Below are positions 1-64,000 of a stretch of 64,000 nt of DNA, piece after piece. Position numbers and translations under genes: made by a program. This DNA is from an uncultured Acetatifactor sp. Lineage in GTDB: Bacteria; Bacillota; Clostridia; Lachnospirales; Lachnospiraceae. How positions within the stretch are numbered: position 1 is the first letter of the stretch; every line of letters begins with the position of its first letter. A model generated the notes under the pieces. That model was not told the DNA's origin. It was given only the letters and a program-made list of their open reading frames with translations, and ran no database searches. Location of the stretch: positions 1 to 64,000 of the forward strand of contig CANQEV010000007.1 in the NCBI GenBank assembly GCA_947595925.1, given 5' to 3'.

Positions 1-69
1 AAATTTGACAAAAAAATACAGGCAATATGCGGCCTGCAAGTACTTTTTCATTTATTTAACTGTCAAACA

Positions 70-225
70 CCCGGGATCTTCACGGCAGACCTGGATCTCT
101 CCCAGCTGCGGCGGTACCGCGGGGCGGAGGTTCACGGGAACGCCTACCGCCAACCGAAGAAATACGCGCTCCTGTGCGATACGGTCGTCCGCCCTCCCTT
201 CGTCCGGGAGGACCGCCGGGATTAA
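70..225 (+). pseudogene. C-terminal remnant of a carbon-nitrogen hydrolase (nitrilase superfamily)
   Basis: Open frame PGIFTADLDLSQLRRYRGAEVHGNAYRQPKKYALLCDTVVRPPF..* resembles nitrilase-family C-termini (GIFTA.(I/L)DL..LR.YR....GNAYR.P); no upstream coding body in the window. Confidence 0.4.
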
Positions 226-342
226 GGGCGTGTACCGTGATTCGAGACAATCGTAACTTGACACAAAGGAGGATTTGCCTATATAATGGAGCATAAACAA
301 CTCTGTCATAAAGTTGCATGCAGAAAACAGGGGTAAAGAGAA

Positions 343-1182
343 GTGAAAAATATACATATTCCAACTTCGGCATTTGTCAGTATATTGATTGGAGTAATCA
401 GTTTATTGATAATTCTTGTCAACGGATTTAAGTTTTTTTCATATTATCCTCCATTGGATTTGACTAATCTTTCAGAACAAAATATGAAAATCAATCAGTA
501 TGTGGAAGGGACGATCACAGATTGTGTGACGGTCCATGCTTTGGACAGCCCGCGTGCGTCAGGAACCAGCGGTGGAGTTATCAAAGGAGTAGAAGATTAT
601 TTCTACTATACGATTCCTATCTCTGACGATCAATATATCAGAGTATTGATCACCGATGAAGAGTCCATAAAAGGAATGGAAAATATTGTGAATGGTGATG
701 CTGCGGAAGTTTCTTTTACAGGGCAGATCGCAGTCGGGGAACCGCTGAATACAGTATGGTACAATTGGAACCCGGAATTTGATCAAAGCAAAGTGGTAGT
801 CGATTATATGATCTGGCAAAAGGACCTGGGTGCAGAAAAGAACTTCTGTCGTAAGGGGTTTTTGGGAATCTTGATTGCCGCACTGATTTATTGTTTTGGC
901 GGTGGGATACAGATTGTTGAGGTTTCCCCGAAATTGCCAAAATCTGGCAAGGTTGTCCCTAATTATAATAAAGAAAACGAACTCGCGATTGCCAGAAGGA
1001 ATCTGGAGATGTATCGGGAACAGGAAACTGCATATCGTAAAAAGACGATCCCCGGCACGATTTGCATCATAATGGGACTTCCCATGGTTATGTTAAATAT
1101 ATCAGTCCTAAAGCCGGTAGGATTACTGCTTATCATCTATGGGGTCAAAAAAATGGTGGGATTTTTTTATAAATTCCAATAA
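343..1182 (+). CDS. Predicted membrane protein, unknown function
   Basis: 279 aa ORF; N-terminal TM segment (FVSILIGVISLLIILVNG) and further hydrophobic segments near the C-terminus. Confidence 0.6.
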   Translation: MKNIHIPTSAFVSILIGVISLLIILVNGFKFFSYYPPLDLTNLSEQNMKINQYVEGTITDCVTVHALDSPRASGTSGGVIKGVEDYFYYTIPISDDQYIRVLITDEESIKGMENIVNGDAAEVSFTGQIAVGEPLNTVWYNWNPEFDQSKVVVDYMIWQKDLGAEKNFCRKGFLGILIAALIYCFGGGIQIVEVSPKLPKSGKVVPNYNKENELAIARRNLEMYREQETAYRKKTIPGTICIIMGLPMVMLNISVLKPVGLLLIIYGVKKMVGFFYKFQ

Positions 1183-1356
1183 CGAATTTGCATTTAAAAT
1201 TTCCTGCTTTCTTTCTAAAAAAACGCTGCAGACCAAAATAGCGAGAGAAGAAGGTAAAATAAAAGAGTTAGAACAGGATAGTCTCACGGATATGTAAGAT
1301 TTAATTGTTTTTAAGAAAAAATCTTCCGCAACGCAGACCGTCTGCCGTCTTCGAGA

Positions 1357-1396
1357 GCAGGAAATCAATAAAAGGTTTCCTGCTTTTCTTTTTTGA
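1357..1396 (+). terminator. Intrinsic terminator
   Basis: GCAGGAAA (1357-1364) / TTTCCTGC (1376-1383) followed by TTTTCTTTTTT. Confidence 0.7.
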
Positions 1397-1404
1397 CAGA
1401 AATA

Positions 1405-1515
1405 CCAAGCAGCAAGCTTGTGATCGTCGGTAAGGCGGGGCATGAAGTAAACGCCGAAGCCCCGGAAAAGCTGGCGGAAATCCTTTGGGAATTTTTTAAT
1501 ACATGCCGCATTTAG
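1405..1515 (+). pseudogene. C-terminal remnant of an alpha/beta hydrolase
   Basis: Frame PSSKLVIVGKAGHEVNAEAPEKLAEILWEFFNTCRI* matches the catalytic-His tail pattern (GxGHxxxxExPxxxxxxxxxFF). Confidence 0.45.
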
Positions 1516-1660
1516 GTCTAACGGTCGAAAACGGAATATCGGAATGTCCGCCTGCTGCGGGAAAAACAGAAGAAAAACAAGGATTCTCCTGCTATTCGAT
1601 TGCTTTTTTGATGTCATAGAGCGAAAATGAGTTTAGAATAGCGAGCAGGAGGAACAGAGG

Positions 1661-2419
1661 ATGTATCATCTTGATAAAGAAAAATTTGGCGCCTTTATAG
1701 CGATGCTTCGAAAAGAAAAGGGTTTTACCCAAAAAGAACTGGCAGAACGGCTCTTTGTATCGGATAAAGCCGTAAGCAAGTGGGAGACCGCCATCAGCAT
1801 TCCTAATATAGATTTGCTAGTACCGCTGGCAAATTTGTTAGGGATTACGGTAACAGAATTGCTGATGTGCCGGCGGATGGAACAAAATAATGTACTGAGT
1901 TCTGCTCAAGTCGACCAGGTGGTAAAAACAGCGATCTCCTATACGGAAGAAGAAAAACAAAGGGCTTGTCACAGCAAGAAGAAATGGGGACTTGTGTATA
2001 TTCTTTCTCTGTTGACAGCCTGCTTTGAAATGGTATTTGCTTATAGGAACGGGTGTATAACGAATGGTTTGATGCTCGCTATGAGTTTGGGTGCGGGATT
2101 CGGAATCTATTTTTGCTTTTTGGCAAAGGAAAAACTGCCTGCTCATTATGATGAAAGCCGTATCTGCGCATATTCGGACGGAGCGTTTCAGATGAGCATA
2201 CCGGGTCTTGCTCTGAATAATAGCAACTGGGGAAAAATATTGACAACCGGACGCGTCTGGGCGGTCACTTTAATGCTAGGATATCCGGTGATCAGCTATA
2301 TCGAAACTATTTTTTTCACCGGTATCTTGCTGGCGATAGTCGACCTGTTCCTTGCGCTGTTTCTTACTTTGGGAGGTTTATTCATTCCGATTTATGCTGT
2401 CGGGAAAAAATATGAATGA
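1661..2419 (+). CDS. XRE-family HTH regulator with C-terminal membrane segments
   Basis: FGAFIAMLRKEKGFTQKELAERLFVSDKAVSKWETAISIPNIDLLVPLANLLGIT HTH; hydrophobic C-terminal half. Confidence 0.85.
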   Translation: MYHLDKEKFGAFIAMLRKEKGFTQKELAERLFVSDKAVSKWETAISIPNIDLLVPLANLLGITVTELLMCRRMEQNNVLSSAQVDQVVKTAISYTEEEKQRACHSKKKWGLVYILSLLTACFEMVFAYRNGCITNGLMLAMSLGAGFGIYFCFLAKEKLPAHYDESRICAYSDGAFQMSIPGLALNNSNWGKILTTGRVWAVTLMLGYPVISYIETIFFTGILLAIVDLFLALFLTLGGLFIPIYAVGKKYE

Positions 2420-2741
2420 GGGTATGAGAGCATAGTCCTGACGAGAATGAATTGGAGGAGCGTTCGAAAAAGGGAAATTAAAGTTGAAAAGAGTCCCCGA
2501 CAATATGGACAGTAACCGAAAATGGCGTGGATATTGAAAAAGCAGTATGATAATATAATGAATAAGTTTTTCATACGCCCGTACTTGCAGGTAATCCGTG
2601 TCGCTAAAGGCACAACGCAGGGCGGGCGCGTGTTCTTAACACGCCGACTTCGCACAAGTGTTAAGTCCGTTCCTGTTTTGTGTGCTGTCTATAGAAAAAA
2701 GGTTTTGTTATATTGATGTTATAAAGCTCAGGAGGTCATTT

Positions 2742-3143
2742 ATGAATATTGGAAGGACAATAAGAGAGCTGAGACAGAAAAGAGGCATTACGCAGGAAGA
2801 ATTTTCGGAAGCGCTGGGGGTATCTGTACAAACGGTTTCCCGTTGGGAAAACGGCGTCAATGTTCCGGATCTGTCGATGCTTCCTCAGATCGCCATATAT
2901 TTCAAAGTGACCACAGACTATTTGCTGGGTTTGGAAAGGAATAATACTATGGCAAAACTGATGAAAACAACAGAAACTTTTGAACTTGCTTCGAAGCAGG
3001 AGGCGGAGGAGATGGTGCTGAAATTTAAGGGCGAGAAATTTCCCGTCTTGAAAGACTATAAGATCACCGCCGAGGGCGGCAAGGTGATACTTGAGGTTAC
3101 AAAGGAATTTAACAGCGAATTGGACAGCATGAAGTTCAACTAA
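2742..3143 (+). CDS. XRE-family HTH regulator
   Basis: MNIGRTIRELRQKRGITQEEFSEALGVSVQTVSRWENGVNVPDLSMLPQIA HTH; ATG 2742 preceded by AGGAGG. Confidence 0.85.
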   Translation: MNIGRTIRELRQKRGITQEEFSEALGVSVQTVSRWENGVNVPDLSMLPQIAIYFKVTTDYLLGLERNNTMAKLMKTTETFELASKQEAEEMVLKFKGEKFPVLKDYKITAEGGKVILEVTKEFNSELDSMKFN

Positions 3144-3194
3144 TTCACAACCGACGGCAAAATCCCGCAGCGCAAACTGTCTGCCAGCGAAAGA

Positions 3195-3235
3195 GAGCAG
3201 GAGACCCCAGAACGGTCTCCTGCTCAGTGTTTTGA
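3195..3235 (+). terminator. Intrinsic terminator, possibly bidirectional
   Basis: Perfect 12-bp stem GAGCAGGAGACC (3195-3206) / GGTCTCCTGCTC (3214-3225), then AGTGTTTTGATTTT. Confidence 0.7.
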
Positions 3236-3266
3236 TTTTGCAATTCCTCCGGTCGAACCGTTTGCG

Positions 3267-4145
3267 TTACTGTGCAGCGGTCACGGAAGTGATGTGGGGA
3301 TTTACGCCCTCATACCAGTACAGGAAACCTTCCATGTCGATCACGTCCCCGATGTTCAGGGCTTTTACTGCCGCATAGACATCAGTGGTGTTGTCGCAGA
3401 GATAGGATTCAACGGTGAAGGTATAGGTGTTTCCGTTATAGGAAACATTGAAGTACAGGTCGCTTCCGTCCTCGCCGGAGCCGTCCCAGTTGTAGAGAAA
3501 TGCCATGTCATTGCCGTCCGCGTCCTTGGAAGCCTCAACAGTCATTCCCTTGAAGGAAACCTTCTCGTTCTGATGCGCGATCAGGTCGTCGGTGCCCAGC
3601 AGAGCCGTTACGTCGGTGGGCTCCGCCGTATAGGTATCTCCCTCCACGATCTCGAAAGAAGCGCCTTCCGCGATCTCGACTTCGCCGGACCACTCGGCCT
3701 TATAGCCGGTCACCTTGATCTTGGTGCCGGGCTCCAGCTTCGCGTAGTCTTCCTCGGAGCAGTTCATGTTGTAGATGAAGTAGGCGCCGTCAGGGCTCTG
3801 GGCGTAGATGGTCGCCTTGTTGTCCCACCAGGACTGCTTTGCCTGCACATAGGTCTCGATCACAACTTCGGAATCCAGTTCAGCCGCCATATACTCCTCG
3901 TGGGTCATAACGCCGGCAGCATCCTCGTTTCCGGCATCGGGGGTCTCGGCGTCTGCGTCAGTGCTTTCAGCAGGGGTCTCCACTTCTGCGGTCGTGCTGC
4001 TTTCAGGAATTTCGTTGCTTTCAACGCCAGTGCCGCCCATGGGCTCGCTGCCGTTTCCGGCGTCACTGCCGCATCCGCTCAGAGCAGTGATGCCAAGCGC
4101 AAGTGCAAGAGATACTGTTACTGCAATACGAATTCTTCTTTTCAT
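3267..4145 (-). CDS. Secreted lipoprotein
   Basis: Signal peptide with lipobox (LALGITALSGCGS), acidic Ser/Thr/Glu linker. Confidence 0.75.
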   Translation of the reverse strand: MKRRIRIAVTVSLALALGITALSGCGSDAGNGSEPMGGTGVESNEIPESSTTAEVETPAESTDADAETPDAGNEDAAGVMTHEEYMAAELDSEVVIETYVQAKQSWWDNKATIYAQSPDGAYFIYNMNCSEEDYAKLEPGTKIKVTGYKAEWSGEVEIAEGASFEIVEGDTYTAEPTDVTALLGTDDLIAHQNEKVSFKGMTVEASKDADGNDMAFLYNWDGSGEDGSDLYFNVSYNGNTYTFTVESYLCDNTTDVYAAVKALNIGDVIDMEGFLYWYEGVNPHITSVTAAQ

Positions 4146-4229
4146 AATTTTGCCTCCTCTAAATTCGTAATGTGATGTGTTATGGATATCACATAGCCAT
4201 TATACACTAAAAAATCTGGAAATCAATGG

Positions 4230-5822
4230 TTATTTGTTGTCTTTTTCTTTTCTGTTCTTCTTTCGGATGGCGCTGACGGCGACATAAGCGAGGATCAAAA
4301 CCCACGCGCCGGCGAGAGAGCAGAGCAGGGCGACGGAGGCGGCGGGAAGTTTTCCGCTTTCCTGGGCCGTCTGGTCCAGGTGGTACAGGGAGGCCGTGTC
4401 CGCGTAAAGTTTTTCAAAAAAGGCGTCGTCCACGGTTTTGTTCCGGCGCACGGCCTTTGTCACTTCCTCCACGAGCTGGCCTGCGGCGTCGCGCAGGGAA
4501 GCGGACCCGTTGAACACGGGGGTCACAAAGGTATCGTCCGCGTGTTCCAGAAGAAGTTTCGCGGCCTGGATCTTTACGGAATAATGGACGTCGTTGTCCT
4601 CGCCCATCCGGGACAGGTAATCCTGGTATTCCGGGCTGTTCTGGGCCTTTGAGGTCACGGGCACATATCCTTCCGTCTCGGAGTAGGCGGTCTGGACTTC
4701 ATTGGTCAGAAGGTACTGGGCGAAGAGCCAGGAGGCCAGGACTTCCTGCGGATCGTCTTTGTTAAAGATGCAGACGGAAGGGCCCTGGGAGATCATGCAG
4801 GGATCCTCGGGATCAAACTGGGGGATGGGCATTACGGCGGTCTCGAACCGTACCAGCTTGTCCTCGCTGATGTCCACTAACGGGGCGTCGCTTCCCATCC
4901 AGGTCGCTCCTGCGGTGGAGTCGATGGCGAAGATGCACTGTCCCGCGTTCAGGAAATTCGCGGGGTAGCTGGAGATCTTAAAGGTGGAGAAAGCGCCTTT
5001 TTTGATGTGGCCGGCTATCGTGTACAGAAGTTCCTTCGCGGTGTCGTTAAAGAGCAGGATCTGGCCGTCGTCTGTGGAATATCCGGCCTTTTTCTGCCGG
5101 AGCATCTGGATCATCATATTGTCCGTGGACTTATAGATAAAGGGGATCATGACGTTCTGGCCGTTGACTTTATAAGTGCCGTCCTGGTTTTTCTCCGTGG
5201 CGGCGTCCGCTACCTCCCAGATGAAATCCCAGGTCAGCTTGTCGGGCAGCGTATAGCCCAGGGCTTCCACATAAGTCTTGTTGACATAGCAGGCCTCCGT
5301 GGACCGCATATAGGGGATGGCGTAATGCTGTCCGTCGATCTTGCATTCCTCTAAAAACTGAGGAATGACCTCGTCCTGGGAGGGGGAGTCAAACTTCAGG
5401 GCGCTTCCCCCGAGGCCGTACTTTTCGTCCGCAAACAGTCCGTCCAGGGGGACGACGCTGTTGCTCCCGGTGAGATAAGTGGCGATGTGGTCGGGGTAGG
5501 TGATGCATACGTTTGGCGTCGTGTTCGTGGAGATATTGGTGATCACGTCGTTATAGATCCGGCCGTAATCGGTATACAGGCGCATCGTGACGGTGATATT
5601 CGGATAGAGCTTCTGAAAGTCGTCGATGGCCTTTTGGTAGATCCGGGTCTGCGTGACGTTTGTGTCATTCTTTGCCCAGAAGGTGATCTCATACTGTTTT
5701 GCAGTGTCAAATTCCTCCGGGATCTGAAAACTGTTCTGAACCCTCGCTCCGTGGCACCCTGAGAGCATGAGCAGAACGCCCAGGCCAAGGAGCAGCCGAA
5801 ATGCTTTTCTGACAAGTTTCAT
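4230..5822 (-). CDS. Sugar ABC transporter substrate-binding lipoprotein
   Basis: MKLVRKAFRLLLGLGVLLMLSGCHGA lipobox start; YEITFWAKNDTNVTQTRIYQKAIDDFQKLYPNITV is typical of family 1 SBPs. ORF track start (6041) overlaps the permease; start moved to 5822. Confidence 0.88.
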   Translation of the reverse strand: MKLVRKAFRLLLGLGVLLMLSGCHGARVQNSFQIPEEFDTAKQYEITFWAKNDTNVTQTRIYQKAIDDFQKLYPNITVTMRLYTDYGRIYNDVITNISTNTTPNVCITYPDHIATYLTGSNSVVPLDGLFADEKYGLGGSALKFDSPSQDEVIPQFLEECKIDGQHYAIPYMRSTEACYVNKTYVEALGYTLPDKLTWDFIWEVADAATEKNQDGTYKVNGQNVMIPFIYKSTDNMMIQMLRQKKAGYSTDDGQILLFNDTAKELLYTIAGHIKKGAFSTFKISSYPANFLNAGQCIFAIDSTAGATWMGSDAPLVDISEDKLVRFETAVMPIPQFDPEDPCMISQGPSVCIFNKDDPQEVLASWLFAQYLLTNEVQTAYSETEGYVPVTSKAQNSPEYQDYLSRMGEDNDVHYSVKIQAAKLLLEHADDTFVTPVFNGSASLRDAAGQLVEEVTKAVRRNKTVDDAFFEKLYADTASLYHLDQTAQESGKLPAASVALLCSLAGAWVLILAYVAVSAIRKKNRKEKDNK

Positions 5823-6694
5823 CCCTTTGTACCTCCCCTGGAAACTCCTGCCATGATCATCCGGCGGAAACACAGGAAAAGGAGGATCAGGGGCAGGGAG
5901 ATCACGACCACGGCCGCCATCATGGCCGGGATGTTCTCGCGGCCGAATCCGTTTTCCCGGATGGCCTGGATCCCGTTGGACACCAGGAAGTAATTCTGAT
6001 CGTCCGTGACCAGCCTGGGCCAAACATAGGAATTCCAGCATTCGATGGCCTTTAAGATCGTAATGGTGACGATGGTGGGACGGCAGAGGGGGATCATCAC
6101 CCGGAACAGGTATTTGAGATCGGAAGTGCCATCCACCTTGGCCGCGTAGTAGAGCTGGTCCGGGACCTGCTCGAAATTCTCCTTCAGGAGATAAATATAG
6201 AAGACCGATGTCACGGAGGGCAGGATCAGACCCGTAAAGGTATTGCGGAGGTCCAGATCGGTGACCGTGACATAGTTGGTGATGACCACCAGTTCGTTGG
6301 GGATCATCATCAGCGACAAAAAGAGCACGAAGACCAGGTTCTTTCCGCGGAAGTTCAGTCTCGCGAAGGCGTAGGCGGAAAGCACGGTCACGATCAGCAT
6401 CAGGGCCGTGGTGCCGACGGTAAAGAGAAGGGTGTTGGCAAAATATCGCGCCAGGGGCACCGCGGTAAAGGCTTCCCCGTAATTTTCCAGAGTGGGGGAG
6501 AGGGTGTACAGCTTCGGGATATATTCCGAGTTATAGGAGCCGTAGCTCTTTACGGAGGTCAGCACCATCCAGTAAAAGGGAAACAGCACCACCAGCCCCC
6601 AGAAGGCGAGAAAGAGGTAAGTGACTGTCTTCAGGACTGTGCGGCGGGCACTGTAAGAACCGCCGGATTTTTGGGTCATGATTTCTTTTTTCAT
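5819..6694 (-). CDS. Carbohydrate ABC transporter permease (MalG/UgpE-like)
   Basis: Multi-TM protein with inner-membrane signature YYAAKVDGTSDLKYLFRVMIPLCRP. Confidence 0.9.
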   Translation of the reverse strand: MKKEIMTQKSGGSYSARRTVLKTVTYLFLAFWGLVVLFPFYWMVLTSVKSYGSYNSEYIPKLYTLSPTLENYGEAFTAVPLARYFANTLLFTVGTTALMLIVTVLSAYAFARLNFRGKNLVFVLFLSLMMIPNELVVITNYVTVTDLDLRNTFTGLILPSVTSVFYIYLLKENFEQVPDQLYYAAKVDGTSDLKYLFRVMIPLCRPTIVTITILKAIECWNSYVWPRLVTDDQNYFLVSNGIQAIRENGFGRENIPAMMAAVVVISLPLILLFLCFRRMIMAGVSRGGTKG

Positions 6695-6723
6695 ATCGCA
6701 CGCTGCCTTTCTTTATGCGGAGA

Positions 6724-7620
6724 TCAGGAGAAATAGTGCACATGTTTTCTGCTGACCAGCAGGTTGATGCAGGTGATGGTCAGCACGATGGCAAAGAGCA
6801 GAATGGCGGCCGCCGACGCGTAGGAGGGATAGCCGCCGCTGTTTCCATACAGCATATCGTACACATATCCCACGATGGTGTTCATGCCGGCGGCGTTCAG
6901 GTTTGTGCCAAAGAGCGCCACCGCGTCGCTGTATGCCTTGAATGCGCCAATAAAACCGGTGATGATCAGGTACACCAGGGTGGGGGAGATCATGGGCAGG
7001 GTGAGCCGGAAAAAGATCCTGAGGCCGGAAGTGCCGTCGATCTTCGCGGCGTTATAGTAGGTCTGGTTTACCGAGGCCAGGGCGCTGGTCAGGATCAGGA
7101 TCTTAAAGGGCATGACCACCCAGATCGTGTAGAGGCACAGCACGAACATCTTCGCGGCGTAAGGGCCGTCTATAAAATCTATGGGGGTCATGCCGAACCA
7201 GCTGAGGATCAGGTTGATAAAACCGTCCGTGTAAGCGGTCTTTTTAAACAGGATCATGAACACCAGGCCCACGGCCAGCGTGTTTGTCACATAGGGCAGG
7301 AAGAAGACGGTCTGAAACAGTTCCCGCAGAGGCCGGATGGAACTCAGCCCCAGGGAGATCAGAAGGGACAGCCCCGTGGACAGGGGGACGGTGATCACGA
7401 CCAGGAGAAACGTGTTCTTTAACGCCTGCAGGAAATAGGGATCCCGCAGCACATAGGAATAGTTGCGGAGCCCGGTGCCGGTATAGGTCTGGGAGGCAAA
7501 GTTGTACCCTTCCTCCACGGAATAGATGAGAACGTCGATCAGGGGGTACACCATAAAGATCCCCAGAAACAGAACCGCCGGCAGCAGGTACAGCCAGCCT
7601 TTCAGATTTTTCTTTTCCAT
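6724..7620 (-). CDS. Carbohydrate ABC transporter permease (MalF/UgpA-like)
   Basis: Multi-TM protein with YYNAAKIDGTSGLRIFFRLTLPMISP. Confidence 0.9.
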   Translation of the reverse strand: MEKKNLKGWLYLLPAVLFLGIFMVYPLIDVLIYSVEEGYNFASQTYTGTGLRNYSYVLRDPYFLQALKNTFLLVVITVPLSTGLSLLISLGLSSIRPLRELFQTVFFLPYVTNTLAVGLVFMILFKKTAYTDGFINLILSWFGMTPIDFIDGPYAAKMFVLCLYTIWVVMPFKILILTSALASVNQTYYNAAKIDGTSGLRIFFRLTLPMISPTLVYLIITGFIGAFKAYSDAVALFGTNLNAAGMNTIVGYVYDMLYGNSGGYPSYASAAAILLFAIVLTITCINLLVSRKHVHYFS

Positions 7621-7631
7621 GAGGAGCCTCC

Positions 7632-8723
7632 TTACAAGATTCTTTCTTCCGTTTTATTGTGAAAGAGAAAGACTTTATTGGGTTTTAAGTCAAACCGTAC
7701 CTCCGCGGCATCGGGATCCGTCTGGCTCTCCGCGCTGACGATGGCCCTGATCACGGGGTTTTGGCAGGCCGGATGAGTGCAGACGACGCTGACGTCACGG
7801 CCCATCACTTCCACCCGGTCAAGGCCGCAGACAAGCGCTCCCTGGGGCGAGGGGAGGAAGCCTTCGGGCCGTATCCCCACCGTGACGTCCTGGTCGGGGA
7901 TCCCCTTCTGCTCCAGGACGGCGTTTTCACCGATGAACAGTTTTCCGCCCCGGACGCTTCCGGAAAAGGTGTTGATGGGGGGCGTTCCCAGGAACTTTGC
8001 CACGAAAAGGTTCCGGGGCGCGTCATATACCTCCTGGGGCTTTCCGATCTGCTGGATCTCGCCGTCCTTCATGACGATGATGACGTCGGAGATGCTCATG
8101 GCCTCCTCCTGGTCGTGGGTCACAAAGATCGTGGTGATCCCGGTTTCCCGCTGTATCCTGCGGATCTCCTCCCGGGTCTGCAGCCGGAGCCTTGCGTCCA
8201 GGTTGGACAGGGGCTCGTCCATGAGAAGGATCCGGGGCATTTTTACCAGGGCCCTGGCGATGGCGACCCGCTGCTGCTGGCCTCCGGAGAGTTCTCCGGG
8301 CTTTCGGTCCAGCAGGCCGTCGATCTGTACTAACCGCGCCGCCTCCTCTGCCTTTTCTCTCATCTCCGCCTTTGTGAGCCTTTCGGGCCCCTTCCGGTTC
8401 TGGAGCGGAAACAGGATGTTCTGCAGCACGGTGAGATGGGGATACAGGGCATAGTTCTGAAACACCATGCCGACCTCCCGCTTTTCCGGCTCCAGATTCG
8501 TCACGTCTTCATCCCCGAAGAAGATCCGGCCCTCCGTGGGCTTTAAGAGTCCGCACATCAGGTTCAGGACGGTGCTCTTTCCACAACCCGAGGGCCCGAG
8601 AAGTCCCACCAGTTTTCCGTCCGGAATTTCGACGTTGAAGTGGTTTACCGCGGTTACCTCCTCGGCCGCTTTCCTGCCGCGGCCGGGAAATTTTTTCGTG
8701 AGATCCTGAATTGTAACTTTCAT
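7632..8723 (-). CDS. ABC transporter ATP-binding protein (UgpC/MsmX-like)
   Basis: Walker A GPSGCGKST, LSGGQQQRVAIARAL, Walker B ILLMDEPLSNLDA; probable start MKVTIQDLTKKF at 8723. Confidence 0.9.
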   Translation of the reverse strand: MKVTIQDLTKKFPGRGRKAAEEVTAVNHFNVEIPDGKLVGLLGPSGCGKSTVLNLMCGLLKPTEGRIFFGDEDVTNLEPEKREVGMVFQNYALYPHLTVLQNILFPLQNRKGPERLTKAEMREKAEEAARLVQIDGLLDRKPGELSGGQQQRVAIARALVKMPRILLMDEPLSNLDARLRLQTREEIRRIQRETGITTIFVTHDQEEAMSISDVIIVMKDGEIQQIGKPQEVYDAPRNLFVAKFLGTPPINTFSGSVRGGKLFIGENAVLEQKGIPDQDVTVGIRPEGFLPSPQGALVCGLDRVEVMGRDVSVVCTHPACQNPVIRAIVSAESQTDPDAAEVRFDLKPNKVFLFHNKTEERIL

Positions 8724-8876
8724 AGCGTTCCTTTCATGAGAGGCGGAGGCCGGAAAGCGGTTTTGAGCGCCCCGGCTCCGGCGAAATGACATATGGAATG
8801 ATTTCCCTGCTATTATAATCGGTTCGGGAAAGGTTGGCAAGAAAAAATCTTTCAGAAAATCTTTCTGTGATTTATC

Positions 8877-8905
8877 TTGACAATCAAAGTATTCGGATGT
8901 ATAGT
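8877..8905 (+). promoter_or_regulatory. Promoter of the fab operon
   Basis: TTGACA (8877-8882), 17-bp spacer, TATAGT (8900-8905). Confidence 0.75.
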
Positions 8906-8948
8906 GTTGTCTGTAAAAACTTTGAAAATCAAAATACTTGATAATCAA
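8877..8948 (+). promoter_or_regulatory. Three FabT-like (MarR family) operators
   Basis: TTGACAATCAAA (8877), TTTGAAAATCAAA (8921), TTGATAATCAA (8938); pattern similar to known FabT boxes (TTTGAttATCAAA type). Confidence 0.65.
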
Positions 8949-8989
8949 AACAAATTAAAAAGTCGAAAAAGAAAGAGAGGTAACGGATT

Positions 8990-9223
8990 ATGTTGGAGAA
9001 ACTGATCGGCATTATCGAGGAGCAGCTGAGCGTGGAGGGCATGGAGATCACGGAAAATACCCGGTTTAAGGAGGATATGTCCGCGGATTCCCTGGATCTG
9101 TTCGAGCTGGCCATGGCCATCGAGGAGGCCTTCGGGGTGGAGATCCCCTCCGAGGATCTGGAGAGCATCACCACGGTGGGTTCCGTTGTGGAGTACCTGA
9201 AGTCAAAAGGCGTTGAGGCATAA
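8990..9223 (+). CDS. acpP: Acyl carrier protein
   Basis: 77 aa with DSLDLFELAMAIEEAFGVEIP phosphopantetheine site. Confidence 0.95.
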   Translation: MLEKLIGIIEEQLSVEGMEITENTRFKEDMSADSLDLFELAMAIEEAFGVEIPSEDLESITTVGSVVEYLKSKGVEA

Positions 9224-9224
9224 G

Positions 9225-10151
9225 ATGAAGACGAGGATCACAGAGCTTTTGGGCATTGAATATCCCGTGATCCAGGGCGGCATGGCCTGGGTGGCGGAGC
9301 ACAATCTGGCGGCGGCCGTGTCCAATGCCGGCGGCCTGGGGCTGATCGGCGCCGCGTCCGCCCCCGCGGAAGTGGTGCGGGAGGAGATCCGGAAGTGCAA
9401 GGAACTGACGGATAAGCCCTTCGGCGTGAACATCATGCTTCTCAATCCCAACGCGCCCGAGGTGGCGCAGGTCGTCGTTGAGGAGGGCGTCAGGGTAGTC
9501 ACCACCGGGGCGGGGAATCCCGCGAAATACATGGAACTGTGGAAACAGGCCGGGGTGAAGGTCATTCCGGTGATCGCCAGCGTCGCCATGGCAAAGATGA
9601 TGGAGAGGGCCGGGGCGGACGCCGTTGTGGCGGAGGGCATGGAGAGCGGCGGGCATATCGGCGCGACGACCACCTTCGCGCTGATCCCCCAGACCGTGGA
9701 CGCCGTGGAGATCCCGGTGATCGCCGCCGGAGGGATCGCGGACGGCCGGGGCCTGGCGGCGGCCTTTATGCTGGGAGCGGAGGCGGTCCAGATGGGGACC
9801 CGGTTTGTGGCGGCGAAGGAGTCCATCGTGCATCCCAACTATAAAGAAAAGATCATCAAGGCGAAGGACATCGACTCTACCGTGACGGGAACCACCACGG
9901 GCCACCCGGTGAGGTGCCTGAAAAACGCCATGACCCGGGAGTATCAGCGCCTGGAAAAGGAGGGCGCGGACTTTATGGAGCTGGAAAAACTGACCCTGGG
10001 ATCTCTGCGCAAGGCGGTGATCGAGGGGGATGTGACCGGCGGGACTTTAATGGCGGGGCAGATCGCGGGCCTTGTGAAGCGCGAGGATTCCTGTGCGGAG
10101 ATCATTCAGGAGATCGTGGGGGACGCAGAAAAGCTTTTGAAAGGCTGTTGA
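9225..10151 (+). CDS. fabK: Enoyl-ACP reductase II
   Basis: ITELLGIEYPVIQGGMAWVAEHNLAAAVSNAGGLGLIGA flavin-dependent FabK; fab operon context. Confidence 0.92.
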   Translation: MKTRITELLGIEYPVIQGGMAWVAEHNLAAAVSNAGGLGLIGAASAPAEVVREEIRKCKELTDKPFGVNIMLLNPNAPEVAQVVVEEGVRVVTTGAGNPAKYMELWKQAGVKVIPVIASVAMAKMMERAGADAVVAEGMESGGHIGATTTFALIPQTVDAVEIPVIAAGGIADGRGLAAAFMLGAEAVQMGTRFVAAKESIVHPNYKEKIIKAKDIDSTVTGTTTGHPVRCLKNAMTREYQRLEKEGADFMELEKLTLGSLRKAVIEGDVTGGTLMAGQIAGLVKREDSCAEIIQEIVGDAEKLLKGC

Positions 10152-10170
10152 AGCAGAAAGGAAAGAGATC

Positions 10171-11094
10171 ATGGGAAAGACGGCGTTTGTATTTCCCGGA
10201 CAGGGCGCGCAGTACCCTGGCATGGGAAAGGACTTTTTCGACCAGTTTGCGGAGGCCAGGCAGATCTATGAGCTGGCGGGCACTTCCGCGGGGCTGGACG
10301 TGAAGACGCTCTGCTTTGAGGAAGACGACAGGCTGAATATCACGGAGTACACCCAGATCGCCATGCTGGCGACAGAGGCCGCGATCTTAAAGACCGCCAT
10401 GGCCCATGGCATACGGGCGGACGTCTGCGCGGGATTAAGCCTGGGGGAGTACGGGGCCCTGGCGGCCGCGGGCGTGATGGCCCCCGTGGATTATTTCCGC
10501 ATTGTGAGAAAGCGGGGCATCCTGATGCAGGAGGCCTACCCCTCTGGAGGGGCCATGACCGCGGTTCTCGGCGCGGACGCCCGGAAGATTCAGGAGATCT
10601 GCGAGGAGACGGAAGGGATCGTCTCCATCGCAAACTATAACTGCCCCGGACAGATCGTGATCACCGGGGAGAAGAAAGCGGTGGATCAGGTCGCGGAGAG
10701 GGGAAAGGAAGCCGACGCAAAAAAGTGCGTTCCCTTAAAGGTGAGCGGCCCCTTCCACTCAGCCCTGCTGAGAGAGGCGGGGGAGCAGCTGGGAAAAGAG
10801 CTTGCGGGCGTCAATCTGAAAGACCCGTCGATTCCTTATGTGTCGAACGTGACGGCGGAATATGTGACCGACGCTGGCCCGGTGAAGGAGCTCCTGGCAA
10901 AGCAGGTCTCCAGCCCGGTCCGTTGGCAGCAGAGCGTTGAACTCATGATCCGGGACGGGGTGGATACATTTATCGAGATCGGCCCCGGAAAGACGCTCAC
11001 AGGGTTTTTGAGAAAGATCGATAAGGATGTGAAGGGTCTGAACATCGAGACGGTGGAGGACTTAAAGCGCGTGATGGAGGAAGTAAAATGCTGA
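10171..11094 (+). CDS. fabD: Malonyl-CoA:ACP transacylase
   Basis: FPGQGAQYPGMGKDF, AGLSLGEYGAL active-site motif. Confidence 0.95.
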   Translation: MGKTAFVFPGQGAQYPGMGKDFFDQFAEARQIYELAGTSAGLDVKTLCFEEDDRLNITEYTQIAMLATEAAILKTAMAHGIRADVCAGLSLGEYGALAAAGVMAPVDYFRIVRKRGILMQEAYPSGGAMTAVLGADARKIQEICEETEGIVSIANYNCPGQIVITGEKKAVDQVAERGKEADAKKCVPLKVSGPFHSALLREAGEQLGKELAGVNLKDPSIPYVSNVTAEYVTDAGPVKELLAKQVSSPVRWQQSVELMIRDGVDTFIEIGPGKTLTGFLRKIDKDVKGLNIETVEDLKRVMEEVKC

Positions 11095-11828
11095 GCGGCA
11101 AGGTAGCGCTGGTGACCGGAGGCGCCCGGGGGATCGGCAGCGCAATTTCAAAGAAACTGGCCTCCCAGGGGGCGTCCGTGATCGTAAATTACAGCGGTTC
11201 AAAGGAAAAGGCGGAAGAGATCGTGGAGGAGATCCGGGCCGCCGGAGGCGAGGCGGAGAGCCTGCAGTGCGACGTGTCGGATTTCGCCTCCTGCGAGGCC
11301 CTTGCGAAGACCGTCCTGGAGAAGTACGGGAGACTGGATATTCTGGTGAACAATGCCGGGATCACCCGGGACGGCCTGGTGATGCGGATGTCTGAGAAGG
11401 ATTACGATGCCGTCCTGGACACAAATTTAAAGGGCGCGTTTAACATGATCCGCCATTTCAGCAAGGCGTTTCTGAAACAGCGCCAGGGCAGGATCATCAA
11501 CATCTCTTCCGTCAGCGGCGTTTTGGGGAACGCGGGGCAGGCAAACTATTCCGCGTCCAAGGCGGGCGTGATCGGGCTGACGAAGAGCGTTGCCCGGGAG
11601 TTGGCGTCCCGGGGGATCTGCGTGAACGCCGTGGCCCCGGGTTTTATCGCTACGGACATGACGCGGCAGATGCCCGAGAACGTCAGGGAGAGCTTGAAAG
11701 AGAGGATCCCTCTGGGACGGATCGGCTCCCCGGAGGATGTGGCCGAGACGGTGGCGTTTCTGGCCAGCGAACAGGCGGGATATATCACCGGCCAGGTGAT
11801 CTGCGTGGATGGAGGTATGGCGATATGA
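11088..11828 (+). CDS. fabG: 3-oxoacyl-ACP reductase
   Basis: SDR TGGARGIG, NNAG, YSASKAG motifs. Confidence 0.95.
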   Translation: MLSGKVALVTGGARGIGSAISKKLASQGASVIVNYSGSKEKAEEIVEEIRAAGGEAESLQCDVSDFASCEALAKTVLEKYGRLDILVNNAGITRDGLVMRMSEKDYDAVLDTNLKGAFNMIRHFSKAFLKQRQGRIINISSVSGVLGNAGQANYSASKAGVIGLTKSVARELASRGICVNAVAPGFIATDMTRQMPENVRESLKERIPLGRIGSPEDVAETVAFLASEQAGYITGQVICVDGGMAI

Positions 11829-13081
11829 GCGGTGCGGAAAATACGGGAAAGAGAAGGGTTGTGGTGACGGGCCTCGGCGCGGTCACGCCCATCGGCATTG
11901 GCGTGGAAGCGTTCTGGAAAGCGGCCAGGGTCGGGGAGATCGGGTTCGGCCCCATTACAACCTTTGACACCACGGAGTACAAGTGCAAGCTGGCGGCCCA
12001 GGTAAAGGATTTTGATCCCGGAAATTACATGGACAAAAAGGCCGCGCGGAGGATGGAGCAGTTTTCCCAGTTCGCGGTGGCTGCGGCGGGCGAGGCGATC
12101 CGGGACGCGGGTCTTGACATGGAAAAAGAGGACCCATACCGGGTGGGCTGCGCCGTGGGAAGCGGCATTGGCAGTCTGCAGGCCATGGAGCGGGAACACG
12201 CGAGACTTCTGGAAAAAGGCCCGGGCAAGGTAGGGCCCCTGCTGGTGCCGCTGATGATCTCCAACATGGCGGCGGGCAACGTCAGCATCGCGTACGGCCT
12301 AAAAGGAAAGAGCATCAATGTGGTGACGGCCTGCGCCACCGGAACGAACTGCATCGGCGAGGCCTTCCGGACGATCCAGTATGGGGATGCGGACGTGATG
12401 GCGGCGGGAGGGACGGAGAGCAGCGTGACGCCCATTGGCATCGCGGGCTTTGCGGCCCTGACAGCCCTCTCCGCCAGCGAGGATCCCAGGAGATGCTCCA
12501 TTCCCTTTGACAGGGATCGAAGCGGTTTCGTCATGGGCGAGGGGGCCGGCGTGGTGATCCTGGAGGAACTGGAGCACGCGAAAAGGCGCGGGGCCAGGAT
12601 TTATGCCGAGGTTGTGGGGTATGGCTGTTCGTCGGACGCCTTTCATATCACTTCTCCGGCGGAGGACGGCGCAGGCGCCGCCCGGGCCATGCGGAACGCG
12701 GTGGAGGATGCCGGCGCGAGACCGGAGGATATCACCTATATCAACGCCCACGGCACCGGGACCCATCACAACGACTTGTTCGAGACCCGGGCCATCAAGC
12801 TGGCTTTTGGGGAGCACGCTTATCGGATGAAGATCAATTCCACGAAATCCATGGTGGGGCATCTTCTCGGCGCGGCGGGGGCGGTGGAGTTCATCGCCTG
12901 CGTGAAAGAGATGCAGGAGGGATTCCTGCATGCCACCGTGGGACTTAGGGAGTCCGAGGAGGAACTGGACCTGGACTACTGCAAGGAGGCCTGCGAGATG
13001 GAGATTCCTTACGCGCTGTCCAATTCCCTGGGCTTCGGGGGTCACAACGCCAGCCTGCTGATCCGCAGGTTTGAGAGCTAG
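11825..13081 (+). CDS. fabF: Beta-ketoacyl-ACP synthase II
   Basis: [20 protein letters not shown] catalytic Cys, [21 protein letters not shown]. Confidence 0.95.
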
Positions 13082-13092
13082 GAGGCGAGGAA

Positions 13093-13524
13093 ATGTCAGT
13101 CTATACAACGAAGGAGATCATGGAGATCATACCCCACAGGAGCCCGTTCCTTCTCATCGACACCATAGAAGAGCTGGAGCCCGGCGTCAGGGCCGTGGGG
13201 AAAAAGTGCGTCAGCTTTAATGAGCCCTATTTTGCGGGACATTTTCCCGGAAACCCCGTGATGCCGGGGGTGCTCATCATCGAGGCCATGGCCCAGGTCG
13301 GCGCGGTGGCGCTTCTGGGGCTGGAGGAATGGAAGGGCAAGACGGCCTATTTCGCGGGGATCAGCAGCGCGAGATTTAAGAGGAAGGTCCTGCCCGGGGA
13401 CATTCTGACGCTGGAGACGAAGATCAGCCGGGTAAAGGGCCCCATCGGGATCGGGGAAGCGGCGGCGTATGTGGACGGAGAGCTGGCGGCGAAAGCGGAG
13501 CTTTCCTTTGCGGTAGGAGAGTAA
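13093..13524 (+). CDS. fabZ: 3-hydroxyacyl-ACP dehydratase
   Basis: [36 protein letters not shown]. Confidence 0.95.
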
Positions 13525-13549
13525 CAACATCAAAGGGAGTGAGCAGAAG

Positions 13550-15364
13550 GTGAGAAAAAAGTGGACCCGGCAGATCATAAAATATCTTCCAGGAAATCCT
13601 GCGGCTGAAAAGAAGTTCACCGTTCTCGGCGGAAAGGCGGAGGGAACGAAGGCTGCCGAACAGGAGGAGAAACCCCAGGAGGACAAGGGAGTCCAGGACC
13701 TCGCGGCGGGAGTCACAGAGCCCGCGGAGGAACTGGTCAAATGTCCCGAGTGCGGCAGAATGGTGAGCAAAAAGCGGGTGATAAAGAGGCGGTATATCTG
13801 TTATGAATGTCAGGGATATTTCCGCGTCACCGCGCCAAACCGGATCCACATGGTGGCGGATCCGGGCACCTTTGAGGAATGGTTTGCGGATATGCCGGTC
13901 CGAAACCCTCTGGATTATGAGGGCTACGAGGAAAAACTGGCCCAGGCGAGGGAAAAGACCGGCTTAAAGGAGGGCGTCACCGTCGGCAGGTGCGAAGTCT
14001 TCGGGGAGCCCATCGTCCTGGGCGTCTGCGACGCCAGGTTCCTCATGGCCAGCATGGGCCAGGTGTACGGGGAGAAGGTGACGGCCGCCATTGAGCGGGC
14101 CACGAGAGAAAAGCTCCCGGTATTTCTGTTTTGTTGTTCCGGGGGAGCCAGGATGCAGGAGGGGATCCTCTCCCTGATGCAGATGGCGAAGACCAGTGCG
14201 GCGATCAAGCGCCACGGGGAGGCCGGGCTGTTATACAGCACGATCCTGACGGATCCCACCACGGGAGGCGTGACGGCAAGCTTTGCCATGCTGGGGGACG
14301 TGATCATGGCGGAGCCCGGGGCGCTGATCGGCTTCGCGGGTCCCCGGGTCATCAAACAGACCATCGGCCAGGAGCTGCCGGAGGGCTTCCAGACGGCGGA
14401 GTTTCTCCTGGAACACGGCTTCATCGACGGGATCGTGCTTCGAAAGAATCTGAAAAAGACGATCTTCTTTCTGGTGAGGAGCCACCAGCGCACGGGAAAG
14501 CGGAGCTGGGCGGATTTCGGCAGCGAGGACTTCCCCTTCGTGCTCAGCGAGATCTTAAAAGAACAGAGCTGGAAGCAGGAGCCGAAGAGCGCCTGGGATA
14601 AGGTCAGGGCGGTGCGTCAGGCGGAGCGCCCCTCCGCCCTGGATTACATGGAGCACCTGTTCGACCACTTTGTGGAGTCCCACGGGGACCGGCTGTTCGC
14701 GGATGATCCCGCGGTGGTGGGAGGCATCGCCTTCCTGGACGGCCAGCCGGTGACGGTGATCGCGGACGTCAAGGGAAAGAGCATGAAGGAGTGTCAGATG
14801 CGGAACTTCGGGATGCCCTTGCCCGAGGGATACCGGAAAGCTTTGCGCCTGATGAAGCAGGCTGAAAAATTCAACCGGCCCATCATCAGCTTTGTCAACA
14901 CCTCCGGCGCTTTCTGCGGCCTGGAGGCGGAGGAGCGGGGCCAGGGGGAGGCCATCGCCAGAAACCTTCTGGAGATGTCGGCCCTAAAGGTTCCCGTCCT
15001 CTGTATCCTGATCGGGGAGGGCGGCAGCGGCGGCGCTCTTGCCACGGCCGTGGGAAACGAGGTCTGGATGCTGGAGAACGCCACCTATTCCATCCTGTCT
15101 CCGGAGGGCTTTGCGTCCATCCTCTGGAAGGACGCCGGCAGGGCGAAGGAGGCCAGCGAGGTGATGAACATCACGGCCCAGGATCTAAAGAGGCTGAAGG
15201 TGATCGAGCAGATCATCCCGGAGTTTGGCGGGGCGTCGGATAAGACGGCGGAGGCCATCGCCGGCTGCATGAAAGAGAAGATCAAACTGTTTTTGGAAAG
15301 GTACGAGGGCATGACCGGCGAGGAGATCGCGGCGGAGCGCTACGACAGGTTCCGGGCGTTCTAA
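13550..15364 (+). CDS. accDA: Fused acetyl-CoA carboxylase carboxyltransferase beta-alpha (AccD-AccA)
   Basis: AccD half with zinc ribbon [23 protein letters not shown]; AccA half from [22 protein letters not shown]; one 604-aa ORF. Confidence 0.9.
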
Positions 15365-15394
15365 GTATATTTTTGAGCCAGGAGAGAGGAATAG

Positions 15395-16417
15395 ATGAAG
15401 ATCGGTGATTTGGAAATCAGGATTCCCGTGATCCAGGGCGGTATGGGAGTCGGTGTCAGCCTGTCGGGGCTGGCGGGTGCGGTGGCGGCTGCAGGAGGCG
15501 TCGGCGTGATCTCCACGGCCCAGATCGGCTTTCGGGACCCGGAGTTTGACCGGGATCCCATCGAGTGCAACCTGCGCGCCGTGAAACGGGAGATCGCCAG
15601 GGCCAGGGAGCTGGCAAAGGGCGGCGTCATCGGCGTGAATATCATGGTGGTGACCCAGCGGTACGCGGAGTACGTAAAGGCCGCTGTGGAGGCGGGGGCG
15701 GACCTGATCATCTCCGGGGCGGGCCTTCCCATGGATCTGCCCGGACTGGTGAAAGGCAGCGCTGTAAAGATCGCCCCCATCGTCTCCGGACAGCGGGCCC
15801 TGCGGGTGATCCTGAACTACTGGAAAAAGCATTATGACAGAAAGCCGGATCTTGTGGTCCTGGAGGGCCCCAAGGCCGGCGGGCACCTGGGCTTCCGGGA
15901 GGAAGAGTTAAAGAGCCTCTCGGAGGAAGACTATGACCAGGAAGTCCGCCGGGTCATCGACCTGGCAAAGAGCCAGGAGATCCCCCTGGCGGTGGCGGGA
16001 GGGATTTACACCCGGGCGGACATGGACCGCTATCTCGCCATGGGGGCGGACGGGGTGCAGATGGCGACCCGTTTCGTCACCACTTATGAGTGCGACGCTC
16101 ACCCGAATTACAAACAGGCGTACATTGACGCCAAGGAATCCGACATCTGTATCGTGCACAGTCCGGTGGGGATGCCGGGCCGAGCCATCCGGAACGAATT
16201 TCTGGAGCGGGTGGAGCGGGGAGAGCGCTTTATGACCCGGTGCTGGAGGTGCATCACGACCTGCGATCCCGCCGTGTCCCCCTACTGTATCACCAGGGCT
16301 CTGATCAACGCGGTGGAGGGAAACTGCCGGGAGGGACTTCTTTTCTGCGGCAGCAATGCCTATCGGGCGGAGAAACTGGAGCATGTGGCGGACATCATGG
16401 AGGAATTCAGGCTATGA
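15395..16417 (+). CDS. FabK/nitronate monooxygenase-like flavoprotein (second copy)
   Basis: IPVIQGGMGVGVSLSGLAGAVAAAGGVGVIS; Cys-rich C-terminus MTRCWRCITTCDPAVSPYCI. Confidence 0.85.
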   Translation: MKIGDLEIRIPVIQGGMGVGVSLSGLAGAVAAAGGVGVISTAQIGFRDPEFDRDPIECNLRAVKREIARARELAKGGVIGVNIMVVTQRYAEYVKAAVEAGADLIISGAGLPMDLPGLVKGSAVKIAPIVSGQRALRVILNYWKKHYDRKPDLVVLEGPKAGGHLGFREEELKSLSEEDYDQEVRRVIDLAKSQEIPLAVAGGIYTRADMDRYLAMGADGVQMATRFVTTYECDAHPNYKQAYIDAKESDICIVHSPVGMPGRAIRNEFLERVERGERFMTRCWRCITTCDPAVSPYCITRALINAVEGNCREGLLFCGSNAYRAEKLEHVADIMEEFRL

Positions 16418-17355
16418 CCATAGAGATAACAGGCGTGGGAAGCGTTCTTCCCGGAAGAGTGATGACCAACCGGGAGCTGGAGGGCATGGTGGACACTTCG
16501 GATGAGTGGATCCGGGAGCGTACCGGGATCCGGGAGCGGCGGATCGCCGGGGAGGACACCGTGGTCTCCCTTGCGGCTAAGGCTTGCGAGAGGGCGCTGG
16601 AAGACGCCGGAAAAAAAGCGGCGGACGTGGATCTGATCCTCCTTGCCACCTGTTCCCCGGAGATGCTGCTTCCCTGCTGCGCCTGTCAGGTACAGAGCCT
16701 GATCGGGGCGGAAAAAGCGGTCTGCTTCGACTTAAACGCCGCCTGCTCCGGTTTCCTGTTCGCGCTGGACACCGCCTACGCGTATATCCGATCCGGACTT
16801 TACAGGAACGCCCTGGTGGTAGGAAGCGAAGTCCTCTCAAAGCTGGTGGACTGGAGCGACAGGGGGACCTGTATCCTCTTCGGGGACGGCGCGGGAGCCG
16901 TCTTTGTGGAGGAGGCGCAGCCGGGGGCAGGGATCCTGAGCATCGTCCAGGGCAGCAATGGTTTTCAGGGATCCGTTCTCTCCTGCGGCGCGAAGGGCGG
17001 GGAACCGATCCGCATGGAGGGGAAGGAAGTGTATCGCTTCGCGACCCGTCAGGTCCCCGAATGTATCGAGGAAGCGGTGCACCGCGCCGGACTTTCCCTG
17101 GGGGAGATCGACCTCTTTCTCCTGCATCAGGCAAATCTGCGCATCCTGGAGTCCATCGGAAAGCGGTTGAAGGTTCCCATGGAAAAGATCCCGGTCAACC
17201 TGGACAGGGTGGGAAATATGTCCTCCGCCGCGATACCGGTTCTGCTTGATGAAACTCAAAAATGTGGTAAAATAAAAAAAGGACAGAGGATCGTGCTCTC
17301 CGGATTCGGAGCGGGGCTCACATATGGCGCCTGCGTGATGATCTGGGGGCGGTGA
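16414..17355 (+). CDS. fabH: Beta-ketoacyl-ACP synthase III
   Basis: MTIEITGVGSVLPGRVMTNRELEGMVDTSDEWIRERTGIRERR; DLNAACSGF catalytic Cys; ATGA overlap with the upstream stop. Confidence 0.93.
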   Translation: MTIEITGVGSVLPGRVMTNRELEGMVDTSDEWIRERTGIRERRIAGEDTVVSLAAKACERALEDAGKKAADVDLILLATCSPEMLLPCCACQVQSLIGAEKAVCFDLNAACSGFLFALDTAYAYIRSGLYRNALVVGSEVLSKLVDWSDRGTCILFGDGAGAVFVEEAQPGAGILSIVQGSNGFQGSVLSCGAKGGEPIRMEGKEVYRFATRQVPECIEEAVHRAGLSLGEIDLFLLHQANLRILESIGKRLKVPMEKIPVNLDRVGNMSSAAIPVLLDETQKCGKIKKGQRIVLSGFGAGLTYGACVMIWGR

Positions 17356-17365
17356 GGGGTGAAAA

Positions 17366-17809
17366 ATGGCCAGAAATAAAAGCATCGCCTTGAATGAACT
17401 TTTGGTAAACCTGTTCAATCACGTATTGGACGCGGAGACCAAGGCGGTGATCACCGAAGAATTTAAGGATATCACAAACAACGACATGCACATCATAGAA
17501 GCGATCGGGATCCACGAGAAAAGGAACATGTCCCAGATCGCGAAAAACCTGGCGGTGACGGTGGGGACGCTGACGGTCAACATGAACAGCCTGGAGAAGA
17601 AGGGTTATATCGTAAGGGAGCGCAGCGCGGAGGACAAGAGAGTGGTGCTGGTCACCCTGACGGAAAAGGGCCGGAAGGCGTTCTTCCATCACCGGGATTT
17701 CCACAAGGCGATGATCCGCTCCGCCATCAAGGGACTGGACGAGGAGGAGATGGACGCGCTGATGAACTGCCTGACAAAGCTGAACGCCTTCTTCGAGGCG
17801 GGGCAGTAA
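17366..17809 (+). CDS. fabT: MarR-family regulator, probable FabT
   Basis: MarR winged helix (MSQIAKNLAVTVGTLTVNMNSLEKKGYIVRERSAEDKRVVLVTLTEKG) as the last gene of the fab operon. Confidence 0.75.
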   Translation: MARNKSIALNELLVNLFNHVLDAETKAVITEEFKDITNNDMHIIEAIGIHEKRNMSQIAKNLAVTVGTLTVNMNSLEKKGYIVRERSAEDKRVVLVTLTEKGRKAFFHHRDFHKAMIRSAIKGLDEEEMDALMNCLTKLNAFFEAGQ

Positions 17810-17831
17810 GAAGGGCAGGCCCTGGCTGTTT

Positions 17832-19643
17832 TCAACCTAGCTGCTGGATGCCGGAGATATCGCTGTCGATGGCCATGGAGTAATTCGTGTAGTAGACCAC
17901 AAAGCCCGGCTTTGCGCCGCCGGGTTTTTTTACGTGCTTTTTCTGGACGTAATCGATCTCCACTTTGTCCTGCTGGCGGCCTCTGGAGTAGTAGGCGGCG
18001 AGCCTGGCGGCCTCTTCAAACGTGCGGTCGGGAAGCTCCTTGCCATCCGTTTTTACGATCACATGGGAGCCGGGCACGCCCTTTGCGTGGAACCACCAGT
18101 CGCCGCCGTTTGCAAACTGGAAGGTGAGCTCGTCGTTCTGAAAATTATTCTTCCCGACATAAATGTGAAAGCCGTCGCTGCTGAGGTAGTGAAAGGGCTT
18201 GCTGGTAATCTTCTCTTTTTTCGCGCCGCCCTTTCGGCGGATATAACCGCTTTCGGTCAGCTCTTCCTTAATCTGCGCGAGATCTTCCTCTTTCAGCGCG
18301 ATCTCCAGGGAGGCGGCGACGGACTCCAGGTGGTCGATCTCGGCCCGGACCTCCTTCGTCAGTTCGGAAAGTGCCTCGTAGGTGCGCTTCAGCTTGCCAT
18401 ACCTGTCAAAATATCTCTGGGCGTTTTCCAGGGCGGTCAGGGTGGGATCCAGAGGGATCGTCACCATTTCCGAAGTATAGTAATTCAGGGCCTCCAGGGA
18501 TTTCGCACCGGGCGGGCACTGGTAGCCGTAGGCGTTTAGGAGTTCCCCGTAGACGCGGTAAGTCTCCCGCTTTTCGGTGTCCCGGATCTGCTGCATCTGC
18601 AGGTCGTATTTTTTCAGGTTCCGCTCCAGGGCGGTCTGGACGATCCGGCGAAGGTCCGCGGATTTCTGGTGGATCCTGGTCAGGGCGCTGCGCTGGGCGT
18701 AATAATCTTCCAACAGGGAGGACATGTCGGGGAAATAGACCACCCGATTCCCCGGTTCGGCGTCAGAAGAGCTTTGAGCGGCAGGCTCCGGACAAGCGGA
18801 GACAGGAGCCTGGGCGTTGGGCTTTGCCCCATAGATGGTTAAAGGAATGGCGGCGTATTCCACTGGCTTTTTCCCCTCCCAGGCCATGTTCGGCACAAAG
18901 GTGCCTTCGCGGATGGTTTTCAGAAGATCGGACACCGCCAGAAAGAGCGCCTGATACCCCTCCCTGGTCAGTGCGGCCGTCGGCTGATCCCCGTCCACTC
19001 CCGCGCGGAAACAGAGCTCCTGCGCCAGGACGGGGGAGATCCCCGTGAAACTGCCGTAGAGGGCCTTGTAAGCGGGCTTCGGGCAGGAGGCAAGGGCTTT
19101 TTGGAAAGTCTCATAATCGCAGGTAAAGAGATCCAGCTTCTCCTGGGTGTTGGGCACAAAATAAGGTTTTCCCGGAAGCGTCTCCCGCACACTGCTGACG
19201 GCGGCGGACACATGTTTGATGCTGTCCAGTATGACGTCGTCCTCGTTGATAAAGAGGATGTTGCTGTGCTTTCCCATGATCTCGATGACGAGGGTCTTTC
19301 GGCGGAGATCCCCCATCTCGTCCAGGTGTTCCACCTGAATGCGCAGGATGCGCTCCAGGCCGGGCTGGGTGACGCTGAGGATCCTGCCGTTTTGAATATG
19401 CTTTCTCAGGAGCATGCAGAAATTGGGGGCCGTCAGGGGGCTGGGCTTGTTGTCCCGGGTCAGATACGCCAGGGGGAGGGAAGCATCCGCAGAGAGTAGA
19501 AGCCTCTTCTGACCGTCCCCGGTCTTGACCGTCAGGAGCAGTTCGTCCGTCTCCGGCTGGGCGATCTTGTAGATCCGTCCGCCGGTGAGCTCCCGGTTGA
19601 ATTCATACGCCAGTTCCGCTATGGTAAGGCCGTCAAATGCCAT
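17832..19643 (-). CDS. rqcH: NFACT / Rqc2-homolog (RqcH; FbpA-like)
   Basis: MAFDGLTIAELAYEFNRELTGGRIYKI; SSDGFHIYVGKNNFQNDELTFQFANGGDWWFHAKGVPGSHVIVK. Confidence 0.9.
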   Translation of the reverse strand: MAFDGLTIAELAYEFNRELTGGRIYKIAQPETDELLLTVKTGDGQKRLLLSADASLPLAYLTRDNKPSPLTAPNFCMLLRKHIQNGRILSVTQPGLERILRIQVEHLDEMGDLRRKTLVIEIMGKHSNILFINEDDVILDSIKHVSAAVSSVRETLPGKPYFVPNTQEKLDLFTCDYETFQKALASCPKPAYKALYGSFTGISPVLAQELCFRAGVDGDQPTAALTREGYQALFLAVSDLLKTIREGTFVPNMAWEGKKPVEYAAIPLTIYGAKPNAQAPVSACPEPAAQSSSDAEPGNRVVYFPDMSSLLEDYYAQRSALTRIHQKSADLRRIVQTALERNLKKYDLQMQQIRDTEKRETYRVYGELLNAYGYQCPPGAKSLEALNYYTSEMVTIPLDPTLTALENAQRYFDRYGKLKRTYEALSELTKEVRAEIDHLESVAASLEIALKEEDLAQIKEELTESGYIRRKGGAKKEKITSKPFHYLSSDGFHIYVGKNNFQNDELTFQFANGGDWWFHAKGVPGSHVIVKTDGKELPDRTFEEAARLAAYYSRGRQQDKVEIDYVQKKHVKKPGGAKPGFVVYYTNYSMAIDSDISGIQQLG

Positions 19644-19748
19644 GGATGATCCCTCCTTCTCGCGCCGCCCCGAGGCGGGCCGCGCCCTTCCGTGCTAAAA
19701 CAGGAGTGTCTGCGGCTGCTTCAGGATCCTGCGCCGCGGCACACTCCT

Positions 19749-19777
19749 ATCATAATCAAGAATCGGGGAAGTGTCAA
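19749..19777 (-). promoter_or_regulatory. Probable rqcH promoter
   Basis: Minus strand TTGACA (19777-19772), 17-bp spacer, TATGAT (19754-19749). Confidence 0.6.
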
Positions 19778-19867
19778 ATGATTTGAGGTTACCGCTTGGG
19801 CGGGTCTTTTCAAAATCGGTCAACGGAGATATAATTTGTTCAAGCAAACGGTCAGCGGAGGTGAGCC

Positions 19868-20488
19868 ATGAACGAAAAATTCTTTTCTCTGCCGCAAGAA
19901 AAGCAGCAGACGATCCTCAACGCGGGGTACCGCGTATTTTCTCAAAATTCCTATAAAAACAGTCCCATGAGCGAGATCGCGGCGGAAGCGGGCATCAGCA
20001 AATCGCTGCTTTTTCACTACTTTCGGAACAAGAAGGAGCTTTACCTCTTTCTTTGGGACAAATGCGCCGAGCTGACCATAGCGGTTTTGACGCAGTATGG
20101 ATGCTATGAGCAGGAGGATTTATTTGAGAGCATGGAGCGGGGGATGCGGGCAAAAATGGAAATAATCCGCCAGTATCCCGACATGGCAAATTTTACGATC
20201 AAGGCATTTTATGAAAAAGACGAGGAGATCTGCGCCGCCATTCAGGAGAGCTATCACCGATATTTTAACCTGAAAGCGGACAGGACGCGACTGAATCTGA
20301 ATCCGGCGCAGTTTATCCCGGGCCTGGACATCGCGCAGATGTACCAGGAAATGTACTGGGCGTCGGAAGGCTACCTCTGGGAGATGGTACAGCGCGGAAA
20401 TGTGGATGTAAAGAAGATGGAGCGGGACTTTACCGGGCTCATAGAGTTTTGGAAAAGTATCTATCTGAGAAAGGGGGAAACTTCATGA
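19868..20488 (+). CDS. TetR-family regulator
   Basis: N-terminal HTH: IAAEAGISKSLLFHYFRNKKELYLFLWDK. Confidence 0.85.
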   Translation: MNEKFFSLPQEKQQTILNAGYRVFSQNSYKNSPMSEIAAEAGISKSLLFHYFRNKKELYLFLWDKCAELTIAVLTQYGCYEQEDLFESMERGMRAKMEIIRQYPDMANFTIKAFYEKDEEICAAIQESYHRYFNLKADRTRLNLNPAQFIPGLDIAQMYQEMYWASEGYLWEMVQRGNVDVKKMERDFTGLIEFWKSIYLRKGETS

Positions 20489-21381
20489 ACGCCGTTGATA
20501 TCGATGACCTGACAAAATATTACGGTAAAACCCGGGGCATCGAACAGATCGATCTGACTGTCCGGAAGGGAGATTTCTTTGGTTTTATCGGTCCCAACGG
20601 CGCGGGCAAGTCCACCACGATCCGCACACTGTTAGGACTGATCAGGCAAAGCGGAGGCAGGGCCCAGATCTTCGGGCTGGATACGGTAAAGGAGCGGGAG
20701 AAGATCCTGGCCCGGGTGGGGTACCTGCCCTCGGAGGTTTCTTTTTATCCCGGTATGCGCGTGAGGGATGTCTTGAAACTGTCCGCCGATCTGCACAGGC
20801 GCGACTGCAGGGAAATGGGCGGGCGGTTATGTGAGCGGCTGCAGCTGGACCCGACGCGAAAGGTGGAAGATCTTTCCTTTGGAAACCGCAAGAAAACCGC
20901 CATTGTCTGCGCCCTGCAGCAGGAACCGGAACTGCTCATTTTAGATGAACCCACAAGCGGACTTGATCCGCTGATGCAGAGAGAGTTCTTTCAGATCCTG
21001 GAGGAGAGGAACAAAGAGGGGACAACCGTCTTTTTGTCAAGCCATATCCTGTCAGAGATCCAGAATCACTGTACCAAAGCTGCCATAATTAAAGAGGGGA
21101 AGATCATCACCGAGGGCAGCGTGGCAGAGCTCCTGGGAACGGGGACAAAACGGGTCAGCATCCGCGGATCCGTTGACTGCGGTTCTTTGACCGGCGTGAA
21201 GGACTTGCACTGTACGAAGGAAGGCGTGGATTTTCTGTATAGCGGCGATATGAACGCGCTGATGCGGATGGCTTCCAGGGGGGACATTCAGGACATCACC
21301 GTCACGGAGCCGGACCTGGAGGAGGTTTTTCTTCACTATTACGAGAGAGGGGGAGCGGAATATGACCATTCTGAAACATGA
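20485..21381 (+). CDS. ABC transporter ATP-binding protein
   Basis: GPNGAGKST, LSFGNRKKTAIVCAL, LLILDEPTSGLDP; ATG at 20485. Confidence 0.9.
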   Translation: MNAVDIDDLTKYYGKTRGIEQIDLTVRKGDFFGFIGPNGAGKSTTIRTLLGLIRQSGGRAQIFGLDTVKEREKILARVGYLPSEVSFYPGMRVRDVLKLSADLHRRDCREMGGRLCERLQLDPTRKVEDLSFGNRKKTAIVCALQQEPELLILDEPTSGLDPLMQREFFQILEERNKEGTTVFLSSHILSEIQNHCTKAAIIKEGKIITEGSVAELLGTGTKRVSIRGSVDCGSLTGVKDLHCTKEGVDFLYSGDMNALMRMASRGDIQDITVTEPDLEEVFLHYYERGGAEYDHSET

Positions 21382-22147
21382 ACTGCGGCAGGGAAAAATC
21401 ACTTTCCTGATCTGGACGGCAGCGATCGCGCTGCTGCTCATGATCTGTGTCCTGATATTCCCTGAGATGCGGGGAGAGATGGATGCAGTGGGGGAAATGT
21501 TTTCCTCCATGGGCAGCTTTACGGCCGCTTTTGGTATGGACCGGCTGAATTTTGGAACGCTGATCGGTTTTTATGCCGTTGAGTGCGGCAATATCCTCGG
21601 ACTTGGCGGCGCATTTTTTGCCTCGCTGGCCGGCGTCTCCCTTCTGTCAAAAGAGGAAAAAGATAAGACTGCGGAGTTTCTTTTGACCCATCCTGTTTCC
21701 AGAGTCCGCGTCGTCACGGAAAAACTTGCGGCACTGCTGCTGCAGATCACAGCGATGAATCTGCTGATCCTCGCGATTTCCCTGTTGTCGATGCATCTGA
21801 TCGGAGAGGACATTCCCTGGAAAGAGGTCCTGCTGATGCACGGAGCCTATTTTCTGCTCCAGCTTGAATTGGCATGCGTCTGCTTTGGGGTGTCTGCGTT
21901 CCTGCGCCGCGGCAGCGCCGGTATCGGCATGGGGCTGGCGGCAATGATGTACTTCCTGAATCTGATCGCCAATATGACGGACCATGCGAAATTTTTGAAG
22001 GTCGTCACCCCGTTTGGATATTGTGAGGGCGCGGATATCCTGGCTGATGGGAGGCTGAATACGGGATATGCAGCGGTCGGGATACTGTTCGCCTGCATTG
22101 GCGCTGCGGCGGCATATTGGAAATATACCGGAAAGGATATCCATTGA
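21362..22147 (+). CDS. ABC-2 type permease
   Basis: Multi-TM protein directly downstream of and overlapping the ATPase gene. Confidence 0.85.
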   Translation: MTILKHELRQGKITFLIWTAAIALLLMICVLIFPEMRGEMDAVGEMFSSMGSFTAAFGMDRLNFGTLIGFYAVECGNILGLGGAFFASLAGVSLLSKEEKDKTAEFLLTHPVSRVRVVTEKLAALLLQITAMNLLILAISLLSMHLIGEDIPWKEVLLMHGAYFLLQLELACVCFGVSAFLRRGSAGIGMGLAAMMYFLNLIANMTDHAKFLKVVTPFGYCEGADILADGRLNTGYAAVGILFACIGAAAAYWKYTGKDIH

Positions 22148-22218
22148 TCGATTTCCTGCGATACATTTCAAACTGCGGAAACGCAAGAAGAACTGCGAAA
22201 ACGCAAGGAAAGTTAGAC

Positions 22219-22247
22219 TTGACAGTTTTTTGCCCCCATGCTATCAT
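22219..22247 (+). promoter_or_regulatory. Promoter of the PF09818 leader
   Basis: TTGACA (22219-22224), 17-bp spacer, TATCAT (22242-22247). Confidence 0.65.
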
Positions 22248-22324
22248 GAACATGTTGTTGGATACAGTTGAAACTGTTATGACGCAATGCTCGGGTTCAC
22301 ACATTTCAGAAGGAGGTGGTTAAG

Positions 22325-22384
22325 ATGACAACATTATACGCATGCCTGTCAGATGTCAAATTAACTGCCGTGATTCAGAAGTAA
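22325..22384 (+). CDS. Putative 19-aa leader peptide MTTLYACLSDVKLTAVIQK
   Basis: ATG preceded by AGAAGGAGGTGG; 60-nt ORF between promoter and terminator hairpin. Confidence 0.5.
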   Translation: MTTLYACLSDVKLTAVIQK

Positions 22385-22419
22385 AGGTTTTCGTATTCCC
22401 ACTTTGCCGTAGTTTTTGC

Positions 22420-22449
22420 AGCACATCTGATGAGGATGTGCTTTTATTA
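22420..22449 (+). terminator. Putative attenuator terminator
   Basis: AGCACATC (22420-22427) / GATGTGCT (22435-22442), then TTTTATT; lies before the 22501 start codon. Confidence 0.55.
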
Positions 22450-22500
22450 TGCCCTGAAGCATGGTGCATAACGGAAACAATGCGTAAAGAGAGGAAAACG

Positions 22501-24249
22501 ATGCAGCAATTTAAAAGTATTTTACTGGGGTTACATGGTGAGAACAAAGGGATGCTGCGGAAAATCTATGTGGATAAACATGTCCATATAGAAAATTGCA
22601 GCAGCAGTGAGCAGCCCATTGAGGACGAAAGAATTTTTTCGTATCATGATCTGTCATTTCGGTTCGTGGGGACGGGCATGCGGCAGCCGGAGCGCATGAA
22701 TCTTTATATTCTGATACCGCAGAAGGTGTTGGGAATAGGAGATATTCCTTATTCTGTGCCCTGTGAGGATTATCTGCTGCGGATATTATCTCCGCAGATT
22801 GCCCGGCTGTCAAAGATCCTGGAAAATGATCGGAAGGATTCCCGTGAGAAGGCGAAATTTGAGAGCCAGACGGTCAATCAACGGATATTGCGGAGAAGCG
22901 GTCTTGTCTATGATGAAAACAGGCAGGTGTTTACGCTGCGCATCCTGTTCAGAATGCCGCTCATCAACGGAACGACCATAAATGCCAAAAGCGGATGGAA
23001 GGCCGTGCGCAGCCTTCTGGAGACGGTGGAACTGGTATTGCGGGATTTTGACAGGGAGGCGTTGAAACGCCATCTGCAAACCTGGCAATATCAGACAGAA
23101 ATACGGAAATGGTTGTCTGAAAATGACAAGATTGCATTCATTGCCAATGAAAGCATCCTGCCGAGACAGGACGGGTCGGATCTGCCTATGGGGAATGCGG
23201 TTCCCTTTGCCTCTCCTTCCGATCTGGAGGCAACGATTCCTTTTTCGGACGGAAGCAGGATCAGCGGAATGGCGCTTTCCCCTGGGGTGACAGTCATAAC
23301 GGGAGGAGGTTATTCGGGGAAAAGCACACTTTTAGATGCGCTGGAAACTGGGATCTATCACCATGTTCCGGGCGATGGCAGAGAGTATGTCCTGTCATGT
23401 TCGGACAGTATGAAGATCTATGCGGAGGACGGCAGGCCCGTCCATGAAATGGATCTGTCGCTCTTTTTCCGGGAACTGTCCCCCGAGTTATCTTTTCGGC
23501 GCTTTTCTACGTCCTGTGCCAGTGGCAGCGTGTCCCAGGCGGCAAATATTCTGGAGGCGATCTATGCCGGGTGCGGTCTTTTGCTGATCGATGAAGATTC
23601 CAGCGCTACGAATTTTATGATTCGTGACGCGCTGATCCGCAGACTGGTGCAAAAGGAGCCGATCATTCCGTTCACGGATCGGGTTCGGGCTATCTATGAA
23701 CAGCTTGGGATTTCCACGATCCTGGTGATAGGTGGGAGCGGTGAATATCTGCAGCATGCGGATCTGTGCCTGTTGATGGAGGATTACCGCATTCAAAATG
23801 TGACCGGACTGGCAGGAGAGCTGGTGGAAGTTACGCGGGGACGGGAACCCGGTTTCCAGGAGCCATTATCTCTGATCAATCACCGTTATTTCAAGCGGCC
23901 TGAATCCGCATTGCCTTTTTACATCGGTCAGAGCGTGTCTGTGGACAAGGCACATTATATTCAGATTGACGGTTACACCAGTGATGTAAGCCGGCTGACA
24001 GCTCTCGTTTCGGAGGAACAGTTTCAAACGGCGGCATACTTGTTAGAGTGCTGGATGAACAATTGCACGGAGGATGACAGCGAGTGTCTCCGGGCAGCGT
24101 CAGAGTTGACGGAACTTTTATTTCAGCCGGAGATTGCGGAAGAAATACAGGCGGACAACTATGCGTTTCCATTGTGGCTGGAAGAAATCCGTCCGATGGA
24201 TCTGCTTGCCGCTCTGTTCCGAATGAGGGGAGTGACCATTTTCGGCTGA
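22501..24249 (+). CDS. ABC-class predicted ATPase (COG3044 / PF09818), copy 1
   Basis: GVTVITGGGYSGKSTLLDALETGIYHHVPGDGREYV, LLLIDEDSSATNFMIRDALI, PFTDRVRAIYEQLGISTILVIGGSGEYL; preferred start ATG 22501. Confidence 0.85.
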   Translation: MQQFKSILLGLHGENKGMLRKIYVDKHVHIENCSSSEQPIEDERIFSYHDLSFRFVGTGMRQPERMNLYILIPQKVLGIGDIPYSVPCEDYLLRILSPQIARLSKILENDRKDSREKAKFESQTVNQRILRRSGLVYDENRQVFTLRILFRMPLINGTTINAKSGWKAVRSLLETVELVLRDFDREALKRHLQTWQYQTEIRKWLSENDKIAFIANESILPRQDGSDLPMGNAVPFASPSDLEATIPFSDGSRISGMALSPGVTVITGGGYSGKSTLLDALETGIYHHVPGDGREYVLSCSDSMKIYAEDGRPVHEMDLSLFFRELSPELSFRRFSTSCASGSVSQAANILEAIYAGCGLLLIDEDSSATNFMIRDALIRRLVQKEPIIPFTDRVRAIYEQLGISTILVIGGSGEYLQHADLCLLMEDYRIQNVTGLAGELVEVTRGREPGFQEPLSLINHRYFKRPESALPFYIGQSVSVDKAHYIQIDGYTSDVSRLTALVSEEQFQTAAYLLECWMNNCTEDDSECLRAASELTELLFQPEIAEEIQADNYAFPLWLEEIRPMDLLAALFRMRGVTIFG

Positions 24250-24397
24250 CGAGCGGATTTAGTTCAAGAAAACTGAGGAAACTCAAGGATAGAACCGTCG
24301 GCACAAACGGGCGTTTCCGTTACAATATGTCATATTGACTGGTAAATAGTTTCGCAGTCATCAAATTACTTTTATTACACTAATAGGGAGAGAGAGA

Positions 24398-26107
24398 ATG
24401 ATTAAATACAGGGAATTGAAGCAAGCCATAACCCATGATGGACAGAGATATTTGAACGGAAAGCCGGTGTCTTTTTTGCTTTCCTATTGGAATGAAGAGT
24501 ATTCCTACTCTGAAAATGTTTCTTTTAAGATCAAACCGATTACTTTTAAAGTGCCTACGAATGTGGTCATGTATATTGCATTTAACGCGGAACCGTTTGG
24601 CTTTGATAAGGATGATATCTGCGAAAATAAGGCTTTTTATGAAGACATTCTTTTGAGGCATTTTTATCCTGTAATGAGTGCATTAAATGAAGAATTTTCC
24701 GCCGTTAATAAACTGGACAGACTATATACCAAAATTGCGTGTGAAAAGCCTGATCACAGGATCATTCGCAGAAGTGGACTTCTCTATAAACAAAATGAAA
24801 ATATGTTTGTGCTTAAATTGTTCGTATTATTTCCTTCCGGATCCGGTGTATCCATTATGGGAAACAGAATTGCAAAGATGCTCGGAGCCATACTGAAGAG
24901 CATCGAAGACAGTTATTTTCTAATAGATAAAGATGTGATCAGAGAACGCCTGATTGTATACAAGAAACAAAAGGCAATCAGGGAGTATTGTAGAGAAAAT
25001 GATTATAAGGCATTTGTCGCCAACGGCAGTATTCTTCCCAGAAATGGGGATTCCCAGGAGCCGCTGGAAAGCGCCATTCCATTTCAAAGCCCTGCTTCTC
25101 TGCAAAGAGCGATACGGATGCCCGACGGTACAGAGATGGTCGGCATGGTGATCCCGAGGGGGATCACGGTTATCACCGGAGCGGGTTTTTCGGGAAAGAC
25201 GACTTTGCTTGAGGCCGTGCAATGTGGAATTTACAATTATATTCCGGGAGATGGAAGGGAATTCATCATCGCGGACGGAAGTCTTATGACTACAAATGCC
25301 GAGGACGGAAGGTTTGTCGGGAGAGAGGATATTTCACTTTTTTTCAAAAGTATTCCTTTTCAGGATGTACATCATTTTTCCACCAGCCATGCGAGTGGGA
25401 GCGTGTCGCAGGCCGCGAATGTCTGTGAAGCCATCTATGCAGGAAGTCATTTGCTGACGATCGATGAGGACAAGAGTGCGACAAACTTCATGATACGTGA
25501 TGAGCTTATGAGGCGGATTGTGAAGAATGAGATCATTATACCGTTTACGGATCGCATTCAGGCTATTTGCCGCCAAAAAGATGTTTCTGTCATTCTTGTC
25601 ATTGGCGGATCAAGCGAATACCTGAAAATTGCAGATACCGTCATCCTGATGGATGAGTATGTACCTCAGGACATCAGCGGGGAAATAAATAACACGATTG
25701 AAAAAGTAACGATACAGGATGAAATTTTTGTTGCTGATGAGGAAAAGAGAATTGTCCATCAGGGAGATTCTATGGAGGCCCTGTTTATGAAAACCGTCTG
25801 CACGGAAGACAGCAAAAAAGCGGTATGCGGTAAGTATGTTTCAGATCTTACCATGGTCCCGTCCGTTGAAACAAGTGAGCAGTTACAGACAGTCGCATGT
25901 GCCATGAGAAAACTTTTGTCAAATATGGAAAATGAATCGGAAGATTTGGCCGATTTTGCAGATCGTTTTCAACAACAGCTATTTGAAATTCTCTCTGATG
26001 AAATGCAGCATACGGAAACTGCATATCGTGAATGGTGGTTGGATGAAGTCAGAAAGGAGGACCTCTTGATGGGACTTTTGCGAATGAGGGGTATTCGTTT
26101 TGACTAA
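24398..26107 (+). CDS. ABC-class predicted ATPase (COG3044 / PF09818), copy 2
   Basis: GITVITGAGFSGKTTLLEAVQCGIYNYIPGDGREFI, LLTIDEDKSATNFMIRDELM, PFTDRIQAICRQKDVSVILVIGGSSEYL. Confidence 0.85.
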   Translation: MIKYRELKQAITHDGQRYLNGKPVSFLLSYWNEEYSYSENVSFKIKPITFKVPTNVVMYIAFNAEPFGFDKDDICENKAFYEDILLRHFYPVMSALNEEFSAVNKLDRLYTKIACEKPDHRIIRRSGLLYKQNENMFVLKLFVLFPSGSGVSIMGNRIAKMLGAILKSIEDSYFLIDKDVIRERLIVYKKQKAIREYCRENDYKAFVANGSILPRNGDSQEPLESAIPFQSPASLQRAIRMPDGTEMVGMVIPRGITVITGAGFSGKTTLLEAVQCGIYNYIPGDGREFIIADGSLMTTNAEDGRFVGREDISLFFKSIPFQDVHHFSTSHASGSVSQAANVCEAIYAGSHLLTIDEDKSATNFMIRDELMRRIVKNEIIIPFTDRIQAICRQKDVSVILVIGGSSEYLKIADTVILMDEYVPQDISGEINNTIEKVTIQDEIFVADEEKRIVHQGDSMEALFMKTVCTEDSKKAVCGKYVSDLTMVPSVETSEQLQTVACAMRKLLSNMENESEDLADFADRFQQQLFEILSDEMQHTETAYREWWLDEVRKEDLLMGLLRMRGIRFD

Positions 26108-26252
26108 TGGAATTTTAAAAGCGAATTTCTGGAGCAAAAGTTTTGAAAATCCTTACTCAAAATGTCAAGACATTCCCAAAGCCTTCTGTTATACTAAAGT
26201 TACGATCGATCGGTTTTAGCAATAGCTTTTCCGCTTTGTCAATCAAATTTCC

Positions 26253-26909
26253 GTGCGGGACTATCTGATCCGCCGAAGAATGACGAAGGCGGCGAGGCTC
26301 CTGGTGGAATGTCCTGAAGTCAGTATTCTGGAAGTGGCATTAAAGTTTGGCTATTCCAGTCATGAGGCTTTTACCCGGGCGTTCCGTCAGATCTGGAACT
26401 GTTCACCTTCCAAATTTCGGGCAAACAACCGGGCTTTGGAACTTTTTCCCAGGCTTAACACGCCTCTGGAGTCAGGAGATGTATATATGAAGAGTAAAAT
26501 GAAGTTTGATATTAGTGAGTTATATGATATTTTTCAGAGCAGGAAAAATTGTTATTTTGTCTGCTGCGATATCAGAAATCTGATCGTCATCAACGATATC
26601 GCTTTTAAGGCCGGGGATCTGGCGATCCTGGAAACGATGCAGCGGATGGCAGACGCGACGGGAGAAGACGACATTTTGTTTCGGATCGGCGGCGATGAGT
26701 TCGCGCTTCTCACCGCAAAGGAGGATGAAGAGTACGCCAAGGGAATCGCCCGGGACATTCTTGCGCACAACGGCGAGTGTATAGACTATGAGGGCCGGAA
26801 GATCCCCTTGAAGAACTATTGCACGGTGCTCAGGCTGGGTGAAAAGACCATGCGCTACAGCGAACTGTTCACCAGTCTTCAGACTGCGCTGACGGAAGCA
26901 AAGTGGTAG
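26253..26909 (+). CDS. AraC-type HTH (N-terminally truncated) fused to a GGDEF-like domain
   Basis: VRDYLIRRRMTKAARLLVECPEVSILEVALKFGYSSHEAFTRAFRQIWNCSPSKFR followed by CDIRNLIVIND...FRIGGDEFALL; GTG start. Confidence 0.6.
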   Translation: MRDYLIRRRMTKAARLLVECPEVSILEVALKFGYSSHEAFTRAFRQIWNCSPSKFRANNRALELFPRLNTPLESGDVYMKSKMKFDISELYDIFQSRKNCYFVCCDIRNLIVINDIAFKAGDLAILETMQRMADATGEDDILFRIGGDEFALLTAKEDEEYAKGIARDILAHNGECIDYEGRKIPLKNYCTVLRLGEKTMRYSELFTSLQTALTEAKW

Positions 26910-26937
26910 GAGAGTAAGAAAAATTGAAAATCGGAGC

Positions 26938-26971
26938 AAGGGACTGTCCAATGCGGCAGTCCCTTCTTTTA
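26938..26971 (+). terminator. Intrinsic terminator
   Basis: AAGGGACTG (26938-26946) / CAGTCCCTT (26957-26965), then CTTTT. Confidence 0.7.
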
Positions 26972-27170
26972 TGGGGCTCGTCAGCTCGGCTTTGCGAATG
27001 GCATCGGCTGAACGGATGCATTTGTTGAGACAAGGCCGGATTCCGAATTGAAATAAAATCCAAAATATGTTAGAATGACGTTGCGGGAGATGAGTAAAAA
27101 GGCGTGGCATTTTGCCGGACGGCGGGAGGGCAGTTTGGGTTTGTTTTCCCGGCGGAATGGGAGAGGCGGC

Positions 27171-28754
27171 ATGGAGAGGATGAAGCGGGAGGCCGCGGAC
27201 GATTTTCAGCGTAATGTGAAAAAGCTCGGGGAGCTCTTTCCTTCCTGTGTCAGGGAGGGAAAAAACAGGCGGGGCGAAACGATCCGGGAAATCGACCTCC
27301 GGGAGCTTAAGAGGCTTTTGGGGGAGGGCGCGGTCTGGGACGAAAGGTATGAGTTTACCTGGCCCGGGAAGCGGGAAGCGCTTCTGGAAGCGGAGAGCCC
27401 TGCGGCAAAGGTCTTGCGGCCGTCGCCGGAGGAATCCCTGGAGTGGGACGTCACGAAAAATCTCTACATAGAGGGAGACAGTCTGGACGCCTTAAAGCTT
27501 TTGAAGGAAAGGTACCGGAACGCCGTCAAGGTCATGTATATCGATCCGCCCTACAATACGGGAAAGAATTTTGTCTATTCGGATGACTTTAAGAGTTCCG
27601 AAAAAAAGGGCGGGACGGATAGGGAGACGGCCGAGGGGGAGAGAAACCATCTCTCCCGGGAGGCGGACGCAGGGGGCAGGCTGCATGCCGGATGGTGCAG
27701 CATGATCCTTTCGAGGCTGGCGGCGGCAAGGGAGCTGCTGCGGGAAGACGGCGTGATCTTTATCAGCATAGACGACTGCGAGCAGGAGAATCTGAAAAAG
27801 ATCTGCGGAGAGGTTTTCGGGGAGAAAAATTATGTCAATACTTTTATCTGGAACTGTTCCACGGCGGGGGGGATCCGGCCCCGCTTTGCCAGCAGGACCC
27901 ATGAGTATGTCTACTGCTACGCAAAGGACAGGACGAAGCTGAAGCCTTTCCGGGCGCCCCTGTCCGGCGGGGCGGTAAAAATGTATAACCGCAGGGACGA
28001 AAAAGGGCGGTTATACCGGGATAAGGATTTTGTCTTTAAGAATAAATCCAGAAATCGGAACCAGAGGTATGAGATCCTCTGTCCGGACGGGGAGCGGGTT
28101 CTCCCGAAAGAGGGGTACATTTACCGCTATGTCCGGGAGCGGTTTGAACAGGCGCTGGGGGAGGGGCTTGTGACGTTTAAGCGCACGGAGAACGGCCCCC
28201 TGGAGACCCCGGAGGGGGAACAGGCCCACTGGAATATATATATCAAAAAGTATCTGGGAGACGCCACGGGAGCGCCTTCCACCCTCCTGCCGAGGGAGTG
28301 GGTGAGTCTCTATAACGGAGGGACCCAGTGCGTGCAGGAATTATTCGACGGCGCAAGGGTTTTTGAAAACGTAAAGCCGGTCAGCCTGATCCGGTATCTG
28401 GTCGAGATGGTGGCGGAGGACGGGGATATCGTGATGGATTTCTTTTCGGGCTCGGCATCCACGGCCCATGCGGTGATGCAGACGGCAGTGGAAAAGAAGC
28501 TGGATCTGCACTTTATCATGATCCAGCTCCCGGAAGAATGCGGTGAAGAGAGCGAGGCCTGCCGGGCCGGGTTTTCTACGATCTGCGAGATCGGAAAGGA
28601 GAGGATCCGCCGGGCGGCGGAGAGGCTCGGAAAGGAAGCGGGGAACCGGAGAAGAGACCTCGGCTTTCGGGTCTATCGGGTGGAGGATCCCGGCGGCCCG
28701 GAGAAACATGACCGGCCCGGAGAAAGGGAACTGTCGGAGCCTGAAGAAATGTGA
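27171..28754 (+). CDS. Type III restriction-modification Mod-like (beta-class) DNA methyltransferase, orphan
   Basis: NLYIEGDSLDALKLLKERYRNAVKVMYIDPPYNTGKNFVYSDDF (motif IV) before DIVMDFFSGSASTAHAV (motif I); no Res gene adjacent. Confidence 0.85.
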   Translation: MERMKREAADDFQRNVKKLGELFPSCVREGKNRRGETIREIDLRELKRLLGEGAVWDERYEFTWPGKREALLEAESPAAKVLRPSPEESLEWDVTKNLYIEGDSLDALKLLKERYRNAVKVMYIDPPYNTGKNFVYSDDFKSSEKKGGTDRETAEGERNHLSREADAGGRLHAGWCSMILSRLAAARELLREDGVIFISIDDCEQENLKKICGEVFGEKNYVNTFIWNCSTAGGIRPRFASRTHEYVYCYAKDRTKLKPFRAPLSGGAVKMYNRRDEKGRLYRDKDFVFKNKSRNRNQRYEILCPDGERVLPKEGYIYRYVRERFEQALGEGLVTFKRTENGPLETPEGEQAHWNIYIKKYLGDATGAPSTLLPREWVSLYNGGTQCVQELFDGARVFENVKPVSLIRYLVEMVAEDGDIVMDFFSGSASTAHAVMQTAVEKKLDLHFIMIQLPEECGEESEACRAGFSTICEIGKERIRRAAERLGKEAGNRRRDLGFRVYRVEDPGGPEKHDRPGERELSEPEEM

Positions 28755-28841
28755 TCGGCTCTGTGAAGGGGAGCAATGAGCCCTGCGCCGGAGGGCGGCA
28801 GCTTTCAGGCATGGAAACATAGGGATGGAGAGGAACAGCAT

Positions 28842-29762
28842 ATGAAGGAAGAATTACAGCAGGTAGTGGAGCAGGTCTGTCAGGTGATCAAGGGGAAGGA
28901 TGACGTGATACGGAAAGTCCTCGGGGCGATCCTGGCGGGAGGGCACGTTCTCCTGGAGGACATCCCGGGGCTGGGGAAGACGACGCTTGCAATGGCCATG
29001 GGAAAGGCGATGGAGCTGGAGTATCACAGGATGCAGTTTACGCCGGACGTGCTTCCCAGCGATATCGTGGGCTTTACCATGTATAACAGCGCCCAGAATT
29101 CTTTTGAGTATAAAAAAGGGGCGGTCTTCTGCAATCTCTTTCTGGCGGACGAGCTGAACCGCACTTCCTCAAAGACCCAGTCGGCGCTGCTGGAGGTCAT
29201 GGAGGAGAGCCGGGTCACGGTGGACGGGGTGACCTATCCCCTGCCGGAGCCTTTTACCGTTGTGGCCACGGAGAATCCCTACGGCTCCTCCGGAACCCAG
29301 ATGCTGCCGGAGTCCCAGCTGGACCGCTTCCTGATCTGTCTGACCATGGGATACCCCTCCCATAAGGCGGCGCTGGAAATCTTAAGAGAGAGTTCAGAGA
29401 GGGGATTGGATAAGGTAAAGCCGGTGCTGACGGTCCAGAGGCTCATGGAGTTTCGGGAGCAGGCGCGGACGCTCCACGCTTCGGACAGCATCCAGGAATA
29501 TATCGTAAACCTGACGGAGGAGACCCGGCGGGATCCCCGGATCGCGCTGGGCGTCAGTCCCCGGGGAAGTATCGCGCTGCTCCGCATGGCGAGGGCGATG
29601 GCGCTGATCCGGGGCGGGGAGTATGTGATCCCGGAGGACGTGCTGGCTGTGATCCAGGAAACCTGGAGCCACAGGATCCATCTGAGCGCTTCCGCCAGGG
29701 CGGAGGGAGCCAGTGTCTCCGGGCTGATCCGGGAGATCACGGAAAGGATACAGGCGGTCTGA
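28842..29762 (+). CDS. MoxR-family AAA ATPase
   Basis: GGHVLLEDIPGLGKTTLAMAMGKAMELEYHRMQFTPDVLPSDIVGFTMY. Confidence 0.92.
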   Translation: MKEELQQVVEQVCQVIKGKDDVIRKVLGAILAGGHVLLEDIPGLGKTTLAMAMGKAMELEYHRMQFTPDVLPSDIVGFTMYNSAQNSFEYKKGAVFCNLFLADELNRTSSKTQSALLEVMEESRVTVDGVTYPLPEPFTVVATENPYGSSGTQMLPESQLDRFLICLTMGYPSHKAALEILRESSERGLDKVKPVLTVQRLMEFREQARTLHASDSIQEYIVNLTEETRRDPRIALGVSPRGSIALLRMARAMALIRGGEYVIPEDVLAVIQETWSHRIHLSASARAEGASVSGLIREITERIQAV

Positions 29763-30787
29763 TGAAAAAGCCGAAACTCTGCGCGGGAGGGCTCCTGAGG
29801 TATATCGTCCTCTTCGGCGCGCTCTTTGCGCTGTGGTTTTTCTTCCGCAGCTATATATTTTTCCTGATGCTGGGACTTCTTTTACTTGCCACGGTGGTCT
29901 CTGTCTGGGCGCTCCTCTCCAACTGGAAGGGATTGTCCGCGGAGGCGGAGCTTCCGGCAAACAGGATCGGCAGGCACAACCCGGTCAGAATGAAGATCTG
30001 CGTCAAAAACTCGAACCGGTTCCTGCCCTTTTTTCTGGGAATCCGGTTCCGGGTCGTCAATCTCTTTACGGAAGCCGTTTTGGAGGACCGGGAAGTGCTT
30101 TGGGCAGGCCCGGGCCGGACGCTGGCGGTGGAGAGGGACCTGACCAGTCATCATCTGGGGCGCCTGGAGGTGCAGATCACGGGGATGGTGATCTACGACT
30201 GGCTGCATCTGCTGAAAATAGAGAGCGGCCGCTTTCAGAACGGCGGCGTCACTGTGGGCGGGGGAATGCAGGAACCCGGGGAGGAAGAACTGGCCTCCTG
30301 GGTAGAGGGCTTTCCAAAGGAGAACGAGCTGAAAAAGCGGGGGACGGACATCAATCCGGACTATGAGGTCCGGGAGTATATCCCCGGGGACGACTTAAAG
30401 AGCATCCACTGGAAACTGACGGCAAAGCAGGGAAAGACCATGGTGCGGGAGAGGCTGGCGGCGGGCAGGGACAAGATCAACATGCTTCTGCCCCTCACCG
30501 GGGAGGAAGAAGAAAACGACGGGCTGATGGAGGCCCTGCAGGGTCTTGGCCAGCTATTGCTGGACAAGGGATATCCCATCCGGCTCTGCTGGCTGGGAAA
30601 GGGCGACGGCCTTCTCTGCCGCTATCTGGCGGAGCCGGGGGAATTGGAGAACGCCCTGGAGGAGATCCTCAGCGGCAGCGGAAAGAAGGATCCGGGCCTA
30701 GCCAGGGAGCGGATGGAGGAAGAGTTCCCCGGGGAGGCATATATCGCGGTGCGGAATGGAGCGTATAAGGGTGAATATATTCAGTAG
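29762..30787 (+). CDS. DUF58 domain protein
   Basis: REYIPGDDLKSIHWKLTAKQGKTMVRE DUF58 signature; downstream of moxR. Confidence 0.9.
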   Translation: MKKPKLCAGGLLRYIVLFGALFALWFFFRSYIFFLMLGLLLLATVVSVWALLSNWKGLSAEAELPANRIGRHNPVRMKICVKNSNRFLPFFLGIRFRVVNLFTEAVLEDREVLWAGPGRTLAVERDLTSHHLGRLEVQITGMVIYDWLHLLKIESGRFQNGGVTVGGGMQEPGEEELASWVEGFPKENELKKRGTDINPDYEVREYIPGDDLKSIHWKLTAKQGKTMVRERLAAGRDKINMLLPLTGEEEENDGLMEALQGLGQLLLDKGYPIRLCWLGKGDGLLCRYLAEPGELENALEEILSGSGKKDPGLARERMEEEFPGEAYIAVRNGAYKGEYIQ

Positions 30788-33032
30788 AAAAAAGGCAGAA
30801 AAGCCCGCACAGATGGAGATGACGGAGCCCCGGCGGAGCCTGATTGAAATTTTGGCTCAGTATGATCTCGGGGCGATGCTATCCAAATCGCTGTTCCTTT
30901 TCCTGCTTTGTTACGGGTCGGTAGGAGGATTTCTTTCCGCCTATGACATGGATTACAACAAAATACTGTGTATCCTATTTTTGGCGCTTCTGTCCGTTCT
31001 GATGGGATTTCTGTACGAGCTGGGAATCAAATGGGTCACTAATCTGGCGATGATCGTGATATTCGTTGTCTATGCCCTCATTGCGGTGGAGATGTTCTGG
31101 ATCTTAAACAGCGGCGCTTACGCGGTGATCAATAAGATGTATGAAGTGGCCAGGGCTTATCTCGGCGTCACAGGCGGAAACGCGTACAGCCTGCGGATTC
31201 AGGATGCTCATCTTACGGTGACTTCCATTGCCATATTTGTGGGGGCGGTGGAGATCATCCTGGTGGGGATCCGGACTCAGTACAAGGCCGGATTTCTCGG
31301 TACCTTCCTGATAACTTTTACCCTGTATCTGATCCCGCTGTATTTCGACAGGACGCCGGACCGTCTGGAAACCTTTTGTCTCCTTTCCGGCTACGCGACG
31401 CTGTTTCTCATACAGTGCGGCGGCAGCAGGAAACATATCTCCGGCCAGATGCGGAGGGCGCTTCCCCTGGGCATCGCGCTGTCGGCGGCGATAACTATTC
31501 TGATAGGCGCACTGCTTCCACAGAGGGAGTACCGGGTCCTGGTGCCGAAGAATCCGCAGAAAGACGCTACGGAAGAGACTGCCGCCGTTTTCGCACAGTA
31601 CGGTATGCTGGCGTTTATGCGGAACGCGTCCGGGGGCGGGGTAAGCGGAGGAAAACTGTCCAACAACGCCGCGCTGATGCCACAGTATAAGACGGATCTC
31701 ACCGTGCGCTTTGCGCCGTACAGTATGGAGCCCTTGTATCTGAAGGCATTTGCAGGCCTTGACTATCTGGGGGACAGATGGCGGGACGTCCGGGAGGTAT
31801 TCCCTGAGGCGGATGCGATGCTCGCCGGGACTGCCTCCCCGGCCTCCTCCGTCGTGATCAATCGGAAGGAGTGGTTCGTAAGCGATCCCGGGGTACAGGG
31901 CAAGGGCGTTATGGAGGTGGTGAACGTGGACGCCTCCGAGGATTTTGATTACAGGCCCTACTATACTGACGATGCGGCTACAGTCCAGATAGGAGACACC
32001 TCCATCTACACCTATTACCCGGCGGTGAGCGACGTGTTGATCTTGGACGAGGAGCCGGACGAGAGATATCTTCGGGTGCCGCAAAATTGTTACCGGGCGG
32101 TGGAGAAGACCTGTGAGGAGGCCGGATTCTCCGGGACGCCGGAAGAGATTGCCCGGCAGATCGTCAATTATTTTGCGGAGAATTTTACCTACACGCTGCG
32201 ACCGGGCTTTTATTTTGGCTCCCAGGATTACATCAGCTATTTCCTGACCCGGAACAAAAAGGGGTATTGCAGCCATTTTGCCTCGGCGGGAACCATGCTC
32301 TTCCGATACATGGGGATCCCGGCCCGCTATGTGGAGGGGTACGCGCTGTCATACGCCGACATGGCGCTGGACGGACGACTCCTGGAAGATGAGAAGTATG
32401 AGGATTATTACAGCGGGTATTCCCCGTTGGGAGATACGGCGCTGGTAGAGGTGGACATCTCCGACGCCCAGGCCCATGCCTGGGTGGAAATCTATATCGA
32501 GGGGAAGGGCTGGGTAGTAGTGGATCCCACTCCCGCCGCCGGGGAGGAAGAAGACGTGGGATCTTTCTGGGAGAATTTTGGGATCACGAACGGTCCGGAC
32601 GGAGGGGAAGACTCCGGGCAGGACGGACTGACCGATTATCTGGGCGATGCGCTGGAGAGCAGCGCGCCGTTCCTGTTGATCGCAATGGCTGCGGCGGGCT
32701 TATGCTTCCTGGGGAAAAAGGCGCTGAAAAAGGAGCGTGAGAGAAGGCTTCCCGAGAGGGAGCGGGCGAAGCTGGAATACCGGAGGATGACGGAGGGGCT
32801 CTCCGAAAGAGAGCCGGAGTTTGCCGCCCTGACCACGCCGGCCCAGGAACTGGCCTGGATCCGGGAACATTTCGGCGCGGAGATCCCGGAGGGGTTGGAA
32901 GACCGATTGTATCGAGCTTTCTTCGCGCCGGAAGGGCAGCAGGATTACCAGGCGCTGCGGCTGGAGCTGGCAGGGCTTCGCCGCCGGACGCGGAAGGGAG
33001 CCGCGAAGCGGCGGAAAGGGAAAGCCTTATGA
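30756..33032 (+). CDS. Membrane-anchored transglutaminase-like protein
   Basis: Multi-TM N-terminus; RNKKGYCSHFASAGTMLFRYMGIPARYVEGY and HAWVEIYIEGKGWVVVDPTP catalytic Cys/His/Asp motifs. Confidence 0.9.
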   Translation: MERIRVNIFSRKKAEKPAQMEMTEPRRSLIEILAQYDLGAMLSKSLFLFLLCYGSVGGFLSAYDMDYNKILCILFLALLSVLMGFLYELGIKWVTNLAMIVIFVVYALIAVEMFWILNSGAYAVINKMYEVARAYLGVTGGNAYSLRIQDAHLTVTSIAIFVGAVEIILVGIRTQYKAGFLGTFLITFTLYLIPLYFDRTPDRLETFCLLSGYATLFLIQCGGSRKHISGQMRRALPLGIALSAAITILIGALLPQREYRVLVPKNPQKDATEETAAVFAQYGMLAFMRNASGGGVSGGKLSNNAALMPQYKTDLTVRFAPYSMEPLYLKAFAGLDYLGDRWRDVREVFPEADAMLAGTASPASSVVINRKEWFVSDPGVQGKGVMEVVNVDASEDFDYRPYYTDDAATVQIGDTSIYTYYPAVSDVLILDEEPDERYLRVPQNCYRAVEKTCEEAGFSGTPEEIARQIVNYFAENFTYTLRPGFYFGSQDYISYFLTRNKKGYCSHFASAGTMLFRYMGIPARYVEGYALSYADMALDGRLLEDEKYEDYYSGYSPLGDTALVEVDISDAQAHAWVEIYIEGKGWVVVDPTPAAGEEEDVGSFWENFGITNGPDGGEDSGQDGLTDYLGDALESSAPFLLIAMAAAGLCFLGKKALKKERERRLPERERAKLEYRRMTEGLSEREPEFAALTTPAQELAWIREHFGAEIPEGLEDRLYRAFFAPEGQQDYQALRLELAGLRRRTRKGAAKRRKGKAL

Positions 33033-33727
33033 TCCGGATTGACGGGACGATCTCTTATATCGAATCCACCAGCGACCCGCTTTCCGCCGAGGTAGGCGTG
33101 ATCCGCGGAAGGGAAAAGATCTGGCTTTACGACGTGGGAAACAGCGGGGAATCCAGGGAGGAGATCCGAAACCTGATCCCGCCCGCGCAGGGTATCGGCG
33201 GGAGGCAGGCTCCCTCGTTTTCAGCCGTCTCCGCGCTGCCTTGCAGCGTGGTGCTTTCGCATTTCCATCCGGACCACGTCGGAAATTTATCCGGCCTGCC
33301 GGATCCCCTGGAACTGTATGTCGGCGCAAACACTTGGAAATACACGAAAAAGGGGATGACGGTGACGGAGGATCTCTATCTGGAGGACGGCTGCGCGCTG
33401 CACCTGTTTCCCCTGCCGTCCACTCACGCAAAGGGTTCCCTCGGGCTGGAGGTGGACGGAGAATATGCCTTCCTGGGGGACGGCCTCTACCCGGGCAGAA
33501 AGGGCGGCAGGGCGGTTTATAACGCGCAGCTCTTAAGGGAGGCAATCGACGTCTTGAAATCCTTGAAGGCCCATACTTTCCTGTTAAGCCATCGGAAGCC
33601 CTTTGCTCTCGGCAGGGAGGAGACGCTTCGGGAGCTGGAGGAAATCTATTCCCGGAGAGAGGCGGGTCAGCCATATATCGAGGCCGGAGGCGCAGAGGGC
33701 GCGGATCCGCCGGAAAAGATAAAGTAA
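33029..33727 (+). CDS. Metallo-beta-lactamase fold hydrolase
   Basis: VVLSHFHPDHVGNLSG HxHxDH motif. Confidence 0.85.
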   Translation: MIRIDGTISYIESTSDPLSAEVGVIRGREKIWLYDVGNSGESREEIRNLIPPAQGIGGRQAPSFSAVSALPCSVVLSHFHPDHVGNLSGLPDPLELYVGANTWKYTKKGMTVTEDLYLEDGCALHLFPLPSTHAKGSLGLEVDGEYAFLGDGLYPGRKGGRAVYNAQLLREAIDVLKSLKAHTFLLSHRKPFALGREETLRELEEIYSRREAGQPYIEAGGAEGADPPEKIK

Positions 33728-33886
33728 AAAATAGAAAAAGGATTTTGCAAAAAAATGCCGAATATTCAATAATGACCGCTGTACACGCCGGAGCGCTGGC
33801 ATCTCAGCCGCCGGCTCGGAAACGGCCCAAAAGGACGGATACAGGGAAGTCTCAGAAAAACCTCAGAAGAAAACAGGGAGAATCAC

Positions 33887-34882
33887 ATGACGGAGAAGGA
33901 TTTCAATCAACATTCCAGAGTGAAGGCGGACGAGGGACCCAGCGAGGAAGATCTGGCGAAGCTGGAGCGGGAGGAAGAGCGATACGAGGAAGAAGATTCT
34001 AAGATTTTGGGTTATCAGGATGGGGATGAAGAGAGCGACAAGTCCCTGGAGGATATTTTTCTGATCGACGGCGTGAAAACCTATCTTCTCGACATTGGAA
34101 AGTATTCGCTGCTCTCTGCCGAGCAGGAACAGGAAATTGCAAAAAGGATCGCGGAAGAGGGAAGCAAAGAGGCAAAAGATGAGCTTGCCAATGCGAACCT
34201 CCGCCTGGTTGTCTGCATTGCAAAGCGGTATGTAAACCGTGGCATGGCTTTCCTGGATCTGGTTCAGGAGGGGAATTTGGGACTCCTCAAAGCGATCGAT
34301 AAATTTGACTATACCAAAGGTTATAAATTTTCCACCTACGCCACATGGTGGATCCGGCAGTCCATCTCCCGGTCCATCGCGGATCACGGCAGGCTGATCC
34401 GGCTGCCGGTCCATCTGGTGGATACCCTGAACAAGATTAACAAAGCGGAAAAAATGTTGACTGCGGAATTGGGAAGGACCCCTACTCTGGAGGAAATTGC
34501 GGAGAAGACGGGACTTTCTGTGGAAAAGGTGACGGAGTCCCTGAAACTCCAGGATGCGAAATCCCTGGATAGCCCGGTGGGGGATGAGGAGGACACGAAA
34601 CTGGAGGACTTTATCGAGGATAAGGTGACCCTGAACCCTTATGAGCAGGTGGCAAACATCATGCTGAAGGATTCCGTGGACAAACTCCTGTGTTCTCTCT
34701 CGGAGAGGGAGGAATTTGTGATCCGGGAGAGATTCGGCTTAAACGACGGCATTCCCCACACTCTGGAAGAGGTGGGCGTGAAACTCAAAGTCACCAGGGA
34801 GCGAATCCGGCAGATTGAGGCGAAAGCCATGAAAAAGCTGAACATCCAGGCGAGAAAGGCGAGACTGAAGGACTATGTGTGA
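33887..34882 (+). CDS. RpoD-like sigma-70 factor lacking region 1.1
   Basis: ANLRLVVCIAKRYVNRGMAFLDLVQEGNLGLLKAIDKFDYTKGYKFSTYATWWIRQSISRSI; region 4 TLEEVGVKLKVTRERIRQIEAKAMKKL. Confidence 0.9.
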   Translation: MTEKDFNQHSRVKADEGPSEEDLAKLEREEERYEEEDSKILGYQDGDEESDKSLEDIFLIDGVKTYLLDIGKYSLLSAEQEQEIAKRIAEEGSKEAKDELANANLRLVVCIAKRYVNRGMAFLDLVQEGNLGLLKAIDKFDYTKGYKFSTYATWWIRQSISRSIADHGRLIRLPVHLVDTLNKINKAEKMLTAELGRTPTLEEIAEKTGLSVEKVTESLKLQDAKSLDSPVGDEEDTKLEDFIEDKVTLNPYEQVANIMLKDSVDKLLCSLSEREEFVIRERFGLNDGIPHTLEEVGVKLKVTRERIRQIEAKAMKKLNIQARKARLKDYV

Positions 34883-34915
34883 ACTTCGGCGAGCAGTCGC
34901 AGGGCGATTCAGGGC

Positions 34916-34944
34916 TTGACGAGTCCGGCGGCTTAGAATATAAT
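34916..34944 (+). promoter_or_regulatory. Promoter upstream of yicC-gmk-rpoZ
   Basis: TTGACG (34916-34921), 17-bp spacer, TATAAT (34939-34944). Confidence 0.7.
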
Positions 34945-34999
34945 AAAAAGGAGTATGCGGAATGGCATGCCCTTACAATTTCCGGGAGAGGAACAGAAT

Positions 35000-35878
35000 A
35001 TGATCAAGAGCATGACCGGCTTCGGCAGGTGTGAGATCACAGAAAACAACAGGAAGTTTACCGTTGAGATGAAGGCGGTTAACCACCGCTATCTGGACAT
35101 TATTGTGAAGATGCCAAAGAAGCTGAATTTCTTTGAAGCGGCGATCCGCAGCGAGCTGAAGAATTATATGTCCAGAGGCAAAGTGGATCTTTTTATCACT
35201 TACGAAGATCTCTCCGAGGGGTCGGTCGGCGTCCGTTACAATAAGGAACTGGCGGCGGAATATCTGAAGTATCTCAATGAGATGCGCCAGGATTTTGGCC
35301 TGGAGGACGACATCCGGGTTTCCACGCTCTCGAAACTCCCCGACGTTCTGACGATGGAGGAGGAAGACGGCAGCGAGGAAGAACTCTGGCTGGAGCTGAA
35401 GAAGGCCTTGGACGGGGCGGCGGAGCTGTTTGTGGAGAGCCGGATCTCCGAGGGGGAACACCTGAAGAAGGATCTGCTGGAAAAGCTGGACGGCATGCTG
35501 AAACTGGTGGATTTTATCTCCGAGCGCAGTCCGCAGATCATTGCAGAGTACAGCCAGAAGCTCCGGGATAAGGTTGTGGAAATGCTGGGCGACAACACGG
35601 TGGACGAGGGACGGCTGATCACGGAGGTGACCATTTTTGCGGATAAGGTCTGTGTGGATGAAGAGCTGGTCCGCCTGCGCAGTCATATTGAGTCCATGAA
35701 GAGCGCCTTGACCGAGGGCGGGAGTATCGGCAGAAAGCTGGATTTTATTGCCCAGGAGATGAACCGCGAGGCGAACACCATTTTGTCAAAGTCCAATGAC
35801 CTGGAGATCTCCAACTGTGGGATCGAGCTGAAGACAGAGATCGAAAAAGTGAGGGAACAGATCCAGAATATAGAATAG
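35000..35878 (+). CDS. yicC: YicC family endoribonuclease
   Basis: MIKSMTGFGRCEITENNRKFTVEMKAVNHRYLDI. Confidence 0.93.
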   Translation: MIKSMTGFGRCEITENNRKFTVEMKAVNHRYLDIIVKMPKKLNFFEAAIRSELKNYMSRGKVDLFITYEDLSEGSVGVRYNKELAAEYLKYLNEMRQDFGLEDDIRVSTLSKLPDVLTMEEEDGSEEELWLELKKALDGAAELFVESRISEGEHLKKDLLEKLDGMLKLVDFISERSPQIIAEYSQKLRDKVVEMLGDNTVDEGRLITEVTIFADKVCVDEELVRLRSHIESMKSALTEGGSIGRKLDFIAQEMNREANTILSKSNDLEISNCGIELKTEIEKVREQIQNIE

Positions 35879-35883
35879 CGAGG

Positions 35884-36528
35884 GTGAACCGTATGGATAG
35901 GAAAGGCGTTTTGACGGTCATATCCGGATTCTCGGGAGCGGGGAAAGGAACCCTGGTAAAGAAACTGCTGCAGGATTACGATAACTTCGCGCTGTCTGTC
36001 TCCATGACGACCAGAAAACCCCGGCCGGGGGAAAAAGACGGCGTGGAATATTTCTTTGTGGACCAGGATGAATTTGAAAAAAAGATCGAAGAGAATGGGC
36101 TGATCGAATACGCCCGGTACTGTGACCATTATTACGGGACCCCCAGGAGTTACGTGGAACAGCAGCTTGCGGCGGGCAGGGACGTGATCCTGGAGATCGA
36201 GATCCAGGGAGCGCTCCAGGTGAAAAAGAAGTTTCCCGAGGCGCTGCTGCTTTTTGTGACGCCTCCCAGCGCGGCGGTCCTGAAGCAGCGTCTTGAGGGG
36301 AGGGGGACCGAGACCGGCGATGTGATCGCGAAGCGTCTCGCCCGGGCTTACGAGGAATCAGAAGGCATGGACGCCTATGATTATATAGTTGTGAACGACG
36401 ATCTGGAACTTTGCGTAAGGCAGCTGCACGGCATGATCGAGGCGGCCCGCAGCGAACCTGTGAGACAGAGCGGATTTATCAGGGAGATCAGAGAGGAACT
36501 GAAAGGTTTCAGGGAAGGAGCAGAATAA
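35884..36528 (+). CDS. gmk: Guanylate kinase
   Basis: VISGFSGAGKGTLVKKLL; SVSMTTRKPRPGEKDGVEYFFV. Confidence 0.95.
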   Translation: MNRMDRKGVLTVISGFSGAGKGTLVKKLLQDYDNFALSVSMTTRKPRPGEKDGVEYFFVDQDEFEKKIEENGLIEYARYCDHYYGTPRSYVEQQLAAGRDVILEIEIQGALQVKKKFPEALLLFVTPPSAAVLKQRLEGRGTETGDVIAKRLARAYEESEGMDAYDYIVVNDDLELCVRQLHGMIEAARSEPVRQSGFIREIREELKGFREGAE

Positions 36529-36530
36529 TT

Positions 36531-36809
36531 ATGTTACATCCGTCTTATACCGATTTGTTAAAAGTAGTGAACAGCGAAGTGGAGCCGGGAGAGACCCCGG
36601 TGGTCAACAGCCGATATTCCATCGTAATGGCTACCGCCAAGAGGGCGCGCCAGATTATCGCCGGGGATGAACCTCTGGTGGATGAGCCGGGGAAGAAACC
36701 CCTTTCCATTGCCGTGGACGAGCTGAACGAGGGGAAGATCAAGATCCTCGGCGACGAGGAGACTGTTCCCGCGGCGGGTTCCGGTGAGAACGGCACGACG
36801 CAGGCATAA
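36531..36809 (+). CDS. rpoZ: RNA polymerase omega subunit
   Basis: RYSIVMATAKRARQII; directly downstream of gmk. Confidence 0.88.
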   Translation: MLHPSYTDLLKVVNSEVEPGETPVVNSRYSIVMATAKRARQIIAGDEPLVDEPGKKPLSIAVDELNEGKIKILGDEETVPAAGSGENGTTQA

Positions 36810-36819
36810 GGCAAAACAG

Positions 36820-36849
36820 AGCCGGGGACTGATGCCCCGGCTGTTTTTT
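36820..36849 (+). terminator. Intrinsic terminator after rpoZ
   Basis: AGCCGGGG / CCCCGGCT followed by GTTTTTT. Confidence 0.8.
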
Positions 36850-36952
36850 CCGCGCGGCGTCTGGCCGAAAAAGTGCAGGGATCCCCTGGGGGAGCCGGAA
36901 GATCGGTTCCGCGTCACCCGGGCGGATTGAGGAAACGGAAGAGGAACAGGGA

Positions 36953-38281
36953 TTGAAGATATTGTTTGTGTCACTGGGATGTGACAAAAATTTAGTGGAC
37001 ACCGAGATGATGCTGGGGATGCTGGAGAAGAAGGGCTATTCCTTCACCGACGACGAGGCGGAGGCCGAGGCAGTCATCGTCAACACCTGCTGCTTTATCG
37101 GCGACGCAAAGGAAGAGAGCATCAACACGCTTCTGGAGTTCGCGGAGCGGCGAAAGGAAGGCGGCCTGAAGGCTCTGATCGCCTGCGGGTGCCTTGCCCA
37201 GCGCTACCGGGAGGAGATCCAGAAGGAGATCCCCCAGGTGGACGCCATCGTAGGCACGAACGCCATCGAGGAAATTGCGGCGGCATTGGAGGAAACCTTA
37301 CAGGGCGGCGCCAGGAACCACTACCGGGACCTGGATCTGGCTCCGGCGGCGGGATACCCGCAGATCGTCACCACGGGGGGACACTACGCGTACCTGAAAA
37401 TTTCAGAAGGATGCGACAAACACTGTACCTATTGTGTGATCCCTAAGGTACGGGGGCGTTACCGCAGTATTCCCATGGAGACCCTGCTGGCCCAGGCGGA
37501 GGATCTGGCGGAAAAGGGCGTGAAGGAGCTGATCCTGGTGGCCCAGGAGACGACGCTGTACGGGGTGGATCTCTATGGAAAGAAGACCCTGCCGGAGCTT
37601 TTGCGGAAACTGGCGGAGATCCCCGGGCTTTACTGGATCCGGGTCCTGTACTGTTACCCTGAGGAGATTACGGAGGAACTGATCGAGACCATTGCGTCGG
37701 AACCCAGGATCTGCCATTATCTGGACATTCCCATCCAGCACGCTTCCGACAGGATCCTGAAGAGGATGGGGAGAAAGACGGACCAGGCGTCCCTGCGGGA
37801 GATCATCAAAAAGCTGCGGGAGAGGATCCCGGACATCTGCCTCAGGACGACGCTGATCAGCGGATTCCCGGGGGAGACCCAGGAAGACTATGAAGAACTA
37901 TATAATTTTGTGGACGAAATGGAGTTTGACCGGCTGGGGGTATTTCCGTATTCCCAGGAGGAAGATACGCCGGCGGCGGAGATGGCGGACCAGGTCCCGG
38001 AGGAAGTCAAGCTCTTCCGCAGGGATGAACTGATGGAGCTGCAGCAGGAGATCGCCTTTGAGAAGGCCCAGGATATGGTGGGCAGGGTTCTCACGGTGAT
38101 GATCGAGGGAAAGATCGCGGAGGAGGACGCCTATGTGGCAAGGACCTACCGGGATGCGCCGGATGTGGACGGTTATCTGTTCCTGAACGCCTCGGCGGAA
38201 CTGATGACAGGGGATCTGGTAAAGGTACTTGTGACGGACGCAAACGAATATGATCTGATCGGAGAGATATATCATGAGTGA
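36953..38281 (+). CDS. rimO: Ribosomal protein S12 methylthiotransferase
   Basis: SLGCDKNLVDTEMMLG; radical SAM SEGCDKHCTYCVIP. Confidence 0.93.
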   Translation: MKILFVSLGCDKNLVDTEMMLGMLEKKGYSFTDDEAEAEAVIVNTCCFIGDAKEESINTLLEFAERRKEGGLKALIACGCLAQRYREEIQKEIPQVDAIVGTNAIEEIAAALEETLQGGARNHYRDLDLAPAAGYPQIVTTGGHYAYLKISEGCDKHCTYCVIPKVRGRYRSIPMETLLAQAEDLAEKGVKELILVAQETTLYGVDLYGKKTLPELLRKLAEIPGLYWIRVLYCYPEEITEELIETIASEPRICHYLDIPIQHASDRILKRMGRKTDQASLREIIKKLRERIPDICLRTTLISGFPGETQEDYEELYNFVDEMEFDRLGVFPYSQEEDTPAAEMADQVPEEVKLFRRDELMELQQEIAFEKAQDMVGRVLTVMIEGKIAEEDAYVARTYRDAPDVDGYLFLNASAELMTGDLVKVLVTDANEYDLIGEIYHE

Positions 38282-38900
38282 AAACACAGAAAACAAAAAG
38301 AATAAGATGAACCTGCCGAATAAACTGACGATTTTCCGGGTGATTCTGATTCTGCCCTTCGTCCTGCTGCTTCTGGGAAGCTATGAGCAGTGGAGGTGGT
38401 TTTCCGCCCTCTTTGGAGATCCGGACGGGGCAGTGCCGGAGTATCTGGCGCTCCTTGTCTTTGTCATCGCCAGCCTGACGGACCTTTTGGACGGCAAGAT
38501 CGCCAGAAAATATAACCTGGTGACCAATTTCGGAAAGTTTATGGACCCGCTGGCGGATAAATTGCTGGTATGCGCCGCCCTGATCGTCCTGGTGGAGATG
38601 AAAAGGATCCCCTCCTGGATCGTGGTGATCATCATCAGCCGGGAGTTTGTCATCAGCGGTTTCCGGCTGATCGCCGCGGATAAGGGACAGGTGATCGCCG
38701 CGAATTACTGGGGCAAGTTCAAGACGACCTTCCAGATGGTCATGATCTGCATGATGATCGTAGAGGACGCGCCCTTCCTGAGAGGCAATGTCTTTGCGTT
38801 CCTGACGGATCTTGTGATGTGGATCGCGCTGGCCCTGACCGTGATCTCTCTTGTGGATTACATCGCAAAGAATAAGTCCGTTATGAGCGATACGAAATAA
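38274..38900 (+). CDS. pgsA: CDP-diacylglycerol-glycerol-3-phosphate 3-phosphatidyltransferase
   Basis: LPNKLTIFRVILILPF; DLLDGKIARKYNLVTNFGKFMDPLADK CDP-alcohol transferase motif. Confidence 0.92.
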   Translation: MSENTENKKNKMNLPNKLTIFRVILILPFVLLLLGSYEQWRWFSALFGDPDGAVPEYLALLVFVIASLTDLLDGKIARKYNLVTNFGKFMDPLADKLLVCAALIVLVEMKRIPSWIVVIIISREFVISGFRLIAADKGQVIAANYWGKFKTTFQMVMICMMIVEDAPFLRGNVFAFLTDLVMWIALALTVISLVDYIAKNKSVMSDTK

Positions 38901-39044
38901 GGGTGGAAAGATACATAAGGTAAGCGGCCCGGAAGAAAGCCTTTTGGCGGGATGCCTGGGGGAAAGAAGCCGGGGGCCTGGGAACAGGCAGAGGTATACA
39001 TAAGGTATGCGGCCGGAGCAGGGCTGCGGCGGAATGGAGGAAAT

Positions 39045-40307
39045 ATGGTTTCAGAGATCATCTGTGTGGGAACGGAACTGCTGAGGGGGAACGTCGTCAA
39101 TACCAATGCCGCGTTTCTGGCAAGGGAGCTGGCCGGCTTGGGAATCGACTGCGTTTATCAGACGGTTGTGGGAGATGAGAGGGAAACTATTTTAGAAGCG
39201 CTCAGGGCCGCGTCAAAGCGGGCGGACCTGCTGGTCCTTTCCGGGGGGCTTGGCCCCACGAAGGACGATCTGACCAGGGAGACGGCGGCGGAGTTCGCGG
39301 GAAAGAAACTGGTGGAAGACGAGAGGAGCCGCAAGCTCATCAAGGAATATTTTGACAGGCGGGGCATAAAGCCGGCGGACAACAACTGGAAACAGGCCAT
39401 GATCCCGGAGGGCAGCAGGGTTTTTGACAATCACAACGGCACGGCGCCGGGCATGGCCCTGGAGACGAAAAACTGCCGGATCGTGCTTCTGCCGGGTCCC
39501 CCGGAGGAACTGCAGCTCATGTTCCGGGAGAGCGTGGAGCCTTACCTGAAGGAATTTGTCGCAGGCGTCATTCTCTCCCAGACGGTGAAGACCGTGGGAA
39601 AGCCGGAAAGCCTTGTGGAGAAAGAGATCCTCGGCCTGATCGACAGGCAGGAGAACCCGTCGGTCGCCACTTATGCGCAGGACGGGGAAGTGCACATCCG
39701 GGTTACCGCCCGGGCGGAATCCCGGAAAGAGGCGAACAAGCTGATCAAGCCCATCGTGAAAGAGCTGAAGAATCAGTTTGGCGACGAGATCTACACCACG
39801 GAGGATGACGTCACGCTGGAGAGGGCCCTGGCGGATCTCCTTCTGGACCAGGACATGACGATCTCCTGCGCGGAGTCCTGTACCGGCGGGCTTTTGTCCG
39901 CGGCGCTGGTCAACGTGCCGGGAATCTCGGAGCTTTTCAAGGCCGGGCTGGTGACCTATTCCAACAAGGCAAAGAGGCGGCTCCTGGGAGTCAAGAAGAG
40001 CACGCTGCAGAAGTATGGCGCCGTGAGCAGGCAGACGGCGGAAGAGATGGTGAAAGGGCTGCTGGCGGATTCCAGGACGGACGTGGGCATCTCCGTCACA
40101 GGCATCGCCGGGCCGGACGGCGGCACGAAGGAAAAGCCCGTGGGACTGGTGTACATCGGGTGCAGCGTAAAGGGAAAGGTCACCGTGCAGGAGTGTCATT
40201 TTGCGGGCAGCCGGGAGAAGATCCGGCGTTCCTCGGTGACGGCGGCGCTGATGCTTGCGAGACGGTGCGTCCTGGAGTATGTGAGCAAAGTGACATTCGG
40301 AAAATAA
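39045..40307 (+). CDS. cinA: CinA-like competence/damage-inducible protein
   Basis: MVSEIICVGTELLRGNVVNTNAAFLARELAGLGIDC; C-terminal CAESCTGGLLSAALVNVPG. Confidence 0.92.
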   Translation: MVSEIICVGTELLRGNVVNTNAAFLARELAGLGIDCVYQTVVGDERETILEALRAASKRADLLVLSGGLGPTKDDLTRETAAEFAGKKLVEDERSRKLIKEYFDRRGIKPADNNWKQAMIPEGSRVFDNHNGTAPGMALETKNCRIVLLPGPPEELQLMFRESVEPYLKEFVAGVILSQTVKTVGKPESLVEKEILGLIDRQENPSVATYAQDGEVHIRVTARAESRKEANKLIKPIVKELKNQFGDEIYTTEDDVTLERALADLLLDQDMTISCAESCTGGLLSAALVNVPGISELFKAGLVTYSNKAKRRLLGVKKSTLQKYGAVSRQTAEEMVKGLLADSRTDVGISVTGIAGPDGGTKEKPVGLVYIGCSVKGKVTVQECHFAGSREKIRRSSVTAALMLARRCVLEYVSKVTFGK

Positions 40308-40330
40308 ATGGGGCTTTCTTAAAAAATTAT

Positions 40331-40378
40331 AAAATGTACCATACAGCTTGTGCAAACAGGGAAAGTATGGTACATTTT
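40331..40378. terminator. Bidirectional intrinsic terminator between cinA and recA
   Basis: Perfect 14-bp inverted repeat AAAATGTACCATAC (40331-40344) / GTATGGTACATTTT (40365-40378). Confidence 0.75.
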
Positions 40379-40515
40379 TCTTGTCTGACGAATCATATCT
40401 TTTTTCCGGCATCTCGCCGGGAGTTTCAGAGCGATTAAAAAAAGATGGGGAGGGATGCTTTTGAGGGTGGTATAATGGACTCAATTTCCTGTATGATAGC
40501 CTTATGAGAAAACAA

Positions 40516-40565
40516 TTGACAAAATCGAACAGATGTTTTAAGATAGTAACAGCGAACATCTGTTC
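40516..40565 (+). promoter_or_regulatory. recA promoter with two LexA (SOS) boxes
   Basis: TTGACA (40516), 17 bp, TAAGAT (40539); GAACAGATGTTT (40527-40538) and GAACATCTGTTC (40554-40565). Confidence 0.8.
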
Positions 40566-40587
40566 CTCTTGAAAAGGAGAGCAGTCT

Positions 40588-41733
40588 ATGGAAGAATTAA
40601 AAGAAAACAATGTCAGAAAAGAAACTGTCGAAATGAAAAGACCGGGATCCGCCGGGAACAGTTCAAAAAAGAATGGATTGGAGAAAAATTCTATGGAAAA
40701 CAATGAGGAAATGCTGAGAAAACAGGAGAAGATGAAGGCGCTGGACGCGGCCCTCGGCCAGATCGAGAAGCAGTACGGAAAGGGTACGGTCATGCGTCTT
40801 GGCGACCCTGCCGCAAGGATGAACGTGGAGACGATTCCCACCGGCTCCCTGAGTCTGGATATCGCGCTGGGGCTGGGGGGGATCCCCAAGGGGCGTATCG
40901 TCGAGATCTACGGGCCGGAGTCCAGCGGTAAGACCACCGTCACCCTGCACATGATCGCGGAGGTGCAGAAGCGGGGCGGGATCGCGGGCTTTATCGACGC
41001 GGAGCACGCCCTGGATCCCGTGTATGCGAAGAATATCGGCGTGAATATAGACGACCTCTACATTTCCCAGCCGGATAACGGCGAGCAGGCAATGGAGATC
41101 ACGGAGACCATGGTTCGTTCCGGCGCCATGGATATCGTCGTGGTGGACTCCGTTGCCGCCCTGGTGCCCAAGGCCGAGATCGACGGGGAGATGGGGGACA
41201 GCCATGTGGGCCTGCAGGCGCGGCTGATGTCCCAGGCGCTCAGAAAGCTCACCGCGGTGATCAGCAAGTCCAATTGTACGGTGGTCTTTATCAATCAGCT
41301 CCGTGAGAAGATCGGCGTGATGTTCGGGAATCCTGAGACCACCACCGGCGGCCGCGCGCTGAAGTTTTACGCTTCCGTCCGTCTGGACGTGCGGCGCATT
41401 GAGTCCCTGAAGCAGGGCGGAGAGGTGATCGGAAACCGCACCCGCGTAAAAGTCGTGAAGAATAAGGTGGCTCCCCCTTTCAAGGAAGCGGAGTTTGACA
41501 TTATGTTTGGAGAGGGAATCTCCATGATCGGCGATATCCTGGATCTGGCCGCCAGCGTGGACGTGATCAACAAGTCCGGCGCATGGTACGCTTATAAGGG
41601 CGAGAAGATCGGACAGGGTAGGGAGAACGCAAAACAGTATCTGAAGGACAATCCCGAGGTGTGCGCGGAGGTGGAGGCAAAGATCCGCGAGCATTTTAAT
41701 CTGAACGTACAGAAGGAAGATGCGGAAGAATGA
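40588..41733 (+). CDS. recA: Recombinase RecA
   Basis: [36 protein letters not shown] Walker A. Confidence 0.98.
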
Positions 41734-42359
41734 TCGTCACAGGGATCGAGGAACTGACAAAATCCAGGAGCAGGGTCTTTCTCGACGGAGAATTTGCCTT
41801 TGTCTTATACAAGGGGGAATTCCGGCATTTTCACATACGTCTGGGGGAAGAACTCCCGCAGGAGGATTACGAAAAGATCCTGCGGGAGACGCTTCCGAAG
41901 CGGGCAAAGCTCCGGGCGATGAACCTTCTTCTGAAAAAAGATTATACGACGGCGCAGCTGAGAGACAAACTGACGCAGGGGGAATATCCGGAAGAAGTGA
42001 TCGGAGAAGCGCTGGAGTATGTGGCCTCATTTCACTACACGGACGATCTCCGGTACGCCGTGGACTACATTACCTGTCACCAGGAAGACAGGTCGCGTAT
42101 GAGGATTGAACAGGATCTGAGAAAAAAGGGGATCTCAGAAGACGTTTTGGAAAAAGCCTGGATACGGTGGGAAGAAACCGGCGGCTGCCAGGATGAGGCG
42201 GCGATGATCGCGGATCTTTTAAGAAAGAGAAAGTTTCGCGGAGAAGCTGCGGATTTAAGGGAGAAACAGAGGGAGTACGCTTTTCTGATGCGAAAGGGGT
42301 TTTCCGCGGACAGCGTTAGAAAGGCCATATTTGGTCGAATTGACGATTATTCGGTTTAA
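41730..42359 (+). CDS. recX: Regulatory protein RecX
   Basis: Overlaps the end of recA; RecX helical repeats ([41 protein letters not shown]). Confidence 0.9.
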
Positions 42360-42397
42360 TTTTTTGCACAAAATACACAAAAAAAGGACACTTTTAC

Positions 42398-42426
42398 TTG
42401 ACATACAAAGTAAATGCGTATAGAAT
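42398..42426 (+). promoter_or_regulatory. rny promoter
   Basis: TTGACA (42398-42403), 17 bp, TAGAAT (42421-42426). Confidence 0.65.
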
Positions 42427-42483
42427 TGAAGTGTTGTGAATTGCTTGTGAACAATGAAAATTTCATAAGGAGGTGCTCCGAAC

Positions 42484-44037
42484 ATGGGTACAATGACATG
42501 GATTATTGTACTTTTGGTCGCAGTCGCAGTCACCGCCGTTATTGCATCCGTACTGACGTCTTCCATCCAGAAGAAAAAGACGGAAACTACCATTGGCAAT
42601 GCGGAGGAGAAGGCGAGATCCATCATCGATGAAGCCCTGAAAACTGCCGAGGCAAAAAAGCGCGAGTCGCTTCTTGAGGTCAAGGAAGAGTCCATTCGAA
42701 CCAAGAATGAACTGGACAAGGAGATCAAGGAACGCAGAGCGGAAGCCCAGAGGTCTGAGAGAAGACTTCAGCAGAAGGAAGAGAACATCGATAAGAAGGC
42801 AGATGCGATCGAAAAGCGCGAGGCAGGTTTGGCGGCGAAGGAAGAGGCCTTGAACAAAATGAAGGCTGAGATCTCCACGCTGAATGAGCAGCGCGTAAAG
42901 GAGCTGGAAAGAATTTCCGGACTAACCTCTGAACAGGCAAAAGACTACTTATTGAAAATTGTTGAAGACGAAGTGAAACATGAAACGGCCGTGATGATCA
43001 AGGAAATGGAGAGTCAGGCCAAGGAGGAAGCGGACAAAAAGGCGAAAGAGTATGTGGTGGCAGCAATCCAGAGATGTGCGGCAGATTATGTCTCTGAGAC
43101 CACGATCTCCGTAGTACAGCTTCCGAACGATGAAATGAAGGGCAGGATCATCGGACGAGAGGGACGCAACATAAGGACCCTCGAGACCATGACCGGTGTG
43201 GATCTGATCATTGACGACACGCCGGAAGCAGTTGTCCTGTCCAGCTTTGATGCGATCCGCCGCGAGGTTGCAAGGATCGCGCTGGAAAAGCTGATCGTGG
43301 ATGGACGGATTCATCCGGCCAGAATCGAGGAGACAGTCGAAAAAGCGCAAAAAGAAGTGGAAGCTATGATCAAGGAGGAAGGGGAATCCGCTTTGCTGGA
43401 AGTCGGCGTACACGGCATTCACCCAGAACTTGTGAGACTGCTCGGCAGAATGAAGTTCCGGACCAGTTATGGCCAGAACGTGCTGAAACATTCCATCGAG
43501 GTGGCCCATCTGGCAGGTCTGATGGCGGCCGAAATGGGCCTGGATGTCAGACTGGCAAAGAGAGCGGGACTGCTGCATGATATCGGCAAGTCCATCGACC
43601 GTGAGATGGAGGGCTCCCACGTACAGATTGGCGCTGAGCTCTGTAGGAAATACAAGGAGAACGCCGTCGTCATCAACGCGGTGGAATCCCATCATGGCGA
43701 TGTAGAGCCAACTTCCCTGATCGCGTGTATTGTACAAGCTGCTGATACGATATCCGCTGCAAGGCCGGGGGCCAGAAGGGAAACGCTGGAGACCTATACC
43801 AGCAGATTAAAGCAATTAGAAGAGATAACAAACAATTTCAAAGGTGTAGAAAAATCTTTTGCAATTCAGGCAGGTCGTGAAGTTCGAGTAATGGTAGTAC
43901 CTGAACAGATCTCTGATGCGGACATGGTAGTGATGGCGCGAGATATCTCCAAGCAGATTGAAGCGGAATTGGAATATCCCGGACAGATCAAGGTCAATGT
44001 CATCCGCGAGAGCCGCGTGATCGATTATGCGAAGTAG
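42484..44037 (+). CDS. rny: Ribonuclease Y
   Basis: N-terminal TM and coiled coil; KH domain ([31 protein letters not shown]); HD domain ([10 protein letters not shown]). Confidence 0.96.
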
Positions 44038-44079
44038 TGCCGGTTCCAGTTCGAATTAAAATTTCATAAGACCATAAGC

Positions 44080-44119
44080 CGCTGCAGGCAGACATGTTGT
44101 CGCCTGCAGCAGTTTTTTT
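44080..44119 (+). terminator. Intrinsic terminator after rny
   Basis: GCTGCAGGC (44081-44089) / GCCTGCAGC (44102-44110), then AGTTTTTTT. Confidence 0.8.
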
Positions 44120-44260
44120 AAAATTTCTCTCCAATCCCCTTGTTAAATCGCTTATGTTATAGTATGATAATCAAGATGTATATTTCTAAAATGTATATTT
44201 GTATACAATTATCCAAAATACCCATATGATAGATCAGGGTGTGATTTGCGGAGGTAGAGG

Positions 44261-45547
44261 ATGAAAGCGTATCAGGAGTTGAGCAGAGAGGAATTGATGG
44301 ATTTAAAATCCCAGCTGGAGGAGGAGTACGAGGAGGCGAAGAGAAAAGGCCTTGCATTGGACATGTCCAGAGGAAAACCTTCCGTGGCACAGCTTCAGAT
44401 AGGGATGGGATTGATGGATGTGCTGAATTCCGAAAGCGACATGAAGACGGAGGGCGGATTTGACACCAGGAACTATGGCCTGATGGACGGGATCCCGGAG
44501 GCAAAAAAGCTGATGGCCGATATGATGCAGGTGGATCCCGAGAATGTGATCGTGTGCGGCAACGCCAGCCTTCCCATCATGTACGATACGGTTTCCCGTT
44601 CCATGACCCATGGCGTGATGGGTTCCACCCCCTGGTGCAAGCTGGACAATGTAAAGTTCCTCTGCCCGGCCCCGGGGTACGACAGGCATTTCGCGATCAC
44701 CCAGCATTTTGGGATCGAGATGATCACGGTTCCCATGAGCCCGGAGGGACCGGACATGGATATGGTGGAGAAGCTGGTTGCTGAAGACGCTTCCGTCAAG
44801 GGGATCTGGTGCGTTCCGAAATATTCCAACCCCCAGGGTTACACATATTCCGACGAGACGGTAAGACGCTTCGCGGCCTTGAAGCCGGCGGCGGAGGACT
44901 TCCGGATCTACTGGGACAACGCCTACGCGGTACATGATCTCTACGATGAAAAGAGCGACAGCCTGCTGGATATTTTAAGTGAGTGTGAAAAGGCGGGAAA
45001 TCCGGACATGGTTTACGAGTTCGCGTCCACCTCTAAGGTGAGTTTCGCCGGCGCGGGGATCGCGGCGGTAGCGGCATCCAGGGCCAATCTGGACTTTATG
45101 AGAAAGTCCATGACGATCCAGACCATCGGGTACGACAAGGTGAACCAGCTCCGCCATGTGAGATATTTCCGCGATATTCAGGGGATCCGGGAGCAGATGA
45201 AAAAGCACGCGGCCATCCTGCGCCCGAAGTTTGAGGCGGTGATCCAGGTTCTGGAGCAGGAGCTGGGCGGACTGGGGATCGGCCAGTGGACCAAGCCCAA
45301 CGGCGGGTATTTTATCTCCTTTGACGCCATGGAGGGCTGCGCAAAGGCCATTGTTGCGAAATGCAAGGAGGCGGGGGTTGTCCTGACCGGAGCCGGAGCC
45401 ACCTTCCCCTATGGAAAGGATCCCAAAGACAGCAACATCCGGATCGCTCCGTCCTTCCCTACGCCGGAGGAGATGGCCCAGGCCACCGATCTCTTTGTGC
45501 TCTGTGTAAAACTGGTGAGCTTGGAGAAACTTCTGGAGCGTGAGTGA
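44261..45547 (+). CDS. Class I/II aminotransferase
   Basis: CVPKYSNPQGYTYSDETVRRFA; YWDNAYAVHDLYDE; YEFASTSKVSFAGAGIAA PLP-lysine region. Confidence 0.88.
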   Translation: MKAYQELSREELMDLKSQLEEEYEEAKRKGLALDMSRGKPSVAQLQIGMGLMDVLNSESDMKTEGGFDTRNYGLMDGIPEAKKLMADMMQVDPENVIVCGNASLPIMYDTVSRSMTHGVMGSTPWCKLDNVKFLCPAPGYDRHFAITQHFGIEMITVPMSPEGPDMDMVEKLVAEDASVKGIWCVPKYSNPQGYTYSDETVRRFAALKPAAEDFRIYWDNAYAVHDLYDEKSDSLLDILSECEKAGNPDMVYEFASTSKVSFAGAGIAAVAASRANLDFMRKSMTIQTIGYDKVNQLRHVRYFRDIQGIREQMKKHAAILRPKFEAVIQVLEQELGGLGIGQWTKPNGGYFISFDAMEGCAKAIVAKCKEAGVVLTGAGATFPYGKDPKDSNIRIAPSFPTPEEMAQATDLFVLCVKLVSLEKLLERE

Positions 45548-45669
45548 GAATAATCCCAGCGAACTGACGCCCTTTGATGAAGGAAGTTCAGAAACAGAAT
45601 AATAGACCGTACGGCCGCATACATATGGAGAGACAGGGTCAAAATCCTGTGAGAAAGGGGAACCGATTC

Positions 45670-46227
45670 ATGTGGAAAAGGTTCGAGAGACTTCCTCTGC
45701 TCCCGTTGTGTGCGGCCGGTTTTTTTCTGGGGATAGCGATCTGTTTTCGAAGTGGGGACAGCGGCACTCTGCTGAGTCCTGAAAATCTGCAGACCGTAAA
45801 GAGCATGACATTAGACAAAAAAGAATATCTGGGCTGCGTCTGCCGGCTGCGCCTGGGGACGGTGTTTCTGCTGCTGCTGGCCGGGACTACCTATCTTGCC
45901 CCCTTTGTCTGCGGGGCATTGACCCTCTGGTTTGGCATGGGGGCGGGGGCGCTGCTCACCACCTCTCTGATGCGCTATGGAATCAAGGGCGCGATGCTTC
46001 TGCCGGTGGGATGCTTTCCGCATTTCCTGATTTACATACCGGCCTTTTACATGCTTCTGCGGTGGTGCGAGCAGTTGTTTGGATACATTTATCTGCGGAA
46101 AGAACCGGAAAGTATGGGGGGCGTTCTGATAAAACTGCTCCTGATCTTTCTCGCCGTGGCGGCAGGGATTTATTTAGAGAGTTATGTGGCACCGGGGATC
46201 TTTCAGGGAATGCTGAGAATCTTTTAG
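45670..46227 (+). CDS. SpoIIM-like membrane protein
   Basis: Multi-TM protein with GTVFLLLLAGTTYLAPFVCGALTLWFGMGAGALLTTSLMRYGIKGA. Confidence 0.55.
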   Translation: MWKRFERLPLLPLCAAGFFLGIAICFRSGDSGTLLSPENLQTVKSMTLDKKEYLGCVCRLRLGTVFLLLLAGTTYLAPFVCGALTLWFGMGAGALLTTSLMRYGIKGAMLLPVGCFPHFLIYIPAFYMLLRWCEQLFGYIYLRKEPESMGGVLIKLLLIFLAVAAGIYLESYVAPGIFQGMLRIF

Positions 46228-46307
46228 GGGTATCAATAAAACACCTCCAAAGCAGACAAGGCCAATGTCCCAATCTGCCCTGGAGGCATTTTCAGGGGCG
46301 TGAATCG

Positions 46308-47336
46308 TTAATCGTACTCCGCGATATGATAGATCAGTTTTTCGGTGTCCTCCCAGCCCAGGCAGGGGTCGGTGATGGACTTCCCGTAGATGCCTCCGCC
46401 CACCTTCTGGCAGCCCTCCTCGATATAGCTCTCGATCATCAGTCCCTTTACCAGAGTGTGAATGTCATGGTTTACCTTGCGGTTGTGCATGACTTCCTTG
46501 GCGATCCGGACCTGCTGGTCGAACTGCTTGTTGGAGTTGGAGTGGTTGGTGTCAATGATGCAGGCGGGGTTCTTCAGGTCCATCTTGTTATACATTTCTA
46601 AAAGCCGGATAAGATCCTCGTAGTGGTAGTTGGGGTTGTTCTGCCCGTGCTTATTGGTGGCGCCCCTGAGGACCGTGTGGGCCAGCTCATTGCCGGAGGT
46701 GTTGACTTCCCAGCCGCGGTAGATAAAGGAGTGCGGATGCTGGGCGGCGTACACCGAATTCAGCATCACGGAAAAGTCTCCGCTGGTGGGATTCTTCATG
46801 CCGGCGGGCACGTCGAAACCGCTGACGGTGAGACGGTGCTGCTGGTCCTCCACGGAACGCGCTCCCACGGCTACATAGGAGAGGATATCGGAGAGATAGC
46901 GGTAATTTTCAGGATAGAGCATCTCGTCCGCGGCGGTCAGGCCGGTTTCCGACATGGCCCGGATGTGCATCCGGCGGATCGCCACAAGTCCGGCCAGGAA
47001 ATCCGGCTTTTTCTCAGGGTCGGGCTGATGCACCATTCCCTTATAGCCGTCCCCGGTGGTGCGGGGCTTGTTCGTATAGATGCGGGGGACCAGGACGAGG
47101 CGGTCCTTCACCTGTTCGTTGACCTTTGCCAGACGATTGACATAGTCGCAGACGGAATCCTCGTTGTCCGCGGAGCAGGGCCCGATGATCAGAAGGAACT
47201 TATTGCTCTTTCCCGTGATCACGTCGCGGATCTCGGCGTCGCGCTGCGCCTTGATTTCAGCCAGCCCCGCAGGGAGAGGGTACTGCTCTTTGATCTCCGC
47301 CGGGGTGGGTAGTTTTCGTATGAATTCAAAACTCAT
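46308..47336 (-). CDS. 3-deoxy-7-phosphoheptulonate synthase (class I, AroF/G/H-like)
   Basis: LIIGPCSADNEDSVCDY; RIYTNKPRTTGDGYKG. Confidence 0.93.
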   Translation of the reverse strand: MSFEFIRKLPTPAEIKEQYPLPAGLAEIKAQRDAEIRDVITGKSNKFLLIIGPCSADNEDSVCDYVNRLAKVNEQVKDRLVLVPRIYTNKPRTTGDGYKGMVHQPDPEKKPDFLAGLVAIRRMHIRAMSETGLTAADEMLYPENYRYLSDILSYVAVGARSVEDQQHRLTVSGFDVPAGMKNPTSGDFSVMLNSVYAAQHPHSFIYRGWEVNTSGNELAHTVLRGATNKHGQNNPNYHYEDLIRLLEMYNKMDLKNPACIIDTNHSNSNKQFDQQVRIAKEVMHNRKVNHDIHTLVKGLMIESYIEEGCQKVGGGIYGKSITDPCLGWEDTEKLIYHIAEYD

Positions 47337-47675
47337 GATGCTTGTCCAATGTCCGGCATCCGCCGCCGGACCATTCCTTTCTTTTGCTGCTGGGTATCCG
47401 GGAAATGTCCTTGCAGCCGCAAAACATTTCCGTTCTGTTTTTAGAACCGTTTCCTATTATAAATCAAATATATGACAAATGCAAGGAAGAACTGACGGTG
47501 TTTGAGAACCCAAAATTGAAATTTTGAATCGGGCCTTTCAACCCTGTCCATCCTGTGATATAATTTCTTAATGAAAAGCCTTTCCTGTATGGCGGTAGTT
47601 CGGCTCGCGTCGTCCGCAAAGCGGCGTCGGCGTGCCTGACGGCTATGCGGGGGAACCTGGGCTGCCGGAGAAACG

Positions 47676-49835
47676 ATGGAAACAGAAAAACTAAATTTTA
47701 AGGAATTGAAAAAGCAGATGGACTCCGCCCGGATATTGAATGACGGGGCCCGCCGTCTGCTGGCGGACGGTCAGCGTCAGGAGCAGGAAGTGCGGGAAGC
47801 CTGCGCAATGGTAAGGCGGCGCAGGGCGCTGGATTCCTTAAAGAATATCGATCTGGAAGAACTGAAAAAATCCCGTGCGGGTATTAGGACGGCGGCGTTA
47901 AGGGAGGCGGGGTATTCCAACCTCTGGGAGCTTGCCCGGCTGAAGGACTGGGAACTCTGCGCCATAGACGGCATCGGTGAAAAGCAGGTCGAGGCCATCC
48001 GCAGCGTGACAGCGGAATTTGTAAACCACATGGCGCAGCATGCGGCCATCCGTCTTTCGGCGGAAAAGGAAGATGGGGACCAGGCGGAAAACGCGGAGCT
48101 TCTGATTGCTCTGGCCAGATTCCGGAGAGGCCAGGCCCTTCGGGAAGAAATGGAAACTATCGCTGAAGAGCTGGAGGATTTCGTGACGGACGTACTCGAC
48201 CGGATCGAGATCCGCAACGGCATGCACTGGATCTTTTCCGGCCGGGGAACCCGGGAGCGGACGGTCAAGGCGGCGGAGGACCTCCGGGGGTTTCAGCTCA
48301 GCCCCATCCGCGAAAAGGCCGTTCATTATTTGGAAGAATATCATAAGATCCAGGAGCTTGGGGCAGAGGAGGCAAGGGAGGATTTTCGACGAAACGGGGC
48401 GGATTATTACGCCATTCTGGAGGAATACGGCGGATCTGTTCTGGAAAAACCACTGATTTACAGCAGCATTCCCGCCCAGCTCGCGTCGGCGGTGGACGAG
48501 ACGGAGATCGACCTAAGCTCCTTTAAGGGCCATTTGAGATCCTATCAGCTCTTCGGCGCAAAATACATCCTCTTCGAGAGAAGAGTGCTCCTGGGAGATG
48601 AGATGGGGCTCGGGAAGACCGTGCAGGCGGTGGCCGCCATGTGCGACGTCTATGCGGGGGATCCCAAGAGCCTTTTTCTCGTGGTCTGTCCTGCCTCCGT
48701 CCTTGTCAACTGGTGCCGGGAGATCAAAAAATTCAGCGCCATTGAAACCTATCTGCTCCACGGTTCTTTTCTGGAGGAAGAGTTTGACAGGTGGAAGGAA
48801 CATGGCGGCGCGGCCGTCACCAACTTTGAGACCATGGGAAAGATCGTGGACGACATCGATAAGCGTTTGAAAATCGCCATGCTGGTGGTCGACGAGGCCC
48901 ATTACATTAAAAATCCCGACGCCAAACGGACAAAGTATGTCAGGGCGCTGGACGAGGAAGCGGACAGGATCCTGATGATGACGGGCACGCCCCTGGAAAA
49001 CAGGGTGGAGGAGATGTGCTCCCTCATTGATTTTGTGAGGCCGGACATGACGGAGGAGATCCGCAAGTCCGCCTATATGAGCCATGTGCCGGAATTTCGG
49101 GAGATGCTGGCTCCCGTATACCTGAGAAGGCAGCGGGAACAGGTGTTGGAGGAACTGCCGCCCATCGAGGAAAAACAGGAGTGGTGCGCTCTCACGGAAG
49201 CAGACCGGCTCGCGTACGAGACCAGCGTCCGGGAGAAAAACTTCATGGCGATGAGAAGGATCTCCTTCCTGCAGGAGGACCTGGAAAATTCTTCCAAGGC
49301 AGTGCGTCTTCTGGAACTGTGCAGGGACGCGGAGGAGGACGGCAGGAAGATCGTCATTTATTCCTTCTTCCGGGAGACTGTCGAGAAAGTGCGCGGCCTG
49401 CTGGGCGGAAAGTGCGTGGGCGTCATCACCGGCAGCACGGAGATCTCCGAAAGGCAGGGCATGATCGACCAGCTGAAGGATGCGAAGGACGGCAGCGTTC
49501 TCATCTGCCAGATCCAGGCTGGCGGTACGGGCCTGAACATTCAGGCTGCCAGCGTGGCAATATTCTGCGAGCCTCAGATCAAGCCCTCCCTTACCAACCA
49601 GGCCATCGCCAGAATCTACCGCATGGGTCAGGTGCGCAATGTCCTGGTGTACCATCTGCTCTGTGAGAATACCGTGGACGAGGCGGTCGTGCAGATCCTG
49701 GAGAGGAAGCAGCAGGAATTTGATACCTTTGCCGATGAGTCCAGCATTGGGGAGGCCATGGACAATCTGGTGGACAAGGAGTGGATCCGGGAACTCATTG
49801 AAAGGGAAAATGAGAAAGCAATTATAAAACATTAA
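47676..49835 (+). CDS. SNF2-family helicase with N-terminal helix-hairpin-helix
   Basis: [16 protein letters not shown] (Walker A), [10 protein letters not shown] (DEAH), C-terminal motifs [13 protein letters not shown] and [11 protein letters not shown]; Hh[17 protein letters not shown]. Confidence 0.9.
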
Positions 49836-49849
49836 GAAGGAGGATCATT

Positions 49850-50821
49850 ATGGCAACGATCATCGGAAGCAACTTACCCAACATTCCCTGGGAGGACAGG
49901 CCCGCGGGCTGCCGGGATATCGTGTGGCGGTACAGCGGGAACCCCATCGTGGAGCGGGACCAGATCCCCGGCTCCAACAGCATCTTTAACTCCGCGGTGG
50001 TGGCAAAAGACGGCGCTTTCGTCGGCATCTTCAGGAGCGATAACACCGCCATGGAGCAACATCTGTTCCTGGGAAAGAGCGACGACGCCATCCACTGGGA
50101 CATTGAGCCGGATCCTCTGCCCCTTTACGGCAAGGACGACAAGCAGTGCGGCGTGGCCTGCGGCTATGACCCCAGAGTGTGCTGGATCGAGGACAGATAC
50201 TATGTGACCTGGTGCAATTCCTTCCACGGCCCTACGATCGGCGTGGCATATTCCTTTGATTTTCAGAAATTTTATCAGCTGGAAAATGCCTTTCTGCCCT
50301 TCAACCGCAACGGCGTACTGTTCCCTAAGAAGATCGGCGGTAAGTTCATGATGCTCTCCAGACCCAGCGACAACGGCCATACGCCCTTTGGAGACATGTT
50401 CTTAAGCCAGAGCCCCGATATGGAGCACTGGGGGTACCACCGCTATGTGATGCAGGCCCAGGGCTGGGCGTGGACGAAGGTTGGCGCGGGCCCCATTCCC
50501 ATCCTTACGGAAGAAGGCTGGCTCCTGATCTTCCACGGCGTGGGGACCACCTGCAACGGCATGATCTATTCCATGGGCGCTGCCATCCTGGACGAGAACG
50601 AGCCCTGGAAGGTGAAATACCGCTGCAAACCCTACATTTTCCATCCCACCGCCCTCTATGAGTGCGTGGGCGACGTGCCGAACGTGACCTTCCCCTGCGC
50701 AACCCTCACCGACGCAGAGACCGGCAGGATCGCCATCTACTACGGCGCGGCGGATACAGTGGTGGGCCTCGCCTTCACCCAGGTGGATGAACTGATCGAT
50801 TTCATCAAGAAAAATAGTTGA
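49850..50821 (+). CDS. GH130-family glycoside phosphorylase/hydrolase
   Basis: [55 protein letters not shown]. Confidence 0.85.
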
Positions 50822-50881
50822 CGGAGAAAATAGTGCCAAAATTTTGCCTGATATTTCCGAAAAAATATAAATGTTCTAGTC

Positions 50882-50910
50882 TTGACAAAAATAGTTGCGT
50901 ATGATGTAAT
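50882..50910 (+). promoter_or_regulatory. Promoter of the polysaccharide locus
   Basis: TTGACA (50882-50887), 17 bp, TGTAAT (50905-50910). Confidence 0.6.
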
Positions 50911-51021
50911 AGTTGGTGATGTTATTGTTGTGCTTTAGGGTTATACGCTGGATCCGGTTCCGACCTGGCAGACAGCGGTGCGTTTCATCATATTTCGTAC
51001 GACGGATGGAGTGAAAGCTTT

Positions 51022-52464
51022 ATGTACAGGAAAAACTCGCAGGGGTGGCTGAAGCACCTGGACTTCATCGTGCTGGATCTGCTGTGCCTGCATGCGGCGT
51101 TCGTGCTGGGCTACATCGTACGGCACGGCTTCGAAAATCCCTATGCCCTGGAGAGCTACCGATCCATCGCCGTGGTCTTTTCCATGGCGGACCTTCTGCT
51201 CCTGGTCTTCTTCAGCACCATGAAAAATGTCCTGAAGCGGGGCCTGGCAGGGGAGACGGCGGTTACTTTGCGCCATACTTTCCTATTGGCGGTGACGGTG
51301 ACTTTTTATCTCTTCACCGTACAGGAGTCGGGGAGCTATTCCCGGGTCTTTTATTATTCCATGCTGTGTATCTACTTCTGCCTTTCCCTGCTGGTGAGGA
51401 CCGGCTGGAAGGCGGCGCTTCGTAAGAAACCCCGCCGGAACCAGACGAGGCTCTTTTTGATCGTCACATCGAAGAATGCGCAGCAGATTCTGGACGATAT
51501 CCAGAAAAATACCCACAAGATGTATCAGGTCGTGGGTATGGCGGTCATGGACCAGGACATGAGGGGGCAGGAGATCGGGGGCGTGCCCGTAAAGGCCTGT
51601 CGGGAAGATGTGGAAGGCTACCTGCGATATGAGTGGGTGGACGAGATTCTGGCGGCAGCCAGAGGGACCGGCGCCACGATACTATACCGGAACCTGATCG
51701 AGATGGGACTTGTGGTACACGTCCGCATGGAGGGGCTGGAACAGTTCGCAGAACAGAGGCAGACGGTGGAATCCCTGGGCAGCAGTACAGTGCTGACGTA
51801 CAGCCTGGGAAGCGTCACCGTGGGACAGGCTTTTGTGAAGAGGACGCTGGATATCCTGGGCGGCATAGCGGGGTGCCTGATCACTGGCATTCTCTGTATT
51901 CTGATAGGCCCGGCCATTTGCATTTCCTCTCCCGGTCCCATTTTCTTCACGCAGACCCGGGTGGGCCGAAACGGCAAGAAGTTCAAAATGTATAAGTTCC
52001 GGAGCATGTACCTGGACGCGGAGGCGAGGAAGCAGGAGGTCGTCGCAGCCAGCGGCCTGAGCGAACAAATGATGTTCAAGCTGGAAGAGGATCCCCGGAT
52101 CATCGGGTCGAAGATTCTGCCGGATGGCACTTATCGGAAAGGAATCGGGAACTTTATCCGGGACTGGAGCCTGGACGAATTCCCACAGTTCTTCAATGTA
52201 CTAAAAGGTGACATGAGTCTGGTCGGGACCCGGCCGCCTACAGTGGACGAGTGGGAGAAGTATGAGTCCCGGCACAGAGCGCGGATGGCCATCCGCCCGG
52301 GGATCACAGGACTGTGGCAGGTCAGCGGACGGAGCCGGATCAAGGACTTCGAGGAAGTCGTGGAGCTGGACCGGCAGTACATCAGCCGCTGGAGCCTGGT
52401 GCTGGACCTTAAGATCCTGCTGAGGACCGTGAAGGTCGTGGTCGGCAGGGACGGGGCGATGTAA
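51022..52464 (+). CDS. Polyprenyl sugar-1-phosphate transferase (WbaP/CpsE-like)
   Basis: KRTLDILGGIAGCLITGILCILIGPAICISSPGPIFFTQTRVGRNGKKFKMYKFRSMY...RPGITGLWQVSGRS. Confidence 0.93.
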   Translation: MYRKNSQGWLKHLDFIVLDLLCLHAAFVLGYIVRHGFENPYALESYRSIAVVFSMADLLLLVFFSTMKNVLKRGLAGETAVTLRHTFLLAVTVTFYLFTVQESGSYSRVFYYSMLCIYFCLSLLVRTGWKAALRKKPRRNQTRLFLIVTSKNAQQILDDIQKNTHKMYQVVGMAVMDQDMRGQEIGGVPVKACREDVEGYLRYEWVDEILAAARGTGATILYRNLIEMGLVVHVRMEGLEQFAEQRQTVESLGSSTVLTYSLGSVTVGQAFVKRTLDILGGIAGCLITGILCILIGPAICISSPGPIFFTQTRVGRNGKKFKMYKFRSMYLDAEARKQEVVAASGLSEQMMFKLEEDPRIIGSKILPDGTYRKGIGNFIRDWSLDEFPQFFNVLKGDMSLVGTRPPTVDEWEKYESRHRARMAIRPGITGLWQVSGRSRIKDFEEVVELDRQYISRWSLVLDLKILLRTVKVVVGRDGAM

Positions 52465-52607
52465 GAAAGAGATAGCAGAAAAAAGATAAAGCATAGAAAA
52501 TTATTGTATCAGTAAGAAATAGTAATTGAAAAGTAAGAAAGATACATCCGGAAGGGATCACTGCCCAGAGCATGTCGCAAAAAGATGTTGACATAGGAGA
52601 GAGAGGA

Positions 52608-52704
52608 TCAGCACGACCTAAGCCGTGCTGAGTGGCGAAGCATGCCCTTGGGGCAAAGGTGAGAATGATGCTGCACTATACAAAAGTGAAGCATTATTTT
52701 TTTT
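52608..52704 (+). promoter_or_regulatory. Structured leader with terminator upstream of loaP (candidate antitermination element)
   Basis: 8-bp hairpin TCAGCACG/CGTGCTGA (52608-52631); terminator AATGATGC (52664-52671) / GCATTATT (52691-52698) plus T8 (52697-52704); alternative AGCAT/ATGCT pairing. Confidence 0.55.
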
Positions 52705-52839
52705 ATTTCTTTTTGAGAAAGCAATAAATCAAGATAGTCTGCCTTACTTGCCTATATCCGAATAAAATCAGTATAGGCAAATTCGGCATACTATTAAGTT
52801 ATGCATCAGAGAACAAAAAAGGATGTAAAGAGTGTGGAA

Positions 52840-53355
52840 ATGTGGTATGCGGTGTGGGTTCCGACAGGGCAGGAAGAACAGGTAAAAATGGTATGCGACA
52901 GAAGGTTAGGCAATCTAAATATTTACGAGGAATGTTTCCTTCCAAAGTATGAAAAGCCCTGGAAAGAAAACGGGGTATGGATCAAGAAACTCAAAGCCCT
53001 GTTCCCCGGATATCTTTTTTTTGTCACGGAGGATCCGGACAGGCTGTATCAGGCGCTAAAAACAATCCCGAAGTTTACAAAGCTCCTGGGAGACCAGGAC
53101 GGTCCGATTCCTATATATGAACAGGAAGCGGAATTCCTCCAGAAACATGTCAACAAGGACAAAGTATTTGAAATCAGTACCGGTGAATATATCGGGAAAA
53201 ACCTTATCGTTACAGAAGGACCTTTGAAAGACCTTGTCGGGAAAGTAGTCTATGTAGACCGGCACAGCCGGCAGGCAGTGCTGGAGATAGAGTTTTTTGG
53301 GAGAGTTGTGAAGATGAAGGTGGGGCTGGAGGTTGTGAGGAAAGTAGAGGAGTAA
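52840..53355 (+). CDS. loaP: NusG-paralog antiterminator LoaP
   Basis: MWYAVWVPTGQEEQVKMVCDRRL..LFPGYLFFVTEDPDRLYQALKTIP..; KOW-type tail PLKDLVGKVVYVDRHSRQAVLEIEFFGRVVKMKVGLEVV. Start uncertain (52801 or 52840). Confidence 0.85.
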   Translation: MWYAVWVPTGQEEQVKMVCDRRLGNLNIYEECFLPKYEKPWKENGVWIKKLKALFPGYLFFVTEDPDRLYQALKTIPKFTKLLGDQDGPIPIYEQEAEFLQKHVNKDKVFEISTGEYIGKNLIVTEGPLKDLVGKVVYVDRHSRQAVLEIEFFGRVVKMKVGLEVVRKVEE

Positions 53356-53536
53356 AAAGAATGTTAATCGGAACGACAAAAACAAGTTGGAATAATGAAC
53401 ATAGGTAGAAGGGTAATACAAGTAGTTGGAGGGCGGAGCATAGATAATAAAAATTGAGATTAGTCATTGAGTATTGCGGTGCCCGAATAACTTGTTTAGT
53501 TTCTTGAACATAGCGAAAGAAACTGATGGAGGATGT

Positions 53537-54316
53537 ATGAAAGGAATTATTTTAGCTGGGGGGTTCGGAACGCGTATCTCAGAAGAATCCGCTTATAAAC
53601 CGAAACCGATGATAGAAATCGGAGAAATGCCGATTCTCTGGCACATCATGAAAGGCTACTCCGCGCATGGAATTAATGAATTCATCATCTGCGCGGGCTA
53701 CAAGCAGCATGTCATCAAGGAATGGTTTGCGGACTATTTTCTGCACACTTCGGATATCACTTTCGACTTCACGCTTGGCAATGAAATCATCGTCCACGAT
53801 AAACATGCCGAGCAGTGGAAGGTGACAGTCGTGGACACCGGTTTGAACACAATGACAGGCGGGCGGATTAAACGTGTACAGAAGTATGTCGGGAGCGAGC
53901 CTTTTTGCCTTACATATGGCGACGCGGTGTCCGATGTGGACATCACTAAGCTAATTGAATATCATAAATCCCACGGCAAGATCGCGACGCTGACTTCAAT
54001 CAGCCTTGCTCAGCAAAAGGGTGTTTTAGATATCGATGACAGTGGCACAGTTATGGCTTTTCGCGAAAAGGACGACGAGGACGGATCGCTCATAAACGGC
54101 GGATTTATGGTCTGCACTCCCGAGATTTTTGATTATATCGATGGTGATAGCACTGTTTTCGAGCAAGGTCCGATGAAGCAGCTTGCCGCTGAAGGGCAGC
54201 TCAAAAGCTACTATCACGACGGTTTTTGGCAGTGCATGGACACCAAGCGCGAAAAGGACAAGCTTGAGGAGCTTTGGGCTTCGGGCTGCGCGCCATGGAA
54301 AATTTGGGAGGATTAA
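53537..54316 (+). CDS. rfbF: Glucose-1-phosphate cytidylyltransferase
   Basis: MKGIILAGGFGTRISEESAYKPKPMIEIGEMPILWHIMK. Confidence 0.96.
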   Translation: MKGIILAGGFGTRISEESAYKPKPMIEIGEMPILWHIMKGYSAHGINEFIICAGYKQHVIKEWFADYFLHTSDITFDFTLGNEIIVHDKHAEQWKVTVVDTGLNTMTGGRIKRVQKYVGSEPFCLTYGDAVSDVDITKLIEYHKSHGKIATLTSISLAQQKGVLDIDDSGTVMAFREKDDEDGSLINGGFMVCTPEIFDYIDGDSTVFEQGPMKQLAAEGQLKSYYHDGFWQCMDTKREKDKLEELWASGCAPWKIWED

Positions 54317-55372
54317 ATGAATCTATCGTTTTATTGTGGCAAGCGGGTTTTTGTGACCGGCCACACTGGCTTCAAAGGAACATGGCTTTGCAAGATGCTT
54401 GTGAACGCAGGCGCGACTGTCACCGGCTACAGCCTTGAACCGCCGACCGAGCCGAATTTGTTCAGCATTTCCGGTCTTGACAACAAGATGAAAAGCATTA
54501 TTGCGGACATTCGTGATTTTGACAGGCTCAAGGCAGTTTTTACTGAGGTCCAGCCGGAAATCGTCCTGCATCTTGCGGCGCAGCCAATTGTCCGTGAAAG
54601 TTATAAGAATCCGCACTATACATACGAAACCAATGTTATGGGAACGGTCAATTTGATGGAATGTGTCCGACTGAATCCATGCGTAAAAAGTGTACTCAAT
54701 GTTACTACGGATAAAGTATACAAGAATAACGAGTGGTGCTGGGGCTATCGCGAGGATGAGCCCTTGGATGGCTTTGACCCGTATTCGAACAGCAAAAGCT
54801 GCTCTGAACTAGTCACTCATAGCTATATTAACAGCTTTTTCGCAGACAGAGGTATTGCCGTCTCGACAGCCCGCGCAGGAAATGTTATAGGAGGCGGAGA
54901 CTTTGCAAGCGACCGAATCATTCCTGATTGCGTCCGCGCAATGGAAAAGGGAAAGATGATATATGTGCGCAATCCGTACTCAACCAGACCTTATCAGCAT
55001 GTTTTGGAGCCGTTAGCGGTGTACCTGATGCTCGTCGCAAGGCAGTACGAGGATAAGCGTTACGCAGGTTTTTACAATGTTGGCCCTGATGACTGTGACT
55101 GCGTGACGACAGGTGATCTGGTCGACCTCTTCTGCAGGCATTGGGGAGACGGCGCTGAGTGGGTCGACCAGTCAGAAAAAAATGCCCCGCATGAGGCGAA
55201 TTTCTTGAAGCTTGACTGTTCGAAAATTAAGAGCATATTTGGCTGGGAGCCACGCTGGAACATCAACGAGTGTATGAGATATACAACGCAATTCTACAAA
55301 GCTTGGTTTGCGGGCGAGGATATCCCCACGGAGATGGATAGAGAGATTAGGGATTTTATAAATGAAAAGTAA
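54317..55372 (+). CDS. rfbG: CDP-glucose 4,6-dehydratase
   Basis: VFVTGHTGFKGTWLCKML; VLNVTTDKVYKNNEWCWGYREDEPLDGFDPYSNSKSCSEL. Confidence 0.96.
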   Translation: MNLSFYCGKRVFVTGHTGFKGTWLCKMLVNAGATVTGYSLEPPTEPNLFSISGLDNKMKSIIADIRDFDRLKAVFTEVQPEIVLHLAAQPIVRESYKNPHYTYETNVMGTVNLMECVRLNPCVKSVLNVTTDKVYKNNEWCWGYREDEPLDGFDPYSNSKSCSELVTHSYINSFFADRGIAVSTARAGNVIGGGDFASDRIIPDCVRAMEKGKMIYVRNPYSTRPYQHVLEPLAVYLMLVARQYEDKRYAGFYNVGPDDCDCVTTGDLVDLFCRHWGDGAEWVDQSEKNAPHEANFLKLDCSKIKSIFGWEPRWNINECMRYTTQFYKAWFAGEDIPTEMDREIRDFINEK

Positions 55373-56435
55373 TCTTCAACTTCTTGACTGTACTCTCCGC
55401 GACGGGGGATTGGGTCTTGAAGATGCGAATAAAAACAGAATATCGGGGTTACGGTTTTCTCAGACGGATATTTTTGATGTGGCGGAAAATCTCAGCAAGT
55501 CAAAAATTGATATAGTCGAACTTGGCTCAGTCGAGATAACAGCTTCACCACACACCGAATTCGCAATCTATCAAAACATTGAGGCAATTTCCGAAACAAT
55601 GCCTAAAAAGAAATTGCCGAGTCAGATGTACGCCGCTTTGTATCGCGGACCGGATACCCCACTGGAAGATATACCCGAATGGAATCCGAATCTGTGTGAA
55701 GCTGTGAGGGTCATCATCCGCTATTCTGAGCTTCGGAAGTCACTTGACTTTTGCGCAGGTTTGTCCCAAAAGGGATATAAGGTTTTCGTCCAACCGATGC
55801 TTACGATGCGCTATATTGATGACGAAATTAAACAGCTAATCGATGCGGCAAATGATATGGGTGCATATGCGCTGTATATCGTCGACAGTTACGGATATAT
55901 GATGCCTGCAGATATCGAGCGTCTGTTTTTGGAGTATGATAAAGGTCTTGATAAGGATATTGCGATAGGCTTTCATGCCCATAACAATATGAATCTCGCC
56001 TTTTCAAATGCGCTTTCGTTTATAAATCGCGATATAGACAGGTGCCTCATCATCGATTCATGTGCGCTCGGGATGGGTCAAGGTGCGGGAAATCTTCAAA
56101 CAGAAATAATTGCGGGCTATCTGAACAGGAATTTCGGAAAGTCATACGACTACGGCGCAATACTTGATGTGTGTGAGATTATAGAGAAATATTGTGGAGA
56201 AATGCTTTGGGGATATTCGCTTACAAGGCTCCTTCCTGCGATACATAAGACGGCATATAAATATGCTGTTTCGTTCAGAAAACACTACGGACTGACATAC
56301 AGAGAAATTGACGAAATACTCGGAAGGATACCAGTAGAATTTGTACACAGATATACTCCTGAGAACGCAAAAAAGATTTTAGAGCTTTGCGGATATGGCC
56401 GCTCTCCTGATTTTGGAGGGAGCAATGGCTGGTAA
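55362..56435 (+). CDS. DRE-TIM metallolyase (HMGL / 4-hydroxy-2-oxovalerate aldolase-like), copy 1
   Basis: LLDCTLRDGG catalytic/metal motif; GFHAHNNMNLAFSNAL HxH metal site. Confidence 0.85.
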   Translation: MKSNLQLLDCTLRDGGLGLEDANKNRISGLRFSQTDIFDVAENLSKSKIDIVELGSVEITASPHTEFAIYQNIEAISETMPKKKLPSQMYAALYRGPDTPLEDIPEWNPNLCEAVRVIIRYSELRKSLDFCAGLSQKGYKVFVQPMLTMRYIDDEIKQLIDAANDMGAYALYIVDSYGYMMPADIERLFLEYDKGLDKDIAIGFHAHNNMNLAFSNALSFINRDIDRCLIIDSCALGMGQGAGNLQTEIIAGYLNRNFGKSYDYGAILDVCEIIEKYCGEMLWGYSLTRLLPAIHKTAYKYAVSFRKHYGLTYREIDEILGRIPVEFVHRYTPENAKKILELCGYGRSPDFGGSNGW

Positions 56436-56474
56436 GTTCCGTAAATTCGGAAGAAAGTGTAAAAATGCAAAGTT

Positions 56475-56855
56475 AAAAAGGCCTTTTATTATTGTAAAGT
56501 TATAGACGAATTTCCTCCTTTTCCTTGTGCAGATTATACATAACAATCGGCCTATATCACAAGGTAAGGAAAGTCCGTATCGGAATCTTTCTCATGCGCG
56601 TATTTCTGGAAAAGAGAAAACTCGTCATCCAGGGTTTTCCAGTGTATGTAGTTATGTAGGTAAAGGATTAGTCTTTTTTAGTGGTGAGGGAAAAGGTGTA
56701 ATGTTCCACACAGACTGACCCGCAGACCAGAAGGACGCGCATACGGAAGTTTTCAAGATTACACATCCCGTAGGCGTTGCGCTTGATCTCTTTGATCCTG
56801 CGGTTAAGGTCTTCGCAGGAGGCGCTGGAATTTCTGCCGGGCAAGGCTTTTGGTA
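56475..56855 (-). mobile_element. Remnant of the 3' end of an ISL3-like element, internally deleted
   Basis: Near-identical stretches to 62437-62945 (e.g. CATCACAAGGTAAGGAAAG, CGCATACGGAAGTTTTCAA, GCGCTTGATCTCTTTGATCCTGCGGTTAAG). Confidence 0.75.
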
Positions 56856-56869
56856 AAACACTGGGGAGA

Positions 56870-57088
56870 TGGATTAAATGGGTTAATCAATATAACGATG
56901 GATCACATGAGGTCAATTTTCTGAAGCATGACTGCGTAAAGCTGAAAAATACATCTGACTAGAGACCCTGCTGGAATCTTGAAACAGCTATCGAAAAGGT
57001 TGTGGGGTGGAGCAAAGTTTGGTCGGCCAGTGGAGACATAAGGACTTGCATGGACAGCGAAATTAATGAGTTTTTGAATGCTATATAA
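56870..57088 (+). pseudogene. C-terminal remnant of a CDP-glucose 4,6-dehydratase
   Basis: WIKWVNQYNDGSHEVNFLKHDCVKLKNTSD*RPCWNLETAIEKVV..SKVW.ASGDIRTCMDSEINEFLNAI parallels RfbG AEWVDQSEKNAPHEANFLKLDCSKIKSIFGWEPRWNINECM..EIRDFINEK. Confidence 0.75.
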
Positions 57089-57104
57089 GGAGTAACCTGG
57101 TGAA

Positions 57105-58130
57105 ATGAACAAGATTTTGAATGTAGCATATCATAGTAGCGACCTTTTTGCACCTATTCTTGGAACATCTATAGCGTCGCTCTTGGTGAACAATCAGGAA
57201 ATGGATGAGATAAATATATATGTAATACAAGATAATATTTCAATTGAAAATATTAAGAAGCTAGAGAATCTTACTGCTGAGTATGGACGAAAAATATATT
57301 TTATTGCTATGCCTGACATAGATGAACTACTTGGATTGAAATTAATACGCGCTAGTGATCGTTGGCAATTTTTCTCGTTTTGTCGTCTATATCTTGATAA
57401 ACTTTTACCGAAAACTGTACATAAAATTTTATATTTGGATAGTGATGTCCTAGTAGTAGATAGTCTACTGGAGTTGTGGAATTTAGATTTGAAAGAGTAT
57501 TGTGCAGCTGGTGTAATTGATTGCCTTGGTGAAAAATACTACAAAGCATTAAAAATTAACCAAAATGCAAATTATTGCAACAGTGGTGTTTTGATAGAAG
57601 ATTTAGACAAATGGCGAAATTATGAAATTGGTGACAAAGTAGTTGAGTATGTAAAATTATTTAATGGATATATGTATTTTGTTGAACAGACAGCATTAAA
57701 TGGAGCCTTACAAGATAACATATATATACTTCACCCGAGATATAATGTATATACGATTGAACAAGTATTAAATCGTAAAGAACGATTTTTGCTAAGAAGA
57801 AATATAAGAGGATATAAAGAAGAGGATATTCAAGATGCGGTTAGGCGTCCTGTAATTATCCATATGACCAGATTTTTCTTGGTTACAAATCGACCATGGC
57901 AAGAAAATACAAATCATCCTATGAAAGCAGAATTTTTAAAGTATAAAGCTGTTACTCCGTGGAAGGATGATCCGGAGTTTAAGGATATGAGAAGCAAAAG
58001 AGAGCGAATCATACAGAAGACAATTAATGTTTTACCTAAGAAGATAGTTTTACTAGTTGCAAGCTTTCTTTATAATGAAGTGCGTATATGGAGTTTAAAA
58101 GTTAACTTGAAAAAATATGGTGTGAAATAA
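57105..58130 (+). CDS. Family 8 glycosyltransferase
   Basis: ILNVAYHSSDLFAPILGTSIASLL; KILYLDSDVLVVDSLLELWNLDL DxD motif. Confidence 0.9.
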   Translation: MNKILNVAYHSSDLFAPILGTSIASLLVNNQEMDEINIYVIQDNISIENIKKLENLTAEYGRKIYFIAMPDIDELLGLKLIRASDRWQFFSFCRLYLDKLLPKTVHKILYLDSDVLVVDSLLELWNLDLKEYCAAGVIDCLGEKYYKALKINQNANYCNSGVLIEDLDKWRNYEIGDKVVEYVKLFNGYMYFVEQTALNGALQDNIYILHPRYNVYTIEQVLNRKERFLLRRNIRGYKEEDIQDAVRRPVIIHMTRFFLVTNRPWQENTNHPMKAEFLKYKAVTPWKDDPEFKDMRSKRERIIQKTINVLPKKIVLLVASFLYNEVRIWSLKVNLKKYGVK

Positions 58131-58181
58131 AAAGTGATACATAATATTTTTTGGTTTGCATGGTGACACAGGAGGACTAAA

Positions 58182-59219
58182 ATGTCAAGGAGTATTTCGT
58201 TGCTTGACTGTACCTTAAGAGATGGCGGAAATGGTTTTGAAGAGCTTTACTTTAAAGGGAACGCAGAGGCAGTGTTTGATGAGAGTGTAAAGAGTATAAT
58301 TGTCTCAGAATTAAAAAAATCTGGAATTGACATTGTGGAAATTGGTTCAATTCAGAGTACTAGTGATGATAGAAGGTGTTTTGCACAATATCAAACAATT
58401 GACGAACTGTCAGCTACAATGCCCAAGGAAAAAGAGGATACAACATTATTTGCTGGGATTTTTAGAACACCTGATGAACCAATTAGCTTGATACCTGAAT
58501 GGAGACCAGGGCTTTGTGAGGCCACAAGAGTAGTACTGCGGTATTCGGAATTGAAAAAATCATTAGATTTTTGCGAAGCCTTAGCTAATAAAGGATATAA
58601 AGTATTTATTCAGCCTATGGTGACTATGCGATATACCGATAATGATTTAAAGATGGTAATTGATGCAGCCAACCGAATGGGTGCATATGCGGTATATTTT
58701 GTAGATAGCTATGGATGTATGGACTTCAATGATGTTAAAAGATTATCCTCCATATACTCTCGTGAACTAGATGTTAATATAAAAGTTGGTTTTCATGCGC
58801 ATAACAATTTGAACATGGCATTTTCAAATGCGTTATGTTTTGTAGAAACATGTCAGGATAGGGATATTATAATTGACTCATGCTTACTGGGGATGGGATT
58901 AGGAGCAGGTAACCTACAGACAGAATTGATTGTCAATTATGCTAATAAAGAGTTGGGGAAGAAAATTAATTTGAATCATATTCTTCGTGCTTGTGAAGCA
59001 ATCAATCCGCTATTTAAAAAAGGACTATGGGGATATTCTCTAGAACGATGTGTTCCTGCATTACAGAAAGTAGCATATAAATATTCAACAGAATATATAA
59101 CAAATTACAATTTATCTTTGTCCGATATTTTTAGCCTATTAGAGGGTATGCCAGATGATTATCGGTATAGATATACAAAAGAATATGCAAAAGAATGGTA
59201 TGATTCAAGAATAAAGTAA
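58182..59219 (+). CDS. DRE-TIM metallolyase (HMGL / 4-hydroxy-2-oxovalerate aldolase-like), copy 2
   Basis: LLDCTLRDGGNGFEE; GFHAHNNLNMAFSNAL; full-length paralog of 55362-56435. Confidence 0.85.
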   Translation: MSRSISLLDCTLRDGGNGFEELYFKGNAEAVFDESVKSIIVSELKKSGIDIVEIGSIQSTSDDRRCFAQYQTIDELSATMPKEKEDTTLFAGIFRTPDEPISLIPEWRPGLCEATRVVLRYSELKKSLDFCEALANKGYKVFIQPMVTMRYTDNDLKMVIDAANRMGAYAVYFVDSYGCMDFNDVKRLSSIYSRELDVNIKVGFHAHNNLNMAFSNALCFVETCQDRDIIIDSCLLGMGLGAGNLQTELIVNYANKELGKKINLNHILRACEAINPLFKKGLWGYSLERCVPALQKVAYKYSTEYITNYNLSLSDIFSLLEGMPDDYRYRYTKEYAKEWYDSRIK

Positions 59220-59242
59220 CAGAAAGAAGGTTAAGTGAAAAT

Positions 59243-60937
59243 ATGAAAGTGTGTACATACATTTCCAATTTTTTGGCCAGTAAAGGAGTAAGAGATGCGT
59301 TTGGTATTCCAGGTGGTGTCATCTTAGACTTTTTGTATGCTCTTGAAAAGAACGAAAGAATAATTCCGCATCTTAGTTATCATGAGCAGTGTGCAGTTTT
59401 TTCTGCTGGTGGATATGCCCAAGCTGGAGCTTCTCTTGGAGTGGCTTATGGCACCCGTGGTCCTGGAATAATGAATATGATAACAAGTATTGCTGATGCA
59501 TACTGTGACTCCATACCTATTATGGTGTTTACATCGCATGGGTATGATTTAAAAGCAGGAAAGATTCGAGTAATGTATAACCAGGAATTCAATTTAGAAC
59601 CAATATTTTCTACGATAACGAAGTATTATACACGAATTGATGATGTAAAAGAAGTAATAGCAAAAGTTTCAGAAGCGTATAATAAAGCTGCTACAGGGCG
59701 AAAAGGGCCAGTCGTGATTGATATTGCATCATGGCTTTGGGAAAAAGAAATAGAAGAACAGGATGAGATAATAGATGACAGCGAAGATAAGGATGTAGAT
59801 ATTAATGAAATTGTGCATATTATTCTAGACAGGATCCAAGCGAGCAAAAGACCTGTCATACTGGCTGGTGATGGCATTAAACAATCAGGAACAACAGATT
59901 CATTAAAGACATTTTCAGTGAATAACAAGATCCCTGTACTAACAAGTAGATACGCAGAAGATGTAATGGCTGAGTCGAATAACTACTATGGATACATTGG
60001 AAGTCATGGGATTAGAAGCGCCAATTTTATTTTGTCTAAAGCTGATTTAATTTTATCTCTAGGTAATCGCCTTGCCTTTCCGGTTGAATCTGAGAGCTTT
60101 AGACCTTTGATAGAAAGCACGAATATTATAAGAATAGATATTGATCAGGATGAGTTTGAACGGGAAGTTCCTGGAAGTGAAAATTATGTATGTAATCTAG
60201 AAAATCTTATGCCAATATTAGAGGGGAAGATTATTCATTATAATTGCGTCGACGAATGGGTAAATCTATGCGATGATTTAAAATTTATATTAAAAGATTA
60301 CGACTTAAATAAACCTATCCACATTATCTCTGACATAATGACCAGATTGCGGAATGATACAGTAATCACTAGCGATGTAGGTAATCATGAATTGTGGATA
60401 TCGAGGGCATATATCTGTGCAGGCATCAGTAATAGGATTATGTATTCAAAAACATTTGGAGCGTTAGGTTGCTCCGTTGCAAAGGCTATTGGGGCTTGGT
60501 ATGGAAGTCATAAACCCGTACTGTGCTTTGTTGGTGATCAGGGATTTCAAATGAATATTCAGGAGATACAGGAAATTGCTAAATCTCAGTTGCCAATTAC
60601 GATTGTGATTATCAATAACCAGTCATCTGGAATGATTAGGAGTGCTGAAAAGAAGAGATTTCATGGGGTTTATCTACACACAACAAAAGAAAGCGGATAC
60701 AGTACAGTTGATCTTGAAAAAATCTCTGCGGCATATGGAATTGATTATTATTCATACGAAAGGCTTTCTGAAGAAGAAAAAAAGTTCCTTTTTACTGCCA
60801 TTACTAAACCTTCTATCGTTGAAGTGCTAATAGATGAAGATGCAGATGTTTCTCCTAATTTGAGAAAGGGGGATGCCTGCCAGAATTTATTTCCATATAT
60901 TGATGAAGAATTATATAGTAAATTAAATAGTCTATAA
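59243..60937 (+). CDS. Thiamine-diphosphate-dependent enzyme (acetolactate synthase/YerE-like)
   Basis: SYHEQCAVFSAGGYAQA catalytic Glu; GDQGFQMNIQEIQEIAKSQLPITIVIINN ThDP-binding motif. Confidence 0.85.
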   Translation: MKVCTYISNFLASKGVRDAFGIPGGVILDFLYALEKNERIIPHLSYHEQCAVFSAGGYAQAGASLGVAYGTRGPGIMNMITSIADAYCDSIPIMVFTSHGYDLKAGKIRVMYNQEFNLEPIFSTITKYYTRIDDVKEVIAKVSEAYNKAATGRKGPVVIDIASWLWEKEIEEQDEIIDDSEDKDVDINEIVHIILDRIQASKRPVILAGDGIKQSGTTDSLKTFSVNNKIPVLTSRYAEDVMAESNNYYGYIGSHGIRSANFILSKADLILSLGNRLAFPVESESFRPLIESTNIIRIDIDQDEFEREVPGSENYVCNLENLMPILEGKIIHYNCVDEWVNLCDDLKFILKDYDLNKPIHIISDIMTRLRNDTVITSDVGNHELWISRAYICAGISNRIMYSKTFGALGCSVAKAIGAWYGSHKPVLCFVGDQGFQMNIQEIQEIAKSQLPITIVIINNQSSGMIRSAEKKRFHGVYLHTTKESGYSTVDLEKISAAYGIDYYSYERLSEEEKKFLFTAITKPSIVEVLIDEDADVSPNLRKGDACQNLFPYIDEELYSKLNSL

Positions 60938-60951
60938 GAAGGTAAAATGCA

Positions 60952-61689
60952 ATGAATGACTTAACGAATAAAATTGCTCTAATTACTGGTGCGACCTCCG
61001 GAATAGGAGAAGCATGTGCTATACAGTTTGCTAAAGCAGGTGCAACGGTTATTGTTGCAGGTAGAAATAGTGAAAAAGGTAACTCCATAGTAGATGTTAT
61101 TGCTGCAGAAAGAGGACAAGCCGTATTTAGAGACTTGGACATTCAAAGTGATGAATCAATTAAAAGTGTAATTGATTTCATTACTTTGAAATATGGAAAA
61201 TTAGATATCCTCTTTAACAATGCGGGGATATATCCCATTTCTCCTACATTAGATGAGTTGACTAGAGATTTAGGTGCTTCAATCTTAGATGTAAATGTTT
61301 CTGGTACCGTCATGATGATACAAGCATGTTTGCCATTATTGAAAGCTAGCCATGGTGTGATACTTAATAATGCATCAGTTGCCGGGCTTCAATCATATTC
61401 AGCTGGTCAAAGCTATTTATATGCCGGGTCCAAAGCCGCTATAATTAAAATTACTCAGCTTATTGCAAAAAAATATGGAAAGCAAATCAGAGCTAATATA
61501 ATTTGTCCCGGGGTTGTAAGAACACCTATATATCATTATTTTGATGAAGAAAGATATAAAAGTAATATACCTATGGGCAGAGTTGGAGAAGTGGAAGACA
61601 TTGCTCAGGCCGCAAATTTCTTGGTTTCGGAAGACGCAAAGTTTATTAATGGAGCAGTTTTGACTGTAGACGGTGGTCAATCTTTGTAA
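60952..61689 (+). CDS. SDR-family oxidoreductase
   Basis: ALITGATSGIGEA; LFNNAGIYP; YLYAGSKAAI; GGAVLTVDGG-type C-terminus. Confidence 0.9.
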   Translation: MNDLTNKIALITGATSGIGEACAIQFAKAGATVIVAGRNSEKGNSIVDVIAAERGQAVFRDLDIQSDESIKSVIDFITLKYGKLDILFNNAGIYPISPTLDELTRDLGASILDVNVSGTVMMIQACLPLLKASHGVILNNASVAGLQSYSAGQSYLYAGSKAAIIKITQLIAKKYGKQIRANIICPGVVRTPIYHYFDEERYKSNIPMGRVGEVEDIAQAANFLVSEDAKFINGAVLTVDGGQSL

Positions 61690-61897
61690 CAAACTTTTTT
61701 GAAATAAGTATAGAAGACTCGGTAAGACTAAATATATTACAGATATGAATCCGTGATTTTTCATATTTAAATTTGGGTTCTTTTAAGCCTGCTAACAAAA
61801 AGTCATGTATAGATTAAAAAATTTTGTACTTGCTTTTAAAGTATCAAAATAAGACCGCCTGTATTAGCCGGTTTGGAAAAGGGTATGTTGGATTGAT

Positions 61898-62310
61898 TCA
61901 ATTCAATTTTTCCTGCGTAGCCAGACATGCCTTGACTTTTCCGTAGTAGATCCGCAGGAACTTGTTTGCGCCGGCAGTCATATAGACATTATACGGCTTG
62001 CCCTCGGAACGCTTCCTATCCAGGAAATGGTAGACTTTGTCATCCGGCTTCGTCTTTAGAAGGATCGACATGACCTGGAAAAGGGTCCGCCTTAGACGGG
62101 CGGAACCGCGTTTGGAGGACTGAATGCTTTTTGAGACATGTTTTCCAGATTTATCCACGCCGGGATCGACACCCGCAAAGGCGTGATGGCTTCCCTTTGG
62201 GTGAACCGAGAGATGTTGCCAATCTCAGCGATGAGCTGCGGTCCCAGGGCCTTTCCGACGCCACACATGGCCATGCGTATCGTATTCCGTAAGCATGGAT
62301 GCAAGTTCAT
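61898..62310 (-). pseudogene. IS110-family transposase remnant, frameshifted
   Basis: GVGKALGPQLIAEIGNISRFTQREAITPL then, in another frame, VDKSGKHVSKS..SARLRRTLFQV..YHFLDRKRSEGKPYNVYMTAGANKFLRIYYG. Confidence 0.7.
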
Positions 62311-62516
62311 TCAACTCGCACCATAAAAAAGTATAGTTTTCAAGCCTCTAGTAAAAATGTAAAACTGCAGGTTGAATCATAGAACAGTATGATTGAATCC
62401 CGGCAGACATTACAGGCGGGGTCAGAAATGGAAGGTGTTAAAAAAGCTCTTTTTATTGCAAAGATATAGATGGGATCAGCTCTTTTCCCTTGTGCAGATA
62501 GTACATAACGATCCGC

Positions 62517-62768
62517 TTACATCACAAGGTAAGGAAAGGCTGTATCGTAATCTTCCTCATGTGCATATTCCTGAAAAAGATTAAACTTATCATCCAGGGC
62601 CTTCCAGTGTATGTAGTCATGCTGGCAGCGGATCAGTTCCTCCTGCCTGCGGACATGCTGCGAATAGGAACTCAGATACCTGAGGGACTCATCGTATTCC
62701 TTCTGCAGCTGTATATATTTCTTTTTCAGCTGTTTGTACTGCTTTGCGAGTTTGTTTCTCTCATTCAT
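62517..62768 (-). CDS. Small coiled-coil ORF associated with the ISL3-like element
   Basis: 83 aa MNERNKLAKQYKQLKKKYIQLQKEYDESLRYL; directly follows the transposase fragment; related sequence in the 56.5 kb remnant. Confidence 0.5.
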   Translation of the reverse strand: MNERNKLAKQYKQLKKKYIQLQKEYDESLRYLSSYSQHVRRQEELIRCQHDYIHWKALDDKFNLFQEYAHEEDYDTAFPYLVM

Positions 62769-63900
62769 GGCCAGGCCTCCTTATCTTTTTTCGTTAGTGA
62801 GTAGCTGGAATGCTCCATGCGGACTGGTTCACAGGCCAGAAGAACCCGCATACGGAAGTTTTCAAAATCATGCATCCCACAGGCATTGCGCTTGATCTCT
62901 TTGATCCTGCGGTTAAGCTCTTCGCAGGAGATGTTGGATTTTCCATACTTCCAGGCATTCAGGATCCCTCTGCGGAAACGCTGGATGCTGCTGGCGGCGC
63001 GGCGCAGCTCCGGGACTTCGGAAGAGAGATGCCGGGTAATCCATTCGGAGAGCAGGAGGCGCTGGATGGAAAGCTGTGGTTCCTGGAAGATCGTATGGAA
63101 GTCCTGAAGGGTGTCATACATGCAGCGGATGTCAGGGGAAAGGTCGAAGATCCTGTTGAGACGCTGGAGCTTCTGCCAGGCATGGCTTTTCCAGTAGGAT
63201 TCCTGGTTCTGCCCAGCGGTATTGAGCAGGCGGGAGGAATGCTTGAGGAGGGTATAAGAGACGGTATCGCCTTGAAAGTGGAAGGCATTCTGGATGCGGA
63301 TCCGCAGGTTATCCATACGCTGGTTTAGCAGGTAAATGACATGGAAGTTGTCATAGCAAACGACGGCCCTGGGGAATGCGAACCGCCCAATCCCGGACGA
63401 GTTTCTTTATCACAGAAAGGACAATATCGTTGGTGGAGAAGGTATTCACAGCGACATCATGGACGGAAGCAACGGTACTACTGAGCCTTGAGCAGATGGA
63501 GAAGAGGCGAGTGGAGATGCTGAGGCAGGGGGGACAAAGTAAAGCTGGAAAGTAAAAAACCTGCCGCAGTCTTTACAGGTAAAACGGCAGGGATTGAAGG
63601 GAAGAAGGATGCAGCTGACATCCGTGTTTGCAGAGTGGCAGACGGTGACGGGCCTGGCCTTACCCTTGGAGACGGAATGGCAGCTGCTGCAGGAAGGGCA
63701 GGGTGAGTCCAGGGGCTTGGGATAAAAGATGAAAAGCTCGGTGGAGTGGTAATGGCGGACAGCCTTGGAAATGTGAGTTTCCGCGGACAGAGGCGGATCC
63801 GGTTGTGTTACTGGGATATACGCAGGCATCAGTATTGCAAACCGCCGCAGAGTCTGAAGAAAAGCGGGAGAGAAGGACAGAAATGAACAAAGGGCCCGGA
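62765..63900 (-). pseudogene. ISL3-family-like transposase, disrupted
   Basis: C-terminal part NISCEELNRRIKEIKRNACGMHDFENFRMRVLL; N-terminal Cys-rich part (CPSCSSC..CRFTCKDCGRFF) in a different ORF; left boundary approximate. Confidence 0.65.
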
Positions 63901-64000
63901 TAGAATATGGAGATAAGCGGAAGGTGAGGCACTGGAAGAAGTTTTATGCAGAATGCATCCCCCCTCAAGAAGCAGAAGGGCTTTAAGGAATCGAGAGGAT

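Follow-up and report, generated by a model that had tools for sequence, protein, structure and literature searches.

The region directly upstream of a PF09818 ATPase gene, at 22219–22501 of the window (the whole stretch of DNA analysed, 64,000 nucleotides), is probably an attenuator through which ribosomes control the PF09818 ATPase gene or genes behind it, a reading held here with good confidence. The switch would resemble the vmlR leader, would act in two layers, and would sense ribosomes held at initiation or in early elongation. Its elements are conserved and covary in relatives, and its alternative folds exclude one another in silico. The sequence-only reading had taken the layout as ribosome-mediated attenuation, and this is still the best reading, supported by the conservation and covariation of the leader ORF, the anti-Shine-Dalgarno stem, the antiterminator and the terminator.

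All features lie on the plus strand. A sigma-70-type promoter, TTGACA-N17-TATCAT, lies at 22219–22247, where the sequence-only reading had placed it, with 11 of 12 consensus positions matched and a TG preceding the -10 box; aligned relatives carry a TTGACA/TAT--T pair at the same position. The leader ORF of 19 codons plus TAA that had been noted with its Shine-Dalgarno is present in the ORF listing at 22325–22384 (ATG at 22325, TAA at 22382–22384; peptide MTTLYACLSDVKLTAVIQK), and an ORF with a Shine-Dalgarno is found in 33/33 aligned relatives. The regulated gene starts at 22501, as proposed, and runs to 24249. It encodes a 582-aa protein of PF09818/COG3044, "ATPase of the ABC class" (Pfam E 1.7e-96; 323 bits against a gathering threshold of 23.2). 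The region thus has, between promoter and gene, a short ORF with its ribosome binding site, an intrinsic terminator, an antiterminator overlapping the terminator, and an anti-antiterminator overlapping the ORF, the structural features of a leader-ORF attenuator. The Shine-Dalgarno of the leader ORF is itself inside the switch and forms one arm of the anti-antiterminator. Directly before the leader promoter, 19868–22147 holds genes for a TetR regulator, an ABC ATPase and an ABC-2 permease, a typical efflux-like operon.

The intrinsic terminator consists of a stem at 22420–22442 and a T-rich tail ending at 22449, which bears out the hairpin proposed before the ATPase start and is supported by folding and covariation. 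Its 5' arm and loop form segment E and its 3' arm forms segment F. The complementarity between TCAGATGT (22349–22356) and ACATCTGA (22423–22430), reported earlier as overlapping the terminator, is real and is part of a longer antiterminator. When the 5' part is removed, the RNA refolds to a duplex of about 17 bp in which segment C, inside the leader ORF (22340–22356), pairs with 22423–22441 (-20.9 kcal/mol) and consumes nearly the whole terminator hairpin. In the MFE fold of the leader, segment A, the leader-ORF Shine-Dalgarno GGUGGUUAA (22315–22323), pairs with segment D, the anti-Shine-Dalgarno UUAACUGCC (22361–22369), in a 9-bp stem that stands alongside the terminator. The sequence-only reading had proposed that TGACA (22326–22330) sequesters the antiterminator by pairing with TGTCA at 22347–22351. 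In the MFE fold TGACA does join and lengthen the sequestering stem, but its partner is TGTCA at 22354–22358, and the stem is longer than had been seen, being formed mainly by the leader Shine-Dalgarno and segment D.

Taken singly, the elements of the window are only mildly beyond chance, and the whole leader fold is not unusually stable. The folding z-score was -0.07 for 22254–22450 and -1.39 for 22254–22500, and the extended antiterminator duplex was matched by 23–32 of 2000 shuffles. Comparative evidence is what makes the switch solid. In an alignment of 33 leaders (A2), the A:D stem was 89.4% paired, with slid controls at or below 55%, and 7 of its 10 pairs carried compensatory changes; double-change cells numbered 40, compared with 11.6 in shuffles (0/500 shuffles). 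The core C:E stem was 76.8% paired (slid controls ≤38%), with 26 double-change cells against 8.7 (0/500 shuffles). The terminator was 98.5% paired across the 33 leaders, with four compensated pairs and slid controls at or below 59%. Conservation of the leader ORF and covariation of these stems ahead of PF09818 genes had been suggested as a check on the attenuator, and both are found. Tests on single leaders differed between the two stems: the A:D duplex was beyond shuffles at p<0.05 in 31/43 leaders, and the C:E duplex was clear in 10/43, its signal needing the alignment. The weak single-sequence statistics are what could be said for an unregulated locus, in which the terminator would simply end the upstream ABC-2 transporter operon and the complementarity would be due to chance. 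The terminator, however, has a conserved promoter and ORF of its own before it, covariation is seen in three to six stems, and leaders occur in two deep PF09818 branches. The covariation already contradicts this explanation, which has next to no chance of being right.

The best match to the window genome is an Acetatifactor MAG (Lachnospiraceae, 95%). The distribution of the leader was studied in PF09818 relatives gathered from the genus of the window genome and from GTDB representatives. The same leader precedes relatives down to about 40% identity, and the shared layout comprises a Shine-Dalgarno of the GAGGTGATCAAC type, an ORF of 16–31 codons, an anti-Shine-Dalgarno, and a terminator of the form GCGCATCCG..GGATGCGC. 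Among 98 PF09818 proteins in loci, a sample that leans to leader-bearing proteins, from which the query alignment A1 was built, 54 have the leader, 37 have none and 7 cannot be told. The tree requires at least 11 leader changes, compared with about 32 when shuffled. On these sequence comparisons the switch is conserved ahead of PF09818 genes in many Clostridia of the gut and rumen; no viral-contig relative was found. PF09818 genes are paired in tandem at 17 of 81 loci, and at three of these (L082–L084) it is the first member of the pair that has the leader before it. In the window, a second PF09818 gene (24398–26107; Pfam E 7.4e-96) directly follows the first with no leader of its own and probably shares its transcript. 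The clade of this second gene, 11 proteins that are mostly members of tandem pairs, lacks an own leader throughout. Two more PF09818 paralogues are encoded in the same genome (G000:C16:47537-48853 and G000:C23:74-850), and no leader was reported by the covariance model at either. In one relative (L036/L127, G100:C23:46524-46892) the leader is 91% conserved, the ATPase behind it has decayed to a fragment, and a different PF09818 gene is next.

The better-preserved clade of 17 non-redundant leaders, here called the core clade, shows three further supported stems, which brings the covarying stems to six. The B:G stem joins ORF codons to a segment past the terminator; it is 84% paired, with 28 double-change cells against 12.3 (0/1000 shuffles). 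The G:H stem joins the post-terminator segment to the ATPase Shine-Dalgarno and is 90% paired, but is the weaker of these, its pairing being matched by 28 and its double changes by 12 of 1000 shuffles. The Z:Z' stem joins the 5' end of the RNA to a segment just before the ATPase Shine-Dalgarno; it is 94% paired (slid controls ≤49%), with double changes at one pair only. The six stems make up two mutually exclusive nested folds, A:D + E:F + G:H (OFF) and Z:Z' + B:G + C:E (ON). The mutual exclusion of antiterminator and terminator proposed from the window is borne out by folding in silico and by covariation. In the window, the 5' end of the leader RNA (22262–22296) forms in the ON fold a long-range duplex with the post-terminator segment (22452–22486) of -28.2 kcal/mol, matched by 7/2000 shuffles; in the OFF fold the post-terminator segment pairs with its surroundings. 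From its position, this outer pairing would correspond to the Z:Z' element of the core clade. The Shine-Dalgarno region of the ATPase gene (22488–22497) is mostly paired in the OFF fold and free in the ON fold, with a computed probability of being unpaired of 0.32 and, when the antiterminator is enforced, 0.97. Sequestration of the gene's Shine-Dalgarno in the OFF state and its release in the ON state, as in leaders of the vmlR type, are thus found in the core clade by G:H and B:G covariation and in the window by folding. A second, translational layer is clear for the core clade; for the window it is suggested by folding and one shuffle test.

The proposed mechanism is as follows. By default, the leader-ORF Shine-Dalgarno would pair with the late ORF segment (A:D), hiding segment C; with C hidden, the terminator would form and transcription would end near 22449, and any transcripts reading through in the OFF state would have the ATPase Shine-Dalgarno largely paired. 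A ribosome halted at the start codon or at one of the earliest codons would block A:D and leave C uncovered. Free C would then pair with the 5' part of the emerging terminator, RNA polymerase would read through, and the long-range ON fold would leave the ATPase Shine-Dalgarno free. That the leader is translated and that stalling is the trigger are what we infer from this anatomy, as is the nature of the drugs that would act. Anything that holds ribosomes at initiation or in early elongation would be expected to serve, with no particular arrest peptide; candidates are inhibitors of the pleuromutilin, lincosamide and tetracycline types, and general translation stress.

Simulations in which a ribosome footprint, fixed and simplified, was moved along the ORF during folding of 36 leaders are consistent with this mechanism. 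Mean antiterminator pairing in the nascent transcript was 0.07 with no ribosome, and 0.41, 0.39, 0.30, 0.24 and 0.14 with the P site on codons 1 to 5, respectively; it fell to 0.02–0.04 at codons 6–8. The modelled ribosome would therefore favour antitermination mainly at codons 1–4. For a window transcript ending at the terminator, the terminator probability was 0.98 with no ribosome, and a start-codon ribosome gave the antiterminator a probability of about 0.7 at equilibrium. In a longer window RNA running into the ATPase gene, the terminator was favoured at equilibrium even with a start-codon ribosome. Once the complete terminator is present, it is favoured at equilibrium in most relatives despite a stalled ribosome (mean 0.88). 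Because the finished terminator beats the antiterminator at equilibrium, the decision in most relatives would be kinetic. In the core clade segment B often begins at ORF+15 to +17, a start that fits the edge of an initiating ribosome, the toeprint of which has been reported at +16 (PMC9226507) and at +16 to +18 (PMC12121999).

The position of the leader stop codon may point to a role for a terminating ribosome. The stop lies a median of 12 nt past segment D (IQR 12–15.75; 36 leaders), and in 92% of these leaders it falls 6–20 nt past D, compared with 14% in the other (control) frames; the spacing is retained despite an altered frame in three leaders (L094, L098 and L115). This near-constant placement is the main argument for the same attenuator having its effective ribosome position at the stop codon, where slow termination or recycling would cover D and free A, B and C, so that the whole ON fold forms. 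Two leaders (L101 and L046) argue in the same direction, as segment B is inside the footprint of a start-codon ribosome in both, and only a late ribosome would leave it free. The simulated antiterminator pairing near the stop was, however, 0.12–0.14 compared with 0.41 at the start, and in the window a ribosome near the stop leaves the terminator favoured at equilibrium (0.97). Control from the stop codon is therefore unlikely, and early stalling is the preferred reading.

Neither the sequence nor the reading frame of the leader peptide is conserved across relatives. Since C and D lie in a shifted reading frame in L094, L098 and L115 and their RNA pairing is nevertheless retained, selection acts on the leader RNA and not on the peptide. 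The peptides diverge, the RLR arrest motif is absent from those printed, and no run of codons for a single amino acid was seen in any leader peptide. By sequence, the leader is thus neither an arrest-peptide nor an amino-acid attenuator. The layout does recall the attenuators of the trp type, with a short ORF and exclusive stems, and starvation for a leader residue could in principle stall the ribosome. A classical amino-acid-limitation attenuator nevertheless has a very slim chance given the missing codon runs, the diversity of peptides that can be read in another frame, and a downstream gene that encodes an ATPase and not a biosynthetic enzyme. Conservation of the RNA elements without the peptide would also suit an RNA in which the ORF is unimportant and the stems recognise a ligand, either a protein or a small molecule, as in a riboswitch or in autoregulation by the ATPase, and a distant homologue, MRB1590, is known to bind RNA (PMC4538832). 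The start codon and Shine-Dalgarno are, however, kept in 33/33 aligned leaders, and even where the frame has changed no stop interrupts the ORF until just past D. The leaders showed no conserved aptamer-like loop, and searches of Rfam 15, including T-box and riboswitch families, gave no match at gathering in the window or in eight related loci and none in 22200–22520 at E≤1. Such ligand or protein sensing is quite improbable, and a leader read by ribosomes is preferred.

Searches independent of the downstream gene were done with a covariance model (R1) on genomes sampled at the levels of genus, family, order, class and phylum. When tallied over the result tables with duplicates removed, 27 of 30 matches at E≤1e-6 precede PF09818 genes, many of the hits being from the same species as the training loci; the other three are L132, L183 and L184. 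The L183 match (1501–1655) is a leader-ORF attenuator resembling that of the window, located in other Clostridia before an ABC exporter gene with PF00005. A weaker match, L155 (1501–1661; E 2.4e-5), is a similar attenuator in other Clostridia before an exporter with an ABC membrane domain. L184 (G841:C134:9997-10136) has an SD:anti-SD stem and a terminator-overlapping complement, and the protein encoded downstream combines GNAT acetyltransferase domains in tandem with an additional C-terminal region. The genes behind L183, L155 and L184 are of resistance type, which lends indirect support to translation inhibitors as the signal. The link of the switch to translation stress, offered as an inference by the sequence-only reading, is still one, and it gains indirect support because the model also finds matches ahead of genes for an ABC exporter and for a GNAT acetyltransferase and because the anatomy matches that of vmlR (PMC9226507). 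L132/L150 (G028:C4:99469-99672) is a degenerate palindromic element that is leader-like on both strands, has no plus-strand ORF, and looks like a relic. Matches with E > 1e-4 were mostly unrelated terminators and were rejected.

COG3044/PF09818 proteins are widespread in bacteria, and a structure has been solved. We know of no regulation or role for the bacterial members. No described role was found for them, and, in line with the earlier remark that no such control was known for them, no attenuator for COG3044/PF09818 was found in the literature outside subscription papers. Neither window ATPase has an NCBIfam family, and PADLOC gave a weak match of the second to mad8 (E 0.0024). Solved relatives in the same PF09818 family as the window gene are a bacterial COG3044 protein (5d6a) and the trypanosome MRB1590 (4yix, 4yiy), an ABC-ATPase with an RNA-binding pore that acts in kinetoplastid mitochondrial RNA editing (PMC4538832). 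These observations would suit an ATPase that acts on RNA or ribosomes and is induced when ribosomes stall, and the switch suggests a part for the family in withstanding stress or drugs that block ribosomes. More tentatively, and with the balance somewhat against it, bacterial PF09818 ABC-class ATPases could form a family of translation factors that Clostridia induce in response to drugs or stress, like antibiotic-resistance ABC-F proteins or HflXr in use, under a dedicated two-layer RNA switch that senses initiation-held ribosomes. A conserved switch of the kind found with ribosome-protection genes offers a definite function in translation stress that can be tested for the PF09818 family, and an RNA element with defined stems and predicted mutants is suited to a standard reporter.

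Among known attenuators, the leader of vmlR, an ABC-F resistance factor of Bacillus subtilis, is a close parallel (PMC9226507). The two share a leader ORF inside an anti-antiterminator, an exclusive antiterminator, an intrinsic terminator, a hairpin sequestering the gene's Shine-Dalgarno until the ON fold opens it, and a start-codon ribosome as trigger, which in the window is proposed. Drugs that stall initiation have been reported to induce vmlR (PMC9226507). The vmlR ORF has 3 codons and a single-stranded Shine-Dalgarno (PMC9226507), whereas leaders of the window type have 16–31 codons and use their own Shine-Dalgarno as the anti-antiterminator arm. Further differences from vmlR are the direct pairing of core-clade ORF codons with sequence past the terminator, the closing of the ON fold by the 5' end of the RNA, and the regulated gene, which encodes a PF09818 ATPase instead of an ABC-F; Rfam showed no relation between the two leaders. 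The rli80-hflXr leader of Listeria monocytogenes likewise combines a terminator, an antiterminator, an anti-antiterminator and a short ORF (14 aa), is induced by ribosome drugs and controls a ribosome-splitting factor (PMC6310831). It carries the RLR macrolide-arrest motif (PMC6310831), in contrast to the unconserved peptides of the window type, those printed being free of it. The toiL uORF of Escherichia coli topAI is a multipurpose leader ORF; ribosomes that occupy it, at the start codon among other places, open a ribosome binding site further downstream. It works via translation and Rho (PMC12121999), whereas the window has an intrinsic terminator. The bmrB-bmrCD leader of B. subtilis is alike in its ribosome-mediated transcription attenuation and in that bmrB senses ribosome drugs, but unlike the window it has its terminator within the bmrB ORF (162 bp) and controls an ABC exporter (PMC4191407); the attenuators that precede ABC exporter genes (L155, L183) come closer to bmrCD in use. 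Overall, the switch would group with the bmrCD and hflXr leaders in how it works.
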